The position numbers and the translations under genes were made by a program. From Streptomyces sp. V4I2 (GTDB lineage Bacteria; Actinomycetota; Actinomycetes; Streptomycetales; Streptomycetaceae), in NCBI RefSeq assembly GCF_030817655.1, contig NZ_JAUSZM010000002.1, forward strand, positions 1 to 64,000: DNA of 64,000 nt, read 5' to 3'. The notes under the pieces are model-generated. The model had not been told where the DNA came from. It made no database searches and was given only the letters and a program-made list of their open reading frames with translations. Shown here piece by piece: positions 1-64,000 of this stretch. How positions within the stretch are numbered: position 1 is the stretch's first letter; every line of letters begins with the position of its first letter.

Positions 1-420
1 CCGCTTCGCTCTGCCTCCGGCAGCCGAATACTCGCTCCGCTCGTTTCGCGCGTCCCCGCGCGAATTGCCCGCCCTCCGGCGGGGGTTTATGGAATTGGCC
101 TCCGGCCATTCATAAACCTGCGTTCCTCCGGAACGAAAAGACGGGCGGATAGGGTTTGTGCCTCCGGCACAAATTCGGGTGCTCATTTTTATTGTATGGG
201 TGGGGAGTTGGGGTGTGAGTTGAGGGTGTGTCATATTCTCTTTCCTGGAGCGGAGTTTAGGGGGAATCTCCGATTCCCTTAAAACCGAGGGTATTTGATT
301 GGTATTCCGTGAGGAAAAGTAAATCACGGAATACCGAGGGAGGGCAACAGGGCCCCTCCGGGGCCCGGTTGCCCGTGGGAGAGGGAAGGGGCTGCCTCCG
401 GCAGGAGGCTGGAGGAGGAA
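1..420. repeat. Cluster of short-loop palindromes; candidate telomere
   Basis: At least nine hairpins with perfect or near-perfect stems lie at 11-23, 45-64, 68-83, 84-118, 121-135, 155-173, 262-278, 342-374 (nested) and 392-404. Most have the three-base loop TCC on this strand, which is GGA on the other strand. Closely packed hairpins closed by purine-rich three-base loops on the 3' strand are typical of Streptomyces telomeres, where the 3' overhang folds back. The sequence is not the common CCCGCGGAGCGGGT type, so if it is a telomere it is non-canonical, and the extreme terminal bases may be missing. That it is an end is inferred from its position and structure. No convincing gene is present before 801. 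Confidence 0.5.
301..335. repeat. 12-bp perfect inverted repeat
   Basis: GGTATTCCGTGA at 301-312 is repeated inverted as TCACGGAATACC at 324-335 around an 11-base A-rich centre. It differs from its neighbours in having a long AT-rich loop, so it could be a protein-binding site within the putative end region. Confidence 0.55.
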
Positions 421-650
421 AAAAGGGAGGAGAGAGAGGGACCACAGCCGACCCGCCACCGGTCACCACTGACCGGCTGCACTCCCCCACCCGCGCGACG
501 GCCCCGGCCGACGCGCAACACAGGACAGCCACGCCCCGATCCCCGACGCCGCCGCACCGACCACACCAGCCACCACCCCTTCTCTTCTCAACTTGGGCAG
601 GAGCAGCGGCCGCAGAGGGGATGTCAGCAGACGTACCATGCTTGATTCGT

Positions 651-757
651 GGGGTGACCTGGGGTGACGTAGAAGCCGGCTTCTAGGCCGCGCAACATCC
701 AGCGCAACCTCTACCGCAACACCATGGCGCAACATCCAGCGCAACCCGCAGCGCAAC
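651..757. repeat. GCGCAAC iteron array with adjacent palindrome
   Basis: GCGCAAC (one copy CCGCAAC) occurs at 690, 702, 714, 727, 739 and 751, a period of 12-13 bases. A 19-base unit, GCGCAACATCCAGCGCAAC, is repeated exactly at 690-708 and 727-745. Just upstream lie two direct GGGGTGAC copies (651, 661) and a perfect 16-bp palindrome (670-685). The array ends beside promoter P1. It may be an operator array or replication iterons; the sequence alone cannot decide. Confidence 0.7.
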
Positions 758-763
758 AGGGGG

Positions 764-792
764 TTCCATCCAGCCGAAAAAGACACTATTAT
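764..792 (+). promoter_or_regulatory. Promoter P1 of the repeated promoter family
   Basis: A -35-like TTCCAT (764-769) and a -10 TATTAT (787-792) are separated by 17 bases. The segment AAAGACACTATTATT is shared with P5 and the CACTATTATT core with P2, P3 and P5. It precedes the gene at 852. Confidence 0.7.
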
Positions 793-851
793 TTATAGTC
801 TTGGGGGAGGCGACCCCCGGGAACCGCAAGGGACCAACGAAGGGGAAAGAC

Positions 852-1223
852 GTGGAACTTCAGATCTCTGACGGGATCGTGCGCCAAGTGCGCGGTGCGG
901 ACGCGCCCATGACCGGGCTTGCAGTTCAGGCCCGCACGATCGCGAACTTCCTGCCCCTGCTGTGCAGGCGAGCAGAGGCGAAGATCGTGCACAACTCCGA
1001 CCGGAACTACACCGGAATTCGGTTCGAGACCAAGGCCGCCGGTCCGGTCGTTCTGGAGATGCCAACGGGTGAGGAGCCTTACCGTCTGGTTCAAGAATTC
1101 ATCGACCCGGACAAGTCGGGGCGCATGGAGGTTGAGTTGCGGCGATTCCCGCAGATCTACAAGCCCCACGGAATCGCGCACATCACGGCCGAATTCCTCC
1201 GGTCGAACGGGTTCCTGAAGTAA
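852..1223 (+). CDS. Hypothetical protein, 123 aa
   Basis: I do not recognise the family. The GTG start at 852 is chosen because GAAGGGGAAAG lies just upstream and the same leader (ACCAAC...GAAGGGGAA) precedes the genes behind P2 and P3. An in-frame TTG at 801 would leave almost no leader after the P1 -10 box. The protein is soluble and mixed alpha/beta, with no membrane segment or clear catalytic motif. It is the first gene behind P1, and a strong terminator follows at 1231, so it is probably monocistronic. Confidence 0.75.
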   Translation: MELQISDGIVRQVRGADAPMTGLAVQARTIANFLPLLCRRAEAKIVHNSDRNYTGIRFETKAAGPVVLEMPTGEEPYRLVQEFIDPDKSGRMEVELRRFPQIYKPHGIAHITAEFLRSNGFLK

Positions 1224-1230
1224 TCCGCCC

Positions 1231-1256
1231 GGGGGCGCCCCGATTGGGGCGCCCCC
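1231..1256 (+). terminator. Strong hairpin terminator
   Basis: An 11-bp perfect stem (1231-1241 with 1246-1256) closes on a GATT loop, 8 bases after the stop codon at 1223. There is no long T-tract, as is usual in Streptomyces. Confidence 0.8.
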
Positions 1257-1291
1257 TTCCACCCGGCATCACTGAAAGGAGAAGGGACGCC

Positions 1292-1417
1292 ATGGAGAAC
1301 ACGCGGATTGCAGGGCAGGCCCAGGAAATCGGAGCCCCGCTCACGGACGCCGAGAAGGAGCAGGCCCGTTACGCGCTGGCCGAGTTGGCGCGCAGTGAGC
1401 GGGACCGGACGCCCTGA
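1292..1417 (+). CDS. Small protein, 41 aa
   Basis: A short ORF starts MENTRIAGQAQ and ends SERDRTP. It has a strong ribosome-binding site (AAGGAGAAGG, 1276-1285) and lies only 2 bases upstream of the next gene's GTG. It is predicted to be helical and charged, and there is no known family. Spacing suggests translational coupling to the gene at 1420. It is short but well supported by its signals. Confidence 0.6.
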   Translation: MENTRIAGQAQEIGAPLTDAEKEQARYALAELARSERDRTP

Positions 1418-1419
1418 GG

Positions 1420-1848
1420 GTGTCTCGCGAGCTGCTGGACATGGTCCGGCCGTTCTTCGAACTTGGTTGGGCCATGGGTGTGCGCACCGGCCACACCGGC
1501 CCGGCCATGGCGGATGTGCCGGTCGACCGCGCGACGGTGGCGAGCGCGTTCGTGATGCTGCTGTCCGGTCGTGTGGCGGATCGGCTCGTGCTCCAGGTCG
1601 CGCGGAGTCTGGACCCGCAGCACGCCGGACCGGTGCTGTGGCAGAAGGTCGACTATCACGGCAGCCTGACGCACCGTCACGGTTCCTACTGGGTGCACGC
1701 GATCCACGCGCACGCCGACCCGTTCGGCGGAGCCCCCGAGTTGCGCTATGACCTGTGCGGGATACGCGGTGTCGCGCCGGTGCCGATGGTCACGAACGTA
1801 CGTCGGGAGAGCCTTACGCCCCTCCCTGACTACCGCGCGTTGGCCTGA
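1420..1848 (+). CDS. Hypothetical protein, 142 aa
   Basis: Starts GTG at 1420, immediately after the stop of the 41-aa gene, and ends before promoter P2. The middle is rich in His and aromatic residues (WQKVDYHGSLTHRHGSYWVHAIHAHAD). No membrane segment and no recognised domain is seen. The frame is intact, unlike the larger neighbours downstream. Confidence 0.65.
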   Translation: MSRELLDMVRPFFELGWAMGVRTGHTGPAMADVPVDRATVASAFVMLLSGRVADRLVLQVARSLDPQHAGPVLWQKVDYHGSLTHRHGSYWVHAIHAHADPFGGAPELRYDLCGIRGVAPVPMVTNVRRESLTPLPDYRALA

Positions 1849-1853
1849 GTGTG

Positions 1854-1932
1854 CAGGTCAGGGGTGGGTTCACTCACCCCTGACATACACTATTATTGAA
1901 GTTGTTCGGGGGGTGGTGGCCCCGCCCCCCGA
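1854..1932 (+). promoter_or_regulatory. Promoter P2 with operator and leader hairpin
   Basis: CAGGTCAGGGGTGGGTTC leads into -35 TTCACT (1869-1874), a 16-base spacer and -10 TATTAT (1891-1896). A 9-bp inverted repeat TCAGGGGTG/CACCCCTGA (1858-1883) overlaps the -35, as a repressor operator would. Directly after the start region lies a G-rich/C-rich hairpin (1904-1932). P3 repeats the whole block, including this leader. Confidence 0.75.
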
Positions 1933-1967
1933 ACCCGCAGAAACCAACGTCGAAGGGGAAGCGACAA

Positions 1968-2557
1968 ATGGCAGAGCAGGGATCCCCGGCAGATGCTGCC
2001 GGAGGTACAGAAGTACGTCGAGAGCGTTGAAGCGGCCACCACGGCTCAGAGCGCAGCCGTGACTGCGGCAGGCGAGAAGTACCCGGAGCGGCACGGCTAC
2101 GGCGAGGAGGGGCGGCGCCAGGACAGCGCCTACAGCGAGGAGATCGGCAAGGCCTACACCATGAGCGCAGATGCCCAGAAGGCCGCATGGGAAGCCCTCA
2201 AGACATCCGACGATCCGCTGGTGAAGTGGATCGCCGAGAACTGCGGGGAATACCGGACCGAGGCTCAGTACATCCTGGCTATCCTTCCCGCCACGGCCGA
2301 TGAGCTGGATGATCTGGCGGACACCCGGGACTGGTGCGGCGTCTGGGGCGACTTCAGGCAGCGGGCAATCGATGCCGGAGTCATGCCCGGCATCACTCCC
2401 CCGAGCCCGGCCAGGAAAGCGGTCTTCGAGCGGATCGACCGAGAGGGGCTGCTGTCCCATGGGACCGGTGTCCAGGCGACGCATCGGCCAGGCCCTGGAC
2501 ACCCTGATCCAGGAAGCCCTGACCGCTGAGGCCAGCGCCGCAGAGGTCCCGGCATGA
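1968..2557 (+). pseudogene. Frameshifted hypothetical gene (about 190 aa)
   Basis: The ATG at 1968 has a strong site (GAAGGGGAA) but its frame stops after 20 codons. Coding resumes in another frame at about 1993 (MLPEVQKYVESVEAATTAQS) and moves again near 2450-2475, so that a plausible helical end (RRRIGQALDTLIQEALTAEA, stop 2557) is in a third frame. Joined, it is one soluble, acidic, helical protein with no known domain. The shifts fall in C/G runs and may be sequencing errors. A 12-codon ORF (2554-2592) overlaps its stop by ATGA. Confidence 0.55.
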
Positions 2558-2607
2558 CCGAGACCGGCCGCAAGCCGCCGAAGTCCGAGTAGCAGCAACA
2601 CCGAGCC

Positions 2608-2643
2608 GCCGCGCCCTGTTTCCTTTCCTCGGCAGGGCGCGGC
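2608..2643 (+). terminator. Hairpin terminator
   Basis: An 11-bp perfect stem GCCGCGCCCTG/CAGGGCGCGGC closes on a 14-base T/C-rich loop, ending the P2 unit. From 2644 to 2890 I see no gene, only short CGTCCGG-type direct repeats near 2676-2695. Confidence 0.75.
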
Positions 2644-2890
2644 ACCCGGCCAGGCTCACTATCCGACGGCTCGCCGTCCGGCGTCCGGCGTCCGCGCTCC
2701 CCGTCGATAGGTGCGGGGCGGCGAGACGCACGTCAAGCAGCCGAGCCGCAGGCCGCAGTGACCGCGAACGAGAGCGCAGCAGCACGAGGGCCCCGACGTC
2801 CAGGGGCCGGCGCTCACCGCCCCTGCCCAGCCTGCGCCGGCGGTCAAGTCCACCGCCCGGAGGGCAGCGACGCCGACGTACGAAGACCGC

Positions 2891-2968
2891 CAGTTCAGGG
2901 GTGGGTTCACCTACCGCCTAAACACACTATTATTGAAGTTGTTCGGGGGTGGTGGCCCCGCCCCGAAC
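2891..2968 (+). promoter_or_regulatory. Promoter P3 with leader hairpin
   Basis: -35 TTCACC (2906-2911), 16-base spacer, -10 TATTAT (2928-2933). From the -10 box to the ribosome-binding site it is nearly identical to P2, including the GTTCGGGG...CCCCGAAC hairpin and the ACCAAC..CGAAGGGGAA leader, but the right arm of the P2 operator is degenerate here. Confidence 0.75.
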
Positions 2969-2996
2969 CCGCAGAAACCAACACCGAAGGGGAACC

Positions 2997-3113
2997 GTGA
3001 CTATCACCGACGTGAACACCGCGTTCGCTCGCGAGAAGGGCGCACAGATCGAAGCCGTCCGCGAACAAGAGCGCGCCTTGCAGGCCCGTGTGGACCGGGC
3101 GAGGTCCGCATGA
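2997..3113 (+). CDS. Small helical protein, 38 aa
   Basis: The GTG start follows GAAGGGGAACC. The peptide (MTITDVNTAFAREKGAQIEA...) is probably one amphipathic helix. Its TGA overlaps the ATG of the DUF932-like gene at 3110, which indicates translational coupling. No family is recognised. Confidence 0.6.
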   Translation: MTITDVNTAFAREKGAQIEAVREQERALQARVDRARSA

Positions 3114-4199
3114 TCGGCGCCGACCGGTACGAGGTCCTCACCGGCTGGGACCGTGGCGAGACGTTCACCGTCTCCCGCAACACCGAGGGACAGATCGAGC
3201 AGATCATCGCGAACCACGGGCTCGACGAGCGGGCGGACGGCACCATCTCCTGTACGCGTCCTCCCCGGCCTGGCACGGCCTCGGTCAGATCATCCCCGGA
3301 GGCACCACGGACATTGACGAGGTACTGCGTCTGTCCGGCCTCGACTTCGAGGTCACCACGGTGCCCGCCCTGTACGAGTGGCAGGGTGAGACGCGCGAGC
3401 ACGCCGACCAGCAGCACACCGTCCGCTCCGACACCGGCGCCGCTCTCGGCGCGGTCGGCTCCCGGTACACCCCGATCCAGAACCGGGCGGGGTTCGTGTT
3501 CCTTCAGGAACTGGTGAGCCGCTATGACGTGGTGTGGAGTCCGCCGGACTGCTGCGCGGCGGGAAGCGCGTGTTCATCTCCATCCGCCTCCCGGAGACGG
3601 TCACCGTGGACGCCGACGGCATCAACGACATCGTGGTGCCGTACATCGCCGTCATGAACGACCACTCCGGCAACGGCCAGTTCCAGTGCGTCGTCACCCC
3701 CTGGCGCCCTGTCTGCGCCAACACCGAGCGGTTCGCCGTCCGTGACGCCGTCACCCGCTGGGCCGTCCGGCACACCGCAGGAGCCACCAGCCAGATCAAG
3801 GAAGCCCGCCGCACCCTGGGTCTCTCCTCCCGGTACTTCGAGCGGTTCGCCGACGAAGAGACCGCGCTCGCCCGCACGGACATCGCCATCGCCGACTTCC
3901 ACCAGGTGATCGCCGACCTGTGGCCCCTCGACGAGGACGCTTCCAGCCGGAAGCGGACCAACCACGCCGCCCGGCTGGACGCCATCACCGACATGTTCCG
4001 CACCGAAGGCGAACGCGTCGGACGGACCGCCTACGCGGCCGAGCGCGCCATCACCGGCTACCTCGACCACCTCACCCCCCGGCGCCCCCCGAAGTCCATG
4101 ACCGAGGAAATCGCACGCGCCACGGCCGTACTCGAAGGCGCCGACGACGAGATCAAGAGCAAGGCACACCGGCGCCTGCTCCAGCTCCGCACCCGCTGA
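3110..4199 (+). pseudogene. DUF932 phage/plasmid protein, frameshifted
   Basis: Three frames read end to end give a DUF932 protein, the phage/plasmid-related family TIGR03299. Frame one starts MIGADRYEVLTGWDRGETFT. Frame two carries SPAWHGLGQIIPGG and SRYTPIQNRAGFVFLQELV, typical of the family. Frame three carries ESAGLLRGGKRVFISIRLP through to LLQLRTR. The breaks lie near 3245-3255 and 3528-3534, and each is explained by one missing base, the second in a GG run where the family expects VWES. The role of DUF932 is not established; it is common on plasmids and phages. Either it is decayed or the sequence has indel errors. Confidence 0.75.
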
Positions 4200-4231
4200 G
4201 CCCCGAAACCGGCGGCCTCAGCTGATAGACA

Positions 4232-4274
4232 CCCGTGCGGGCCGGGAACTTCCCCGAGCCCGGGCCCGCACGGG
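4232..4274 (+). terminator. Hairpin terminator
   Basis: A 12-bp stem CCCGTGCGGGCC/GGCCCGCACGGG encloses a 19-base loop after the DUF932 gene. The following spacer to 4478 holds no gene but has more small hairpins, for example 4354-4370 (7-bp stem, GTA loop) and 4379-4393 (6-bp stem, GGA loop). Confidence 0.7.
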
Positions 4275-4478
4275 CCAACCTCCCTCAGAGCGCGGAGCGC
4301 GCGTTGCCACCCGCTCAGGGAGCACGGAGCGCGCCCACCCCGCCTCGCCGCCCCTGCCGCGTAGCGGCAGCGCGACGCGTCGGCGGAGCCGACCGCGCGC
4401 CACAAGACACACGTTGTGCCCAGGGGCGCAGTGCGGCCGGCCTCCGTCGCCCACCGCCCCGCCCCGCAAGGAGCCCTC

Positions 4479-4965
4479 ATGTCTGCACGCCCGGAGCTCA
4501 CCCACCCCGGAGACGACGCCATCGCGGCCGCCATGAGCCGCACCCTGACCGCCCTTTCCGCCGTGTTCCAGGCACTCGGAGACGGAGCACACGCTGAACC
4601 TCGTGGCCCATCGGACCGACGACGCGTTCGTCACGGGCCGAACCGATCTCTCCATCGGCATAGAGCCACTGCGCCTGGCCGTCCTGGACGAAGACGAGTT
4701 CTGCGCCCTGCGCATGCTGCTGGTGTTCGCGCTGGAGGGCAGCACGATGCGCAGCGCCGTCCTGGTCGCCACCACGGCCGCCGAGCCCAACCCCCGCGCG
4801 TGCGGCTGGTCTGTGCGTGACGGGTGGCTGCACCCCCTGGACACGGACGACCTCCAGGCCGCCGTCATGCCGTGCCCCGACGTGGCCGCCGTAGAGCGCG
4901 AGGTCTACCCCGCCCCCGTTCTCATCCAGCTCCCCGACTCCGACGAGGAGGCCCCGCATGCCTGA
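4479..4965 (+). pseudogene. Tandem paralogue of the next gene, one frameshift
   Basis: The ATG at 4479 follows AAGGAG. The N-terminal frame reads MSARPELTHPGDDAIAAAMS and the rest (EHTLNLVAHRTDD...) lies one frame away; one missing G near 4590 restores a single protein of about 161 aa. It aligns along its length with the intact gene at 4958 (FALExST, VLVATTA, ACGxxVRxGWLHP), showing a tandem duplication. Function unknown. Confidence 0.65.
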
Positions 4966-5431
4966 GCCGAAGCTTCCCCGGCCCGACGACGCCGCCACGG
5001 CGTCCGCCATGGGCCGCGCCCTGCACGCGCTGACCGCATTGTTCCCGGCCCTCGGCGAGGGGAACCACGAGCTCAGCATCAACGCCGAGCGTACGGACGG
5101 CACGGAGGTGAGCGCCGACCTGTACGTGTCCGTCGAGCCGGATTCGGTGCGCGTGGATCACTCCGCTGAGGAGTACGTGCAGTTCTTCGTGCTGCTGACG
5201 TTCGCCCTGGAGAACAGCACCGTGCGTGACGCCGTCCTGGTCGCCACGACCGCCGACGCGGGCATCCGCGCGTGCGGCTGTGACGTACGGGCCGGATGGC
5301 TGCACCCCATCGGCCCGGCCGAACTCCAGAAGACCGTCACGGCCGTCCCCGCAGACGACGCCGCGCCGTACGTGGTCTGCCACGCCCCCGTACTGCACCG
5401 CCCCCACGAGACCGCCGAGGAGCGCTCATGA
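4958..5431 (+). CDS. Hypothetical protein, 157 aa
   Basis: Intact paralogue of the preceding gene. The ATG at 4958 follows GAGGAG and overlaps the stop of that gene. Conserved blocks are FVLLTFALENSTVRDAVLVA and GWLHPI. It is a cytoplasmic alpha/beta protein with no catalytic motif I can name. Its stop overlaps the next start (ATGA), so the three genes form an operon. Confidence 0.7.
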   Translation: MPEPKLPRPDDAATASAMGRALHALTALFPALGEGNHELSINAERTDGTEVSADLYVSVEPDSVRVDHSAEEYVQFFVLLTFALENSTVRDAVLVATTADAGIRACGCDVRAGWLHPIGPAELQKTVTAVPADDAAPYVVCHAPVLHRPHETAEERS

Positions 5432-5634
5432 GCGAGAAGCCCGCCGTCACCCCGGACGGCTACTGCACCAACACCAAGCCGGTTTCCGGCACCACCGAAC
5501 AGGTCAACGGCCACGCACTCGGCGGGAAGTTCTTCAAGATGCACGGCCGCCGCTACGCGGACTGTCCCTGTGGCCGCCGTCCCAGCCTGACCGACCGGGG
5601 CAACCTCCGCCGACACAAGCAGCCGAAGGAGTAA
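5428..5634 (+). CDS. Small basic protein, 68 aa
   Basis: Starts in an ATGA overlap with the preceding gene. The sequence is rich in Lys/Arg and Cys (DCPCGRRPSLTDRGNLRRHKQP), which could be a small metal-binding or nucleic-acid-binding knuckle, but only one CxC pair plus an N-terminal Cys is present. Family not recognised. Confidence 0.65.
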   Translation: MSEKPAVTPDGYCTNTKPVSGTTEQVNGHALGGKFFKMHGRRYADCPCGRRPSLTDRGNLRRHKQPKE

Positions 5635-5800
5635 CCCCCGCAGACGCCGTTCACGCACCTCCCCCGGTACCGGGGCGTGGACGGCCGCCCCGGCCAGCGC
5701 GCCACTGGCCGACCGCGCCCCGCGCCCGCACCCTCCCCTTCGGCGAGCGCGGGGCGGCACGCCCCAGCCCATCCAGTCGAGTCCCGAGGAGTCGCAGCCC

Positions 5801-6614
5801 ATGACCAGCCCGAGCCTGACCATCGACACGCCCGCCGGCCCCGTACGCGCCACCGCCGGCCCCCGCGAGGCCGACGCCGTCGTGTTCGAGCTGGGCGGGG
5901 CGATGCGCGGCAGCGTGCACGTCACCGGCACCACCGACCCTCACCGCTGGGACCAGTTCACCGCCGTACGCGCCTGTCTCGGCCCCGCGAACGCCTTCAA
6001 GACCACCGCCCCCGACGAGGACCTCCCGCGGCTCGCCAGCAGCCGCACCGGCTACCGGGGCAGCCTGACCCTCTACCGCGACAACACCGACCGCCCCGAG
6101 GTCTCGGTGCACCCGATACTGTCCGCCGCCGATCACCCGCCGTCGGAGAAGACGGAAGCGGTACTCACCGCCGTCCTGCGCGGGTGCGCCGAGCACGTCG
6201 AGCAGCGCACCGACCTGCCCGCGATCCTGGAGGCCTCCCGGCAGCGCGATACCCCCGGCCTGCTGCGCTTCCTCACCTGGTCCGCCTCCTACCACCAGGC
6301 CGAAGCCGTCCGCCTGGAGCCGCGAAGCCCGTGCCGCCCGCCCCGCACTGCGAGCCGCCGAGGCCGCATGGCGGACCGCCGCACGGTGGCTCGCCCTCTC
6401 CCCGCACCCGGTCCTGCTGCTCATGCTCGCCGACCGCGAAGACTCACTGACCCGCGAGATCCGAGGGTTGCAGTGGTGGGCCCCCCACTGCGTCAACGCG
6501 GCCGCCGAAGAGCACGAGCGCGCCCGCAGCGCCCAGGCAGAAGCCAACTCCCTGCGCGCCCAGCAGCGCAGGCGCCCGCGCGGCCGCCGCCCGTCCCTGG
6601 TCGGCGCCCCCTGA
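5801..6614 (+). pseudogene. Frameshifted hypothetical gene, about 270 aa
   Basis: The ATG at 5801 follows CGAGGAG. The first about 173 codons (MTSPSLTIDTPAGPVRATAG...) read well; near 6318 the coding signal moves to the frame REARAARPALRAAEAAWRTA and continues to a stop at 6614. The C-terminal part is helical, with a hydrophobic stretch (HPVLLLMLADRED) and a basic tail. One extra base, or two missing, in a CCGCG run explains it. No domain is recognised. Confidence 0.6.
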
Positions 6615-6630
6615 CAGCCCGAGGAAGGCG

Positions 6631-6674
6631 CAGGTCAGGGGGCGGGTTCACTTTCACCCTAAAGACACTATTAG
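6631..6674 (+). promoter_or_regulatory. Promoter P4
   Basis: CAGGTCAGGGGGCGGGTTC, -35 TTCACT (6647-6652), 16-base spacer, -10 TATTAG (6669-6674). The leader seen after P2 and P3 is absent: coding-like sequence begins at once, which suggests a deletion just downstream of the -10 box. Confidence 0.7.
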
Positions 6675-7006
6675 AGGCAGGCATCACGGGTACCGCTCCC
6701 GAGGGCTACGCCCTGCCGAAGCCGGTTGCTGTCCTGTTCGCGCTCGCTGAGGCTCACGGCTGGAAGACACAGCAGGCGTGGGCGCCCCTTGACGGTGGTT
6801 TCCTCCTGAACCTCCGTGTAGGTCGACCGGCCGACGGGGGCCGGAAGTGGCAGTATGACCTGCCCTATTTCGTCGCTTCAGGCGTCGCGCGCCGGACCCG
6901 GTCCGGGCTGTGCGTCACGCCGGACCGCAGGGGTCAGCACGACACCCCGTCCATCAAGGCCATCACGGCCGTGATCCGGGCCAACCCAGCTCCGACGGAG
7001 AGCTGA
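6675..7006 (+). pseudogene. 5'-truncated hypothetical gene
   Basis: An open frame reads EAGITGTAPEGYALPKPVAV through to ANPAPTES with good codon use, but has no ATG, GTG or TTG near its beginning and fuses directly to the P4 -10 region. About 110 residues remain. I infer that a deletion removed the leader and start codon. The family is unknown. Confidence 0.5.
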
Positions 7007-7044
7007 GGGAGGCGCGACGGGAGGCAACCCCGCAAGGCGGCGGC

Positions 7045-7470
7045 ATGCCCGCTTTCGCCAGCCGCGGGTGGGCTGCCCGCTTCCTCTACCGCTTCCGCAT
7101 ACCCGACCCGTCCGGACGCCCCTGGCGCACCCGCCCCGATGCGCCGACCTACGCCGAGGACCCCGCCCCCGACCAGGCGCGCGCCCTGGCCCTGGTCGAC
7201 GACTTCGGCCACCTCTTCACCATCCTGAAGGAGTGGGGGCAGGAGTACGGCGAGGAGCTGACCGCCTGGGCCGTTCAGGTGGAAGCCGACGACATCGGGA
7301 ACCTCCCCGCTGAACTCATCGAGCAGTGGGAATGGGAGGGCGCCCCGGTCCGCATCGACACCCAGCGGGGCGGCTACGTGAAGGTGTCCGACTACCGCGA
7401 CGTCCCGGTGCGCCCCGGCATCAGCGTCCGCACCACCACCGGCCTCCCGCTGTGGACCACCGCCCCCTGA
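7045..7470 (+). CDS. Hypothetical protein, 141 aa
   Basis: The ATG at 7045 follows AAGGCGG. It is an acidic, Trp-rich soluble protein with conserved-looking blocks (FGHLFTILKEWGQEYGEEL, LIEQWEWEGAPVRIDTQRGG). The frame is intact. I do not recognise the family. Confidence 0.7.
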   Translation: MPAFASRGWAARFLYRFRIPDPSGRPWRTRPDAPTYAEDPAPDQARALALVDDFGHLFTILKEWGQEYGEELTAWAVQVEADDIGNLPAELIEQWEWEGAPVRIDTQRGGYVKVSDYRDVPVRPGISVRTTTGLPLWTTAP

Positions 7471-7522
7471 CCGGTCCGGCAGACCGCTCGCGCTGCTCAC
7501 CACCCCCACGGAAGGAGAAGCC

Positions 7523-7576
7523 ATGCCCGTCGGACGCCACTTCGGCCTGGTCATCATCCGAAAGCTCCCCGCGTGA
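7523..7576 (+). CDS. Putative 17-aa leader peptide
   Basis: MPVGRHFGLVIIRKLPA follows a strong GGAAGGAGAAG site, and its stop overlaps the GTG of the next gene (GTGA). It may serve only to couple translation. Too short to assign. Confidence 0.4.
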   Translation: MPVGRHFGLVIIRKLPA

Positions 7577-7773
7577 GCGGCCAGCTGCGCCCGTGGCGCC
7601 CCGAGGACTTCGACGACCGGTGCGAGACGTGCGGCGCACCCCCAGGCCAGCTGTGCGAACCAGGGTGCGACACCGGCTACACCGCCGAAGACGCCCGCCG
7701 CGACGCCGAGCTCCGCGACCAGGGCGCGAGGAGTCCCGCCCCGACCACACCCACCAGCCATCCGAAGGAGTGA
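7573..7773 (+). CDS. Small zinc-ribbon-like protein, 66 aa
   Basis: The sequence contains CETCGAPPGQLCEPGCDTGY, a CxxC...CxxxC pattern followed by an acidic/Arg-rich helix. Similar short Cys-rich proteins are frequent on Streptomyces phages and plasmids. The GTG start overlaps the upstream mini-ORF. Metal binding is inferred from the four cysteines only. Confidence 0.6.
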   Translation: MSGQLRPWRPEDFDDRCETCGAPPGQLCEPGCDTGYTAEDARRDAELRDQGARSPAPTTPTSHPKE

Positions 7774-7783
7774 AGAAGTCGCC

Positions 7784-8393
7784 ATGCCGCAGGAGTTGAC
7801 CACCCAGGAGCAGTTGGACGCGTTCGCCGCCGAGGTGGCGCGGGAGTTGGGTACGCACTGCCGTACGGCCGAACTCGCCGACTACGAGCGCGGTTTGGGA
7901 CGGCTCATCATCGACGGCGACGGCCGCGCCCTGCGCCTGTGCCAGCCCGATGACCGCCGCCCCGACCAGCTGAAGATCTACGCCGCGCTGCCGGACGAGA
8001 CCAAGGTGATCGCGCCGTCGATCGGAGTCACCCCGCAGCGCCCGCCATGTGGCACGCGAGATCACCCGGCGGCTGTATCCCCTGCACGCCGAGGCCGCGC
8101 AGCAGGCCGCCGAACTCGCCGCAAGGCAGGAGGCGGAGGAGAGCGGACGCCGCGCCGTCGCCGAGGCTGTGGCCGGCGCACTGCCCGGGGCCCGGCTCGA
8201 GGAGCAGTACCGGCGCACCCGGGTCATCTGGCAGCACGACACCAGGCCGCCCGGCGAGCACGGCCCCGTTCAGGTCGACAGCGTCACCGTGCTCGTCGGC
8301 GCCTCCGGTGAGGGGGTGCAGGCCGAAGCGTCCGGGCGCCCCAGCTCCGTGATTTCCATGCTGGCCGCGTTCGCCCAGGCGGCACGGGAGTAA
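7784..8393 (+). pseudogene. Frameshifted hypothetical gene, about 202 aa
   Basis: The ATG at 7784 (MPQELTTQEQLDAFAAEVAR) reads well to about 8040. The continuation VAREITRRLYPLHAEAAQQA is one frame away, to a stop at 8393. One extra C in the CGCCCGCC run would explain it. The central part is a long Ala/Glu-rich helix. No family is recognised. P5 follows seven bases after the stop. Confidence 0.6.
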
Positions 8394-8399
8394 GAAGCG

Positions 8400-8440
8400 C
8401 AGGTCAGGGGTGGGTTCCCTCTCCTCAAAGACACTATTAT
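8400..8440 (+). promoter_or_regulatory. Promoter P5, upstream of the tRNA
   Basis: CAGGTCAGGGGTGGGTTC is shared with P2. The -10 TATTAT is at 8435-8440 and the -35 is GGTTCC or TTCCCT (16- or 14-base spacer). CAAAGACACTATTATT and the following TATAAGTC resemble P1. The first recognisable gene downstream is the tRNA at 8559. Confidence 0.65.
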
Positions 8441-8558
8441 TATAAGTCGAGAGCGGTTGCCGCCACACCTCCGCAGACCCTCCCAGCCCGGCCCCCAGAA
8501 CGAGGTCGCGCCCCGCCCGACCGGGCCGAAGGGCGCGGCCCTCACAACCGCACACCGA

Positions 8559-8632
8559 GGTGCTGTAGCTCAGTTGGAAGAGCGCGGATCTTATAAGTCC
8601 TGAGGTCGTGGGTTCGAGTCCCACCAGCACCA
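8559..8632 (+). tRNA. tRNA-Ile with UAU anticodon
   Basis: A 74-base cloverleaf: acceptor GGTGCTG/CAGCACC, D-stem GCTC/GAGC with loop AGTTGGAA, T-arm GTGGG-TTCGAGT-CCCAC and discriminator A. The anticodon loop is CTTATAA (8590-8596), giving anticodon TAT (8592-8594), which reads the Ile codon AUA. The anticodon stem has one mismatch (C27-T43) and a T-G pair, and the variable loop is six bases. CCA is not encoded next to the discriminator. Bacteria normally read AUA with a lysidine-modified CAU tRNA, so a UAU tRNA is unusual. Confidence 0.8.
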
Positions 8633-8664
8633 CTCCACCACCGTTCCCCACGACTGGAGTTGCG

Positions 8665-8868
8665 ATGACCGACACCGAGGCCACCCGGTACCCCGAGACG
8701 CCCGCCGAGGTGGCGTCCGCCGTCCTGGACGCTATCGAGACCCGGCCCGACGCCTTCAACATGGACCACTGGGCATTTCTGCCCGGCATGATCAGCCTGG
8801 CCCCCGAGATCCGAGAACCCAAGCTGGCCCGCGGCAGCGGCCGCGCGCTGTACGGCGGCTGCAGCTGA
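8665..8868 (+). CDS. Small hypothetical protein, 67 aa
   Basis: The ATG at 8665, 32 bases after the tRNA, follows CTGGAG. The acidic sequence MTDTEATRYPETPAEVASAV...FNMDHWAFLPG has no recognised domain. It probably shares a transcript with the tRNA. Confidence 0.6.
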   Translation: MTDTEATRYPETPAEVASAVLDAIETRPDAFNMDHWAFLPGMISLAPEIREPKLARGSGRALYGGCS

Positions 8869-8909
8869 CCACCACCCCACCCTTCACGCCCTTGCTGGAG
8901 GGATACTCA

Positions 8910-9254
8910 ATGATGATGACGACAACCCAGCGCATCCTCGACCTCGCTGCGGTGGCACCGGCTAGCCGTGGCGAGGACTTGGTGCTGCTCCTGCGTGAGG
9001 CGAACGAGTTGTACCAGCAGGGGCTGCAGGATCTGCAGCGGAGCGTGGCAGCGCGCCTAGGCGGGCTGCCCACCGAGGAGCTCATGCTCGCCGCGAACGC
9101 GGCCGGCATGCCCTGTGATGCATCGCAGGACCGCGATGAGGTGATCCTGCTGCTGGCCCTGGCCGAGTGGGAGATGACGCCGGCCGCCATGGCATACGCG
9201 GAGATGGCCGAGGACGCCGCGCGCCGCGGCATCTGCCTGATCCCCGAGGAGTGA
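8910..9254 (+). CDS. Hypothetical helical protein, 114 aa
   Basis: The start at 8910 follows TGGAGGG. The protein is nearly all helix; the segment RLGGLPTEELMLAANAAGMP followed by DRDEVILLLAL resembles a SAP-like helix-extended loop-helix motif, which in other proteins binds DNA. This is a weak similarity, not an assignment. Confidence 0.6.
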   Translation: MMMTTTQRILDLAAVAPASRGEDLVLLLREANELYQQGLQDLQRSVAARLGGLPTEELMLAANAAGMPCDASQDRDEVILLLALAEWEMTPAAMAYAEMAEDAARRGICLIPEE

Positions 9255-9382
9255 GTCCCTGAGCGCGGCCGTCCAGGAAAAACATTGGAGTGCGGACTGG
9301 ACCCTCAACCGGGACTTCTGCCATTATTTGTGTTGTGAGCCGGGCGGGCCGGCCCATTGTTGACAGGACGGACGGTTCTGCC

Positions 9383-10102
9383 ATGACCTCGCGCCGTGAG
9401 CCTCGCCTGGCCGACGCTGCCGAGATCGCGGCTGAACAGGGTCTGACGCCCGCGCGGATCACCAGCCTGTACACCGAACGCGCGGAGAACGCGGACGGCG
9501 TGCCCTTTCCCGAGGTCACAGGCATGCGTGGCCGCGCCCGCCTGTGGGACCATGCAGAGGTCACGGAGTGGTTCGCCCACCGCGCACCGGCAAGGCTCCA
9601 GCAACACACACCGCCCTCCCGCGACCCAGAAGAGCTGCTGAACGCGGCGGACGCCTCAAGGTTCCTCGGCTACAAGAACCGCAACCAGGTCACCACCTTC
9701 ATGCGTGACCACCCCGGGTACTTCCCCGACCCGGACGTCGTCGAAGAGCTGGGCACCGACGAGAACCCCTACCGCCGGCAGATGTGGCGCGTTCAGACCC
9801 TGCTGGACTGGATGGCCACGCGGCCCGGGCGCGGCAGACGTGCCGGCGTCGACCGCGGATCCTCGCTGCCCGACGTGCCCGTCGACGGCGACCCCGACGA
9901 ACTCCTGGGCGCGACCCAGGCGGCCGCCCTTCTGGGGTACAAGACCGCCGGCTCCTTCACCAGCAGTCTCTCCCAGGGCAACCTGCCGCTGCTGAAAACC
10001 CCGGACGCGCTCGCCGAGAACGCCGGGCGCCAGAACGGGCGCCGACGGTGGACGCGCCGGCGCATCCTTGAGCAGGCCTCCCAGCGCAAGTCCAAAAAGT
10101 GA
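9383..10102 (+). CDS. Repeat-HTH DNA-binding protein, 239 aa
   Basis: Three related units of about 70 residues each begin with a small helix-turn-helix: LADAAEIAAEQGLTPARITS, NAADASRFLGYKNRNQVTTF and GATQAAALLGYKTAGSFTSS. Each ends in a basic/aromatic strand, as in HTH_17/excisionase-like domains. The C-terminus is strongly basic (NGRRRWTRRRILEQ). The ATG at 9383 is used because it starts the first repeat. Such proteins on plasmids act as regulators or origin-binding factors; which applies here is unknown. A CCATTATTT sequence near 9320 may be its -10 region. Confidence 0.65.
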   Translation: MTSRREPRLADAAEIAAEQGLTPARITSLYTERAENADGVPFPEVTGMRGRARLWDHAEVTEWFAHRAPARLQQHTPPSRDPEELLNAADASRFLGYKNRNQVTTFMRDHPGYFPDPDVVEELGTDENPYRRQMWRVQTLLDWMATRPGRGRRAGVDRGSSLPDVPVDGDPDELLGATQAAALLGYKTAGSFTSSLSQGNLPLLKTPDALAENAGRQNGRRRWTRRRILEQASQRKSKK

Positions 10103-10107
10103 AACCC

Positions 10108-10135
10108 GGCGGTGAGCGCACATCCGCTCACCGCC
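10108..10135 (+). terminator. Hairpin terminator
   Basis: An 11-bp perfect stem GGCGGTGAGCG/CGCTCACCGCC closes on a six-base loop, five bases after the stop at 10102. Confidence 0.8.
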
Positions 10136-10341
10136 CCATGAACGCGGCAGCCGGTTACGGGCGTTGGTCCCTTGCGGGCCGGGTGTCGCACGATGGCCGG
10201 CATGGCGTGGCTCGCCACCACGCCCCGCAGCAGTGTCTGCTGCTGCGGACCGGCCATCGCCAAGCTTCCAGGACCGCTGCCGTGAACTGTTCCTGACTCC
10301 CACGCGGCCCCGGGTTGCTCGTGAGCTGTCGCGCAGTCTCG

Positions 10342-10440
10342 TGGTCGGGGCCTGAAGCTGACCATGGCCCCGACCCCGAAAACGTTCTTGGGGCGTGACC
10401 TTGGTCGGGGCCTCGTGGTCGGCGGTTAGGTCGGGGGTCA
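10342..10440. promoter_or_regulatory. TGGTCGGGGCC operator repeats
   Basis: TGGTCGGGGCC occurs at 10342-10352 and 10402-10412, and an inverted GGCCCCGACC at 10366-10375 makes a 10-bp inverted repeat with the first. Further GTGGTCGG-type copies follow to 10440. The same 11-mer is found inverted at 54458 and 54483. The repeats directly precede the replication-relaxation gene. The stretch 10136-10341 holds no gene I can support. Confidence 0.7.
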
Positions 10441-10457
10441 GGGGTTGCCTCTTCCCC

Positions 10458-11372
10458 ATGACCAGTTCCACGTCAGGTGCTCGGGCCGCCGAACTGGCTC
10501 CCAGCCCCGCTGAACCGCTGCGCTTGCAGGTCCTGACCGCGCTCGCCCTACATCGCATGGCCACGACCGGCCAGTTGCGCCAGATGCTGAAGCCTGATGG
10601 CTCCCGCCAGTTGTTCTCGCGGGTGCTGAACAAGCTGCGCTCCACGGGCTTCGTCGACCTCACCCCGCTCCCAGACCCGGGCCGGTCGCGTACCCACGCC
10701 TGGTACCTCACACCGGAAGGGTCACGTCTGACCCGAGATCTACCTGTCCTGCGGGGGCGACCGCCGTACCCCATCACCTCGACAACCGCAGCGTCGCTGA
10801 AGACACCGCACACCCTCACGGTCGTGCGCACCCACCTGCCCTTCGCGGCAGACGCCCGCCGGCTCGGGCACGAGCACGGCCCCTGGGACTGGACCCCTGA
10901 AGTTGCTCACCCCATCGGCGAGGGCGAGCGAACCGTGGCTGACGCCGTCATGCACTACACCATCGTCAACAGCGAACACCGACGGAAACTGCGCGCTTTC
11001 GTGGAAGTCGATCGCACCACCATGAGCAGCGAACGGCTGGCCGTGAAGCTGATCGAGTACGCCCGTCTCTTCCAGTACGAGGCCCAGCCCGCCGGCCGCC
11101 GCAGGCCGCCCTCCACAGGCCCTGCCTGGCTTCGCTGGTATCCGGTCTTTCCCCGCGTACTCTTCGTGCTCACCGGTGCCTCCCGGACCAGACTGGACAA
11201 TCGGATCAGCGATCTGCAGGCGATGGTTTCCCACCACCCCCTCGTAACGGCCCTCGCCCGCGAAGTGCCGCTCGGAGCCGCCGTACTGGAAGACATCGAG
11301 CAACACGGTCCCGCCCAGGCCGTGTGGGTGCCACTGGCCGGCGGCGAACACCGCCCTTGGACCGACCTGTGA
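10458..11372 (+). CDS. Replication-relaxation family protein, 304 aa
   Basis: The N-terminal winged helix (LQVLTALALHRMATTGQLRQ ... RQLFSRVLNKLRSTGFVDL ... HAWYLTPEGSRLTR) and the downstream HxxTVVRTHLPF and ADAVMHYTI..RKLRAFVEVDR blocks match the replication-relaxation family (PF13814) common on Streptomyces plasmids and integrative elements. Such proteins are thought to bind or unwind origin DNA. The ATG at 10458 lies just after the TGGTCGGG repeats, so its expression or activity may be tied to them. Confidence 0.8.
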   Translation: MTSSTSGARAAELAPSPAEPLRLQVLTALALHRMATTGQLRQMLKPDGSRQLFSRVLNKLRSTGFVDLTPLPDPGRSRTHAWYLTPEGSRLTRDLPVLRGRPPYPITSTTAASLKTPHTLTVVRTHLPFAADARRLGHEHGPWDWTPEVAHPIGEGERTVADAVMHYTIVNSEHRRKLRAFVEVDRTTMSSERLAVKLIEYARLFQYEAQPAGRRRPPSTGPAWLRWYPVFPRVLFVLTGASRTRLDNRISDLQAMVSHHPLVTALAREVPLGAAVLEDIEQHGPAQAVWVPLAGGEHRPWTDL

Positions 11373-11426
11373 TGGACTCCGTCCCTCCCACGACAGCGGT
11401 CACCGGGGTCGTGCCGATGAGGTTGT

Positions 11427-11606
11427 TCACTGCAGCCGGACGTAGCGTATGAAGTCGGTCCAGACCGCAGGTTCAACGCAGAGGACACCGTGCTCGCGGT
11501 GCTTGGTGTCCCGCACCATGACCGCGTCCGGGCGGTTGTCAGCGACCTCAACGCAGGAGTCTTGCGTGGTGTACGAGCTGGTGCGCCAGTTCGGTTCTAT
11601 GGGCAC
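11427..11606 (-). CDS. DUF397 protein, 59 aa
   Basis: The sequence PIEPNWRTSSYTTQDSCVEVA, then VMVRDTKHREHGVLCVEPAVW and WTDFIRYVRLQ, is the complete DUF397 fold. The GTG start at 11606 follows AAGGAGGA and overlaps the end of the XRE gene by 10 bases. DUF397 proteins in Streptomyces pair with DUF5753 XRE regulators (WhiJ-type systems), where they act as small partners or antagonists; that role is inferred from the family. Confidence 0.85.
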   Translation of the reverse strand: MPIEPNWRTSSYTTQDSCVEVADNRPDAVMVRDTKHREHGVLCVEPAVWTDFIRYVRLQ

Positions 11607-12472
11607 GACGCGTCCTCCTTGTCGGTCGGTATCCGGTCGAAGTGCTGGATCGCGGTGAGGATGAGTTCCCGGACAGTGTTGCCGTAGACCGCTGACTGCT
11701 GCAGCAAGGCGAACGCCTTGGTGTAGAGCTCGATCTCCCGTGGTTGGGAGACGGACAGTTCGGCGGAGTAGGTCTCGACGAGGACAAGTTTGTCGTCGAA
11801 CATCGAAAACGAGTTGCCCGGCCAGATCGCGGCGGGCGCCGAGCGGGGGACGACGCCGAGGCTGAGTCTGGGCAGTCGCATCACCGCCAGGAGGCGATCG
11901 AGCTGTCCCTTCATCACGTCGGGCCCGCCGAAGTTGGTGTAGAGCGCCTGTTCGCCAAGCAGCACGTTGAAGATCCGTTCGCCCTGGTAGAGGTATTGCT
12001 GGCGCTGGAGGCGCTTGGCGACGGCCGCTTCGGTGTCATCGGGGATCTCGTAGTAATTGACGACCTGTTCAAAAACTCTGGCGGCGTATTCGGTGGTCTG
12101 GAGAGTTCCCCAGATGACGGTGGGGTGCCAAATGCGGAACACCTTGGTCTTGGCGTAGACGGGGATTGCTTTGTGCTGCCGACTCTCGGCACCGGCCTGG
12201 AGTTGACGGCGCCACTCGAGCCACAGTTCGTCGACGTGGCGGACGATCGCGATCAGGTCGCCTAGTTGGTCATGCTGGCCGGTGATTTCGCACCAGAGGC
12301 GGATGTCGTCCTCGCTGGGACGCTGTTTGCCATGCTCGATGCGTGAGACTTTCGACTCGTGCCAGGCGGTGGCATGGGCGAAGGCCCGGCCGCTGGTGAA
12401 TCCAGCATCCTTGCGGAAGCCGCGCAGCCGGGCACCGAGCGCTAGGAGCGCCTCATCTACCTGTGTAGTCAT
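11597..12472 (-). CDS. XRE regulator with DUF5753 domain (WhiJ-like), 291 aa
   Basis: An N-terminal XRE helix-turn-helix (LRGFRKDAGFTSGRAFAHATAWHESKVSRIEHGKQRPS) is followed by the DUF5753 ligand-type domain (FRIWHPTVIWGTLQTTEYA, LLGEQALYTNFGG). The ATG at 12472 is the first good start. WhiJ-type regulators control development and secondary metabolism together with a DUF397 partner, here the next gene. The four minus-strand genes 13383 to 11427 overlap or nearly touch and form an operon. Confidence 0.85.
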   Translation of the reverse strand: MTTQVDEALLALGARLRGFRKDAGFTSGRAFAHATAWHESKVSRIEHGKQRPSEDDIRLWCEITGQHDQLGDLIAIVRHVDELWLEWRRQLQAGAESRQHKAIPVYAKTKVFRIWHPTVIWGTLQTTEYAARVFEQVVNYYEIPDDTEAAVAKRLQRQQYLYQGERIFNVLLGEQALYTNFGGPDVMKGQLDRLLAVMRLPRLSLGVVPRSAPAAIWPGNSFSMFDDKLVLVETYSAELSVSQPREIELYTKAFALLQQSAVYGNTVRELILTAIQHFDRIPTDKEDASCP

Positions 12473-12479
12473 GGATGGT

Positions 12480-13004
12480 TCAGGGCTTGTATTCGGTGTG
12501 AGGGATGGCGGCTGCCCACAGGAGGTCCCGCAGGCGTAGGCACTGGGCAACGGCGCCCGGATCCTCGATGATTTCCGATCCGAGGACACGGCCGTCCGAA
12601 TCGAAGTAGCCCACAGCCAGGAGGCGGTCGTCGTACAACCACCAGTCCCGGCCATCGAAGGGAAAGGTGGCGCCTGCCGGCAGGAGGTGTCGGGGCAGCC
12701 ATCGGACGGCCTCGCCAGCTTGCTCGTTCAGGGTCGTGGTGGCGTGCTCCCACTGAATGTAGGGGCTCAGGGGTTCTGTCACGACCCGGACCCGGCGCAC
12801 TGTCATGCCGCGGCGGGCGGCCAGCTCCACGAGGCGGGCCCAGGGCGTGAGGTAGGCGTAGTCGACGTCCTCGCCCTTCAGCCAGCTCTCAAACGGTCCG
12901 CGCTCGCCGGGCACGGAGTAATCGTCTCGCAGCTCCAGGTGAAAGGCATCGTGCTTGAAGCGGTCGAAGAGCCGGTTGCGCTCAGCGCTGGAGATCAGCT
13001 CCAC
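12480..13004 (-). CDS. DUF6879 protein, 174 aa
   Basis: The pattern FDRFKHDAFHLELRDDYSV, then RVRVVTEPLSPYIQWE, AGEAVRWLPR and DWWLYDDRLLAVGYFD, is that of DUF6879, a family usually beside WhiJ/Scr1-type regulators. The GTG at 13004 follows GGAGGAAA and overlaps the upstream gene. Function unknown. Confidence 0.8.
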   Translation of the reverse strand: MELISSAERNRLFDRFKHDAFHLELRDDYSVPGERGPFESWLKGEDVDYAYLTPWARLVELAARRGMTVRRVRVVTEPLSPYIQWEHATTTLNEQAGEAVRWLPRHLLPAGATFPFDGRDWWLYDDRLLAVGYFDSDGRVLGSEIIEDPGAVAQCLRLRDLLWAAAIPHTEYKP

Positions 13005-13383
13005 GCGTTTCCTCCAGTAGGGCGGTGATCGCCGGCTTCGGTATCTCGACACAGGTCTCATAGTCGGGGATCGACATCTGGGACAGGGCGTCCGGGTCGG
13101 TCACCGCCTTGCCCTGAACGACACACGTGCCCTGGGGGGTGACGATCATGACCGGGACTGCGGCCTGCTTGATGTCCCCAGGCCTCAGGCCGTCGTTGCT
13201 CAGGTGCTCGAACAACTCGGTCGGCACCTCCACAGCGCTCTCGCCCTCGGGTATATCAAGCTGCATCAGCAGCTCGTTCGCGAACAGTTGCCAGCCTTGA
13301 ACGATGTAGCTGTCCCGGTCGGTGGCATATAGCGTCGGGCAGTCGCCACCGGTTGAGTTGCTGCCGAGAAATCGTAACTTCAC
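12982..13383 (-). CDS. Hypothetical protein of WhiJ-type operon, 133 aa
   Basis: Starts MKLRFLGSNSTGGDCPTLYA with the motif YIVQGWQLFANELL. Proteins of this type often lead DUF6879/XRE/DUF397 operons in Streptomyces. It overlaps the next gene by 23 bases and is the first gene of the operon, so its promoter lies in 13384-13630. Confidence 0.7.
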   Translation of the reverse strand: MKLRFLGSNSTGGDCPTLYATDRDSYIVQGWQLFANELLMQLDIPEGESAVEVPTELFEHLSNDGLRPGDIKQAAVPVMIVTPQGTCVVQGKAVTDPDALSQMSIPDYETCVEIPKPAITALLEETRGADLQR

Positions 13384-13563
13384 GCTCTGTCTCCCGTCCT
13401 CGTCCTTGCTCAGGTTTGCGCGACATCTCGATGGTCGACGAGCCGTTCCAGCCCGTCAATCAGCATGCTGCAAACTCGCGCAAGGTGCTTGGGAGTTGCG
13501 TAGCTCGGGTTCTACGGTCTCATCAGTCGCCGCTCGTCACCGCAGATCCTGCGTCCTGGCTTT

Positions 13564-13606
13564 CCGGCCTGACGGAGAGCCCGGTCCTGCCTCCCCGTCA
13601 GGCCGG
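13564..13606. repeat. 12-bp inverted repeat between divergent genes
   Basis: CCGGCCTGACGG and CCGTCAGGCCGG are separated by 19 bases, just upstream of the plus-strand gene at 13634. It could be an operator for the divergent promoters. Confidence 0.6.
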
Positions 13607-13633
13607 GCGCCCCCGCTGGAAGGGCCAATAACC

Positions 13634-13849
13634 ATGACCAACGCACCGCTCAACGGCACTGGACGTGCCAGGCACCGCCCGCGCCCCCCGGAGCCACTCA
13701 TTCCGAGGGGTTCCGACCGGGACGCGGCCTGCATACGCCATCCCACCGTTCTTGCCTTACAGCAAGACAAGCCTGCGAAACGCCTCATGCCCTATTTCGT
13801 AGCCTGCGAAGGCGGTACTGCACAGACCACGGCAGGGGCTGCGCAATGA
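13634..13849 (+). CDS. Small hypothetical protein, 71 aa
   Basis: The ATG at 13634 and the stop overlapping the next ATG (ATGA at 13846) define a coupled small gene. The sequence is basic and Pro/Arg-rich at the N-terminus. No known family. Confidence 0.5.
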   Translation: MTNAPLNGTGRARHRPRPPEPLIPRGSDRDAACIRHPTVLALQQDKPAKRLMPYFVACEGGTAQTTAGAAQ

Positions 13850-14343
13850 ACCACACAGTGACGGCCGGGACAGTCGCACCGCCGGTGGACATTGACACGA
13901 TGCGCCGTACCATCAGCCAACTGATGGACCCCGATGCGCAGTTGCCCGTAGGCGAGGCGCTAGACCTTGTGCAGCAGGTGCTGCGCGGGCACATGCAGCT
14001 GATCATTCCCGAGGTCGAACAGGCTGCCCGGCAGCGGGACAAGGAGGATGTGTCCCGCTATTGCGCACTGGCCTGCGTCGGTGAGGCCCGCGGCAGACTC
14101 CGCGCTGTGGCCAGACCTGGTGAGCACGGTGCTCTCGCGTATGCGCGCCGGCTCGCCCGCAGCCTGGCCGCCCTGTGCGACCACCACGAGGCTCTGGCCG
14201 GGGTGGTGATGTGCCTGGCCTGCGACCAGCCCCTGCGCGACGGCGAGGACACCCTGCCCTACGACCACGTCAGCCCCAGCGGCTCCGCCCTCCGCGCAGG
14301 CCGCATCCACACCCGCTGCGCCCACACCATCCGCCGACACTGA
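13846..14343 (+). CDS. DUF6415-like protein, 165 aa
   Basis: VDIDTMRRTISQLMDPDAQL followed by VQQVLRGHMQLIIPEVEQAA matches the helical DUF6415 family found in many Streptomyces accessory loci. The C-terminus has VVMCLACDQPLRDGEDTLPYDHV, a possible half zinc knuckle. The start overlaps the preceding stop. The biological role is unknown. Confidence 0.65.
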   Translation: MNHTVTAGTVAPPVDIDTMRRTISQLMDPDAQLPVGEALDLVQQVLRGHMQLIIPEVEQAARQRDKEDVSRYCALACVGEARGRLRAVARPGEHGALAYARRLARSLAALCDHHEALAGVVMCLACDQPLRDGEDTLPYDHVSPSGSALRAGRIHTRCAHTIRRH

Positions 14344-14630
14344 CCCCGGCCCTACAGGCGAACCGCACCACTCCAGCGGTGGACGCCATCAACCTGACCG
14401 AGGGTCCTCAAAACGCCCGCCCCGAGTCCCCAACCCTGGACAGGCCGAGCCTCGGGGCGGGCCCCACACCCCGACACCCACACCAACCGCCCGCACAGCC
14501 CAGCTGCTCACCAGAACCCCTACCGACGTACGGGAACCGGCCCCACGGCCCGACACGGAACCACGCCACCCCGAATCCCGCGGGCCGCCACGCCGCGCAC
14601 ACGAGGCCCGCCTACCGGAGACCACCACTC

Positions 14631-15215
14631 ATGGATCCCCAAACCCGCCCCCCGCACACCGGGCCGTCAGGCCTGCCGCTGCGCAGCGGCAGGCGCCCCG
14701 ACAGCCCCCAAACCATCAGACACTGGCTCGCCACCGCCCACGATGCGCCCGTGCAGGCCTACACGGAATGGGCCGACCAGAGCGTCGCTCTGCTCCCTCT
14801 GGGCCGCCGCTTCAACGCCATCCGCATCCCCGGCATCCTCATCCACGCCGCCACCCACACCCACACCGACGCCCCCGAACTCCTCGCCCAGGCCGTACGG
14901 AACGCACTCGACGGGCCCGTCATCCACGACCACCTCAGCACCGGAGCCACCTACTACGCCCTCATCCCCCACAGCCGCGGCCTCCCCTGGCTCGGCACCC
15001 ACGACACCCCACTCCTCGGCCCCGGCACCTACCTGGGCATCCCCGCCCTCGAACACACCACCCCACCCGGCACCTACTGGCTGATACCACCCCGCCACCG
15101 AGGCGACCTCTGCGCACCCGACGCCGTCCTCCAGCTCATCAACACCGCACGACGCACACTCCGCACCACCACCCACAACAACACCCCAGCAACCCCAGCA
15201 CCCGAACACCCCTGA
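14631..15215 (+). CDS. Conserved Streptomyces hypothetical protein, 194 aa
   Basis: WLATAHDAPVQAYTEWADQSVALLPLGRRFNAIRIPG is a block I recognise from many Streptomyces proteins encoded beside DUF6415 genes; its N-terminal fold recalls the primase-polymerase N-terminal region (WADxGxALLPL). The catalytic Asp motifs of a true prim-pol are not obvious. The ATG at 14631 follows CCGGAG. Confidence 0.65.
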   Translation: MDPQTRPPHTGPSGLPLRSGRRPDSPQTIRHWLATAHDAPVQAYTEWADQSVALLPLGRRFNAIRIPGILIHAATHTHTDAPELLAQAVRNALDGPVIHDHLSTGATYYALIPHSRGLPWLGTHDTPLLGPGTYLGIPALEHTTPPGTYWLIPPRHRGDLCAPDAVLQLINTARRTLRTTTHNNTPATPAPEHP

Positions 15216-15640
15216 CCCGGCATCAGAGCGACATCGGCGCAGACCACCACCCCTCCTCTTCTGCCGGCCCTCTTCAAGCACCCGTCCCTGCCGGATGCCG
15301 GCAACGGGCCTGACCGAGACCCCCGACTCGAACAGACCCACCGCCCGTCAGGGACGGGCCACACACGACCGCCCGCTGCATCTGCGCGGACAGGAAGCTG
15401 GCCGTCGACGGCTTCGGTGTCCTGCCCCGGCGCCCGCCGCGAGCACACGTCTGCAAGACGCCGGTCGGCAACTGACCTCCAGACTCCCTCGCATTCGAGC
15501 GCCCCACCCCCGGCAGGCCTTCGCATGCCAGACGCCAGACCGCACCCTCGCCTTCGAAACCACAGCGAAGTACCCTCACCCGCCGGACGGGGCCGACGGG
15601 GCTCGGATCCGGTCGCAGTGATTCCCTTTTGCCGCTGTGG
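15216..15640. other. No gene seen
   Basis: This 425-base stretch separates a plus-strand gene from the end of a minus-strand gene. Open frames here are short, Arg/Pro-rich and lack ribosome-binding sites. No clear hairpin terminator was found. Confidence 0.5.
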
Positions 15641-17869
15641 CTATCTGCTCCGGGCCGTTCCTAGACGCCCCTGTTCCTGGGCTCGGTTGCGCACCTCGCG
15701 CAGGGACAGCCACTGGCCGTCACCGGTGGTGACGTGCCAGAAGGCCATGCCGGTGCAGCGACGTGTGCCGCAGACGGTCTTCCCGGCCTCGTCCGCGCTG
15801 GTGAAGGTGTCGCCGCTAGGCAGGGTGATGACTCCGTCGGCGTCTACGGTGGCCGTATGGCGGCGGCCGCCGTGGTCAGCCTCTAGCTGGGTGTCCGCGG
15901 CTAGGATGCCCTCGCGCATCATGCGAGCCAGGTCGGTGCGCAGCGGGCGGCGGCGCGGTGCGGGTGCTAACCGGGTCGGAGCGGCCGGGGGTGGCGCCTG
16001 GCTGTTCGGGGCCCGGAGGGCGGGCGGGCGCAGGCCGAGGCGGCGGGGATCCCAGATCCGCAGGCACAGGCGGCGGTACAGCTCACCGCGGGTTTCGACG
16101 GCTTGCTCCATCGTGGCGTGGCCCAGTTCGCGGAAGTGGCGTTCGATGTCGTTGTCGGCGATGAACCGCCGTAAGGCGGGATGGTTCTTGCGGTAGTCGG
16201 GCGCGAGGATCGCGGCCAGGCCGTTCTCCCGAGCGTAACGGTGCCGTTTCGTTTCCAGGGGCAGGTCGTTGTAGCTGGCGTTGTCGCTCTGGCGCAGCAG
16301 GACCAGGACACCGAGGCGGGCGCGCCAGGCACGGAAGGTGACCTCGTCCGGCGCGTCGTGCGGGACGTGCCGTTCGGGGTGGTTGGCGTAGAGGTGCTCG
16401 ATCTGCCAGCTGCGCTCGGCCCCGAGGTAACCGGCGCTGATGTCTGTTCTGCCGAGGCCGGTTTCGACGTAAGCGGTCAGACGGGCCAGCAAGTAGCGCA
16501 CCTGAGCCTTGTTGTTGCCGCGCATGCCGAAGGTGGCGATCTGTTCGAAGGCGGTCTCGGGCAGCTCGGCCGACAGTAGTTCGGCCACGTCTGCGACCGC
16601 CGTGCAGTTCCTCAGGCGCGGGATGAGGCGGTAGACGTCGCTCTGGAAGTCCTTGGTCTGGACGGGTTCGTCGTTGAGGATGCGTTCGACGTAGAGCCGG
16701 TCGAGGAAGTTGGCGATTAGGGCTGCTTTCTGCTTGGCGTGCGTGTCGGTGTCGTGGGACTGGATGGCCGCCAGGATCAGGGCCATCTGGCTGCTGAGGC
16801 CGTTGGTGTCGTTGTAGTACACCGCGGACAGCCCCTGGTCGGGATAAGGGCGTTTGCATGCTTGGAGGAACGTTCGGTGATGGGCGGCCAGGCGCAGGAG
16901 GTCTTCGACGAAGCGGAAGTAGTCGTCCGGCTGGCGCAGTCCGATGCGATCGCGGTTCTTGCGCACCCAGATGTGCAGTGCGGCGTCGATCTCCTGCCCG
17001 TCGGCGGTGTCGTTGTCCTCGCCGAGGTCGGCGTAGCGGGACAGCAGGGCGGCTTTGAGGAAGGTGCGGGGTGCGTCGGTGTCGTCGCGGACGCTGGTGA
17101 GTTCGGCGAGCATGTGGCGCCACTGCTCGTTGAGTTTTTCCTCGTCTCTGCGGACGTTCGACAGCAGGAAGCTTTTCACCAGGTCGACTGGGGTCAGGCG
17201 GGCCCCGCGGTCGTTCATCGACTCGAAGATCCGGAAACCGCTGTCGCGACTGGGGGCACGGATGCCGACCATCACTACCTTCGACAGCAGCCAGTCCACG
17301 AACAGTGGGCAGTGCTCGGCTTCCAGCCGTGTCTCCAACAAGTCGGCGATCTGGCGGCTGCGCTCGTGCAGGTTCCGCAGCGACAAAGAGGCCTGCGCCG
17401 GTACTTCGTAGGGCCGGTCGCGGTAGAGGGCCTCCAGCGCGTCCTGGCGTTCGTCGATGTCCAGGCGGAACAGCAGGCGGTCGCCGTGCCCGAAATCGGT
17501 GATGACCCGCTCCAGCTTGCTCACTACATCCCGCTGTGCCCAATCGACCGCAGCCCGGTACAGGTGCAGGAACAGCAGATGCAGTGTAGTGAACCGTTGC
17601 TGGCCGTCCACCAAGAACCGCAGGCTGCGGGACTGCTGGACATACACGAACGGGCCGAGGAAAAACGCCTCCGCATCCCTGTGGTGCAGCCGCCCCTGAC
17701 GCGCCAGCGTCTCGAAGGCCTCGAACAAGTCCTCCACCAGCGTGCCGACATCCTCCGCCGACCAGGCGTACTCCCGCTGGTAATACTCGATGTGATACCG
17801 GGCCTGCCCGAACAGCTCCTTCAGATCAAACGTGTCGCCCTGGATCGCCCCTGCCGCCACCGCCACCAC
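15641..17869 (-). CDS. GmrSD-like DUF262/DUF1524 protein with RAMA domain
   Basis: About 742 aa. The N-terminal DUF262 shows QREYAW (about residue 31), FFLGPFVY and DGQQRFTTLHLL (about 88). The central DUF1524 HNH-like region has QIEHLYANHP and SDNASYNDLPLETKRH. The C-terminal about 85 residues (GILAADTQLEADHGGRRHTA ... GKTVCGTRRCTGMAFWHV) resemble a RAMA domain. DUF262/DUF1524 proteins are GmrSD-type enzymes that use NTP and cut modified DNA. The start is uncertain: several GTGs lie near 17860-17869 and the open frame runs to 17956. There is no neighbouring methylase, so it looks like a stand-alone type IV defence enzyme. Confidence 0.8.
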   Translation of the reverse strand: MVAVAAGAIQGDTFDLKELFGQARYHIEYYQREYAWSAEDVGTLVEDLFEAFETLARQGRLHHRDAEAFFLGPFVYVQQSRSLRFLVDGQQRFTTLHLLFLHLYRAAVDWAQRDVVSKLERVITDFGHGDRLLFRLDIDERQDALEALYRDRPYEVPAQASLSLRNLHERSRQIADLLETRLEAEHCPLFVDWLLSKVVMVGIRAPSRDSGFRIFESMNDRGARLTPVDLVKSFLLSNVRRDEEKLNEQWRHMLAELTSVRDDTDAPRTFLKAALLSRYADLGEDNDTADGQEIDAALHIWVRKNRDRIGLRQPDDYFRFVEDLLRLAAHHRTFLQACKRPYPDQGLSAVYYNDTNGLSSQMALILAAIQSHDTDTHAKQKAALIANFLDRLYVERILNDEPVQTKDFQSDVYRLIPRLRNCTAVADVAELLSAELPETAFEQIATFGMRGNNKAQVRYLLARLTAYVETGLGRTDISAGYLGAERSWQIEHLYANHPERHVPHDAPDEVTFRAWRARLGVLVLLRQSDNASYNDLPLETKRHRYARENGLAAILAPDYRKNHPALRRFIADNDIERHFRELGHATMEQAVETRGELYRRLCLRIWDPRRLGLRPPALRAPNSQAPPPAAPTRLAPAPRRRPLRTDLARMMREGILAADTQLEADHGGRRHTATVDADGVITLPSGDTFTSADEAGKTVCGTRRCTGMAFWHVTTGDGQWLSLREVRNRAQEQGRLGTARSR

Positions 17870-18147
17870 CCCCGGGCAAACCACCGCTGCGCCCCAACTC
17901 GGCCTATTCTGCAGGCTTTTACCCAGCCGAGACACCCACACAATCACCGGGGCCACCCACGCCCCAAGCCTCCCCCGGTTTCGACAGTTGGGGACTGCGT
18001 GCGGCTGAAGTGAGCGTTCCAGGGCTTCGATGCCGTGTGCGACTACTGGGCAGCGCAGGGGGCGACGGCGCCGGCGGCCCCCTGCCCCCGTGATCTGCCC
18101 GCCCGCAGCACGTCAGTGATGGTCCAGGCGGCTCAGCAGGGCAGCCA

Positions 18148-18357
18148 TCAGTTCTCTGACGGAATACGCGCGGCGATCTCCCGTGCGAATCGGTCCGCCT
18201 GCCAGGAGAGCTGATGGCCGCCCTGTGCGATGGCCTGCAGGAGTTGGAGGAGGTCGTGCGCCTCCTCCAGGGTCAGCAGGGCCAGTCGTTCGGCGGTGTG
18301 ATCCATCGGCGCGAAGTCGACCGCGTCTAGATCGAGGTGGTCGTAGGGGTGGTCCAT
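18148..18357 (-). CDS. Small acidic protein, 69 aa
   Basis: Starts MDHPYDHLDLDAVDFAPMDH and continues as a helix-rich sequence (LTLEEAHDLLQLLQAIAQGG). Soluble, no known family. It is isolated, with 290 bases to the next minus-strand gene downstream. Confidence 0.5.
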   Translation of the reverse strand: MDHPYDHLDLDAVDFAPMDHTAERLALLTLEEAHDLLQLLQAIAQGGHQLSWQADRFAREIAARIPSEN

Positions 18358-18922
18358 GACCAGCGCAACTGTTGTCCTGGCCCGGCGGTCACGGGCGGCG
18401 GCGTATACGCGTGCGGCGTTGGCCGGCTTGAACGCCGGCCAACGCCGCAGACGAAGGGTGTGGTCGTGAAGGGCGGTCGCCTACGCGGCGAAACGCTCTG
18501 CAGGGCTTCAGCTAAACGATCGTCCCTGCAGGCAATGGGTGAGGCCCGGGGACACTGTCCCCTTCACCACCACACCGTGCACAACACCAGCCACCGCACA
18601 GGCATTCCCCTCCCGTCGGCCAGCCGGTGAGCCCCTTCTGCGCAATCGGCTGCCCGGCCTTGGGCGAGACTCGCGTCGCGTCCAGCCGCTGACCACAAGG
18701 CCGGTCCCCGCGAATCAGTCCCCCACGGCCGCTAGGACCGCCAGGCATGAGGCTCGGCACAGTCGTGTTCGCCTCGCAGCGCCCAAGCGACGAGGAAGAC
18801 GAGCGGACCAGACACGGGATACCTGCGGACCACCAAGCCGGTACCGGACGAACGGACACCACATGCCGCCCCACAGCAGCAGCTGAACCGGCACCTGGTC
18901 TGCGCGTTCCTGTGACACGCAC
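18358..18922. repeat. Non-coding stretch with 14-bp perfect hairpin
   Basis: At 18414-18447, CGGCGTTGGCCGGC and GCCGGCCAACGCCG pair perfectly around TTGAAC. It lies upstream of a minus-strand gene and downstream of another, so it could terminate transcription from the right. The rest of the interval shows no supported gene. Confidence 0.6.
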
Positions 18923-19357
18923 CTACTCGAAGGTGGTGGACGTCACGACATCGTGCTCGGTGTCGGCTGTTCTCTTGTGCCGCATCTCGTAGTGATCTCC
19001 GACAGCGGTGACGGCAAAGACGGTGACGACAGCGGTCACGGTGATGACGGCGAGGCTGGCGACATCGGCCACCATGCGTGCGGTGTAGCCCGCCACCGCG
19101 ACCCCGGCCCCCGCCACGGTGCCCTTGGCCAGGTGGGCTGCAATCCGGCGGCCGACGTGGGAGGCCGCCCGGCAGATGCAGCGCGACGGGCGGGGGGCGG
19201 CGGTGCGCGGCGACGCCTGCTTCCTGGCGACGTTGTCCATGATCGCGTCGAAGCGGCGGTCCAGGTCCTCTTCGTCCGCCGTGACGCCGCGCTTTAGGGC
19301 CAGGTAGGGCCGGAACAGCCGGAGCGTAAGATCATTATCCATCCTAGTTTCCACCAC
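18923..19357 (-). CDS. Membrane protein of sigma-like operon, 144 aa
   Basis: The N-terminal half is charged (DNDLTLRLFRPYLALKRGVT) and the second half has one long hydrophobic region (ASLAVITVTAVVTVFAVTAV) preceded by a basic Cys-containing segment. The GTG at 19357 follows AGGGGA and overlaps the end of the sigma-like gene, so the two are co-translated. By position it could be an anti-sigma-type partner; that is inference only. Confidence 0.55.
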   Translation of the reverse strand: MVETRMDNDLTLRLFRPYLALKRGVTADEEDLDRRFDAIMDNVARKQASPRTAAPRPSRCICRAASHVGRRIAAHLAKGTVAGAGVAVAGYTARMVADVASLAVITVTAVVTVFAVTAVGDHYEMRHKRTADTEHDVVTSTTFE

Positions 19358-19913
19358 AGTTTCCCCTCATGCTTGCGAAGAACAACTCGAGCGGCTCCAG
19401 GTCGACCTTCGCCTCGGCCAGCTTCTCGAGCGCCTTTTTCTTCTGAACCCTTCTCGTGGATGCGCTTCCTCCGACTGTTTCGGCCAGGCCTTCCATCGTC
19501 AGAAGATGCAGGAGGGCTGCTTCGATCGCGCCACGTTCGGCGAGGCTGAGTGCGTCCAGGGCACGCAGGACCTCGCGCACGGGTGCGTCGTTGGGCATGA
19601 GATAGGGATCGAAGATCTTTTCCAGCGAGTATTCGGCTACCTTCTGAGCCCTGCCCGCCCTCCTGCGTTCGTCGACGATTCCTTCCGCGATCTTTCGCAC
19701 TTCGCCATAGGTGACATACCGGCCAGGTGTTTCAAATACGCATTCGAATGCCTCGTCGGCGATCTCTATCGGGTCCACGACCAGCGGGGCGCACTCAAGC
19801 AGCAGATACACCCGCAGGGGGCCGATCTGTTTCTTGTACTGGTCTTTCAACTCGTCACGGCGGCTTTGGCGCAGCTTGCTTTTGCCTTTGCGGACGAGCA
19901 TCGGACGGACCAA
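19344..19913 (-). CDS. Divergent sigma-70-like protein, about 189 aa
   Basis: The region DPIEIADEAFECVFETPGRY ... IVDERRRAGRAQKV resembles sigma region 2. VLRALDALSLAERGAIEAAL ... TRRVQKKKALEKL resembles region 4 with its helix-turn-helix. Both are far from consensus. The start is probably TTG at 19913, after GGGGGATC; ATG at 19901 is the alternative. It overlaps the membrane protein gene downstream. Confidence 0.5.
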   Translation of the reverse strand: MVRPMLVRKGKSKLRQSRRDELKDQYKKQIGPLRVYLLLECAPLVVDPIEIADEAFECVFETPGRYVTYGEVRKIAEGIVDERRRAGRAQKVAEYSLEKIFDPYLMPNDAPVREVLRALDALSLAERGAIEAALLHLLTMEGLAETVGGSASTRRVQKKKALEKLAEAKVDLEPLELFFASMRGNCGGN

Positions 19914-20232
19914 CGATGATCCCCCCTTTGGGGACGGGCCCGCTGCTGTGGGGCAGCGGCGGGGCCAGGAACGCACGCGCTGTGCAGATACTGGGGCGGA
20001 ACGCTACCGACCCGGCCGCGCGGGGGCGTTTATCGCCTGCCGCGGCCGGTCCCACGGGCGGCGGGGAGGTGGGTGTGAGCCGGTGACGGGCGGCAATTGA
20101 GCCAACTCGCTTGCCGTAGCGGTGGGTTGGTCAGTGGGTGGGAAAGCTGTCGGTGTCCAGGGAGACGGCACAGTGGACTCGCGAACAAGGGCGCGGCGGG
20201 GCGGCCACTGTCAACGGGACATCGGGGGCGTG

Positions 20233-20742
20233 ATGTTGGCGGAGTCGCTGGTGGCACTGGCCGCGGCGGGTGGTACGGCCGTGGTGCAGGCCGTGGGGAC
20301 GGATGCGTGGGTGGTGATGCGTGAGCGTCTGGGACGCTTAATCGCCCGCGGGGACGAGGGGCGTGAGGCGGCGGAGTTGAGCCGCTTGGATCAGACGGGG
20401 CATGCGCTGGTGGCCGGCGGTCAAAGTGGCAACGAGGCGATCCGCTGGGAGAGCTCCTGGCAGGCCCGGATCGAAATGTTCCTCGACTCCCTTCCGGCGC
20501 CGGAACAGGGCGCGGCCGCAGCCGAGTTGACGCAGCTGGTGGCGGCCGTGCGCGCGGCCCGGCCTGCACCCGGCGCGGTCACGGCCACCGACGGGGGTGT
20601 GGCGGCGGGCGGCGACGTGTCCGTCCAGGCGTCATCGGGTGCGGTGGCCGGAGCGGTGGTCCACGTGGAAGGAGGCGTGCACGGTGCCCCTTTCACGACG
20701 GGTGGCCAGCAGCCACCTGGCAGCAGAAGCCCCGCCCGGTAG
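20233..20742 (+). CDS. Accessory protein preceding STAND NTPase, 169 aa
   Basis: MLAESLVALAAAGGTAVVQA then VMRERLGRLIARGDEGREAAELSRLDQT forms a hydrophobic N-terminal helix and a charged helical middle. The C-terminus is Gly/Val-rich (GGDVSVQASSGAVAGAVVHV). Proteins with this start sit in front of NB-ARC/TPR genes in several Streptomyces. The start could also be GTG at 20230. The similar Gly-rich segment at the N-terminus of the next protein raises the chance that the two were once one gene. Confidence 0.6.
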   Translation: MLAESLVALAAAGGTAVVQAVGTDAWVVMRERLGRLIARGDEGREAAELSRLDQTGHALVAGGQSGNEAIRWESSWQARIEMFLDSLPAPEQGAAAAELTQLVAAVRAARPAPGAVTATDGGVAAGGDVSVQASSGAVAGAVVHVEGGVHGAPFTTGGQQPPGSRSPAR

Positions 20743-20783
20743 CACCAGAGGGCGATGCGGCCACGACCGGCGCGCAGCAGTCG

Positions 20784-22952
20784 GTGGTGGCGCACTCCGG
20801 CGGCCTGGCGGCCGGCCATCTGCGAGTAGACCAGGTGGTGGTCACCGGCAAGCCGGCCCAGCGCGCCAGTGTGGCGGTGACGCTGGCGCCGCCGCTGGGT
20901 GAGCGCGATCCGCGCCTTCCGCTGCGCGGGCGCGAAACGTTGGTGAGCGAGCTGCTCGGACTGTGTCAGGGCGGCGGGGGCGGCCGGCTGCATGTGGTGC
21001 ACGGGCTGGGCGGCTGCGGGAAGACGGCCGTGGTCTTGGAGGCGGTGCACCGCCTCCTCGAGCAGGCGTCCGACAGCGGGCCTCTGGTGTGGTGGATCGA
21101 TGGCCGGCACGAGGCCACCGTGGAGGCGGGACTGCGGGCGGTGGCCCGTCAGGCGGGACTGCGGGCCAAAGAGATCAGGGGCGAGGACGCGGCGGATGCC
21201 CTGTGGCGCCGGCTCGCGCACCTGCCCCGCCGCTGGGTGCTGGTGCTCGACAGTGTCGATGATCCGTCCCTGCTGGACGGCCCCGGGCGGCTGATATCCG
21301 GCACGGGATGGGTGCGCCCCACGGGCGCGGTGGGCGGCCTGGTGATCGTCACCAGCCGCCAGGGGGCGATGAGCGCCTGGGGTGCTGCGGCCGTGCTGCA
21401 CGCGGTCAAGCCGCTGCAGGCGGCCGACGCCGCGCACATGCTGCTGGACCGGGCCGGCGATCGGGCAGGAGACGTCACCCAGGCCCGCGCGTTGGGGGCG
21501 CGGCTGGGCGGACTGCCCCTGGCACTGCACCTGGCCGGGTCGTTTCTGGCCGAGGCATCAGCAGTGCCGGGGGCGTTCCGTGCCCTGGGCACGCCGCTGG
21601 ATTTCGCCTCCTACCGGCAGGCGCTGGAAGGCGGGCGGGGCCCGGTCGATGCGGTGCGGGTGGTGGCGCGCTCGCGTCATCTCGCCGTGGAGTTGCTGCG
21701 GCAGCGGGGGTTTGCGCTGGCGGGGCGGCTGCTGGAGGTCCTTGCATCGTTCGCCGATGCGCCCCTGCCGCCCACCCTGCTGCTGCGCCCGGCCGTCCTG
21801 GCGCAGACGGTCGCCGGGTTTGACACCGTCGACGGCACGACCCTGTGGCGGATGCTGACGGAGCTGGCCGCACTGGGCCTGCTGGAACTGGAGGTGCCCA
21901 CGCCCCCGGCCGGCGGCCTGCCCGTGGTGCGGCTGCACCCGCTGGTGCGGGATGCCAGCCGCGAGCGGCCCGATGTGGCGGCTGCCCTCAGCCTGCTGCA
22001 CCAGGGCGCCGATCTGGAGGGGCTGTATCCCCCCGAGGAGCCGGCGCACTGGCCTGCCTGGCAGCTGCTGGCCCCGCACACCCTGGAGCTGGCCCGCCAG
22101 GCCGGCGCCGACACCGGCCTGGATCCGCCGGTGCGGCTGGCCGGGATGGACAGCGCCGAACTGGGCGCCCGCTACCTGCAGTCGCAGGGCATGTTCGAGC
22201 AGGCCTGCCAGCAGCTCGAGCAGGTGCTGGCAGTGCGACGGCGGCTACTGGGCGAGGACCATCCCGAGACCCTCTCCGCCGGCCACAACCTCGCCGGCGC
22301 CCTGCACGACCTGGGCCACCTCGCCCCGGCCCGTACCGCCTATGCGCGCATCTGGGTGGCGCGCCAGCAGCTGCAGGGCGCTGAGCACGGGGACACCCTG
22401 ACCGCCCGGCACGAACTGGCCCGCGTCCTGCACGACCAGGGGGAACTGGAGCAGGCGCGCGTCCACTTCGAGCAGATCCTCACCGTCCGGCGCCGGCTGC
22501 AGGGCGACGAGCACGCCCACACTCTGGCCGCCCGGCACGAACTGGCCCGGATCCTGCACGACCAGGGGGAACTGGAACAGGCGCGCCAGGAATACCAGTC
22601 CATCCTGGAATTACGCCACCACACGCTGGGGCAGCTGCATCCGCGGACCTTGACCACACGCCACAACCTGGCCTGTCTGCTCCACGATGCCGGCGAACTC
22701 GCCCAAGCACACCAGGAGCTGCAGGCCACGCTGGCCGGCCGCACCACCGTCCTCGGCGTCACCCACCCGCAGACTCTGTCCACCCAGTACAAACTCGCCC
22801 GTCTGCTGAAGGAGACGGGCCACCAAAGGCAGGCACTACAGCTGCTGCAGGCCGCCGCCGACGCCGCCCGACGCACCCTGGGCGAGGGCCACCCCCTCAC
22901 CCGCCGCATGACAGGCACCCTCGACGCCTGGACCACCAACGCGCACGGATAG
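20784..22952 (+). CDS. NB-ARC/TPR STAND NTPase, 722 aa
   Basis: Walker A GLGGCGKT at residues 74-81 and Walker B VLVLDSVDD at 152-160 lead an NB-ARC domain with GGLPLALHLAGSFLAE further on. Residues about 450-715 are five or more tetratricopeptide repeats of about 42 aa (ARHELARVLHDQGELEQARV pattern). STAND proteins of this plan are sensors that oligomerise on ligand binding; in bacteria many act in phage defence, others in regulation. No effector domain is visible at the N-terminus, so the 169-aa neighbour may supply a partner. Confidence 0.8.
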   Translation: MVAHSGGLAAGHLRVDQVVVTGKPAQRASVAVTLAPPLGERDPRLPLRGRETLVSELLGLCQGGGGGRLHVVHGLGGCGKTAVVLEAVHRLLEQASDSGPLVWWIDGRHEATVEAGLRAVARQAGLRAKEIRGEDAADALWRRLAHLPRRWVLVLDSVDDPSLLDGPGRLISGTGWVRPTGAVGGLVIVTSRQGAMSAWGAAAVLHAVKPLQAADAAHMLLDRAGDRAGDVTQARALGARLGGLPLALHLAGSFLAEASAVPGAFRALGTPLDFASYRQALEGGRGPVDAVRVVARSRHLAVELLRQRGFALAGRLLEVLASFADAPLPPTLLLRPAVLAQTVAGFDTVDGTTLWRMLTELAALGLLELEVPTPPAGGLPVVRLHPLVRDASRERPDVAAALSLLHQGADLEGLYPPEEPAHWPAWQLLAPHTLELARQAGADTGLDPPVRLAGMDSAELGARYLQSQGMFEQACQQLEQVLAVRRRLLGEDHPETLSAGHNLAGALHDLGHLAPARTAYARIWVARQQLQGAEHGDTLTARHELARVLHDQGELEQARVHFEQILTVRRRLQGDEHAHTLAARHELARILHDQGELEQARQEYQSILELRHHTLGQLHPRTLTTRHNLACLLHDAGELAQAHQELQATLAGRTTVLGVTHPQTLSTQYKLARLLKETGHQRQALQLLQAAADAARRTLGEGHPLTRRMTGTLDAWTTNAHG

Positions 22953-22964
22953 CGGGCCTGTTGT

Positions 22965-22982
22965 CCGGCCGCAGGCGGCCGG
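22965..22982. terminator. Bidirectional terminator between convergent genes
   Basis: CCGGCCG-CAGG-CGGCCGG lies between the stops of the two convergent STAND genes. Confidence 0.6.
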
Positions 22983-23022
22983 CCGCTGGACGACGTAGCC
23001 GGGGCCGGTCAGCAGGCTCGTC

Positions 23023-25347
23023 TCACCATTCGGCGAGCCTCATCCACGAGGTGGGGTAGGGCTGTCGCGGGCTGTCATCCCGGGCGGTCAGCCGGGCAAG
23101 GCAGCGGCGGCAGTCGCGCACCAGAGCGCTGTCGGGGCCCAGGCTCTGTGCGGCATCGGCGAGCAGCCCGGTAAGCCGGGTGATGCCCTCGTCGAGGTCT
23201 GCGCATGCACTGGTCCACAGGGCTGCCTCGAAACGGGCGTTGAGGATCACCGGGTGCGCCGCCCGGGTGTCGTCGAGTCCGTCGGTGATCACGTCTTCGG
23301 CGATCTGCAGCGCCTCGGCGGGCCGGCCGGCCTGGCCTCTGGCATGGGCCAGGGCTGTGCGGGCCGCCAGCGTGAGCAGGTGGCAGGCGCCCAGGAGACG
23401 GGCATGGTCGGCTGCGACGTGCTCGATGCAGGGCAGGCCGTGCTCGATGTCTCCCGCGATCAACATCCAGTAGGCGAGGTTACGCCGCACATCCAGGACA
23501 AACTCCACGGTGCCCAAGCGGCTGTGGGTGAGGTGGCCGTCCAGGGCCTGCCAGAGTCGTACCGCGCCGGCGGCGTCACCGCCATAGCCGGTCCACAGGG
23601 CGACCTCGAATCGGCAGGACAAGGTCGTGGGATGGTCCTCGCCCAGGAGGCGAACGCTGTCGGCCGCGACCTCGCGTGCCAGATGCAGTGCCCGCGTGGG
23701 GTCGCCCAGCTGCCCTGTCGAGCGGGCCACGACGATGCGCGGCGGCAATGACTGACCGGGGCTGAGCGCCCTGCTGTCGGCTGCGGCTTGCTGGGCGATG
23801 TGCAGCGCCTCGACGGGCCGGCCGGCCAGAGTGGTCCAAAACGCCAGCTGCTCGGCCAGCCGCACCAGATGAACCGGCTCGGTGTCGGCGCGGGCGGCAG
23901 TGAGAGCGGAGCGCAGCGTGCGTATCGCCGCGTCGGTGTCACCGCTGACGCCGCCCTGGCATGCTGCCAGGCCGACCGCCGCCATCACATATCCGCCGTC
24001 GATCGCGGCGGCGAACGCGTCGCGCGCATGATCCCATTGCCGGTGCCAGTCGTAGGCGGTCCAGCCTAGGTAGGCCGCCTCGGCCGGCTCTGCCTGGCCA
24101 ATCAGTTCCTGCCAGGTCGCAGCGGGTATGGGCGGGGCGGTGTCCGCCTCAACGGCGTCGGGAAGGTAGTCGAAGACGACATAGTGGTCGAGGCCGTCAG
24201 GCACCAGCAGGCCGCTCGTGGCGTAGGCGGCCCGCGTGGCCCATTCCATGGCCTGTTCCCACGGTTCTGGTCTCAGCCGCGCACCGCCTCGTTGCTGCAG
24301 GTAGGGCTCATGCAAGGACCGCAGGAGGCCGGGTGACAGGCCTCGGTAGAAGCCGGCTCGCCGGGCGTCGACGGCGGCGGCGACGATGGCGGCCCCGCGC
24401 GGGTTGGTGCCGGGTGCCCACCCGTCCTGCCAGGCCGCCAGCAGCCGGGGTCCGGCCGCGAGGTATTCGGCCACGCCGAACTCGTCGCAGTGCTCGAGTG
24501 CGGCCGCAATACGCGGATCATCCGCGCATTCCTGGGCGCGAGCCACTTCAGCAGCTGTCCAGGTCCGGTCGATGCGGACTTCCGTAGCCCGGTCGAGAAC
24601 CTCCCGATGCTCCTGGGCCATCCCGGCGCTCCCGGGCTCGCCAGACAGGCTGTCGCGGAGGAATCGGGCGCGCTCCTGCGCTCGCAGGGTGGCCAGGACG
24701 ACGACGTGCCGGCTGCCGTCTCCCAAAAGTCTGTCCAGCAGGTGGGCGCTCAGCCCGTCACTACCCAGGTACTTGGGAAGATCGTCCAGCCAGATGACGC
24801 AGTGCCGTTCGCGCTGGACCACATCCACCGCCGCACGCAGCCCCGCCCGGCTCCTGGGCCGGATGAACACATGGTCGCTCAGGCAGGCGCGCATGGCTTC
24901 GAAAGCAGCGCGGGACTTGCCCGCCGTGGACTCGCCGACCAGTACGACCAAACCACCCCGCTGCACTGCCCGTTCCACATCCGCACTGCGGTCCCGGCGA
25001 ACGAAGGGGGGTGTGCGGACTTGAGCCGGATCATCCGATGCAACGGGCGCCGCGGCATACACGCCAAGAAGAACGGGATCGGTGATCTCCCGTACCCGCC
25101 GGCCGCCCTGGTCGTGGAAGAACAGCTCATCGTCAAGCTGACGCGCTGCCGCGGCATCGAGGTCAAGCCGCTGCGTGGCCCGGCCCGACAGCACGCCGAC
25201 CACCACGCCCACGCCCGCCACCAGCACTGAACCGGCCGTGCCCGGCCACATGTCCGCCACCGCCGACACCACGGCAGCAACGGCCGCTGCCACGACCACG
25301 AGCCCCCAGCCGCCGACCTGCAACCACCGTGCGCGTGCTGTCCCCAT
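23023..25347 (-). CDS. Membrane-anchored STAND-type NTPase with TPR-like repeats, 774 aa
   Basis: Two hydrophobic helices (residues about 12-32 and 38-55) are followed by a P-loop domain with Walker A GESTAGKS (138-145) and Walker B HCVIWLDDL. The C-terminal half is helical repeats with the TPR-like LAREVAADSVRLLGEDHPTT pattern. The ATG at 25347 follows GGGGGGAC. The convergent arrangement with the NB-ARC gene puts two signal-sensing NTPases side by side; either may be a defence gene, which is inference. Confidence 0.75.
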   Translation of the reverse strand: MGTARARWLQVGGWGLVVVAAAVAAVVSAVADMWPGTAGSVLVAGVGVVVGVLSGRATQRLDLDAAAARQLDDELFFHDQGGRRVREITDPVLLGVYAAAPVASDDPAQVRTPPFVRRDRSADVERAVQRGGLVVLVGESTAGKSRAAFEAMRACLSDHVFIRPRSRAGLRAAVDVVQRERHCVIWLDDLPKYLGSDGLSAHLLDRLLGDGSRHVVVLATLRAQERARFLRDSLSGEPGSAGMAQEHREVLDRATEVRIDRTWTAAEVARAQECADDPRIAAALEHCDEFGVAEYLAAGPRLLAAWQDGWAPGTNPRGAAIVAAAVDARRAGFYRGLSPGLLRSLHEPYLQQRGGARLRPEPWEQAMEWATRAAYATSGLLVPDGLDHYVVFDYLPDAVEADTAPPIPAATWQELIGQAEPAEAAYLGWTAYDWHRQWDHARDAFAAAIDGGYVMAAVGLAACQGGVSGDTDAAIRTLRSALTAARADTEPVHLVRLAEQLAFWTTLAGRPVEALHIAQQAAADSRALSPGQSLPPRIVVARSTGQLGDPTRALHLAREVAADSVRLLGEDHPTTLSCRFEVALWTGYGGDAAGAVRLWQALDGHLTHSRLGTVEFVLDVRRNLAYWMLIAGDIEHGLPCIEHVAADHARLLGACHLLTLAARTALAHARGQAGRPAEALQIAEDVITDGLDDTRAAHPVILNARFEAALWTSACADLDEGITRLTGLLADAAQSLGPDSALVRDCRRCLARLTARDDSPRQPYPTSWMRLAEW

Positions 25348-25429
25348 GGCACGTCCCCCCAACTCTCCGCCAGAGCAGGCGCCGACGACCGCGCCCTTCG
25401 CCTGACGGGTCTCTCCTTGCCGACAGTTT

Positions 25430-25480
25430 GACTTCCTCCCCCTCGTGAACGAGGCAGATTCCTACGGCTCGCACCGTGGG
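25430..25480. mobile_element. Possible IS200/IS605-family right-end remnant
   Basis: GACTTCCTCCCCCTCGTGAA, an imperfect hairpin, then GGCAGATTCCTACGG resembles the hairpin right end of TnpB-type IS605 elements (GACTTCCTCCC...GATTCCT). No tnpA or tnpB is nearby, so it would be a solo scar. Confidence 0.45.
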
Positions 25481-25588
25481 GTTTTCAGGAGCGCACCGCC
25501 TTGGCACGCGCTGAAGGGCGCCACGTGCCCTCGTGCCCGGCCAGCAGGGCGTGGCGGCTGCGCAGGCGGGTGGCTTGCGGTGGGGCGT

Positions 25589-27391
25589 CTAGGCGTCGTG
25601 TCCGGTCGGTGCCGGGTACGGGGGCTGTGTCAACGAGCGGACGATGGAGGTGATTTCGCGCAGGGAGGCGACGTGGAGGGTGGCGCCCGCCTCTCTCAGC
25701 ATGCGGGCCTTGCCCCGGGTGGCGGCCACGCCGATGAACAAGATGCCCGCCGCCTGGGCCGCCAGCGCGTCGGCGACGGATTCCCCGATCAGGATGGTGC
25801 GCCGGCGCGGGCTGCCCAGCGTCGCAGCGGCCAGGGCCACGGTGTGGGGGTGCGGCTTCATCAGGCGGGGGTCGGCGGGCCGGCCGAAGACGTGGATGCG
25901 GTCGGCGGCGATGGAGGGCTCCAGGCGGGCCAGGAAGGCCTCGACCGCGGCTGCGGCATGGTCGGTGGCCACCGCCAGACGCCAGCTGCCGGCCGCCAGG
26001 ACCCGCAGCAGCTGCTGCACGCCCGCCAGCGGCTCCGCCTGCCGCACCGCTTCACTCTCCTGCTGCGCCAGCACCTGGTCCAGGCGGCTGTACTGCGCCC
26101 GGGAGGCCTGCCGGCCCAGGTGGCGCAGCATCCCCACCGGGTCGGTGGGCGTCTGCGGGCCCACCGGCAGCTGCAGCGCGTGAGCGGTCTGGATGAGCTG
26201 GTCGGAGACCGTCGGCAGGCTTGGCCCGAATACCCGGCACAGCAGTCCGTCGAAACTGAACAGCAGTGTGTGGGCCTGCCGGAAGTGCTGCTGCAGCACC
26301 GCGCCCGGCACGTGCCCGGCGATCTGGCTCTCCCGGGTGTGCAGGGCCGTCCGGACGGCCGGATACAGGGCGTCGTACCACGGCCGGTACGCCTCGCAGT
26401 GCTCCACGCCCGCGGCACAGATTTGATAGCCCCTGGGCTGCCCGGTCCCGGGCCGGCCGGAGGTCTGCAGCATCGGTGCGGGGATTGCCTCTATGGCCGA
26501 TTCGTCAATGCCCAGCTGGGCGGGGGTCAGCCACAGACCAAACGCGCGCACCACGTGCAGCAGCGCCAGGGCGTGCCAGCAGTCGGCGGGCAGCAGGCAC
26601 CGGAAGAAGGACTCCAGCCGGCTGGGCAGGGAGGTGGTGGCCTCCACGATGCGCATCGCTTCGGTGGCCTGTCTGCTGCGCGCGTCGGCCTGTTCGGCGG
26701 CTGACGTGGCGAAGTCGGCCACCGCGCCCAGGGCGGCCTGCCGGCGCTGCACCCCGCGGATGTGGGCCACCTCATGGGCCACCAGACGGGCCACTGTCGG
26801 CGCCGGCCGCCCGTACAGGCCGGCCAGTTCGACCACCTCCGGCTCGTCCGCCTGCACTGCCCCCAGCCGGCCCGGCGCGCAGTGGCGCTCCAGCAGCGGC
26901 GCCAGCAGACGCCGACTGCCCGTCAGGCGTTCGGCGACAGCGGGCACGTTGTTCAGATGCCGGTCGATGTCCCCGGTGCTGACCTGCAGGCAGGCCGCTA
27001 CCGCGGCCGCCAGTGCGTACTGGCGTGCCGAGGCCAGTCCCTCGTTCTCCAGGCGCCGGTAGCTGCGCGGCGAGACCTTCAGCCGTGCCGTGACGTCCCG
27101 TGCCCGCAGGCCACTGGCCCGCCGCAGATCGGCCAGCGTCCACGTGTGCATCGTGCTCGTATCGGCCAACTCCAGCGGCGCCACCCCCAATTGCCGGGCC
27201 AGCGCCGCTATCCGCTGCGGGTCCGGCGGGTAGAGGCCGTTCTCGTAGGCGAGGATCTGCGCCTTGCTCGCGCCCACCCGCCGCGCCAGCTCCGCAGCGC
27301 TCATGCCCCGCCCCTGTTCGGCCCCCGTCCTGGCCCGCCGCAGCCGCGCCCCGTCAAAGAACACGCCCAGCCCCCGCGCCAACGCCACCAC
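25589..27391 (-). CDS. Double-XRE protein with HExxH motif and HAD-like C-terminus, 600 aa
   Basis: Two XRE helix-turn-helix domains lie at residues about 30-75 and 84-140. A helical middle contains HEVAH at 207-211, a zinc-protease type HExxH. The C-terminal about 230 residues look like a HAD hydrolase: FSFDGLLC (motif I, 379-382), VATD (motif II), MKPHPHT (motif III, K512) and GESVAD (motif IV). The motif I nucleophile Asp is Ser, and motif IV lacks the usual GD, so phosphatase activity may be lost. A TAAAAT -10 lies just upstream at 27409-27414. Confidence 0.65.
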   Translation of the reverse strand: MVALARGLGVFFDGARLRRARTGAEQGRGMSAAELARRVGASKAQILAYENGLYPPDPQRIAALARQLGVAPLELADTSTMHTWTLADLRRASGLRARDVTARLKVSPRSYRRLENEGLASARQYALAAAVAACLQVSTGDIDRHLNNVPAVAERLTGSRRLLAPLLERHCAPGRLGAVQADEPEVVELAGLYGRPAPTVARLVAHEVAHIRGVQRRQAALGAVADFATSAAEQADARSRQATEAMRIVEATTSLPSRLESFFRCLLPADCWHALALLHVVRAFGLWLTPAQLGIDESAIEAIPAPMLQTSGRPGTGQPRGYQICAAGVEHCEAYRPWYDALYPAVRTALHTRESQIAGHVPGAVLQQHFRQAHTLLFSFDGLLCRVFGPSLPTVSDQLIQTAHALQLPVGPQTPTDPVGMLRHLGRQASRAQYSRLDQVLAQQESEAVRQAEPLAGVQQLLRVLAAGSWRLAVATDHAAAAVEAFLARLEPSIAADRIHVFGRPADPRLMKPHPHTVALAAATLGSPRRRTILIGESVADALAAQAAGILFIGVAATRGKARMLREAGATLHVASLREITSIVRSLTQPPYPAPTGHDA

Positions 27392-28074
27392 CCCCGCCGG
27401 CCAGGGTACATTTTAGGAGCACCCTGACGTTGGATCAGGAGCGAACTTGCGCTGCCTGATGGCCGGTGACCAGGTCTTTCGTGAAAAGAGGGGATGGGGG
27501 GTGCTGGCCGCTGCCGGGCCATCGTCCAGGGAAGCGGCCACAGTGGGACCCGTCCCACCGGCCGTGCGCCGGCGGTACACAGGCCGCAGCAAGGAGGCCC
27601 CGCACCCCTGCCCGTGAAGCATCAGGATGCGAGACCTCCCGCCCAGAGCGGCGATTGCCGCACCAGAGCCTTCCCGGTCGCTCGGGAAGGCCCTCTGGCC
27701 GCCTCACGGTAGCCAGTTCGAGGGACACCGACTCCCTCAGGTGCGTTGATCACCCTCCTTCGGATCCACCGGACCCGACGGAGGACGTGGCGCCATCTCC
27801 CATCCCTCCCCTCCCGCGTCGGTCGACGCGGCCGCGGCCTACCGACCCCGGGGAAGGATGCGCTCACCCTACCCAACCTGCTGCCCCGCCCCGTTTACCT
27901 CCCCAGTCGCCAAAACCCCAGCCCACACGCGGTCTTCACCCCACAACGGGCTCCCCCACCCCAGCCCCGGCTGCTGCGCCGCCCGGCTGCATTTTTATGG
28001 CTGTGCCCGCGCCGTCAGCGCGGTGTGCTCTCCCGGCACGGGCCAGGGCCGCACGGCCCGCCCCTGTCGCCAAG
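27392..28074. other. No gene seen
   Basis: Apart from the promoter region of the minus-strand XRE gene near 27405-27440, this 680-base stretch shows only short Pro/Arg-rich frames without ribosome-binding sites. Confidence 0.5.
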
Positions 28075-28741
28075 TCAGCGGCGGGTGAAGTCGTGCATCA
28101 GGTCCGCCAGGCGCCGGTCGGGGCGCTGGACGATGATGCACGAGCCGCTCTTGGTGGTAGCCAGCCGGTCGACCTCCATCTCCAGCCCCCCGCTCGGGGC
28201 ACCCGCGAGGCTGGTTCCGGTCTTTCGGACATACGCCGCCACCGCCTCCAGGGTGGCGAGGAAGGCGTGGTCGGGGGCTTCGGAGTCGAGGACGTCGTCG
28301 GTGACCTCGTGCAGCCAGTGCTGTGCCTCGCGGGCCTCGCCGAGGGCGAGGTGGTGCAGGTGCAGGCAGTAGGCGGCAGCCCGGTGGCCGGCCCCGGCGG
28401 CGAGCTGCCACCAGAACTGGGCGCTTTCGGGGTGGTCGGTCAGGTGGAGCAGGCAGGCGAAGACGAGGGCGCCGTCGACGTCCAGCTGCTCCGCGCTCGC
28501 CCGCGTCGGGTTCCTGGGCGAGACGGTCGACGTGGTCGGCGGCATCCGGCTTGTTGAGGATCCACCGGCACACCACCGACAGCCGCTGCCCGGCCTGGGC
28601 GGCGCGCACGGTGTCCGGGTGCGGCCTGGCCGCAACGGCCGCGTCGTTGGCCAGGCGGCGCAGGGCGGCGCCCACGTCGAAGGCCTCTCGCGGCGTGGTG
28701 GGGATGCGGGCGTCGGCCAGGAGGGTGTCAATGACGGTCAC
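28075..28741 (-). pseudogene. Helical-repeat partner of sigma factor, one frameshift
   Basis: The GTG at 28741 overlaps the stop of the sigma gene (GTGA). The frame MTVIDTLLADARIPTTPREA reads to about 28490; the rest (GALVFACLLHLTDHPESAQF ... DRRLADLMHDFTRR) is in another frame. Joined, it gives about 221 aa of helical TPR/Sel1-like protein (QFWWQLAAGAGHRAAAYCLH) of a type often encoded after such sigma factors in Streptomyces. A single base change restores it, so sequencing error is possible. Confidence 0.65.
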
Positions 28742-29349
28742 AGTGCTGCCCCCTTGGTGTTCTTGTGGTTCTTGCCGCCGGCCGCGGGCAGGTCCAGCCG
28801 GATGCGCAGGCGTTCCTTGCCCTTGCGGCCGTGGTAGTCGACGGTGCGGGTGTCCAGTCCCATGTAGCGGGCGATGCGCTTGGTGGGGTAGCCGAGCAGG
28901 TGGCGCAGGACGATCACGGTGAACTGGCGGGTGGGCAGCTCCAGGATCGCCTCGTACAGGCCGCCGGCACTGCTGTTGAGCTCCAGCTGGCTGCGGACCG
29001 CCGCGAGGTTGTGCGCTATCGGGCCGTTGATGAGGAACGCCGGCGGGCGGCCGTCCTCCTCGAGGCGGCGGGTGACGCCCCGGTGCAGGACGGCGAGGGT
29101 CTGCTGTTCGAGGTCGCCCTGCTGCAGCAGCCCGTCCCAGCCCCCGAGGATCTCCAAAAACACCTGGTGGACGACCTGTTCGGCGGTGCGCCGGCTGCCG
29201 AGGTGGATCTCCGCGAAGTCGTGGAAGAACTCCTGGTGCCCCAGGTAGAAGCCCTCGAAGTCGAGCGGCAGATCGGGAGGGGCCTGGACGCGCTGGCCGC
29301 GGCCGCCGTCCTGAGGCGATACGTCAGTGCCGACGTCGCCGTTGCCCAT
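28738..29349 (-). CDS. Sigma-70 (ECF-like) factor, 203 aa
   Basis: Region 2-like: FYLGHQEFFHDFAEIHLGSR ... QVVHQVFLEIL. Region 4-like: ILELPTRQFTVIVLRHLLGYPTKRIARYMGLDTRTVDYHGRKGKERLR, with a clear helix-turn-helix. The ATG at 29349 follows GGAGGA. It is co-translated with the helical partner at 28741. A TAATAAT sequence near 29500 on the minus strand may be its -10. Confidence 0.8.
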   Translation of the reverse strand: MGNGDVGTDVSPQDGGRGQRVQAPPDLPLDFEGFYLGHQEFFHDFAEIHLGSRRTAEQVVHQVFLEILGGWDGLLQQGDLEQQTLAVLHRGVTRRLEEDGRPPAFLINGPIAHNLAAVRSQLELNSSAGGLYEAILELPTRQFTVIVLRHLLGYPTKRIARYMGLDTRTVDYHGRKGKERLRIRLDLPAAGGKNHKNTKGAAL

Positions 29350-29905
29350 GCAGTCCTCCAGGGGGTGTACCGGTCCTCTCCGTTGAGGCCGGCGGGTCCG
29401 GACGCGGGCCAACTCACCCGCGTGAGCGCCCAGTTGTGTCGGGCCCTCACGCACCACCCTGTCGATTTCGCGGGCCTGAGACTCATGCGGCCCTCAAGAA
29501 TTATTACTCAGCGATCACCACGCATCACCGGAACGTGAGTCCGCTACCCGGCCGCGTATCCGAATCAGGCCCGTGAGCTGCAACAACACCACCCCCACAG
29601 ACAGTTCATCCTTCACCAACCATCCGGTTCGTGTCACACCTCACACCCAGCCCGCCATTCTCGGACGCACCGCGAAGCACCACCGTCAGTCCCGGCCCAC
29701 GATGCGCACACCCGATCCGCCACCCCACCCAGACAGACCCCGCCGGAGCACGCCGGCGCAGTGCGACACCGCAGACGCCCCCTTAACCGATGAGGGGGCA
29801 GGCCGTAGTCGCATGCCTTACGCGTTCTGCCTACGCCGGCGCCGCAGTGCGAGCACAGGCCTTCAGCGGGCGGCTTGATCGGGCGGCGGAGGGCATATCT
29901 GATCG
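29350..29905. other. No gene seen
   Basis: Upstream region of the sigma gene and left flank of the IS element. Only short unsupported frames are present. Confidence 0.5.
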
Positions 29906-30209
29906 CCTAGGCAGTTTCGTTTGGATCACCGAGCCCGACTACATCAAGATGCCGTGTCACCGGTTGAGGCGAGTCATGCACCGCTCGTCGCTGTTGCGCT
30001 GCTGGTAGGTCCCGCAGTCGGGCACGTGTGTGGCTCCCCGAGGTGATCCGGATGGCCGAGGCCGCCGGAAGGGACGGGCGACGGCCGATGAGTTTTTCCG
30101 TGATCCGCAGTCAGAGGTCATGGTTGGTGCGCTGCAGCCGCGAGTGTGGGCGAAGCGTGCACCGACCGAATCTGCTGAGAACCGGACACGAGAAAATGAG
30201 GAACCTTAG

Positions 30210-30782
30210 ATGCGCACCCTGATCAGCACCGCTTTCATCTCGCTCGACGGCGTCGTGGAGGCCCCGGGCCGCGAGCTCGGTTACCGGAACTCTGGGTGGA
30301 CCTCCAAGGACATCGAGTTCCTCCCCGAGGCATTCGACATCAAGGGCCGGGAACAGAAGGAGGCCACCGCGATGCTGATGGGCCGGACCAGCTACGAGGT
30401 GTTCAGCCCGGTGTGGCCCGACATGGAGGACTTCCCCGACTACAAGGTGATGCCGAAGTACGTCGTCTCCACCACCCTCACCGAGGACAACCTGGTGTCG
30501 AACTGGGGCGAGACGACGATCCTGCGCTCGCTCGACGACGTTGCCGCGCTGAAGGAGACCGAGGGCGGCCCGATCATCGTCCACGGCAGCGCCTCCCTGA
30601 ACCAGGCCCTTTCGGACGCCGGCCTGATCGACCGTTACCACCTGCTCGTCTTCCCGCTCCTGCTCGGGGCGGGCAAGCGGCTCTTCAGCGCCACGGACAA
30701 GGACACCCAGAAGCTCAAGCTCGTCGAGCACGAGGTCTACGCCAACGGTCTGCAGAAGAACGTCTTCGACGTCGTCCGCTGA
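30210..30782 (+). CDS. RibD/dihydrofolate-reductase-fold protein, 190 aa
   Basis: MRTLISTAFISLDGVVEAPG is the typical start of the RibD C-terminal/YwjB-type reductase family, followed by AMLMGRTSYEVFSPVWPDM, PKYVVSTTL and PIIVHGSASLNQALSDAGLI with LLVFPLLLGAGKRLF. Members bind NADPH; natural substrates are mostly unknown. The ATG at 30210 follows GAGGAACC. Codon use is less biased to the GC-rich local pattern at several Lys/Glu positions. It is a passenger within the IS element. Confidence 0.85.
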   Translation: MRTLISTAFISLDGVVEAPGRELGYRNSGWTSKDIEFLPEAFDIKGREQKEATAMLMGRTSYEVFSPVWPDMEDFPDYKVMPKYVVSTTLTEDNLVSNWGETTILRSLDDVAALKETEGGPIIVHGSASLNQALSDAGLIDRYHLLVFPLLLGAGKRLFSATDKDTQKLKLVEHEVYANGLQKNVFDVVR

Positions 30783-30860
30783 AAGGGCTCCCGCATTCGC
30801 CCTGCCGTCGCGTCCCCGGACGTGGCACTCGTCGGACGGACCTGCTCGGCGGGCGTTGGA

Positions 30861-31436
30861 TCAGCGGGCGGACCAGAGGAAGATGCCTGCGACGTGGAGT
30901 CCGGCGAGGTAGATGGTCGCGGTCTTTTCGTAGCGGGTGGCGATGCCGCGCCACTGCTTGAGGCGGTTGATGCACCGCTCGACTGTGTTGCGCTGTTTGT
31001 AGGCCTCGCGGTCGAAGGCTGGCGGCCTGCCGCCCCGGCTGCCCCGTCGCAGCCGGTGGCCACGCTGATCTGCCGGGACCGGGATCACCGCCCGGATGCC
31101 GCGCTTGCGCAGGTGGTCGCGGATCGCGCGGGATGAGTAGGCCTTATCCGCCAGGACCACGTCCGGCCTGGTGCGCGGACGACCACGTCGTCGGGGGACG
31201 CGCAGGCGGGCCATGACGTCGGTGAAGGCGGGCGCATCGCCGGCTTGTCCGGCGGTGAGAACGAACGCGAGGGGTCGGCAGCGGGCATCGGCTGCGAGGT
31301 GGATCTTGGTGGTCAGCCCGCCGCGGGACCGGCCGATGGCGTGGTCAGCCGGTTCGCCGGCCGGGGCCCCTTTTTGCGGGCCCCGGCCGCGTGCTGGTGA
31401 GCTCGCACGATCGTGGAGTCCACCGACACGGCCCAC
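30861..31436 (-). CDS. IS5-family transposase, C-terminal ORF B
   Basis: Contains GGLTTKIHLAADARCRPLAF, DVVLADKAYSSRAIRDHLRK and QRNTVERCINRLKQWRGIAT, the DDE catalytic core end (K/D and ERxxxxLK motifs) of IS427/ISL2-type transposases. It overlaps ORF A, and the shared region has a run GCAAAAAGGGG on the minus strand where ribosomal frameshifting can join the two. Confidence 0.85.
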   Translation of the reverse strand: MGRVGGLHDRASSPARGRGPQKGAPAGEPADHAIGRSRGGLTTKIHLAADARCRPLAFVLTAGQAGDAPAFTDVMARLRVPRRRGRPRTRPDVVLADKAYSSRAIRDHLRKRGIRAVIPVPADQRGHRLRRGSRGGRPPAFDREAYKQRNTVERCINRLKQWRGIATRYEKTATIYLAGLHVAGIFLWSAR

Positions 31437-31732
31437 GTCAGGTCCTCATCGGCGTCTGCCTGGGCCATCAGTGTGGTGAAGACCCGTTCCCAGGTGCCGT
31501 CGACAGCCCACATCCGCAACCGGTTGTAGACGCCTCGCCAGTTGCCGTACCTCTCCGGTAGATGGACCCACTGCGTTCCGGTCTGGAACTTGAAGGCGAT
31601 CGCGTCGATCACCTCCCGGTGATCCCTCCACCGGCCACCGCGCTTCGGCGTCCGGTCCGGGAGCAACGGCTCGATTCGCGCCCACTGCACATCGGTTAAC
31701 GGCACACCCGGACCAACGACCGACTGATCCAA
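31313..31732 (-). CDS. IS5-family transposase, N-terminal ORF A
   Basis: LTDVQWARIEPLLPDRTPKRG followed by RDHREVIDAIAFKFQTGTQW, LPERYGNWRGVYNRLRMWA and VSVDSTIVRAHQHAAG (first catalytic Asp) is the standard N-terminal ORF. The frame continues by frameshift into ORF B near 31370-31380. The probable start is TTG at 31732, inside the right terminal repeat region. Confidence 0.85.
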   Translation of the reverse strand: MDQSVVGPGVPLTDVQWARIEPLLPDRTPKRGGRWRDHREVIDAIAFKFQTGTQWVHLPERYGNWRGVYNRLRMWAVDGTWERVFTTLMAQADADEDLTWAVSVDSTIVRAHQHAAGARKKGPRPANRLTTPSAGPAAG

Positions 31733-31742
31733 ACGAAACTGC

Positions 31743-32483
31743 CTAGGTCCGCGTCAGGTCGCGGACGAGGCGGGTCAGCCGAGGTGAAGGGGCAACCTTC
31801 AACTCCCGCCGCAGCAACCGCTGGTAGTCCTGGTAGCGCTTGACCGCGCAGGCCACGTTGCCCTCGGCCAGGTGCACCTCGACGGCTATCCGGTGCGGGG
31901 TCTCACGGAACGGGTCGATAGAGGCGGCGGCAAGCGACGCCTGCAGCGCGGACAGATGACGGCCCTCAGTCTGGAAGCTCTGCGCCAGCGCCTCCAGCGC
32001 CTCCAGGGCGTACAGCCGTAGCTGGTCCCAGCGTTCGCGTTCGAGGAGCAGCCATTCGTCGTCCCAGCCGGGGAGCAGGACCTGGCTGAGGTCTGCCACC
32101 AGTTGGTCCCCGTCGCAGAACGTGCCGTCGCCGGACACGAGGCGGTGGGCCGCGTCGCACGCGTCGTGGAAGTCGACCGAAAGGGAGGAGGCGAGCACGA
32201 GGCTGTGGCCGGCGAGGTCGATGGCGGGGGCCGATCCGAGCTTTCTGCCCTGGCAGAGCGCGGACCGCAGATTGGCGGCCGCCCGGCAGGACGTGCAGTC
32301 CGGCCACAACTGCTCGGCGGCCGAGCGCCGGTGCGTGCCCTCACGGCGCAGAGCCAGGAAGGCCAGCAGCCGCTGAGCCCCGGTGGAGATGGCGACGCGC
32401 CGCCCCCCACAGGTGACTTGGAAGGGACGCAGGATTTCGAGACGTGCTCCTTGCGACACGCCTTTCACTCTGCGCGACGCCAT
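31743..32483 (-). CDS. SARP-type regulator, 246 aa
   Basis: An N-terminal OmpR-like winged helix (LEILRPFQVTCGGRRVAIST ... FLALRREGTHRRSAAEQLWP) and a bacterial transcriptional activation domain (WDQLRLYALEALEALAQSFQ ... RYQDYQRLLRRELKVAPSPR) define a small SARP without ATPase or TPR domains. The TAG stop lies in the CTAGG of the IS right end, so the insertion may have trimmed the last few residues. It is divergent from the protease operon, whose promoter region has 11-bp-spaced repeats of SARP type. The ATG at 32483 is chosen; a GTG about 25 bases downstream is possible. Confidence 0.8.
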   Translation of the reverse strand: MASRRVKGVSQGARLEILRPFQVTCGGRRVAISTGAQRLLAFLALRREGTHRRSAAEQLWPDCTSCRAAANLRSALCQGRKLGSAPAIDLAGHSLVLASSLSVDFHDACDAAHRLVSGDGTFCDGDQLVADLSQVLLPGWDDEWLLLERERWDQLRLYALEALEALAQSFQTEGRHLSALQASLAAASIDPFRETPHRIAVEVHLAEGNVACAVKRYQDYQRLLRRELKVAPSPRLTRLVRDLTRT

Positions 32484-32570
32484 ATGTGACTGCAACCGGG
32501 GGCATGCACCGGCACGTTGCCGGCCATGCCGCGTTGATGCTGCGCCGACGCCGTACACACGCTGCGCTCA

Positions 32571-32660
32571 CGTTGCAGGAACGTTTCTGCAACGCACGGT
32601 GAGAACGCTCTGGGAACGCCTCCACGACGCGCCCCGAACGTCCTCCGACTCATGTCACAA
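32571..32660 (+). promoter_or_regulatory. SARP-type direct repeats before the peptide operon
   Basis: GAACGCT, GAACGCC, CGACGCG and GAACGTC begin at 32603, 32614, 32625 and 32636, exactly 11 bases apart, the helical phasing used by SARP activators. Just upstream, CGTTGCAG/CTGCAACG forms an 8-bp inverted repeat (32571-32594) around GAACGTTT. A promoter would lie near 32645-32665, leaving a leader of about 130 bases before the protease ATG. Confidence 0.6.
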
Positions 32661-32793
32661 CGAATGCGAAGCGCGCCGGTGGGACACCTTGTCGCGTGGC
32701 CCCGGCGCGTCGTACAGGAGGGCCGGACCACATCGGACCGCAGGGGACTGCGTCGGAAAATCCTCGGGACACCTCGGTGCGCGGAGGCTTCGT

Positions 32794-35397
32794 ATGGACA
32801 TCCGGTCGGTGGTGCGCGGGATCGCCGGGGAGCAGGAGCTCCTCGGCAGCCCCGAGGTGCGGGTGGCGGTCCTCGACGGCCCGGTGGACGTGGCGCATCC
32901 CTGTTTCCCGGGATCGAACCTCACCCGGCTGCCCACTTTGGTGTCCGGTCCGGCTGGTCCGGGGCCGATGTCGCTGCATGGCACGCATGTCACGAGCCTT
33001 CTGTTCGGGCAGCCCGGTTCGCCGGTGTCCGGTCTCGTGCCGCGCTGCACGGGCCTGCTGCTGCCGGTGTTCCGGGAGTCCCCGGACGGCCGGGTGACGC
33101 GCGTGCCGCAGCTCGACCTGGCGCGGGCCGTCGAACAGGCCGTGGAGGCGGGGGCCCATGTCCTCAACATCAGCGGCGGGGAGCGCACCCCCCAGGGTGC
33201 GCCGGACAGCATGCTGGCGCGGGCGCTTCGGCTGTGCGAGGAGAACGGGGTGCTGGTGGTCGCGGCCGTCGGGAATGACGGGTGCGACTGCCTGCAGGCC
33301 CCCGCCGCCACGCCGTCCGTGCTCGCCGTGGGGGCTGCCGACGCCGCCGGAGCGCCGCTCGACATCAACAACTGGGGTGCCGCGTACCGGCTGAACGGCG
33401 TGCTGGCGCCCGGACAGGACATCCAGGGCGCCGCGCCCGGCGGCTCGCTCGCCTCGCTGACCGGCAGCAGCTTCGCCGCCCCGGCGGTGACCGGGGTCGT
33501 TGCGCTGCTGGTGGCACAGCAGTTGGCGCAGGGCCGCAAGGCCGACCCGCTCGCCGCGGGCCGCGCCGTGCGCGACTCCGCGATCCGCCCGCCGTGCGGG
33601 CCCAACGATGCGCCCCAGTGCCGCAGGCTGCTCGGCGGCCGGCTGAATGCCGCCGGCGCCTTCGCCCTGGTCAACGGGGAGAAACGCCCGGCTTTTGCCG
33701 GCTACCGGACGACTCACGCCGAACCGAAGGAGAGAGCCATCGTCATGGACACGAACGCCGTACACGCGCAGACCGAGGAACCGCCCGAGGCCGTGCCCGC
33801 CGCCGCCTCCCAGGCGCCCGCGGGTGCCCCAGCCCCGGCACCGCAGCCCGCGCCCTCACAGGCCGCACCCGCACAGGCACCGGTCCCCGGTGAGGCACCG
33901 ATTGCCGCGCCCCCGCCGCCGGCCTCGTGGCCCGCGCCGCCGCCCTCCTGGCCGACCGCGTCTGCGGCGGTACCGGCTGGGGTGCAGGCCTCCGTCCAAC
34001 CCGCCGCGCCGGTCGCACCCCCTCCCCCCGCCGCGCCTCCCGCGCAGCCCGCCGGGCCTGTCACAGCCGCGCCCGCCGCTGCGCCCCCTGCGCCTGTCGC
34101 AGCCCAGCCCGCGGCGCCCGCCGGCGCCGCGCCGGCCGCTGCCTACCCGGCGAACCCGGGCGTCTGCCCGTCCTGCGCTGGATGCGGCGGTACCTGCGCA
34201 GGCGCAGGCGGGCGTCCCAGCGGGGACGGTGCCGCCGCTGCTGCCCCCGCTGCCCCGCCGCCCCCTGGGAAGCAGCTGATCTACGCGATCGGCACCATCG
34301 GGTTCGACTTCCAGACCGAGGCCCGCCGGGACAGCTTCCGCCAGCAGATGCCGAACTGGGTCATTGAGGCCACAAAGGACCAGGCGGAGCAGGAGGTCCA
34401 GCCGAACATCTACGACCCCAGGCAACTGCACGCCTACCTGAGCAAGAACCCGTGGGCCTGCGACAAGCTGACCTGGACGCTCAACATGGACGCCACCCCG
34501 CTCTATGCCCTCGAGGCCGAGATGCCGGTGGGCATGGACTGGACCCGGCCCATCATCGAAGACCCCAAGGAGTCTTCGCAGCAGGTCCAGCGTCGCGCCC
34601 AGGGCGCCACCGACCACCCCGAAAAGCTCGCCCAGCTCCTTGAGACCTTCTCGTATCCGCCGGTCTCCTACGTCTACCGGACCTTCCGGGACGCCATCTT
34701 GGGACAGGCCAAGAACAAGGACGAAGACGACTTCGTCTCCCGCGTGTCGGTACCCGGAATCCTGACGGACCGCACGGTCCGGTTGTACTCGGGCCAGGTC
34801 GTCCCGGTGGTCGAGGTCAAGAGCCGAGGCCTGTTCACCTGGAACGAGACACTGCTGGTCAACGCGGTAGTCGCCGCAGTGATCGAGAAGCGCGTCCAGG
34901 AGGCACGCGAGGCGGCACGCAAGGAGGCGGAGGCGGCACACAAGGACGCCGACGCGTCCCAGTCGGCGCAGTATTCTGCCGAGGCCCAGGTCCGCGATGA
35001 GTTCGCCGGCGTCAAGGGAACGTTCCTCAAGAAGTCCGTGCGCGCCCTGCTGGACAAGATCTACTGGCAGTTCCGCAACCTCGGCCAGAGTTCCGGCGAC
35101 CGCGCGCTGAACGCGGCGGGCACCAACGCGTTCCTGGTCGGCCACGAGATCCAGGACGGCGTCCTGTCCGCGGAGCACGTCCCCGGCAGCAGCGACAACT
35201 TCTACTCGCTGAACACCGTCAGCGTGTCCAAGAGCCCCTTCTGCCGCCCCGGTTCGGACTGCCAGGACGTCGTCATGACCTTCTTCGACCCGGAGAACGA
35301 CCAGCGGGCGCCGGTGTCGTACCTGTTCACGTTCGACGTGAGCGACGAACTGCCGGTCAGTCTCGCTCCGGTCCACACATTCATCGGCGGCCTGTGA
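32794..35397 (+). CDS. PatA/PatG-family subtilisin-like maturation protease, 867 aa
   Basis: Residues 20-290 are a subtilisin domain with catalytic Asp28 (VAVLDGPVD), His62 (LHGTHVTSLL), Asn161 (AAVGND) and Ser226 (TGSSFAAPAVTG). Residues about 325-455 are a Pro/Ala-rich linker, then a Cys cluster CPSCAGCGGTC. Residues about 493-867 (KQLIYAIGTIGFDFQTEARR ... QLHAYLSKNPWACDKLTWTL) match the C-terminal domain of cyanobactin maturation proteases (PatA/PatG family, TIGR03895). No signal peptide is seen, so it acts in the cytoplasm. The ATG at 32794 follows GGAGG. It heads an operon of small peptide genes, its likely substrates. Confidence 0.85.
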   Translation: MDIRSVVRGIAGEQELLGSPEVRVAVLDGPVDVAHPCFPGSNLTRLPTLVSGPAGPGPMSLHGTHVTSLLFGQPGSPVSGLVPRCTGLLLPVFRESPDGRVTRVPQLDLARAVEQAVEAGAHVLNISGGERTPQGAPDSMLARALRLCEENGVLVVAAVGNDGCDCLQAPAATPSVLAVGAADAAGAPLDINNWGAAYRLNGVLAPGQDIQGAAPGGSLASLTGSSFAAPAVTGVVALLVAQQLAQGRKADPLAAGRAVRDSAIRPPCGPNDAPQCRRLLGGRLNAAGAFALVNGEKRPAFAGYRTTHAEPKERAIVMDTNAVHAQTEEPPEAVPAAASQAPAGAPAPAPQPAPSQAAPAQAPVPGEAPIAAPPPPASWPAPPPSWPTASAAVPAGVQASVQPAAPVAPPPPAAPPAQPAGPVTAAPAAAPPAPVAAQPAAPAGAAPAAAYPANPGVCPSCAGCGGTCAGAGGRPSGDGAAAAAPAAPPPPGKQLIYAIGTIGFDFQTEARRDSFRQQMPNWVIEATKDQAEQEVQPNIYDPRQLHAYLSKNPWACDKLTWTLNMDATPLYALEAEMPVGMDWTRPIIEDPKESSQQVQRRAQGATDHPEKLAQLLETFSYPPVSYVYRTFRDAILGQAKNKDEDDFVSRVSVPGILTDRTVRLYSGQVVPVVEVKSRGLFTWNETLLVNAVVAAVIEKRVQEAREAARKEAEAAHKDADASQSAQYSAEAQVRDEFAGVKGTFLKKSVRALLDKIYWQFRNLGQSSGDRALNAAGTNAFLVGHEIQDGVLSAEHVPGSSDNFYSLNTVSVSKSPFCRPGSDCQDVVMTFFDPENDQRAPVSYLFTFDVSDELPVSLAPVHTFIGGL

Positions 35398-35427
35398 CCG
35401 CCCCCGCCCCCACCGAGGAGCTCTCTC

Positions 35428-35616
35428 ATGGACAAGACCACCACCCCCGTGCCTGCCTCACTTCCCCTGCAGGCGCCGCCAATCTGCCGCGAACTGTGGC
35501 AGGAGCCGCAGGAGCGGCGCAGTGGCCACGGTGTGCAGGCGGCCCGCTCGGGCTGCGCGGAACTGTGGGGACCTGCCCGGCAGATGTGCTACGCGCGGCG
35601 CTCGGAAGCACTCTGA
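35428..35616 (+). CDS. Candidate precursor peptide A, 62 aa
   Basis: The ATG at 35428, 30 bases after the protease stop, follows GAGGAG. The N-terminal part has SLPLQAPPICR, aligning with the PFQAPAIDR motif of the next three peptides, and later GVQA followed by ARSGCAELWGPARQMCYARR, a Cys-containing core unlike the others. It also has an internal repeat (ICRELWQEP... and GCAELWGPAR). It is probably cut by the upstream protease; any further modification is unknown. Confidence 0.65.
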   Translation: MDKTTTPVPASLPLQAPPICRELWQEPQERRSGHGVQAARSGCAELWGPARQMCYARRSEAL

Positions 35617-35695
35617 CAGGTCCGTAGCGGGAGCAGCACCCAAGCCTCCGGCGGCAACCGCTCGCCGGCCAGTCACCAAGGGAAAGGTGAGAAAG

Positions 35696-35884
35696 ATGAA
35701 CGAGTCGTTTACGCGGCGCGAGGAGAAGTCGGCTCCGTCCGGCGCTCCGCGGACGCCGTTCCAGACCCCCGCCATCGACCGCGACCCGGTCGGGCCCAAG
35801 GGCTCCGGCGACAGCATCGACGGCGTCCAGGCCAACTTCGGCTGGGGCAACCTGCTGGACATCGCGAAGAAGGTCCTCTTCTAG
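35696..35884 (+). CDS. Candidate precursor peptide B, 62 aa
   Basis: The ATG follows AGGGAAAGGTGAG. The leader region contains APRTPFQTPAIDRDPVG, a short Gly/Ser/Asp spacer, then GVQA and the core NFGWGNLLDIAKKVLF, which would form an amphipathic, slightly cationic helix. There is no Cys and no double-Gly cleavage site. Same plan as C and D. Confidence 0.75.
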   Translation: MNESFTRREEKSAPSGAPRTPFQTPAIDRDPVGPKGSGDSIDGVQANFGWGNLLDIAKKVLF

Positions 35885-35969
35885 AGGCCGCCATGCACCA
35901 TCCGTCGCGGCAGCGGTGACGGGCGCCTGAGCCCCCGGCACCGCTGCACGGCCCTGAGAGGACACCGGG

Positions 35970-36176
35970 ATGAACAGTGAAATCCCGCAGAGCCCCACGT
36001 CGTCCGCCACCTTGCGGACGCCCTTCCAGGCGCCCGCGATCGACCGGAGCCCGCTGCCCCCGGCACGCACCGACGCCAACGCGCCGGGCGCCGAGGCGAA
36101 TTGGGAAATGCCGTGGAAGCTGATCGGCCACGGCGCCAAGGGTGTCCTGGACGCCTGGCTCTCCGGCTCGGCTTAG
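35970..36176 (+). CDS. Candidate precursor peptide C, 68 aa
   Basis: The leader contains SATLRTPFQAPAIDRSP; GAEA then precedes a core beginning NWEMPWKLIGHG and ending LDAWLSGSA, rich in Trp and hydrophobic residues. The gap from peptide B holds a 9-bp hairpin (35910-35918 with 35939-35947), perhaps an attenuator that sets the ratio of the peptides. Confidence 0.75.
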   Translation: MNSEIPQSPTSSATLRTPFQAPAIDRSPLPPARTDANAPGAEANWEMPWKLIGHGAKGVLDAWLSGSA

Positions 36177-36207
36177 CACCTCGACCCTGCACGGAAAGGA
36201 CACGGAC

Positions 36208-36396
36208 ATGAACCAGGACTACTCACCGCCAGCGGCCCCGTCGGCCGTTCTGCGGACGCCCTTCCAGGCGCCTGCGGTCGACCGGACCGCCCCGGTCGCG
36301 AAGGCCGCGGGCACCGAGAACGGCGGCGGCGTCGAGGCGGACTTCGCCTGGCTGCTGCCGCTGGCCACGAAGGCGATCGGCGCCTTCCTCAAGTGA
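36208..36396 (+). CDS. Candidate precursor peptide D, 62 aa
   Basis: The leader SAVLRTPFQAPAVDRTAP is nearly identical to that of C; GVEA precedes the core DFAWLLPLATKAIGAFLK, a strongly hydrophobic helix with two Lys. The start ATG at 36208 follows GGAAAGGA. B, C and D arose by duplication with conserved leaders and diverged cores, the usual pattern of bacteriocin and RiPP precursors. Confidence 0.75.
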   Translation: MNQDYSPPAAPSAVLRTPFQAPAVDRTAPVAKAAGTENGGGVEADFAWLLPLATKAIGAFLK

Positions 36397-36458
36397 GGAC
36401 CGCGTGCCGGCGGCGGATTCTTCCACGGCCGTCGGCGAGGTCCTGAAAGGACGGTGGC

Positions 36459-36758
36459 ATGAACGACAAGTCCGAAGCGAACGCTGCGGACTCACGTGCC
36501 CGGCTCAACCTCCCCCTGCTGGGGACGGTAGAGCGCCGCTGGGACACGTACCAGCCCTTCCTGAAGGCGGTGCGCGTCTACAAGTACAAGACCGAGGAGG
36601 AACCCGAACAGGAAAAGGTGGGCTTCCTGATGGAGGAGCCCCCGCCCAAGTCCACCTTCGGCTCCGACGTCTCGGACCCGTCCTCCTGGGACAGCCCGGA
36701 CGACCGGGGCTGGAACTGCCCGCCGGGTGAGCCCTGCACCTGGCTCGGCCCGGTCTAG
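36459..36758 (+). CDS. Small operon protein E with CPPGEPC tail, 99 aa
   Basis: Follows peptide D in the same operon, with a weak site before the ATG at 36459. The N-terminal half is basic and aromatic (RRWDTYQPFLKAVRVYKYKT); the C-terminus is acidic, then RGWNCPPGEPCTWLGPV with two Cys. It could be a different precursor, an immunity protein or a leader-binding partner; I cannot tell. RLNLPLLGTVER only faintly recalls the leader motif of A-D. Confidence 0.6.
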   Translation: MNDKSEANAADSRARLNLPLLGTVERRWDTYQPFLKAVRVYKYKTEEEPEQEKVGFLMEEPPPKSTFGSDVSDPSSWDSPDDRGWNCPPGEPCTWLGPV

Positions 36759-36765
36759 AAGGAGC

Positions 36766-36804
36766 CTCTCCCCGGCCGCCCTTCACAGCGGCGGCCGGGG
36801 AGAG
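36766..36804 (+). terminator. Strong terminator ending the peptide operon
   Basis: A 15-bp perfect stem (CTCTCCCCGGCCGCC with GGCGGCCGGGGAGAG) closes on a nine-base loop, eight bases after the stop of gene E. Confidence 0.85.
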
Positions 36805-36849
36805 CGGCGCCTCATCGCAACGGCAGCAGGCACAACCGGAAGAAGCAGG

Positions 36850-37272
36850 ATGGTGGAAGCGATGACCGTGACGGATCGGATACAGGACGAACAGCACCGG
36901 CACGCCGCCGACGCCGCACGACGGTACCGGGAGGTCACCCCGCAACGGGAGCGGATCGAGGAGGAACAGGCGGCCGGGGTGCGCTTCCCCGACACGCCGC
37001 AGGCGCTGGCGGTGCGCGCCGAGCGGATCCTCGACCGGGGCGCGGTACCGCCCGCGGCGATGGTTGCCGGCATCCGCGCCCAGCCCATGGACCTGCCGCA
37101 GGCCTACGAGCGCATCATCGGCCTCGCCAGCGAACTGCAGGCCGCGAGCTTCCTGCCGCGCGGCGTACGGGCGGCCGCCACGGTGGCGCGGATCGGTCTG
37201 CGCCGCAACGGCCGCGAACTCCCCCTCGGTACCGGCTTTTTGGTGTCTGACCGGCTGATGCTCACCAATCAG
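36850..37272 (+). pseudogene. Trypsin-like protease gene truncated by IS remnant
   Basis: About 140 residues remain: a charged helical N-terminus (TDRIQDEQHRHAADAARRYR) and the first strands of a chymotrypsin-fold protease (VARIGLRRNGRELPLGTGFL then VSDRLMLTN). At LTN, where the catalytic His (usually LTNHHV) should follow, the frame runs into IS5-type transposase sequence (GFVVLPRRWKVERT). The catalytic triad is therefore absent. Its position after the peptide operon suggests an original link, but a terminator lies between. Confidence 0.7.
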
Positions 37273-37481
37273 GGCTTCGTCGTCCTGCCCCGCCGCTGGA
37301 AAGTCGAGCGCACGATTCGGCTGGTGCATGAACGCCCGCCGCAACGCACGCGACTACGACACGCCTCCCGCAGCACTCCGAAGCACACCTGAACTGGGCA
37401 CTCATCACCATGATGACCCGACGCCTGACCCGCAAAAACGCCCGCGCTGGCATGTGGAACAAGAGGATCGCCTCGGGCTAG
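37273..37481 (+). mobile_element. IS5-family transposase C-terminal remnant
   Basis: GFVVLPRRWKVERT, then NARRNARDYD and, one frame away, LPQHSEAHLNWALITMMTRR ending at TAG 37481, is the usual C-terminus of IS112/IS5-type transposases. The rest of the element is missing, and frameshifts show it is dead. Confidence 0.8.
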
Positions 37482-37488
37482 GGACTCA

Positions 37489-37632
37489 TCACTGAGTTCG
37501 ACGCCCGTGACGGCGCTTGGCACGCCCGGATCCGCGGAGTCCGTCTCGCAGGTTGATGAACTCGAGGACTCCAGCGATCCCTCGGCCGATCCATCGCAGC
37601 AGACGGGGTGCTGAACTGGTCAGGTCATCCAC
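37489..37632 (-). CDS. Small cationic amphipathic peptide ORF, 47 aa
   Basis: The GTG at 37632 follows GGGGGAAAC; a longer form from 37656 or 37692 is possible. The sequence has SAPRLLRWIGRGIAGVLEFI followed by a strongly basic tail (GRAKRRHGRRTQ), which would make a cationic amphipathic helix. It has no P[FL]QAP leader motif. It may be an antimicrobial-type peptide or a chance frame. Confidence 0.4.
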   Translation of the reverse strand: MDDLTSSAPRLLRWIGRGIAGVLEFINLRDGLRGSGRAKRRHGRRTQ

Positions 37633-37924
37633 GGTGTTTCCCCCAGCAGTTTTCACAGCGGAGCCCCCGCCATGATCAGAACTCTCCTCCACAAGTTATC
37701 CGATGTCCGAGCTGAGTCCGACAGTCGGTTCGATGCGGGAAGCGCCTACGGGCATGCCGGTTGAGGAAGCCGAACGCGCTCATGGAACGCAGGCGTTGGG
37801 CCGTTGGCATACGTGCGCACTACCGAATGGCCTCAGGTTGCGCACGATGACGATCAAACGGTCCGCTTCCTGCTGGTACCCCGGCCGAGAGCCGGTCCCG
37901 TCAGCCCTCCGAGTCGCCGTCTGG

Positions 37925-38113
37925 CTACGACGTCGCGGCCTTGCGTTCCCTGCGGGACCGCAACCACGAGCCCAGGAACCAGACGGCCACGACCGACCCG
38001 GACGTCACCGCAGTGTTCAGCCAGCCCCGGTAAATGCCCGCGAAGCCGGTGACGAAGCGCATGACGATGGTGAACACGACCCAAATCATCAGCCATCGAG
38101 CCGTCTTGGCCAT
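37925..38113 (-). CDS. Small membrane protein, 62 aa
   Basis: MAKTARWLMIWVVFTIVMRF and NTAVTSGSVVAVWFLGSWLR form two membrane helices with a basic C-terminus. The ATG at 38113 follows CAGAGG. Small two-helix proteins near bacteriocin clusters are sometimes immunity factors; here that is only a possibility. The gaps on both sides (37633-37924, 38114-38492) show no other supported gene. Confidence 0.55.
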   Translation of the reverse strand: MAKTARWLMIWVVFTIVMRFVTGFAGIYRGWLNTAVTSGSVVAVWFLGSWLRSRRERKAATS

Positions 38114-38492
38114 TCGCCTCTGTTCTCGCACAGCGCGAGCATAACGGTGGGCCTGAAGGAGAGCAGGTCAGTCCTCGAACTGTCGTGTTCCACACGAGCC
38201 GCAGCCGGTCTCACTGCCGGGCCACCTGCCGACGACATCCTGGGCAATGAAACGCTGCCGGCCCTGAAGACGGCACGGTCGGCGGAGTGCTGGTCGGCCT
38301 GCCCAGCGAATCAGATAGTGAGTTTCGGGTTCAAAAACACCTATGACATCTCGTGATGGTTTGTGATCTTCGTTTAGGTAGTGCGGCCGTGTTCCATGCT
38401 GCGGCCAGGATCCAGAAGAGCCAGAACGAGGGAGAAGCTTGTTCCCGGCACGCTCGATCGCGCCGAAGGGAATCGCGGGAGAGAGCTGTCGG

Positions 38493-39659
38493 CTACTGCT
38501 CGCCCAGACTGGTGGCGTGCTGGTCCACCTCGATGTCCGAGCGCCGTACGCCGGTGAATCGTGTGGGCCGGAAGGCCCCAAGGAGGTCCTGCTCCTGATC
38601 GGTTGTGATCTCGTACGCGACCAGGCGTCCCAGAATCGGCGCCAGGGTGACCCCGCTGTGCGAGACGAGGCAGTAGACGCGGGACTGCGCGGAGGCATAG
38701 CCGGCGACGGTGTGGCCGTCCGCGGGCAGTGACCGGAAGCCGATGCGCAGGTCGATCTCCGGTGCCCGGCCGGGGTCGGGCAGCAGGGCGGAGAACCGGC
38801 GGGCGAGGGTGCTTGCGATGTCCCCGTCCGCGGACGGCGGGTCCGCCGGATCGACGTGGGCGTTCAGATCGAGAGCCTGCAGGACGGTATGCCCGCCAGC
38901 CTCGGGGCGGAGGTTGAGGCCGGGGCTGTGGATCACGCAGCGCAGGTCGAGTTGTGGTGACCTGGCGTACCCGAGCAGGCCGACGGTCTGCGCTCCGCGA
39001 CCGGCATCCGTCACCATGGGAACGTCGATCCCGGCCCGTGCGGCGAGCCGTTCTGTCCAGCGGCCTGCCGCCAGGACGACTCGATCGCCGGTGCAGACCT
39101 CGCCTCCGGCCAGGGTGACGGATACTCGGTCAGGCCCGTCGTTGATGGCTACGACCTCGCCGATCGTGAACGTGGCTCCGTGCTGCTCAGCGTCCGCCAG
39201 CAGGTTGTTCACGAAACGGTCCGGCAGAACGTATCCCTCGCTGGGGAAGTGTGCGATGGACGTGATGGTCGCCGGGATGCGGAGGCCGCCTGCGGTCCGC
39301 GCCGCTTCGTTGGGGGTGACCCAGTGTGCGGGGTAGCCGAGTGCCTGCAGTCGTTCCACGTTGTCGGCGAGCCGCTGCTCGTTTGCGGCGTCCGCCCACT
39401 GCAGCGCTCCGCTGGGGAAGTACGACGGTGCGCCGCGCAGTTGCCCGGCGAGCCTGGCGTGCTCCTCCATTCCCGCGAGGTTCAACCGGTGGTAGTCCGG
39501 GTCGGGCTTCCGGCTGGAGTTGGTCCAGGCGAAGGTGGTCGCGGTCGTGCCGGTGCCGGCTCCCCGCTGATCGAGCAGGAGAACGTCCTCGCCGGCGACG
39601 GCAAGCTGCCTCGCGACGCTCACGCCCAGCACGCCGGCACCGACGATGATGACCTTCAT
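38493..39659 (-). CDS. FAD-dependent oxidoreductase (DAO family), 388 aa
   Basis: The N-terminal dinucleotide-binding motif VIIVGAGVLGVSVARQLAVA (GxGxxG) and the C-terminal IGFRSLPADGHTVAGYAS and VYCLVSHSGVTLAPILGRLV are those of D-amino-acid/glycine-oxidase-like flavoenzymes. Length fits the family. The substrate cannot be read from the sequence. A GntR-type regulator gene lies 34 bases upstream on the same strand and probably controls it. Confidence 0.85.
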   Translation of the reverse strand: MKVIIVGAGVLGVSVARQLAVAGEDVLLLDQRGAGTGTTATTFAWTNSSRKPDPDYHRLNLAGMEEHARLAGQLRGAPSYFPSGALQWADAANEQRLADNVERLQALGYPAHWVTPNEAARTAGGLRIPATITSIAHFPSEGYVLPDRFVNNLLADAEQHGATFTIGEVVAINDGPDRVSVTLAGGEVCTGDRVVLAAGRWTERLAARAGIDVPMVTDAGRGAQTVGLLGYARSPQLDLRCVIHSPGLNLRPEAGGHTVLQALDLNAHVDPADPPSADGDIASTLARRFSALLPDPGRAPEIDLRIGFRSLPADGHTVAGYASAQSRVYCLVSHSGVTLAPILGRLVAYEITTDQEQDLLGAFRPTRFTGVRRSDIEVDQHATSLGEQ

Positions 39660-39693
39660 TGTGTGCGCATCCTTTCTGGCAGCGGCACGCTGC

Positions 39694-40407
39694 TCACATG
39701 GCGGGGACGGGAAGCTCCAGGAAGAACTCGGCGGTTCCCGGACGGACGAGGGTCGTCACCACCTCGACGGTGCTGCCGTCATCGGCACGCAACTCCCTGC
39801 GCCTCAGCAGCGCGGGCGTTCCGGTCTCGCTGTGCAGCAATGCGGCGTCGTGCTCGTCGAGGGCCACCGGGTCGAGGTAAAGCCGGATCGAGTCGATCGG
39901 TACTCCTCTGCGCTGCAGATACGGGAGGGTGACGAGGTCTTCGAGGTTCTCGTTCAGCAGGTCGGGGGCGGCCGCGAAGAGGACGACGTGCCGCTCGACC
40001 GACTGCGGCTCCTCGCGTACGTTCAGTTTGCGGCGGACCAATTCCACTACGGCCGTGTCGGCGGAGGCGCCAGGGAGGGTCAGGATGGCGTCGGCGGCCC
40101 TGACGATCCGCGCGGAAACCACTTCGTGTCTGCCCGGCGCGCCCTTTGCGGCTGCCGCAGGGGTGACGAAGTTGAGCAGATTGATCTGCCGCGTCACGTC
40201 CGCCACGAACGATCCGTGGCGCCGCTGGCGGATTGCCAGCCCCGCCTCGGCCAGGTCGTTGAGGACCCGCTGGGCCGTGGCACGACTGACGCCGTACTCG
40301 GCGGAGATATCCATCTCGCTTGGCAGACGCGAGCCCGGCGAAAGGGCCCGGGACAGGATCTTCGCTTCGAACTCTCGCCTGATCTGTACATAGAGTGGCA
40401 CGGTCAT
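39694..40407 (-). CDS. GntR/UTRA-family regulator, 237 aa
   Basis: An N-terminal GntR winged helix (PLYVQIRREFEAKILSRALS ... EYGVSRATAQRVLNDLAEAGL) is followed by a UTRA ligand domain (VVELVRRKLNVREEPQSVER ... LLHSETGTPALLRRRELRAD). The ATG at 40407 is right behind TAGACCGTACA, a sequence repeated at 40783, suggesting autoregulation. It is probably cotranscribed with the oxidoreductase. Confidence 0.85.
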   Translation of the reverse strand: MTVPLYVQIRREFEAKILSRALSPGSRLPSEMDISAEYGVSRATAQRVLNDLAEAGLAIRQRRHGSFVADVTRQINLLNFVTPAAAAKGAPGRHEVVSARIVRAADAILTLPGASADTAVVELVRRKLNVREEPQSVERHVVLFAAAPDLLNENLEDLVTLPYLQRRGVPIDSIRLYLDPVALDEHDAALLHSETGTPALLRRRELRADDGSTVEVVTTLVRPGTAEFFLELPVPAM

Positions 40408-40410
40408 GGT

Positions 40411-40815
40411 TAGACCGTACATTCACTCGATTGACTGGTAAGAGCGAGCTGACCAGCCCAGTCTTCAACGTCCGAGCCTTATGGGCGGGGTGCTGTTCCC
40501 GACCTGGTCCGCGCGGTTGCCGGGCGGGTTCGACCGTGACCACGGAGCCGAGCCGACGACGGTACGGGCGCGGCTGCGCCTGGAGCCTTCCGGACCGCAG
40601 ATGACGGGCGATCGGCCCCGCCTTCACCGATTCGCTGACGACGCGCTGGGCCCCGTAACGGCCGGCGCCGTTCCCCCGGTGGAGATCCTTTCAGCCGGTA
40701 GTCGAGCGCCAGAGGGCTGGACCCTTGCCTGATTCGTCATGTCGGTCTCCCGCCCGATCTGCACATGACCAGCGCCGTCCGCTAGACCGTACAATCAGAT
40801 AATTGACCGGTCAAT
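40411..40815 (-). promoter_or_regulatory. Duplicated GntR-gene promoter/operator
   Basis: TAGACCGTACA followed after a few bases by GATTGACTGGT (40411-40440) recurs as TAGACCGTACAATCAGATAA plus TTGACCGGTCAAT (40783-40815). The second copy holds the perfect palindrome ATTGACCGGTCAAT, and on the minus strand reads as -35 TTGACC, 17 bases, -10 TACGGT. Sequence next to it (40750-40775, CGCCCGATCTGCACAT) matches the gene start at 40378-40393, so it is the 5' relic of a second GntR gene. No gene is seen from 40819 to 41205. Confidence 0.55.
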
Positions 40816-41205
40816 ATGGATGGCGGAGGATCTACTCAGCAGCCACCTCCCTGAGAGGAAAGCCAGTGCCCCGGTCTGGTGGCCGGCTCGTACGAGGCTG
40901 GGAACCATTGAGGTCTTCCCGGCAACGTGACGGTTGCGATGCGTGACGTAGTGCGGTCGATGCGGCTCCCAGCCGGGTGACCTGGCATCAGATATGGGTG
41001 AAGCCTCATGACGTCCCCGCCCGCCGGGTCTCCTCCTTCTGACGGACCGCTTCCCGTATCCGCCGTCGGTCCCGCCACCTGTACCTCTTGATCAGGTCGT
41101 CCGCGGTCGGCCTCTTGCCCGGCGAACGCAGCTCATGTGCCACGTGCGAACGCCGGCCGAGGTCTTCGAAGAGCAGCTACGCTCACTGCGACAGCCCGGT
41201 GTTGC

Positions 41206-41498
41206 AACCACGGGTTGAACTCGCCCAGTACACCAGTCAGCAATTCACCACCCTGGCAACGACGTTGGGCGTCCGCCTGTCCGTCGGCCGCACCGGGCAG
41301 TGCTGGGACAACGCGCTCGCCGAGTCCTTCTTCGCCACCATCAAAAGGGAGTTGCTCGACACAAGCTCCTGGGCCAGCCGGGCCGCCGCACGCACCGCGA
41401 TCTTCGACTTCATCGAGGGCTGGTACAACTTGCACCGACTGCACAGCAGCCTTGGCTACCGCAGTCCCGCCGAATACGAGACCGCACTCGCGGCCTGA
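41206..41498 (+). mobile_element. IS3-family transposase OrfB remnant
   Basis: YTSQQFTTLATTLGVRLSVG followed by GQCWDNALAESFFATIKREL and NLHRLHSSLGYRSPAEYE is the C-terminal half of an IS3-type integrase domain, with the last Asp and Glu of the DDE triad. The N-terminal half and OrfA are missing. Confidence 0.85.
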
Positions 41499-41593
41499 CC
41501 ACCCACACCGATGGTGTCCGTCAAAGCGGAACAAGCTCAACCGTCAGCTCCTACACATGATGCGACAGGAAGTGGCGGACGGAAGAGCCATCC

Positions 41594-42319
41594 TCATCCT
41601 GCCGCCGACCCCCGCTTCACAGCCCCCTGATCATGGGCCGCAAGCTGTCTCAGCATCTCGAGCACCCGGTCCCGGGACTCGTCCGCCGCATCGATGGCCT
41701 CCATGCACTGCCAGTACGTCCCCTCTTCGTCCGTCGCACAGGCGACCCCGACGAGGGCGATGCCGACCTCGCCGAGGAGGGCAGCGAGGCCAAGAAGCAT
41801 CTCGCGGGCGTCGCCCAACTCGGTGAGCTGGGCGGCGCGGAGGCATTCGGTGTCGATGTCGGGGCGGTCGAGCACCCCGCAGCTACGGCCCGCCAGCTCA
41901 CTCAGGCCGAGTGCCTGGACTCGGAGTTCGAGAGGGCCGGACAGCGCCAAACGGCTGCCGATCGCCTGGGCAAGGGCCTGCGCCTGCCAGGCCTCGGCCA
42001 TCACCGCCGGAGCGTCGCCGCTCTGTGCCAGCGCATGCCTGCTCGCCGTGATGAGCCGCACCGCCTGACTGCGCCGCACGGGCGGAAACGGCTCCTTGCT
42101 GTCCGTGCGAGCACCCTTAGCTCCCGCGGCCGGTGCCTGCGTCTGGTCGGGGGAGCCCGTCTGCGACCGGTCACTCAACCAGGTAGTGAATCGAGCCAGT
42201 CCAGCGGCGGAATCGAATCCGGCATCAGCAGTCCGGTCTGCGGCCTGGGACAGTGCACTGTAGAGGTTCTGGAGAACGGTCTCGGTTTTGTCTTCGCCGG
42301 AGTCGCTATCAGTCGTCAC
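41594..42319 (-). CDS. Hypothetical protein downstream of sigma factor, 241 aa
   Basis: A helical, Ala-rich protein; the middle (SQAVRLITASRHALAQSGDA) and C-terminus (EEGTYWQCMEAIDAADESRD) show no membrane segment or known domain. It overlaps the sigma gene stop by 11 bases, so it is co-translated and may modulate the sigma factor, as inferred from position. Confidence 0.65.
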   Translation of the reverse strand: MTTDSDSGEDKTETVLQNLYSALSQAADRTADAGFDSAAGLARFTTWLSDRSQTGSPDQTQAPAAGAKGARTDSKEPFPPVRRSQAVRLITASRHALAQSGDAPAVMAEAWQAQALAQAIGSRLALSGPLELRVQALGLSELAGRSCGVLDRPDIDTECLRAAQLTELGDAREMLLGLAALLGEVGIALVGVACATDEEGTYWQCMEAIDAADESRDRVLEMLRQLAAHDQGAVKRGSAAG

Positions 42320-42884
42320 TGTTTCCTCCCTCCAGGTCGTCGGCTCCGAACGGCAGATAAGAACCTGCCTCGCTTCTGAGTGTGCGACGTGCTGCCGAAA
42401 CGTGGGCGCTGACCGTTCCCTCGGCCATGCCCAGCATCCTTGAGATCTCGCGGTTCTGGTACCCGCACCTCCAACGGAGCAGCGCTACCAGATGCTGCTG
42501 CGGGGGCATGCGCTCGATCACCTTCCAACAGTGCTCAAGGGTTACCTCCGTGAGCGCCTCATGAAGGGTGTCTGCCGCAGGCCGCTGGTAGTGAAGGCGC
42601 AGTACCTCGGCTTGTTTGCGTCGCGCGGTCTCGTTGCGTCGGAAGTGGTCAACGGCGATATGCGTTGCCGTACGGCAGAGCCAAGCCACCTGCCGCGTCT
42701 CACTAAATGATCGCAATTGCTCCCAATTCCCGGCCGCCGCCCGGAACGCTTCCTGCGCGACATCTTCCGTCAGTTCCCTGTCCCCTCGAGTCAGGAAGAA
42801 GACGTGCCGGTTGACGTCCCTCGCACACCGCATGTAGCACGTCTCCAGCTCGGCACGCCACGACGCAGGAATGCGTGCTGTCAC
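42309..42884 (-). CDS. ECF sigma factor, 191 aa
   Basis: Region 2: DVNRHVFFLTRGDRELTEDV with AQEAFRAAAGNWEQLRSFSE and RQVAWLCRTATHIAVDHFRR. Region 4: VIERMPPQQHLVALLRWRCG then REISRMLGMAEGTVSAHVSA. This is a complete two-domain ECF sigma. It overlaps both neighbours, forming a three-gene operon 43201-41594. Confidence 0.9.
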   Translation of the reverse strand: MTARIPASWRAELETCYMRCARDVNRHVFFLTRGDRELTEDVAQEAFRAAAGNWEQLRSFSETRQVAWLCRTATHIAVDHFRRNETARRKQAEVLRLHYQRPAADTLHEALTEVTLEHCWKVIERMPPQQHLVALLRWRCGYQNREISRMLGMAEGTVSAHVSAARRTLRSEAGSYLPFGADDLEGGNSDD

Positions 42885-43201
42885 CCCCCACCTCCAGGCG
42901 GTACCGGCAGTTGGGGTTCGGGTTCACTGATCGGCTCTGCCACACCGACAGCAGCCTCCCCGACCTGCACCCACATCTGTGGCCCTCCCGGTCCGCCCTT
43001 CTGCGCGACGACGGTGCCGGTGGGAGCCACAAGGAGCAAAGCGATCAAGGTCTTTCGTCGGACACGCTCCGCGCAGACGCAGTACGTCGAAACAGCGATC
43101 CCTGTTGCGACCACCAGGCCAAGAACAATCCACGGCCCGTGGGCAAGGGCACTTCCCAGCAGCGCAGCCGCCCCCGTACACGAAGGTACCGACATCTTCA
43201 T
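42881..43201 (-). CDS. Membrane protein leading sigma operon, 106 aa
   Basis: Two hydrophobic helices (GPWIVLGLVVATGIAVSTYC and KTLIALLLVAPTGTVVAQKG) with a Cys pair between, and a Pro/Glu-rich tail. The stop overlaps the sigma start (ATGA type). It could be an anti-sigma-type membrane partner, but no zinc-binding HxxxCxxC motif is present. Confidence 0.6.
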   Translation of the reverse strand: MKMSVPSCTGAAALLGSALAHGPWIVLGLVVATGIAVSTYCVCAERVRRKTLIALLLVAPTGTVVAQKGGPGGPQMWVQVGEAAVGVAEPISEPEPQLPVPPGGGG

Positions 43202-43239
43202 ACTCTGTAGTCGTCTGAGCGGAGAAAGTCCTTATCGGC

Positions 43240-43660
43240 CGGAAGCGCAGTTGGAGACCGTGCCTGAATCTGTCCCTGGCAGCCCGTCCCCTGGGGTCCT
43301 GGGCGGAGTTGAGCGGCCTGTGGCAGCAGCCGCAGATCTGTCTGGCCGCAGCCGGCTCCCGCCTCACCCTCACCCGGGCCAGCCAGTCGACCGGGGTGCC
43401 CGTAGCCACTCTCAGCGACTGGCTGCGTGGCAACCATCTTCCATGTGAGGCCTCGGAGTTACTGAAGGTGGTCACACAACTGTCCGAGTGGGCCGCGAAA
43501 GCGCCCCGCCGGCCACGTACTCAGCACTCGCGCCGCCGGCTGGCACGCGACGGTCGCCGGCCTCGTCCGCACCATAAGACGCTTCGAGCACTCGCAGAAA
43601 ACGCACCCGGCACGGAGCCTGCCCGTTCCGGCGAGTCCCGCCGCAATGGGGCCCTCCTGA
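43240..43660 (+). pseudogene. HTH protein fragment, frameshifted
   Basis: NLSLAARPLGSWAELSGLWQ, then STGVPVATLSDWLRGNHLPC and ELLKVVTQLSEWA resembles the N-terminal DNA-binding region of Streptomyces XRE-type proteins. No start codon with a good site is present, and after about 43500 the continuation (GWHATVAGLVRTIRRFEHSQ) is in another frame. It is a remnant. Confidence 0.45.
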
Positions 43661-43889
43661 TCTCCTCTCCTCGGCGATACGAGGCTCTACGGCCCTGTGG
43701 AAGGGGTGCTGACGGAAAACGCTGTCGCGGAGCACCACGAAGAACGCGTCGGCTCGTCAGCCTCCTCCGTGAGGGGCGTGGGACAGCTGCCGAAGCATGG
43801 GTGACCAGATCCCGCGACGGTTTCCAGGGACCGGGCCGCCCGACCGACAGGGCCAGGCCGACTGCGAGGGAAACCGTGTAAGCGGGACG

Positions 43890-44507
43890 TCACAGCCGCG
43901 CATCGGGCTCGCCAGTGAGCAGAAACTGCACGTCGCGGCAGAACTTGTCGAACGAGGGTGCCGTAGCGCGGGCGGCCTCGAGGTCGAAGAGGGTGGCGAA
44001 GGATGGCTGGTGGGCGGTCTCCTGGTAGGAGGAGCCGCGGGGCATGTGCCGGGAGAGCCATTCCTTGGCACCGCGGATGGCTTCCGGCTCAGGTGGCGGT
44101 ACCAAGGATTCGGGCAGACCGGCCCGTCCGGCCAGGCCCGCGGCGCCGGCCAGGAACCATGCTTCGAATTCCCGGACGGCCGCGACCGCCACGAGCGGCA
44201 TGTGCCCGTGAGTGGCGTGAGCGTGCGTGCGTAGGCGTTCGGCCAGTTCTACGGCGCAGTCGTCATCCGCGTCCAGCAGGACCAGGACACCGGTAGGTGA
44301 CGGGGTGCGTCTGGTGACGATGGTCAGCGTGTTGTCGAGGACGTCGCGCCGGAGCATCCGGTCCCGGGGTACGCGGTAGGGACGCTGGATCTCGGCGTAT
44401 GCGCCGGGCACCAAGGTCGGAACAAGCCGGTACAGCAGGCCTTGGAGGGCCTTTTCCTCTCCGTGGCCTTCAACAATGGACGCGATCACCGGATACGGGA
44501 TGCTCAC
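43890..44507 (-). CDS. DUF4276 TOPRIM-like protein, 205 aa
   Basis: YPVIASIVEGHGEEKALQGL (Glu of the TOPRIM fold), TGVLVLLDADDDCAVELAER (DxD) and VAVREFEAWFLAGAAGL are the DUF4276 pattern. The ATG overlaps the stop of the ATPase gene by four bases. An AAA ATPase with a small TOPRIM-like protein is the arrangement of OLD/PARIS-type anti-phage systems; which type this is cannot be settled by eye. Confidence 0.75.
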   Translation of the reverse strand: MSIPYPVIASIVEGHGEEKALQGLLYRLVPTLVPGAYAEIQRPYRVPRDRMLRRDVLDNTLTIVTRRTPSPTGVLVLLDADDDCAVELAERLRTHAHATHGHMPLVAVAAVREFEAWFLAGAAGLAGRAGLPESLVPPPEPEAIRGAKEWLSRHMPRGSSYQETAHQPSFATLFDLEAARATAPSFDKFCRDVQFLLTGEPDARL

Positions 44508-45739
44508 CGCTCGCTGTCCTCCCCCTGATCTGCTCGCCGCGCGGAGGGCGTTGCTGGGCGCAGTTCTCCGCTGCGTAGGAGTTCGGACAGCGTCAGGACA
44601 CCGTCGGCCAGGAGTTGCCGCCCGGCTGGGTCAATGGGACCGATCACGGTGCCCGCCCCGTCGTCGCGGGCCACGAGCAGGTGCGACGGATCGGCCGCTG
44701 CGTTGTCGAGCAGGTCGGCGCTCTGGGTCGTCACCATCACCTGGGTGTTGCGAGCAGCGGCGGCCAGTGCGTCGTACAACGCACCGAGCATCGGCGGGTG
44801 GAGGGAGATCTCGGGTTCTTCGAGGGCGATGAGCGGGATGCTGCCCCTGAGCGCGCGCGGCTGGAACAAGGCAGCGAGCACGCCGGCCAGACGAAGGGTC
44901 CCCTCCGACAGCGCCCGGCGATCCACCTTGACCACCTGTCCCTCGCCGCCCAGGAAACGGCCGACGACGAAGGCCAGGTCGGCCTCACGTACTTCCACCC
45001 CGTCCAGTCCCACCGCATTGTCGATCATGGTGGCGAGATAGCCGTCGACGGTGTCCTTGACCCAGGGGTGCTCCCTCGAGAGAGCATCCAGCACGCGGCC
45101 CAGGTGCTCCCCGCTTTCGCCGAGCGGCCTGTCACCCCTTCTCTGAGGTGTGTCGTCGACCGCCCGGAGTACAGGAGTGAGGAGTTCGTAGAAGCGCATG
45201 TGGGTCAGGCTCCGGAACACCGTGCCTGCCTCGCGGCTGGTCCGGGACGCCTGCGGCAGGAGAATGTCGTCCCTCCAGGAAACAAGGTGTTCCCCTGCCA
45301 GTTCCGGGATGAAGGCATCTGCCTGGAGCCGTCCGTTGATCCGAAGCTCTTCTCTGCGGAGGACCGGACCGGGATCATCGCTGTCTGGGCGGGTTCCGAC
45401 TTCCAAAAGGTAGGCGGCTTTGAACGCCGGCCCTCTGGAGGCGGGGATGTCGAGGTCCATTTGGATGCGGAAGACGTCGGCCTGACCACCCGAGGCGTCC
45501 CGGTGGAGCACTTCTTCGAGGCCGCCCCGCCGCTCCAGCGCCCGCCCAGGCGAGGACTGCAAGGCGTCGCGGACGAATCGAATCGCGTCAAGGACGTTCG
45601 ACTTGCCTGCTGCGTTCGGCCCGGCCAGGACTGTCAACGGGCCAAGCGACACATCGCAGGATGCGATGGAGCGGTAGCTCTCCACGCGTAGTCGCGTCAG
45701 GAATACCGGTGGCCGCTCCTGCTCAGAGGCCATGACCAT
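44504..45739 (-). CDS. AAA family ATPase (OLD-like), 411 aa
   Basis: LTRLRVESYRSIASCDVSLG with Walker A LAGPNAAGKSNVLDAIRFV near the N-terminus, a long helical insert, then the ABC-type signature region LSEGTLRLAGVLAALF, Walker B PLIALEEPEISLHP and VMVTTQSADLLD. This is the SMC/RecF-like AAA_21 fold. It lacks its own C-terminal TOPRIM domain; the overlapping DUF4276 gene probably supplies it in trans. Confidence 0.85.
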   Translation of the reverse strand: MVMASEQERPPVFLTRLRVESYRSIASCDVSLGPLTVLAGPNAAGKSNVLDAIRFVRDALQSSPGRALERRGGLEEVLHRDASGGQADVFRIQMDLDIPASRGPAFKAAYLLEVGTRPDSDDPGPVLRREELRINGRLQADAFIPELAGEHLVSWRDDILLPQASRTSREAGTVFRSLTHMRFYELLTPVLRAVDDTPQRRGDRPLGESGEHLGRVLDALSREHPWVKDTVDGYLATMIDNAVGLDGVEVREADLAFVVGRFLGGEGQVVKVDRRALSEGTLRLAGVLAALFQPRALRGSIPLIALEEPEISLHPPMLGALYDALAAAARNTQVMVTTQSADLLDNAAADPSHLLVARDDGAGTVIGPIDPAGRQLLADGVLTLSELLRSGELRPATPSARRADQGEDSER

Positions 45740-46165
45740 GCCTCACGTAGAGCGGAACTCCAAGCCGCTCGGCCGAGCTGCCCCCCTGAGCGAGACCACC
45801 GTGCCGAATGGACTCCGCTGAGTCTTTCCTGCGCGCCAGGATCTCACGAGAGACCATTGGCACCGCGAGAAGCAGCCCGGAAAGACCGCTCTCGCGGGAC
45901 GTGCTACTCGTCCTCATGTGCCTGTTGTGATCCACAGTCCGTCACCCTATCCAGCCGATCTGCTGACATCCCAGCAGCTCGTCCGTCCGTCTCATCGCAG
46001 ACGTTCAGGAGATCATCGACGGCGCGTCGGAGCAGCCAGCGGCGTATCGCACGGGCACGAGCAGCGCGGGCCTGCTCGCCGCCGACAGGTGTGGTCCGGT
46101 GACCGGAACGGGCGTATCGGCGCCCAGTGTCCGCAATGGACCGTCGTAGAGGCAGCCCGGCTCAC
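45740..46165. other. No supported gene
   Basis: Upstream region of the ATPase operon. A plus-strand frame near 46010-46150 (VQEIIDGASEQPAAYRTGTS) has good codon use but neither start nor ribosome-binding site, and may be a gene relic. Confidence 0.4.
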
Positions 46166-46835
46166 AGCCGTTTCTGAACCTCGACCGCAAGACCGTGCGC
46201 CGCTTCCGCGACACCGACCTCGATGAACTCCTGGCCTCCGCCCGGGACCGCCGCCCGAACGGCGTGCTGGAGCCGTTCAAGGCGTATCTCAACGCCCGCT
46301 TCACCGAGACGCAGGGTCAGGTCAGCGGCAGCCGCCTGTTCCAGGAGATCCACGAGCGCGGCGATCGGGGCAGCCGCCAGGTCGTCCGCAAGCACCTCGC
46401 CGCCCTGCGGGCGGGCACCGCCGAACCGGTCCGGGCCGACATCCCCAGTCCCCGGAAGATCGCCTCGTGGATCATGCGGTCCCGCGAGACCCTCACCGAG
46501 AGCCAGGACAAGCGGCTGCTGGAGGTCCGGCTCGCCTGCCCGGACATCACCCGGGCCTGCGACCTTGCCCGCGCGTTCGCCGATCTCGTCCGTCACCGGC
46601 GTGGATTCCTGCTGCTGGAGTGGATTCGCCAGGCCGAGCAGGACGCCCCGAAGCCGATGCGGCGCTTCGCCGGCTCACTCCGCCAGGACCTCGACGCCGT
46701 CACTGCAGGCCTCACCCTTCCCTGGAGTTCCGGAGTTGTCGAAGGCCACGTGAACCGGGTGAAAACACTCAGGCGAGCCATGTACGGCCGAGCATCCTTC
46801 GAACTCCTCCGGACCGCATCCTCATCCAGCCATGA
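46166..46835 (+). mobile_element. ISL3-family transposase remnant
   Basis: LDRKTVRRFRDTDLDELLAS through LPWSSGVVEGHVNRVKTLRR and AMYGRASFELLR is the C-terminal part of an ISL3 transposase; the N-terminal domains are absent and the last residues (RILIQP) are in another frame. The complete IS21 element begins 65 bases further on. Confidence 0.8.
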
Positions 46836-46945
46836 CCTTCACGGAACTGATCAGCCTGCCGGACGTTCACACGCGTGGAGCTGTCGGCGGTCTCTGAACC
46901 TGGACCCCTTTGGGGTCGGTGACTTTTGACCCCGTGTGCAGTTGT

Positions 46946-47734
46946 TCACCCGGTTGCCGCGCTCGGTGTTCGGCCGATGTCGCGGTCTTTGAGCCGGTAG
47001 GAGTCTCCCTTCAAGGAGAGCACATCGGCGTGATGGACGAGACGGTCGATCATGGCGGCGGCGACGGTGTCGTCGCTGAAGACCTCTCCCCAGCGTCCGA
47101 ACGGTTTGTTGCTGGTCACGATCACGGACGCGCGTTCGTAGCGGCCGGAGATCAGCTGGAAGAACAGGTTCGCCGCTTGCGGTTCGAACGGGATGTAGCC
47201 GACCTCATCGATCACCAGAACGGGGACGCGTGCCAGCCGCAGGAGTTCGTCCTGCAGCTTGCCGGTGGCGTGGGCGGCGGCCAGGCGGTCGACCCACTGG
47301 GAGGCGGTGGCGAACGCGACGCGGTGTCCGGCCTGACAGGCACGGATGCCCAGGGCGATGGCCAGGTGGGTCTTGCCGGTGCCGGGCGGGCCGAGGAAGA
47401 CCACGTTCTCCTTGCCGGTGATGAAGTCCAGGGTGCCCAGGTGGGCCACCGCCTCCCGTTTCAGCCCGCGCAGGTGGGTGAAGTCGAACTCCTCCAGGGT
47501 CTTGCGGGCGGGGAAACGGGCCGCGCGGATGCGGCCTTCGCCGCCGTGGGCCTCGCGGGCGGCGACCTCGCGCTGCAGGCAGGCGGCCAGGTATTCCTGA
47601 TGTGTCCAGGACTCGGCGGTGGCGCGTTCGGCGAGCCGGTCGGCAGCGTCCAGCAGGGCTGGTGCCTTCAATGCACGGCTGAGGAAGGCAAGTTCGGCGG
47701 CGACGTCCCGGGATGTGGTGGTGCGGGTGGCCAT
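46946..47734 (-). CDS. istB: IS21 helper ATPase IstB, 262 aa
   Basis: ENVVFLGPPGTGKTHLAIAL (Walker A), VPVLVIDEVGYIPFEPQAAN (Walker B) and SVIVTSNKPFGRWGEVFSDD are the DnaC-like AAA+ motifs of IstB, which oligomerises on DNA and delivers IstA to the target. Length is normal, and the start ATG at 47734 lies five bases after istA. The C-terminal hairpin region is intact. Confidence 0.95.
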   Translation of the reverse strand: MATRTTTSRDVAAELAFLSRALKAPALLDAADRLAERATAESWTHQEYLAACLQREVAAREAHGGEGRIRAARFPARKTLEEFDFTHLRGLKREAVAHLGTLDFITGKENVVFLGPPGTGKTHLAIALGIRACQAGHRVAFATASQWVDRLAAAHATGKLQDELLRLARVPVLVIDEVGYIPFEPQAANLFFQLISGRYERASVIVTSNKPFGRWGEVFSDDTVAAAMIDRLVHHADVLSLKGDSYRLKDRDIGRTPSAATG

Positions 47735-47739
47735 GGCAT

Positions 47740-48987
47740 TTACTCCTGTCCTCCGCCGCCCTCGATCAGCTGGAAGACGCGGTCGTAGGCCGGCAGATCC
47801 GGCTGTGCGACCTCCACCGCCGCGGCGCCGACCCCACCGGTCTGGCGGTACTGGTGCCGCATCGCCGTGGCGGCATCGGCGTGGTCGGGGTCGGTCAGTG
47901 TCTGGTGGCGGGCCCAGCAGCGCGTATGTTCGGCGACCAGGCGGCCGTCCAGGTGGGCCCGCACCGTTTCGGTGTCCGCCTCGATGCGCACGATCCGTCC
48001 GATCGCGGCCGGGTGGACGGAGTAGTCGCAGGTGTCCAGGCGGATGTAGTGGTCCCGGCCGATCCGCACCGAGGTCTGCCACCAGCGCGGCGGTGCGGTC
48101 GGCGGCAGCGGCAGCATCGCGGCCCGGTCGGCCTCCCACCGCTCGGCCGGGCGGGCATCCAGGGTGCGGTGCACTCGTCGGTTGGCGACCTCGAGCCATG
48201 CGGCCAGCTGCGTGTTGAAGTCGGCCGGGGAAGTGAACACCCTGCCGGGCAGGAATGACGTTTCCAGGTAGCCGTTGGCCCGCTCGACCAGCCCCTTGGC
48301 CTCCGGGTCGCGGGGCCGGCACAAGATCACCTTGCAGGCCAGCAGCCCGGCTAGGGCTGCGAACTCATGACCGAGCACGACCCGCCCCTCGCGGCGGCGA
48401 CCGATGGCCGCCTCGTTGTCCCAGACCAACGCCCGGGGCACCGCATTCCAGCCGGACAGCAGGTCCCAGTGCCCGCTCACCAGATCGGCGGCCTGCCTCG
48501 ACGGCAGCATCCGCGCGGTCATCACCCGCGAGTACCCAGCCACCATCACCAGCACCGGCGGGCGCCCGGTCTGCCCGAAGCCCAGAGGGATGTCCGCTGG
48601 CGGGAACCACAGGTCACACTGGGCCAGCTCGCCGGGCTGATACGCCGTCCGGGAGACCGGATCCGCCGGCAAATACACCGGCCGCAGTTCCCGCACCCGC
48701 CGCTTCAGCACCGACAACGACCGTTCCCACCCGATCCGCTCGGCAATCACAGTGGCGGGCATCCGCGGATACTGGGCCAGCAACTCACGGATCGCCGGCT
48801 CTACCGCGTCCACGATCGAGCCCCTCGGCGCCCGCCGGCACTTCGGCGGATCGTCGCTGGCCACAGCCCGCCGCACGGTGTTCCGGGCGATCCCCAGATG
48901 CCGCGCGATCCCCTTGATCGACATGCCCTCCGCACGGTGGAGCCGCCGGATCTCAGCCCAGTCCTCCACACCGATCACCTCTTCCAC
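47740..48987 (-). CDS. istA: IS21 transposase IstA, 415 aa
   Basis: N-terminal helix-turn-helix (GMSIKGIARHLGIARNTVRR), then the DDE integrase core: GELAQCDLWFPPADIPLG (D), ALVWDNEAAIG (D) and DPEAKGLVERANGYLETSFL (E), and a C-terminal DNA-binding beta region. Full length and apparently active. Confidence 0.95.
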   Translation of the reverse strand: MEEVIGVEDWAEIRRLHRAEGMSIKGIARHLGIARNTVRRAVASDDPPKCRRAPRGSIVDAVEPAIRELLAQYPRMPATVIAERIGWERSLSVLKRRVRELRPVYLPADPVSRTAYQPGELAQCDLWFPPADIPLGFGQTGRPPVLVMVAGYSRVMTARMLPSRQAADLVSGHWDLLSGWNAVPRALVWDNEAAIGRRREGRVVLGHEFAALAGLLACKVILCRPRDPEAKGLVERANGYLETSFLPGRVFTSPADFNTQLAAWLEVANRRVHRTLDARPAERWEADRAAMLPLPPTAPPRWWQTSVRIGRDHYIRLDTCDYSVHPAAIGRIVRIEADTETVRAHLDGRLVAEHTRCWARHQTLTDPDHADAATAMRHQYRQTGGVGAAAVEVAQPDLPAYDRVFQLIEGGGGQE

Positions 48988-49063
48988 CTGACTCCCATGG
49001 AGCCAGACTGATCACTTGATCACGGAAGGGGTCACTTTTCATCGACCGATAGGGGGTCACGGT

Positions 49064-49873
49064 TCACGGAACGGCGACAGGAGCCGGCGGGAAGCCGTCC
49101 GAGGCATCGGCTGGCCGTCCGAATGCCCAGATTCGATCGAATTCATCCTGAAAGTGTTGATACCAGTGGCCGTCACGGTCTGGCAACACACTGAATACGG
49201 CGTCTCCGGAAGCGGAGCTGTGGGAGTAGATGTCGACATGGATGCATCCGCTGGGCCGCTGCGGGTCCAGCAGCACGAGGCCAAAGGCAGGGACAAACGG
49301 CAGAAAGCGCACGGCGATCCTTCCGTCAGTTCCCGGGGACTCCACCAGCTCTCGAAGCAGGTCGATGGACGGGCGCAGCCGATTCTCGAACACGGTCGGC
49401 CGGTCGGAGAGGGTGCTGCGACGAGCTGCCTCTGCTGGGGCAGAGGTGGCCGCGTCGATCAGCGCCACCTTGATAGTCGCTCCGGCGGCAGCACGGCGCT
49501 GCAACTCGTCAACCAGGTTCCGCAGGGTCCGCGACAGCGTGACCCCGACGACTCTGATGTCCTGCGCGCCACGTACCTGCTCGATGAGGTCAGGCTTGTC
49601 ATGGGTCAGGAAGTCTTCCGCCGAGACCTCTCCTGCCATTCGGGAGCGCACCTGCGCTGCCAACTCTGATACTTGCCTGCGGCTGCCGAGCAGCCCACCG
49701 GAGAGCAGGGCCAGCGTTGCGAGCGTGGCGGCGGCCAGCACCTTGCCGCTGGCTATATCGAGAGCTCCGAGCACTGCCAAGGTCACGGAGAGCAGTGCCG
49801 TCGAGTAGATCTCCAGGTTCTCGCCCCGGGTGACATCCTGGCGCACGCGCCGCAGGAAACGCATGCAGGCCAT
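49064..49873 (-). CDS. Membrane protein with PLD-like domain, 269 aa
   Basis: Two membrane helices (STALLSVTLAVLGALDIASG, LAAATLATLALLSGGLLG) precede a cytosolic domain with DIRVVGVTLSRTLRNLVDEL and GATIKVALIDAATSAPAE, which resembles a phospholipase D-like fold but lacks a clear HxK motif. The stop codon is just outside the IS21 right end. Start uncertain: ATG 49873, ATG 49864 or TTG 49900. No gene is seen in 49874-50171. Confidence 0.6.
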   Translation of the reverse strand: MACMRFLRRVRQDVTRGENLEIYSTALLSVTLAVLGALDIASGKVLAAATLATLALLSGGLLGSRRQVSELAAQVRSRMAGEVSAEDFLTHDKPDLIEQVRGAQDIRVVGVTLSRTLRNLVDELQRRAAAGATIKVALIDAATSAPAEAARRSTLSDRPTVFENRLRPSIDLLRELVESPGTDGRIAVRFLPFVPAFGLVLLDPQRPSGCIHVDIYSHSSASGDAVFSVLPDRDGHWYQHFQDEFDRIWAFGRPADASDGFPPAPVAVP

Positions 49874-50171
49874 CGTGTGCGTCTGACGGAGGGCCGTCAA
49901 TGTCCAGCAAGGGCTCAGATGACCAAGGCCACACGGCAGCCGCCCACGTGCTGACGCCGCTCAGGCTCTCCTTCACACAATCGCGGACAGAGCCCTGAAA
50001 TCGGCCAGGGCCGCTCGTCGCCTCGCTCCGTCCCGTGTTCAACGGAGTGAGGAGCTTCAACGAGCACCGCGGGTGTTTCCGGCCGGAGCCACCCGCTCGG
50101 GAAGTGTGCGGGTCGAGTCGGCCGGCTGAGTGCCATCGACCTCCCCTGCAGCAGCCGTCTACGCTCTCGGC

Positions 50172-51104
50172 ATGCAGCGCAGCGACGTCACGCGGGACGA
50201 CGGCACTTGGGTGGGCCTGTCCCTGGACGTACAGGACTGCCACCTGCCGGGGCTGTGCGTGTTCAGCGCAGGGGCGCGACTGCTGGTCTCCCGGCTGTCG
50301 CGGCCTGTGCTGCTCGCCGTTGTCGACGAGCAGCTCCAGGGCGTGGACTTCTGGCGCACCGACGAGTACCGCTCCATTGTCCCGCCGCTACGCGCCGATG
50401 TGGGGCGAGCCCTGGCGGGCAGCCCGCAACGGTGGGCTCACCGCTTCGCGCAGTACCTCATCGACTCGCCGGACAGCCCGCTGCACGAGGGCCGATGGCT
50501 GCTCTCGTGCGAGAGTCCACTGCGGCGCTGGCGCCACGCTGACACTGCGCATGCCCAGTACTGGAGCTCGATGCTCGTCGAGGGCCATCCGGACGGATAC
50601 ATCGACTGGTTTGTCCACTCCGGATCGTGGGAGGTTCTTCCGTTGCGGCCGATGCCCGGTGCCGACGACAGCCGGGTCAAGGCGTACCGCAAGCAGGCCC
50701 GGGAAGGGACGCTCCCACCCGTCCTGTTGTGGTGGGTCAGTGGCCTGGACTGCCATCTGATCCTGGATGGTCACGCACGGCTCGCCGCGGCGATCGCCGA
50801 GTCCATCGAGCCTGCGCTGCTGCAGTTGCACCGCACGGTGCCGCGCGATGACCTGGCCGCACGCATCGATGACGCCGTGGGCTTCTACGAGTACGAACTG
50901 GCACGCTTCGCCGAACTCCGCGCCGTCCACGGCCCCACCGTCCCGGACGGCGCCGCCACCGCCGGCCCACAGCTCGTCCGCCTCCTTCACGACCTGAACG
51001 CTGCAGAACAGCCGACCTGGGCCTGGCCTCTGCCCGGCGGGGAGGCCCAATGGTGTCGCATCGCAGGCGAGGTGACGGCCGGCCAGGACTGGCTCCATAC
51101 CTGA
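50172..51104 (+). CDS. Hypothetical protein with ParB-like motif, 310 aa
   Basis: The C-terminal third has LPPVLLWWVSGLDCHLILDG followed by HARLAAAIAE, similar to the ParB/sulfiredoxin LDGHxRxxAA motif. The N-terminal part is mixed alpha/beta and unknown. The ATG at 50172 is used because the earlier frame start is Ala/Pro low-complexity. Function not assigned. Confidence 0.6.
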   Translation: MQRSDVTRDDGTWVGLSLDVQDCHLPGLCVFSAGARLLVSRLSRPVLLAVVDEQLQGVDFWRTDEYRSIVPPLRADVGRALAGSPQRWAHRFAQYLIDSPDSPLHEGRWLLSCESPLRRWRHADTAHAQYWSSMLVEGHPDGYIDWFVHSGSWEVLPLRPMPGADDSRVKAYRKQAREGTLPPVLLWWVSGLDCHLILDGHARLAAAIAESIEPALLQLHRTVPRDDLAARIDDAVGFYEYELARFAELRAVHGPTVPDGAATAGPQLVRLLHDLNAAEQPTWAWPLPGGEAQWCRIAGEVTAGQDWLHT

Positions 51105-51444
51105 GCCCTGCCGACCCCCCGCTGGCTGTCGCCTCCGGGCGTACCGCCGTACCGCCAGGGACGCACACCGCGTGAAGGCCGCCTCTCTCAGGCACGAGAT
51201 CTCAACGCGTACGCGGGCTCTGGCGCGTGCCGCCCTCAGCAGGCGGTCCGCGGCCGAGTTGGTCCGCCCCTGCCCCTGGACCTGGCTGGCTGGCTGGCTA
51301 TCGGGCGGCCCCTCTCTTGTGGCGCTCATTCGCAGGTCTGCCCCTGGGTGGGGAGATTTACTGAGCAGGTCTGGGCTCACCGCCGAGCAGGAGATGGCCG
51401 TTCAGCGCCATCACCTGTGGCAGGCCGGCCTGCCAACGCCGGAT
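51105..51444. other. No gene seen
   Basis: Intergenic region between convergent genes, with no supported frame and no strong hairpin. Confidence 0.5.
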
Positions 51445-51999
51445 TCAGGTGCGCTCATACCGCGGCGGCAGGAGGCCTTCGCCCGGCCACAAAGGCTGCT
51501 CGGCCACCAGGGCGGTGAGGAACAGGTCCACCTCGGCCAGGACTTCGGCGCGGTCGTCCGGCCCGTAGACGATGAGCTCGCCCGCCGCAGGGTTGATCGC
51601 TTGCAGCTGGTTGTCCGGGCCGGGTCCGGTGCAGATCAGGGCCCGGGCGATATCGGGGAGTCCGAGGCTGAGGGCATCGCACATCTGTGTCTGCACGAGC
51701 TGGACGAGGTCGGTGGTGACGCGCTCCCAGTCGCCGATCGCAGGCCAGTCAGCGCCGCCGTTCAGTTCGTGGGTGAGGGTGGCCAGCGGAATGATCTGGC
51801 CCGGCTGCCGTCCTTGGGTGAGCAGGTCATGGATCCGGGCGCCGTCGGGCTGGCGCACCTGCTGGTGGAGCAGAGAGGCGGCGGCCACCACGGTGGTGTT
51901 GATCTCCTGCGTTCCGGGGCCGGGGTAGTACGGCTCGTGGGCGAAGAGGAAGTAGACGTCCGACGTGCGGACAGCCGGACCAGGTTCGGGCTGGGGCAT
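51445..51999 (-). CDS. Hypothetical protein, 184 aa
   Basis: VYFLFAHEPYYPGPGTQEIN then a helical body with DIARALICTGPGPDNQLQAI and a Pro-rich end. The ATG at 51999 follows AAAGGAA. No known domain; soluble. It is transcribed with the genes at 52093-54332, which lie upstream on the same strand. Confidence 0.6.
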   Translation of the reverse strand: MPQPEPGPAVRTSDVYFLFAHEPYYPGPGTQEINTTVVAAASLLHQQVRQPDGARIHDLLTQGRQPGQIIPLATLTHELNGGADWPAIGDWERVTTDLVQLVQTQMCDALSLGLPDIARALICTGPGPDNQLQAINPAAGELIVYGPDDRAEVLAEVDLFLTALVAEQPLWPGEGLLPPRYERT

Positions 52000-52092
52000 G
52001 AGGAAGGTTCCTTTCAGAGGTGACGTGCCGGGTGTGTGGCGAGGTGCCCGGGGTGTCGTCGGACGGACGCCAGGCGGGTACGGGCCCAGTGG

Positions 52093-52908
52093 TCACCCCC
52101 GCCCGGGCTTGCGGGTCTGGCCCGCGCTGGCTGTGCCGTCCTCGGCGGTGCGCTGGAGGATCTGGGCGACCTGGTCGGCGAGTTGGAGCATCAGCCGTTC
52201 GCGGGCGATGAGGCTGGCTGAGGCCGCGCGGGTGTCCTGGGTCTGGAGTTGGTCGGCGGCGTCCCACAGCAGGTTGTGGCCGATCTCGGCCCAGCGGCGC
52301 AGTTCGTAGCGGTCGCTTGCGGCGGCGGCCTGGACGAGCGAGGTGTGCAGGGCGGCGAGGCGTTGCAGGTAGCGGCAGGCGCCGTCGTCTTCGACGCTGC
52401 GGACGTGTTCGCGGGCCCGGGCGTCCAGTCGGCCGGGCAGGTGCTCGGCGAGCAGCGGGGCGAGCAGCATCGCCGGCAGAGCGACGTCGGCGGGGACGCC
52501 GTGGCTCATGGCGAACAGTGCGGCGAGCAGGCTGACGAGCGCGACGGCAGCGGCGGAAAAGCGCAGGGATACCGAGACGGTGTCCAGGGCGATGCGCTGG
52601 GCGGGGCGCCTGGTCGGCCAGCGCAGGGCCAGGCGCTGGGTGCGGGTCGCGGCCGGGGTCAGTACCCCGACCTGATGGGGGACCTCGGGCAGCGTGCCGT
52701 CGCCGGGGACGGTCCAGGCGAGCCAGTCCCATGGGGTGCGTTCGTGTACGAGCACGGGCTGACACGCGGCCGAGCAGGTGTGGTCGCGGACGTGGCCGGT
52801 GCGCAGGGCACGGGATTGCTCCGTCTGCCACCGGCCCGGGTCGCGGGTGAAGGGGTGCCGGTGGTGCGCGGCCGCGGCCGGCGGTGGGGTGTGCAGCGTG
52901 TCCGTCAC
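52093..52908 (-). CDS. Membrane protein, 271 aa
   Basis: A central hydrophobic hairpin (FSAAAVALVSLLAALFAMSH and VALPAMLLAPLLAEHL) lies between a charged N-terminal region (PFTRDPGRWQTEQSRALRTG with two Cys) and a helical C-terminus. The GTG at 52908 follows GGAAG and overlaps the stop of the winged-helix gene (GTGA), so they are co-translated. Confidence 0.65.
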   Translation of the reverse strand: MTDTLHTPPPAAAAHHRHPFTRDPGRWQTEQSRALRTGHVRDHTCSAACQPVLVHERTPWDWLAWTVPGDGTLPEVPHQVGVLTPAATRTQRLALRWPTRRPAQRIALDTVSVSLRFSAAAVALVSLLAALFAMSHGVPADVALPAMLLAPLLAEHLPGRLDARAREHVRSVEDDGACRYLQRLAALHTSLVQAAAASDRYELRRWAEIGHNLLWDAADQLQTQDTRAASASLIARERLMLQLADQVAQILQRTAEDGTASAGQTRKPGRG

Positions 52909-54332
52909 GGGCTGCTTCCTTCCAGTGGGTCGATAAAGATGGAGGCGCACGTGGTGCAGCGGCCGTCGCCGTCGGGGCGGGCGCGCCGGGGGGTGGGGCC
53001 CGGGCAGGAACGGCACGGCGGCCAGCCGAGGCAGGCCGGGCACAGGTCCTCGCCCAGGGCGGTTGCGGGCATACCGCAGCCGGCGCATTCGGTGAGGGCC
53101 CGGTAGGTCAGGGCCTCGCTCACCGTGCGGGCGGCCGCAGGACTGGCCGATCGCGGCGGCGGGTCGTGCCACGGGGGCGTGGCGTGGTGGTCGGCCACCG
53201 TGGCGGGCGGTGGGTAGGCCTGGGCGGCGCGGAGCCGGGCGGCGATGATCGCGCCGACGGTGGTGCGGACCGGCTGGGGCAGAGGGCGGTCGCTGATGAC
53301 GTGCTGGAGCTGCTTGCGCGTCCAGCCGGCTTCCAGCATGGCGGTGACGGTCCGGCCCTGCTCGGCGAGGACCTGGTCGGTCAGCAGCAGTTCGGGGCGC
53401 TGCGCGCCGATCGCCAGCAGCAGGCGGATTCCTGGTCCGAGGTCCGCGGGCGCCGGTGCGGTCGGTGCCGTCCGTGGGGATGGTGGTGCCTCGCGGCGCG
53501 GTCGCGCTGCGCGGGCGCCGGGAGGGAGGGGGCTGGTGTGCTGCTGAGTGGTCTTCTTTCTGTTGGTGTTCTTAGGGGGCCGGTCAGCCAACGTAGGGTC
53601 ATCCACTGGTGGAAAACCCGACTCTGGCCCGGACCTGGTGTTTTGCAGGGCGGGCAGGTCGGTAATGACGTAGGCGGCCGCGCCGAGGGTGCCGTCTGGG
53701 TCGCGCTCGCGTTCACGGACCAGGAAGCCGTGCTTCTCCAGTTCCTTCAGCCCGCTCCTGACGGCTGACTCGCCGTCGCGGCCGCGGCGGGCGATGTCGG
53801 TGACGGTCATCCGCCAGCCCTCCCGGTGCGTGGAGAGCAGTCCGAACAGTCCCTTGGCCTTGAAGGACAACTGGGTGTCGCGGAACAGCGCGTTGGCGAT
53901 CTGGGTGAACCGATCGGCCGCCATCACACCCCGGCGGATCCCCGCCCAGAACCCGCCGGCCGACTCGGTCTCGGGGGCCGTGACCACCACGTCGGCTTCG
54001 CCCAGCGCGATGTCCAGGGCGGCCGGGCGGTCGGTGATGCAGTAGACGATCTCGCCGAGGGTGCCATCCGGGCGGCGCAGGCGTTCACGGATCAGGTAGC
54101 CGTGCGCCTCCAACTCCTTCAGGCCGGTACGGACCGCTTCCCGTCCGTCCGGGCCCAGGCGGACCAGGTCGGCGATCGCCACCTGCCAGCCGTTTCGGTG
54201 CGTGCTGACGTACCCGAAGATCCCCTTCGCTTTGAACGACAGCCGGGCGTCGCGGAACAGCGCGTTGGCGACCTGGGTGAACTGATCGCCGGCCATCATG
54301 CCCCGGCGGATCCCCGCCCCGAAGCGGCTCAC
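52905..54332 (-). CDS. Duplicated winged-helix replication-type protein, 475 aa
   Basis: Two copies of a winged-helix unit of about 110 residues: FTQVANALFRDARLSFKAKG ... ELEAHGYLIRERLRRPDGTL, and FTQIANALFRDTQLSFKAKG ... ELEKHGFLVRERERDPDGTL. A Pro/Arg-rich linker leads to a C-terminal Cys cluster (CAGCGMPATALGEDLCPACL ... CRSC). Single-unit relatives are common on Streptomyces plasmids and integrative elements as replication or regulatory proteins. It is divergent from the transfer operon across the repeat-rich region 54333-55037. Confidence 0.7.
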   Translation of the reverse strand: MSRFGAGIRRGMMAGDQFTQVANALFRDARLSFKAKGIFGYVSTHRNGWQVAIADLVRLGPDGREAVRTGLKELEAHGYLIRERLRRPDGTLGEIVYCITDRPAALDIALGEADVVVTAPETESAGGFWAGIRRGVMAADRFTQIANALFRDTQLSFKAKGLFGLLSTHREGWRMTVTDIARRGRDGESAVRSGLKELEKHGFLVRERERDPDGTLGAAAYVITDLPALQNTRSGPESGFPPVDDPTLADRPPKNTNRKKTTQQHTSPLPPGARAARPRREAPPSPRTAPTAPAPADLGPGIRLLLAIGAQRPELLLTDQVLAEQGRTVTAMLEAGWTRKQLQHVISDRPLPQPVRTTVGAIIAARLRAAQAYPPPATVADHHATPPWHDPPPRSASPAAARTVSEALTYRALTECAGCGMPATALGEDLCPACLGWPPCRSCPGPTPRRARPDGDGRCTTCASIFIDPLEGSSP

Positions 54333-54457
54333 CGCCGTGCCCCCGCAGCCGGCCGCAGGCGGTGGCCACGGCGGCGCACCGGGCTCGCCGAGGTGGGACG
54401 GCCGGTGGTCCTGGGCGTGGAGGCGTGCGTGTGTTGCATGCCGTCAGCTCACTCGCC

Positions 54458-54558
54458 GGCCCCGACCAGGCTGACGGCCACCGGCCCCGACCATCGGTCA
54501 CGATCCGGCAACATGCCCGTCTAGCTGCCGTGGTCGGGCTCATGGTCGGGCCGACCAC
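54458..54558. promoter_or_regulatory. TGGTCGGG operator repeats
   Basis: GGCCCCGACCA at 54458-54468 and 54483-54493 (inverse of the 10342 and 10402 copies), then GTGGTCGGG at 54530 and ATGGTCGGG-CCGACCAC at 54542-54558. The block lies in the divergent promoter region of the winged-helix gene. Confidence 0.7.
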
Positions 54559-54584
54559 GCGGCGTCAGCCCGACGCGCACGCAT

Positions 54585-54849
54585 TGCGCAGGTCCGGTTG
54601 CGTATCCCCGGAGGGGCGGTGCGCAATCGGGTCTGCACACCTGGTCGAGGGTCGTGCGCAGTCGGGTGGCGCTCAGCGGCTGCGCAGTCCGCCCGAGAGT
54701 TCCTGATGCTCTCGTGCGCAGGTTGGGATGGCGCACTGCGCAGGCTCCGCAGCCGTCCCGGGCGGACGCCGTCTGCGCATTGGTGTGCGGGTCCTTTGGC
54801 CGCGCGGCATGAAGCCCTCGCAGCGGTCGCCGGCATCTGGGCTTGCGCA
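54585..54849. repeat. TGCGCA hexamer cluster; candidate origin or transfer site
   Basis: TGCGCA occurs at 54585, 54620, 54655, 54681, 54715, 54737, 54774 and 54844, mostly as TGCGCAG, spaced 22-37 bases apart with one 70-base gap. About nine more copies follow within the first 450 bases of the next gene (55243-55480). A 6-mer that frequent in 900 bases is far above chance. It could bind a replication, partition or transfer protein. Confidence 0.6.
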
Positions 54850-54881
54850 GGACAGGGTGAGTGTCACGAGCTCGCGCAGAC

Positions 54882-54926
54882 CCGTGGTCGGGGTCATGGT
54901 CGGCCCGACCATGACCCCGACCACGG
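54882..54926. promoter_or_regulatory. 45-bp perfect palindrome before the transfer operon
   Basis: Two 22-base arms (54882-54903 and 54905-54926) are perfectly complementary around one C. Each arm holds GTGGTCGGGGTC and ATGGTCGG, so it is a double operator built from the same TGGTCGGG element. More GTGGTCGG copies follow to 54990, ending about 50 bases before the transfer operon start. Confidence 0.85.
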
Positions 54927-55037
54927 ACTTCGTGTCCCCATCGTGACCGTGGTCGGCCTCTCGTGGTCGGTGGTCGGGTCGGGGTCGGCGGGTTTCCTCA
55001 AGGTCAGCAACATCCGTTCTGACCTGGGAGTTTGACC

Positions 55038-55970
55038 ATGTCTCCTGGCAAGCAGGCCTCGGAGAACGAGGCCGCTGCTCCGATGGCGGCCGGCGCCCGG
55101 CTGGAGGCGATGCGCCGCCGTGTCCGTCTTTCGCACCTGGCGTTCTGGACTGTCATCGCAGCCGGCCCGATCGCCCTGGGCCTCGCCCTCACCTCTACCC
55201 CGACCGTGGTCGAGGCGGCCACCGAGGCCAAGCCCACCGCTGTGCGCACCACTGCGCACGCCGCCGACCCGTCCGGCTATGCGCAGCTGTTCGTAGCCGC
55301 GTGGTTGCGCAGCAGCGCGGATGACGCGACGAGTGTGCAGGCGCGGCTTGCGCAGTCGATGGCGCCCAACGTCGAACTGCCCGACCCGGCCGCTGCTGCG
55401 CAGCCCGCGCCTCAGTCCGTGACGGCGGTGCGCAGTGCGCACCGCGCCGACGGTGCGTGGTCGGTGACGGTGGCTGCGCAGTACGCCGATCAATCGGTGC
55501 GGTACTACGCGGTGCCGGTGGCCGCCGATCGCGCAGGCGCCTCGTTCACGGTGGCCGGTGCGCCGGGCGTGGTGGCCGGCCCGGCCCGGGCCGAGGTGCC
55601 GGCGTCGTCGTATGGCGTGAGTGTCCCGGAGGGTGATCTGTCCTCCGCGCTCGAGGAGTTCCTGACCGCCTATCTGACCGGTGCCGGGGAGGTGGACCGC
55701 TACCTCGCGCCCGGCGTGCAGCTCACCGCCGTCGCCCCCGCCCCGTACACGGCGGTCACGGTGCAGCAGGTGCTCGCCGTCGAGGAGGCGGCGGCTGCCG
55801 AGCAGGTGCCGGCCGACGGCACCAAGGTGCGCATCGTCGCGTCGGTGGAAGCCCGGGACGAGGAGAGGCGGTGGCCGCTGGGTTACGAGCTCGCGTTCAC
55901 GGCCCGCTCGGGCCGGTGGGAAGTCGCCGCGCTTGAGTCCGGCACCGCCCAGAACGGGGGCGTGCGGTGA
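55038..55970 (+). CDS. TcpC-like conjugal transfer protein, 310 aa
   Basis: A basic N-terminus, one membrane helix (residues about 35-58, LAFWTVIAAGPIALGLALTS) and a large outer region made of two NTF2-like domains (YAQLFVAAWLRSSADDATSV and LSSALEEFLTAYLTGAGEVD) match the TcpC/VirB8-like family that scaffolds the secretion channel in Gram-positives. The ATG at 55038 follows GGGAG. First gene of the transfer operon. Confidence 0.8.
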   Translation: MSPGKQASENEAAAPMAAGARLEAMRRRVRLSHLAFWTVIAAGPIALGLALTSTPTVVEAATEAKPTAVRTTAHAADPSGYAQLFVAAWLRSSADDATSVQARLAQSMAPNVELPDPAAAAQPAPQSVTAVRSAHRADGAWSVTVAAQYADQSVRYYAVPVAADRAGASFTVAGAPGVVAGPARAEVPASSYGVSVPEGDLSSALEEFLTAYLTGAGEVDRYLAPGVQLTAVAPAPYTAVTVQQVLAVEEAAAAEQVPADGTKVRIVASVEARDEERRWPLGYELAFTARSGRWEVAALESGTAQNGGVR

Positions 55971-56308
55971 ACACCGTGCACAGCGTGATCCTCGCCGGGC
56001 AGCTGGACGACCTCGGCGACTCGTGGATCAACATGTTCAAGGACTGGGCGACCAAGGGTCTGCAGGCTGGTCTGCTCGTGCTCGTCGTCGTGATCATGAT
56101 CCAGAAGTTCAGCCTCAAGGCGGGGATCGGCGCCCTGCTGCTGATGATCATCGCGCTGGGGTTGTACAACTCCCGCGAGGACCTCTCGGGCATGTTCGAG
56201 GACGAGGTCAAAAACCCTGCCAAGGGCGGGCCCGCTGTCCCCGGCATCGTGCGCGGTTCTGATCCGGCTCTGCGGGAGCACGCTGCCGGCGCGGGAGGCT
56301 GGCTGTGA
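55967..56308 (+). CDS. Small membrane transfer protein, 113 aa
   Basis: Two close hydrophobic helices (GLQAGLLVLVVVIMIQKF and KAGIGALLLMIIALGLYN) after a short outer segment, as in TcpD/VirB2-type small membrane subunits. The GTG start overlaps the preceding stop. Confidence 0.7.
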   Translation: MNTVHSVILAGQLDDLGDSWINMFKDWATKGLQAGLLVLVVVIMIQKFSLKAGIGALLLMIIALGLYNSREDLSGMFEDEVKNPAKGGPAVPGIVRGSDPALREHAAGAGGWL

Positions 56309-56883
56309 GCGCCGCGGCCGCTGGGCGGGTGGGGCGCTGCTACACCGCCGCCCGACGTCACCCGTGGGTGCTGGGGAAGGTCGCGGACTGGAAGATTCCC
56401 CTCGGCCCGTATACGCCTGCGCAGATCGCGGTGGCCGTCGTCGGCGGCTTCCTTCTGGTCAAGACCATCAGCTGGTGGTCGGTGCTGGGGCCGGTCCCGA
56501 TCGCGGCGTGGCTGCTGGCGATCTGGGCGGTGCGCCGTCCGAAGATCCGGGGCCGTGCCCCGGTGCAGGCCGCTTTGGGCTGGGTGCTGCTGGGATGGCA
56601 GCCGAGGGGAGGGCGGATCGGCGGGCGGGCCGCCCGCGACCGCGCTCCCCACTCGCTGCTCGGCGGCTTCACGATCGAGGACACACCCAGCCCCGATCTG
56701 GCAGCCACCCCGTCGCGTGCGGCTCAGCGGCCCGCCGACCGGGTGCCGCACCCGAGCCCGGCCGCCGCTTGCTCGTCCACGCCCCACCGCACGGAGTCGG
56801 CTGCTCCCCCGGCGGTGGTGGGGCCGGTGTCGGGTGTTCAGCAGTTGCTCGCGCTCGCCGAGCAGGGCGGTGGTGTGCGGTGA
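56305..56883 (+). CDS. TcpE/PrgI-like membrane protein, 192 aa
   Basis: IPLGPYTPAQIAVAVVGGFLL and WWSVLGPVPIAAWLLAIWAV form the two-helix hairpin of the TcpE family (VirB3-like), followed by a long Pro/Ala-rich cytoplasmic tail. It partners the VirB4-like ATPase encoded next. Start overlaps the preceding gene (GTGA). Confidence 0.75.
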   Translation: MSAAAAGRVGRCYTAARRHPWVLGKVADWKIPLGPYTPAQIAVAVVGGFLLVKTISWWSVLGPVPIAAWLLAIWAVRRPKIRGRAPVQAALGWVLLGWQPRGGRIGGRAARDRAPHSLLGGFTIEDTPSPDLAATPSRAAQRPADRVPHPSPAAACSSTPHRTESAAPPAVVGPVSGVQQLLALAEQGGGVR

Positions 56884-59579
56884 GGGTTCCGATCCGGCAC
56901 ATCGCCGGGCATCTGGTGTGGGCGACGCACGGCAGCGTGTGGGCCCTCTACCGCCTGCACCCCGGCCCGGACGCCCGCGGCCGCCGCGAGGAGACTGTCC
57001 AGGGCACGTATGTGCCGGCCGCGGTCCGCGACGAACAGCTCGCCAAGGTCACCCACTTGATCCGCTCGCTGTCCGGGGCGCCGCGGCTGATCGGGCTGTG
57101 TGCGCAGGTCGACCCGGGCGAGATCGCCCTGCGCATGATCGAGGGCATCGAACCGGCCGACACGGCACCGGCTGACGGCCCTCACCCGTGGGTGGAGAAC
57201 GTCGAGGCCACGCTGGATCTGCTGGACGGCCAGGAGATGCACCGCCGCACGCTGTGGCTGGCGGTGCCGCTGCAGACCGATCAGGCCGGTCTGCAGGTGT
57301 CGGCGTCGCTCGGCGCGGCGTGGGCGGAGCTGTCTTCGATGCTCGGCATGCGGCCGGCGCCGGTGGCACGGCGTGAGGTGGCCAGCTACCGCGAGCAGGC
57401 CTTGCGGGTGGAGGCTGCGCTCGCCGGCGGGATCGCCTTCCGTCCGGCCCGTCCGGCAGAGGTCGTGTGGATGATCCAGCACGCTCTGCACCGCGGTCTG
57501 CCGGAGCCGCTGCTCACCGAAGCCGAGACCAGCGACCTGTACGGCGGGCAGCTCCGGGATGGTGTGCTGCGCTCCCCCAGCTACGCCGACCTTGGCCAAG
57601 TCCGCCTGCAGGAAGGAGGCATCGACCCGGAGCTGGACGACGTCGAGGACCTCAAGAGCGCGGGGCAGATCACGCGGTCGGGGCGCAAGGCGTGGTGGCG
57701 TTTGAACACCGCCTCCCCGCTGCGCAGGCGCTGGCTGCAAGTCGAATCCGACGCCGGGGTGGGCTATCAGGCGCAGTTGGCGCTGGCCGAGTGCCCGCCC
57801 GCGGTCAGCCAGGACGCAGCCGACCTGTTCGCCCAACTGGAGACGCTCGCTTTCCCCGTCGACTACGCCGTCGATCTCACGCTCGTTCCGGCGGAGAAGG
57901 CGCGGGATCAGGTGCGGCGCAAGAAGAACGAGTTGATCGACCAGGCCGACCAGTACGACGCCCGCCCCACGGGGATGCCGGCCTCGCTGACCGAGGCCGC
58001 CCGTGACCTGGGCGAGCTGGACGCCCGCCTGTCGCGCACCTCGGTCGAGGTCGAGGTGCAGTCCGTGACCGTGCTGACGGTGTGGGGGCCGACCGCCGCC
58101 GTCTGCGACGCGCGGGCCCGCGCCCTGGCGGCGCTGCTCGGTGGCGCCGACTACCGGGCGGTGCGCCCGGCCGGCCTGCAGGAGGCCCTCTTCACGCTGG
58201 GGCTGCCCGGCACGGTGCGGCCGGGTGTGGTGCGGGAGTTCACCCAGCACCAGGTCTCGGAGGACTGGGCGCTGGGCGGGGCCTTCACCACCGCGGAGGT
58301 CGGCGACCCGAACGGGATGTTCCTCGGCCTCGACCTGGACTGCGGCACCAGCCGCCCCGTGATGATCAACGTGGCGGATGCGCCCAAAGTGGATGCGTCC
58401 GCGTCGATGGGCATCGTCGGGGACCTGGGGGCGGGCAAGAGCGTCCTGGAGAAGCTGATCGCGGAGGCGGTGTGGGCGCGCGGCGGCTGCGCGATCTGCA
58501 TCGACCGCACCCCGGTGCGCGAGTGGGCCACCTTCGCCCGTACGGCTGCGAAGGGCCGCGTCCAGATCATCGACGCCGCCAAGGCCGAGGTGTCGATCGA
58601 CCCGCTGCGGATGTTCGACGGCCCCGAGGGCTGTCACTACGCGCTGTCCTACCTCACCCTGCAGCTCGGCATCGGCCCGATGAGCACCAACGGCGAGGTC
58701 CTGCACCACGCCGTCGAGCAGGCCGCCGCCAGTGACGCCCCCTCCATGCACCGCGTGGTGGAAGTCATCGAGGAGATGGCCGTCCGTGAGGCGGGCAAGC
58801 GGCAGGACGCGGCCGCCACCCTGGCCGGCCTCATCCGGGTGGTGTCCACCAACTCCCTGGCCCGGATGGTGTTCGACCCGGCGCTGCCGCCGGTGCGGCT
58901 GGACGCCTCCAGCGCCTCCGACATGATCGTGATCACCACGACCGGGCTGAAGCTGCCGCCAAAGGCGGCGTTCGACAAGCCCGAGGTCCTGCACCAGCAG
59001 CCGCTGGAGGCTCTGATCGGGCGCGCGGTGCTCTATCTGATCGCCGCGATCGCCCGGCAGACCGCATTCGAGGACCCGGAGCGGTTCACCACCGTGGTCC
59101 TGGACGAGCTGTACTGGCTCACCTCGTCGGCCGAGGGCACCGCCCTGGTACACGAGATCCTCCACGACGGCCGCAAGCACGGCGCCGGCCTGCTCGCTGC
59201 CTCCCACGACGCCGCCGAACTCGGCCCCGACCGCGGGCTGATGGCCTACCGGGCACTCGCCCGCACGGCGGACCGTGAACGCGCCCGTCGCGGACTGGAG
59301 TTCGTCGGACTCGACCCGGGCGACCCGGAGCTGCTGCGGCTGGTGACCACCGGCCTGTCCCCCGTCGGGCAACGCGGCCGGGAGGGCGAGTTCCTGCTGA
59401 CCTGCCCGCGGCAGAACACCGGCCGGGTCAAGGCCGTGATCCCGAACATCGCGCGCATCAAGTCGTCCATCACCACCACCCCGGGACGCCGCACCCACGC
59501 CGCCACGCACCCAGGTTCAGCAGCTGAGTCGCTTGCCGGTGAGGCCGTTGATGCCCGTCCGAAGGAACACGTCCGATGA
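56880..59579 (+). CDS. VirB4-like conjugation ATPase, 899 aa
   Basis: Walker A GDLGAGKSVLEKLI near residue 514 and Walker B TTVVLDELYW near 737, with DPLRMFDGPEGCHYALSYL and the end motif HDAAELGPDRGLMAYRAL, mark a VirB4/TcpF-type motor. The N-terminal about 400 residues are the coupling region (THLIRSLSGAPRLIGLCAQV, RKKNELIDQADQYDARPTGM). The GTG at 56880 overlaps the previous stop. It powers assembly or substrate transfer at the membrane. Confidence 0.85.
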   Translation: MRVPIRHIAGHLVWATHGSVWALYRLHPGPDARGRREETVQGTYVPAAVRDEQLAKVTHLIRSLSGAPRLIGLCAQVDPGEIALRMIEGIEPADTAPADGPHPWVENVEATLDLLDGQEMHRRTLWLAVPLQTDQAGLQVSASLGAAWAELSSMLGMRPAPVARREVASYREQALRVEAALAGGIAFRPARPAEVVWMIQHALHRGLPEPLLTEAETSDLYGGQLRDGVLRSPSYADLGQVRLQEGGIDPELDDVEDLKSAGQITRSGRKAWWRLNTASPLRRRWLQVESDAGVGYQAQLALAECPPAVSQDAADLFAQLETLAFPVDYAVDLTLVPAEKARDQVRRKKNELIDQADQYDARPTGMPASLTEAARDLGELDARLSRTSVEVEVQSVTVLTVWGPTAAVCDARARALAALLGGADYRAVRPAGLQEALFTLGLPGTVRPGVVREFTQHQVSEDWALGGAFTTAEVGDPNGMFLGLDLDCGTSRPVMINVADAPKVDASASMGIVGDLGAGKSVLEKLIAEAVWARGGCAICIDRTPVREWATFARTAAKGRVQIIDAAKAEVSIDPLRMFDGPEGCHYALSYLTLQLGIGPMSTNGEVLHHAVEQAAASDAPSMHRVVEVIEEMAVREAGKRQDAAATLAGLIRVVSTNSLARMVFDPALPPVRLDASSASDMIVITTTGLKLPPKAAFDKPEVLHQQPLEALIGRAVLYLIAAIARQTAFEDPERFTTVVLDELYWLTSSAEGTALVHEILHDGRKHGAGLLAASHDAAELGPDRGLMAYRALARTADRERARRGLEFVGLDPGDPELLRLVTTGLSPVGQRGREGEFLLTCPRQNTGRVKAVIPNIARIKSSITTTPGRRTHAATHPGSAAESLAGEAVDARPKEHVR

Positions 59580-59935
59580 TCTCTTCTTCCTGGGACAGCT
59601 CCCGCCGCATCCGTGCCGCCGCGAGCGTCCTCACTGTGATCGCTGTTGCCGCCGGCGTGCTGGTCCTGGCCATCGGGATGAGCGTGCCGGAGCCGTGGTG
59701 GCCGCACACCGGGCAGGCTTTCGCCGCCGGCACCCGCCCCGCGCACGAGGACCCGTGCGACCTGATCGTGGGACCGGCCAAGGCGTACTGCGAGCGCGGC
59801 GCTATGAACTCCGCGTCCGCCGACCACCACGCCGACGCCGCCGGAGCGGTGTGGCGGCTGGTGCTGGCCGGCGCGGGCCTGGCCGCCCTCGTGATGTGGC
59901 GGCGCCGGAGCTCTGCTGGGCAAAGGCGGCGCTGA
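59576..59935 (+). CDS. Small transfer membrane protein, 119 aa
   Basis: Two membrane helices flank an outer loop with CDLIVGPAKAYCER, a motif repeated as CSLVYGPAKQYCERD in the next, large membrane protein. The Cys pair probably forms a disulfide outside the cell. ATGA overlap with the ATPase gene. Confidence 0.7.
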   Translation: MISSSWDSSRRIRAAASVLTVIAVAAGVLVLAIGMSVPEPWWPHTGQAFAAGTRPAHEDPCDLIVGPAKAYCERGAMNSASADHHADAAGAVWRLVLAGAGLAALVMWRRRSSAGQRRR

Positions 59936-59936
59936 G

Positions 59937-62681
59937 ATGTTCCGTCCAGACCGCAGGGCCCTGCGCTCGGCCGGCTTCGTGGCGCTGCTCACCGGTGTGT
60001 TCGTCATGGTGAACAGCCAGGTCGTGTACGCGGCCGGCAGCACCAGTGAGAGTGGAGATCTGCTCGCCCCGCTGAACATCACCTCCTCCGAGGGGGTGGC
60101 GATCAACGGCTACGAGCTGAACGCCGAGGGCGGTTCCATCGTCGCTTTCAAGACCCAGGCCCTGGCCTTCGCCCTGTCCGGGCTGTTCACCGTGATCCGG
60201 CTGCTGGTGGGTCTTGCGGGGTGGGCGATCGAGGTGGCTTTCCGGTTCCCGCTGCTGAAGATCCTCACCCGCCCGGCGCAGAAGGTCGCCGACACGTACG
60301 ACACCGTGGTCGTCGACACGCTCGGGGTGAAGGGGCTGTTGCTGGCCTGGGCGTTCGTGTTCGCCGGTTTCATGATCGTGCGCGGCCGCGTGGGCCGTGG
60401 TCTGGGCGAGATCTTCCTGACCCTTCTGATCGGTGCGGTCGCCGCCTCGGCTCTTGTCCGCCCCGACACGCTGCTCTCCCAGGACGGGCCGTTGGGGCAG
60501 GCCCAGCAGGTGGCCGCCGAGGTCGCGCAGCAGAGTGTCAACTCCTACGACTGGGGCGGCAAGCTCGCCAGCCTGAGCCCGTGCGACGGCATGGCCGGCA
60601 TGCAGGAGGTCAAGTGCCTGGAGCGTGAGGAAGCCCAGCCGGTTTCGTCGACCGACGTGGCCCGCCCGATCCAGGACTCGATCACCAACGCGCTGATCGT
60701 CAAGCCCTACATGCTGCTGCAGTACGGGCGCATCCTGGACCCCGCCAAGACGGCCGACCGCAAGGCCTACGCCGTCCACCTGAAGTGGATCACGGGCGGG
60801 TACCAGGCCGGCACGACGTCGCAGGACCGGAAGGACGCCTGCAGCCTGGTTTACGGTCCGGCCAAGCAGTACTGCGAGCGCGACACCGACGAGACCCCCG
60901 AAGCAGGCGGCACGCTGCCGGAGCTCACTCCGGGCGGGGAACTGCTGGACGCCTCGAATGCGGTCGTCACCGACGAGGACCGCGAGTTCTCCGCCTTCCT
61001 GGCGGACATGAAGAAGGCCGGCGACGTGGGCACGTCCTGCGCCGACTACGCCGAGGAGCCCACCTGGTGGCGGGTCGGCGGCGCCGCCCTGCTGCTGGTC
61101 GCCGCCCTGTTCCTCTGCGGCATGCTGCTGTCCAGCGCGATCGTCCTGCTGGGCACCCAGGGCGTCTGCGCGGCGGCCGCAGCCGTCGGCGGCGTCACGT
61201 TCATCGCGGGCATGCTGCCCGGGCCCGCCCGGCAGTCGGTGTGGAAGTGGCTGTCCCTGTGGGGCATCTCGGTCCTCGCGGTGGTGGGGATCTGCGCGTT
61301 CGTGCCGTTCTTCGGGATCGCCGTGGACGCCACCCTCACCGACGGGCCCGACCTGATGGTGGAACGGATCCTGCTGATCGACGTCCTGTCCATCGCGGGC
61401 GCCGCCGGTCACCGCCGCCTGCTGACCGGGATCACCTCCTTCGGCCGTCGCATGGCGATGCGGATGCGCTACGCCAAGGTCGGCGGCACCCACCTGCCCG
61501 GCGACACCAGCGAGCTCGGCGCCGCGCTCGCCATGAACTCCCCGGCCGCGCTCGGCGGTTACGGCGGCGGCTTGCGCGCCTTCACCGCAGGTGGCGGCGG
61601 CCGGTACGGGATGCTCGGCACCCGCCAGCGGCTGACGGGCGCGCTCGGCTCCTTGCTCGACGGGGCGGGCATGCCGGTGGACACCGGCCGCCTGCTCGCC
61701 GATGCCACCGCGGAAGCCGGACGTGGTCTGGCCCCGCTCACCGCGGCCGCCGCCGTGGGCGCACTGGGCGCCCGGCTCGGTGCGAAGGGCGCGCACTGGC
61801 TGCTGATCGGCCGACGGCCGGACCAGGAGCAGCTGGCCACGTGGCGCAAGCCCACCGCCGACGGCGACCCGAACACGCGCGGCCCTTCGGACGGCGGGGA
61901 CGGTTCAGGCGGCACAGGACCGCGGCGGCCCTCGGGCCCGCCCGACCGCTACCGCAACGAGCAGGGCCAGGTCGTCGACCGCACCTCCGGCCAGGTGCTG
62001 CACGACCAGAACACCGACCGCACCCTGCTGTCCACCCGCGCCCACAACCGGCTGGTCCGCTTCCGCGGCTACCGCATCCTCCACCGCGGGGGCCGCACCG
62101 CATACGGGACCACGGTCGGTCTTCCCGCGAACATCCGCCGGGCCCGGTCGGGAGGCTCGCGCTATTCCCAGGACGCCCGCCAGCAGGTGCGGGTGTGGGG
62201 CAACACGGTGCGCGAGGACGGCCGGGCCTGGGCCGACACGGGCCGTCACGTGGCCCGTGTCCTGCGGGAGCACACGGACGACAGCGGTGGACCCGGCCCC
62301 TTCGTCCGCCGTCGCCTGCAAACCCGTCCCGCACCGGCACCACGGACGACCAGGTCCTCCAGTTCCCCGGCCGGCAGGAGACCGGCCTCCCCGCCGGCCA
62401 GCGCGCCCGCAGCTGCGACCATGCCTGCTGCCAGCACACGGCCGAGCGCCCCGCCCACGTCCCCGACGCGGCTCCCAGGCGGCGCGCCCCGGCGCCCGGC
62501 CGGGGCGTCACCGGACAGGTCCAGGCCGGTCTTTCCCGGAGGCGAAGGCGCCCGCAGCAGCACCCGTGACCAGGCGCGCGCCCGGTTCCAGGAGCTGATG
62601 CGGCGCACCTCGGCCGACGCCGAGCGGCTGCGCCAGGAACGCGAGCAGCGGCAGCGCGACGAGGGCGGTGACGACGCGTGA
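59937..62681 (+). CDS. VirB6/TrbL-like polytopic membrane protein, 914 aa
   Basis: A signal-like first helix, about six to eight membrane helices (for example FALSGLFTVIRLLVGLAGWA, VGGAALLLVAALFLCGMLLS, WKWLSLWGISVLAVVGICAF) and a long Pro/Arg/Ala cytoplasmic tail of about 300 residues. An outer loop has CSLVYGPAKQYCERD and several other Cys. Position and topology match the VirB6-type channel subunit of actinobacterial conjugation systems. Confidence 0.75.
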   Translation: MFRPDRRALRSAGFVALLTGVFVMVNSQVVYAAGSTSESGDLLAPLNITSSEGVAINGYELNAEGGSIVAFKTQALAFALSGLFTVIRLLVGLAGWAIEVAFRFPLLKILTRPAQKVADTYDTVVVDTLGVKGLLLAWAFVFAGFMIVRGRVGRGLGEIFLTLLIGAVAASALVRPDTLLSQDGPLGQAQQVAAEVAQQSVNSYDWGGKLASLSPCDGMAGMQEVKCLEREEAQPVSSTDVARPIQDSITNALIVKPYMLLQYGRILDPAKTADRKAYAVHLKWITGGYQAGTTSQDRKDACSLVYGPAKQYCERDTDETPEAGGTLPELTPGGELLDASNAVVTDEDREFSAFLADMKKAGDVGTSCADYAEEPTWWRVGGAALLLVAALFLCGMLLSSAIVLLGTQGVCAAAAAVGGVTFIAGMLPGPARQSVWKWLSLWGISVLAVVGICAFVPFFGIAVDATLTDGPDLMVERILLIDVLSIAGAAGHRRLLTGITSFGRRMAMRMRYAKVGGTHLPGDTSELGAALAMNSPAALGGYGGGLRAFTAGGGGRYGMLGTRQRLTGALGSLLDGAGMPVDTGRLLADATAEAGRGLAPLTAAAAVGALGARLGAKGAHWLLIGRRPDQEQLATWRKPTADGDPNTRGPSDGGDGSGGTGPRRPSGPPDRYRNEQGQVVDRTSGQVLHDQNTDRTLLSTRAHNRLVRFRGYRILHRGGRTAYGTTVGLPANIRRARSGGSRYSQDARQQVRVWGNTVREDGRAWADTGRHVARVLREHTDDSGGPGPFVRRRLQTRPAPAPRTTRSSSSPAGRRPASPPASAPAAATMPAASTRPSAPPTSPTRLPGGAPRRPAGASPDRSRPVFPGGEGARSSTRDQARARFQELMRRTSADAERLRQEREQRQRDEGGDDA

Positions 62682-63832
62682 GGCCGGCCCGGCACCGTAG
62701 GGCGCGGTGGGGGTGTGGGGTGGTGCTGCTGCTGTTCGCCGCCGTGTGCTGTGCCGCACCGGCAGGGAACGCGATCAGCGCGTACGTCGCGCTGAAGACG
62801 GGTGCCCAGGACGACGGCGGGATCGCCGAAGGCGGCAGCGCCGCGGACATTCCGCCCCGGATGCTGGCCGCGTACAAGAAGGCCGTCCAGCAGGCCGGCA
62901 AGCATGTGCCGAAGTGCCAGGGCATGCGCTGGCCGATCCTCGCCGGGATCGCCAAGGCCGAGTCCCACCACGCGGTGGGCCGGAACATCGCCGACAACGG
63001 TGACATCCGCCCGAAGATCTACGGGGTACTCCTCACCGGCTCCGGAGCCGGTGGCAACACCACCGTCTTCCCCGACACCGACAACGGCAAATGGGACGGC
63101 ACCCCGAGCGCGGAGCGTGCCGTTGGCCCCTTCCAGTTCCTGCCCTCCACCTGGGAAGGCGTCGGCCAGGACGCAGGCGGTGACAAGACCGCCGACCCGC
63201 ACAACGCCGACGACGCCGCGCTCGGCGCCGCGATCTACCTGTGCGGCAACCCGGCCCGTGACCTGACCAAGCGGGCGCAGCTGAAGGCCGCGATCTTCCA
63301 GTACAACCGGTCGCATGAGTACGTCGCCAACGTGCTGGGCTGGATCGACCAGTACACGGCGGCCGCCAAGGACCCGGACCTGAAGAACGTCACGGGCAAG
63401 GTCCGCACCGTCATCGAGGCCGCACTCTCCCAGCGCGGTGTTCCCTACTCGTGGGGCGGCGGCAACGCGGGCGGCAAGTCGACCGGCATCTGCTGCTCCC
63501 CCAGCGGCAAAAGCGGCGCAAGCATCAAGGGCTTCGACTGCTCCGGGCTGACCCAGTACGCATACGCGAAGGCCGGCATCCGCCTGCCGCGTACCGCGGC
63601 CGCCCAGGCCGGAGCCGGCCAGCGGATCCCGGCCCGCCTCGGCACCAGCGCGCTCAAGCCCGGTGACCTCGTCTTCTACGCCACCGCTCCCGGACGCGAC
63701 CAGACGATCTATCACGTCGGGATCTACCTGGGCGGCGGACAGATGGTCAACGCTCCCCGGCCGGGGACCGTGGTGCGCCTGGACGCGGTCAGTGCGATGT
63801 CCGGCTTCGCGGGGGGAGCACGGCTGCTGTGA
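62678..63832 (+). CDS. Bifunctional peptidoglycan hydrolase of transfer system, 384 aa
   Basis: After a signal/anchor helix (GCGVVLLLFAAVCCAAPAGN) comes a lytic transglycosylase-like domain (ILAGIAKAESHH, AVGPFQFLPSTWEGVGQDAG) and a C-terminal NlpC/P60 peptidase with catalytic Cys in GFDCSGLTQYAYAKAGIRLP and His in TIYHVGIYLGGGQMVNA. This is the VirB1-like enzyme that opens the wall for the channel. GTG start overlaps the preceding stop. Confidence 0.9.
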   Translation: MRPARHRRARWGCGVVLLLFAAVCCAAPAGNAISAYVALKTGAQDDGGIAEGGSAADIPPRMLAAYKKAVQQAGKHVPKCQGMRWPILAGIAKAESHHAVGRNIADNGDIRPKIYGVLLTGSGAGGNTTVFPDTDNGKWDGTPSAERAVGPFQFLPSTWEGVGQDAGGDKTADPHNADDAALGAAIYLCGNPARDLTKRAQLKAAIFQYNRSHEYVANVLGWIDQYTAAAKDPDLKNVTGKVRTVIEAALSQRGVPYSWGGGNAGGKSTGICCSPSGKSGASIKGFDCSGLTQYAYAKAGIRLPRTAAAQAGAGQRIPARLGTSALKPGDLVFYATAPGRDQTIYHVGIYLGGGQMVNAPRPGTVVRLDAVSAMSGFAGGARLL

Positions 63833-64000
63833 CCACCACCCAGCGCTCACCGCTTCTGCTGTTGCTGAGCACCGTGATGCTCGCCGTCGCGGGTGTCGCC
63901 TTGCTGGGCGTGCCGCGCGGTCAGGAACAACCCGTCCCGGCGTCGACGGCGCACGCGACCGCGGATCCATCATCGGCGGCCACGGTGCCTCCCGCCAGGA
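63829..64000 (+). CDS. Secreted or anchored transfer protein, partial
   Basis: The GTG at 63829 overlaps the hydrolase stop (GTGA). A hydrophobic segment (LLLLLSTVMLAVAGVALLGV) is followed by a Thr/Ala/Pro-rich outer region; the gene runs past the window end after 57 codons. It is the next member of the transfer operon. Confidence 0.7.
   Translation, partial: MTTTQRSPLLLLLSTVMLAVAGVALLGVPRGQEQPVPASTAHATADPSSAATVPPAR

Follow-up and report, generated by a model that had tools for sequence, protein, structure and literature searches.

The genome of Streptomyces sp. V4I2 contains a gene cluster, flanked by a SARP-like regulator gene, in which one PatA-type protease is accompanied by precursor genes that share a leader tag, and in which predicted cutting after the site G-[VA]-[EQ]-A-[N/D/A] probably frees short linear peptides. 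The window that we analysed (the whole 64-kb stretch of DNA) is the beginning of a 110-kb contig, in an 11.1-Mb genome of four contigs, one of which is 10.66 Mb long. The initial annotation had listed a SARP gene, a protease with the catalytic residues Asp28, His62 and Ser226, a linker, a Cys cluster, four leader-sharing peptides, one more small gene and a 15-bp terminator, and we recovered all of them at the same positions, the last as a perfect inverted repeat (Table 1). Its proposal of a Streptomyces ribosomal peptide system built round a PatA/PatG-family protease also appears likely, and the peptides are conserved beside the protease. It had gone on to say that the locus fits neither the standard cyanobactin set nor any other class that could be named. 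The strict set is indeed missing, but the leader and cut-site motifs are of the cyanobactin type, and for this reason our best reading is that the locus is a reduced, PatA-only relative of the cyanobactin pathways rather than a cyanobactin cluster in the strict sense.

Table 1. Features of the cluster in window coordinates (p1-p4 and p5 all start with ATG).
Feature	Position	Strand	Remarks
SARP-like (BTAD) regulator gene	31743..32558	-	GTG start; divergent from protease gene; matches PF03704 (BTAD), 52.9 bits
Divergent intergenic region	32559..32793		Between SARP and protease genes; presumed promoters; short imperfect repeats
PatA-type protease, 867 aa	32794 (ATG) to stop 35397	+	S8 domain 22-241; Pro/Ala linker with Cys cluster; PatG_D 496-601; PatG_C 746-863
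GVCPSC motif in protease linker	34159-34176	+	Resembles precursor cut site; possible self-cleavage site
p1, 62 aa	35428-35616	+	Leader PLQAPPICR; predicted cut after GVQAA (35530-35544); two-Cys core, C-x10-C
p2, 62 aa	35696-35884	+	Leader PFQTPAIDR; predicted cut after GVQAN (35822-35836); core 15 aa
p3, 68 aa	35970-36176	+	Leader PFQAPAIDR; predicted cut after GAEAN (36087-36101); core 24 aa
p4, 62 aa	36208-36396	+	Leader PFQAPAVDR; predicted cut after GVEAD (36328-36342); core 17 aa
p5, 99 aa	36459-36758	+	Leader-like LNLPLLGTVERR, one residue shorter than the tag; no cut-site motif; conserved C-terminal RGWNC..C.W.G
Perfect inverted repeat, 15 bp	36766-36780/36790-36804		9-nt loop; terminator-like

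The protease matches the families PF00082 (S8), PF18047 (PatG_D) and PF18065 (PatG_C), and scores 552 bits against the NCBI family TIGR03895, for which the cut-off is 421. Across 66 aligned rows (the query included), the catalytic Asp28 is conserved in 64, His62 in 65 and Ser226 in all 66; the remaining rows have gaps at these sites. The protease domain is PatA-like rather than PatG-like: it matches 4h6v, 3zxx, 3zxy and 4h6w, which we take to be PatA/PagA structures, at 302-313 bits over nearly the whole domain, and 4h6x, 4aks and 4akt, presumably entries for the PatG macrocyclase, at 150-156 bits over a shorter stretch. In a tree of S8 domains the placement of the A-only branch is only partly resolved. 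The C-terminal part of the protein matches 4uvq (E = 4e-44), which by its name and length is the PatG domain whose structure was reported in PMC4259220. The initial annotation had called this region a PatG-type domain. PatG_D and PatG_C are present, but the domain occurs on both PatA and PatG (PMC4259220 describes it as homologous between the two enzymes, with a function that is not known), and here it is joined to a PatA-like S8 domain. Two other S8 relatives in the genome match the S8 part only, with 34-36% identity, and among the matches listed, alignments to at least five records of Streptomyces plasmids span 77-81% of the protease.

We found the C-terminal part of the protease in 17 of 394 genomes of the family Streptomycetaceae (15 strong matches and 2 weaker ones), and p1 in 16. 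All 15 genomes with a strong protease match carry p1, the two with weaker matches do not, and in an additional genome p1 is matched weakly by a sequence with an internal stop. The hypergeometric probability of this co-occurrence (15 strong-protease genomes among 16 p1 genomes, 394 in total) is P = 3 x 10−26, uncorrected for kinship. Strong matches in only 15 of the 394 genomes mean that the system is not universal but scattered; a phylum-wide search of 296 genomes gave matches in 3. The cluster is scattered through Streptomyces and Kitasatospora and present in Amycolatopsis, and it has look-alikes in cyanobacteria.

To describe gene content we counted features in 24 loci. This set leaves out two weaker protease relatives without p1 (L051 and L052), one duplicate (L038, the same locus as L004) and L085, a related locus that has peptides resembling p1 and the core precursors and no SARP match. 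It also leaves out loci from cyanobacteria, loci whose proteases are paired and loci with a separate PatG_C ORF. The gene p1 follows the protease in all 24 (23 by motif, L047 by tblastn), p5-like genes are present in 20 (19 by motif, L004 by tblastn), and a SARP relative adjoins the protease in 22, including the window, while the contigs of the other two stop within the protease gene. In L043 the SARP relative is on the same strand as the protease. The initial annotation had proposed co-occurrence of protease and leader peptides as a check, and had named peptides not conserved next to the protease as grounds for giving up its reading; these counts support it on both points. Among the loci with a separate PatG_C ORF (L116, L124, L126, L127 and others), PatG_C lies in short ORFs (roughly 300-420 aa), with an S8 relative encoded separately nearby, and L116 also has a Cys-rich peptide with a leader-like start close by.

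Apart from the protease and SARP, no family of at least 90 aa was found in more than 6 of the 22 loci searched for recurring neighbors (the 24 without L039 and L046), by a coarse test with greedy ORF calling that recovered the SARP gene in only 11 of the 22. No exporter or immunity gene was recognised, and in this coarse test no transporter recurs, in keeping with the initial annotation. Genes matching the M35 metallopeptidase-hemopexin protein of L060, mostly over its hemopexin part, lie near the cluster in eight loci (L060, L042, L045, L119, L121, L123, L039 and L050).

The cyanobactin leader motif is KKNxxPxxxxPVxR (PMC3428304), and a review places PatA cleavage after the sequence G(L/V)E(A/P)S (PMC10885120). 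Among 127 small plus-strand ORFs up to 1.7 kb downstream of the protease in the 24 loci, 50 contain the strict form PxxxxPVxR. In three control sets the counts are 0 of 55 for ORFs of the other strand, 0 of 68 for ORFs far downstream, and 1 of 114 for ORFs upstream. A relaxed leader pattern is present in 96 of the 127, compared with 2, 7 and 4 ORFs in the same three controls, and the relaxed leader followed by G[VLIA][EQ][AP] in 61, compared with none in any control. The strict motif comes from the paper, whereas the relaxed pattern and the 24-locus set were picked after the peptides were known. By locus, the strict form occurs in 20 of 24 and the relaxed form in all. The window is one of the four loci without the strict form: its p1-p4 have the relaxed leader only (with PI, AI, AI and AV, respectively, for PV) and no KKN.

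The tagged ORFs comprise 97 different sequences: 59 combine a cut site with a core, 22 belong to the p1 type, and the other 16, mostly p5-like, lack a cut site. The commonest cut sites before the 59 cores are GVEAD (20) and GVEAN (12). The last residue of the site is mostly N, D or A, versus S in the cyanobactin consensus, so that exact G[LV]E[AP]S is seen in just 2 of the 59, and in 15 of the 120 p1 relatives listed. In a profile comparison with four follower-bearing actinobacterial precursors, the core precursors gave E = 6e-6 and a probability of 85%, and p1 a probability of only 16%. Of the p1 and core-type relatives listed (120 of 178 for p1), those that have a source name are annotated as hypothetical or uncharacterized. 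We found no description of these precursors in the titles, abstracts and text passages covered by our literature searches, which leave out most subscription papers and may therefore miss earlier work.

Among the look-alikes in cyanobacteria, a peptide on a Gloeocapsa plasmid adjoins a PatA/PatG-family protease, with no second protease annotated in the stretch examined, and a look-alike peptide of Coleofasciculus has a core resembling one from Kitasatospora. The cyanobactin precursor family PF19155 has no match in three cyanobacterial plasmids that carry protease relatives, and a protein search with the Coleofasciculus peptide against plasmids found nothing.

The 59 predicted cores, three of them from the window, are 10-36 aa long, with a mean charge of -0.2 and a mean Eisenberg hydrophobicity of 0.44. 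Their hydrophobic moment is on average 1.8 SD above that of shuffles, with a few cores below. As far as sequence properties go, these values would suit membrane-active helices, short of proof. Counting against such a role, the cores are near neutral in charge, in contrast to most cationic antimicrobial peptides. The computed [M+H]+ values of the predicted cores are 1720.98 for p2, 2609.33 for p3, 1860.12 for p4 and 2611.24 for p1 in reduced form. The C-x10-C core of p1 is nearly invariant (it is kept in 118 of the 120 relatives listed from a family of 178), which suggests one fixed role for this peptide rather than that of a variable weapon.

The strong conservation of p1 would also fit another explanation, in which the small proteins are not precursors of secreted peptides and instead bind or regulate the protease inside the cell, perhaps as inhibitors or activators, with the motif serving as a binding site and the hydrophobic C-termini as membrane anchors. 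The 16 of 97 tagged ORFs that have no cut site, and the lack of a recurring transporter, are also in line with this explanation. However, in 59 of the 97 a PatA-type cut site stands immediately before a variable hydrophobic tail, and at least two such copies are present in 22 of the 24 loci, so we regard the partner explanation as rather unlikely and continue to favor released peptides.

The cluster shares with cyanobactin pathways (of the patellamide and anacyclamide/piricyclamide types) a PatA-type protease with C-terminal PatG_D/PatG_C, a PxxxxPVxR-type tag, a G(V/L)E(A/P)-type cut site and several precursor genes. It differs in having a SARP, in its hydrophobic 10-36 aa cores, which are predicted to be linear, and in what is missing. 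The genome has a single PatG_C protein, whose S8 domain is PatA-like; no G protease and, as the initial annotation had it, no separate macrocyclase was found. It has no match to the PatB and PatC models (TIGR04220 and TIGR04447), both of which match the control genomes G1099 and G1086. A script search of the 97 tagged ORFs from 24 loci detected no C-terminal follower (AYDG or FAGD), the part at which a PatG protease would cut. The absence of a YcaO gene, also pointed out in the initial annotation, holds for the contig; the only YcaO of the genome is on another contig, at C3:6039444. We rejected a full cyanobactin cluster, since the second PatG_C protein, the follower, PatB and PatC are all lacking, and the cluster does not fit the azol(in)e-containing RiPPs of the YcaO class, as it has no YcaO. 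For an ordinary cyanobactin pathway whose macrocyclase and modifying genes lie elsewhere, giving cyclic or modified cores, one could cite the identical protease family and precursor motifs as well as the distant YcaO gene. We consider this very unlikely given the single PatG_C protein, the genome-wide lack of PatB and PatC, and the absence of followers from all 24 loci, when three paired-protease actinobacterial loci do have PFAGD.

Those three loci, L115 and L114 in Streptomyces (genomes G1099 and G1086) and L079 (genome G606), have paired S8-PatG_C-type proteases and precursors ending in PFAGD, and are cyanobactin-like clusters outside cyanobacteria. One protease of each pair would be of the G type. 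PatB and PatC matches above cut-off are present in the genomes of L115 and L114, and two L115 precursors reach 22.9 and 26.7 bits against the piricyclamide family, for which the cut-off is 35. According to a 2015 review, cyanobactin clusters occur only in cyanobacteria and always have two proteases (PMC4663559); automated 'cyanobactin' calls in Streptomyces (PMC8510958) and in one Saccharopolyspora (PMC10145562) appear in two other papers.

Two overlapping ORFs for IS4/5-type transposases lie directly upstream of the cluster (window positions 30861-31732), and the gene after p5 (36850-37389) is an N-terminal remnant of a gene with longer relatives elsewhere. Its tail is transposase-like in appearance and has no Pfam match. 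Relatives of this gene are found directly after p5 in L005, L041, L122 and L040, and those of L005, L041 and L122 are ORFs of 673-717 aa, putatively trypsin-like. Although the transposases and the truncated gene could mark the cluster as a decaying, functionless passenger on a mobile contig, we consider this very unlikely, because the protease, SARP and peptide ORFs are open, the gene order is kept across genera, and dN is mostly lower than dS. We compared two segments of the protease and the five small genes of the window with those of L004 and of L059, and dN was the lower value in all but one of the 14 comparisons (p2 against L059, with dN 0.241 and dS 0.231). Elsewhere in the window, a GmrSD-RAMA restriction-like gene (15641-17956) and an AbiEii-like AAA gene (44504-45739) match PADLOC families. 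A PADLOC scan of the protease, SARP, p1 and p5 matched no family for any of the four, and we set aside a reading of the cluster as anti-phage defence.

Other known systems resemble the cluster in part. The S8 leader proteases of class III lanthipeptides (AmyP type) similarly cut off a leader after an E-containing motif, as described in PMC10885120, whereas the protease here matches the PatA family. A shared lanthionine synthetase was not seen, as no large gene besides the protease and SARP exceeds 6 of 22 loci, and in the same coarse test this disfavors any modified RiPP with shared enzymes. Multi-component unmodified bacteriocins likewise have several short amphipathic peptides per cluster and no recurring modification enzyme; they differ from the present cluster in its predicted leader-bearing precursors, its dedicated PatA-type protease and the lack of a recurring exporter.

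We envisage that the PatA-only system works as follows. SARP would switch the gene set on. The PxxxxPVxR-like tag of p1-p4, altered in p5, would be the handle by which the precursors dock on the protease, and the simplest docking site would be its PatG_D/PatG_C part; with no follower, second PatG_C protein, PatB or PatC in the genome, the protease is the obvious partner for the tag. An experiment with the isolated C-terminal domain of PatG speaks against docking there: PMC4259220 reports that the NMR spectrum of a PatE precursor was unchanged and ascribes an ITC curve to precipitation, though the domain tested was that of PatG and not of PatA. The S8 domain would then cut after the G-[VA]-[EQ]-A-[N/D/A] site. 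The p2-p4 cores, of 15-24 aa, would form amphipathic helices, likely acting jointly on membranes as a multi-component antimicrobial, and p1 would give a conserved peptide probably closed by one disulfide. The product of p5, with its tag-like start and no cut site, may be an accessory protein by analogy with PatB, which in Gloeothece carries the leader tag. We keep this as an analogy only, having rejected p5 as a PatB homolog on its weak score against the PatB profile (probability 9%). Export could depend on genes elsewhere or on the membrane activity of the peptides themselves.

The linker between the S8 and C-terminal domains may itself be a substrate. A motif G[VILA]x[PA]S[CS] is present in 64 of 120 homolog linkers, compared with a mean of 1.9 in shuffled linkers, and among the 14 of 24 loci that could be parsed, G[VL]x[PA]SC is present in 11 and absent from 3. 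Three cyanobacterial proteases have AVTPS, SVTPS and AISPS in their linkers. The resemblance of the motif to the precursor cut site suggests self-processing, in which the protease may cut its own linker at GVCPSC.

More tentatively, Actinobacteria and cyanobacteria might have in common a class of PatA-only peptides, in which the tag docks on the C-terminal domain of PatA, the protease cuts its own linker at GV(R/C)PSC and so frees that domain, and the products are teams of linear membrane-active peptides; we hold this to be possible, if somewhat doubtful. If true, the PatA-only class would be a stripped-down relative, perhaps an ancestor, of the macrocyclising cyanobactin pathways, one in which the A-type protease, its C-terminal domain and the leader tag persist without a follower, a second PatG_C protein, PatB or PatC. 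The role of the C-terminal domain, a question raised in PMC4259220, would be directly testable in this simple system. The 178 p1-type and 107 core-type proteins found, including the copies in the window, indicate a sizeable unannotated family of peptides.
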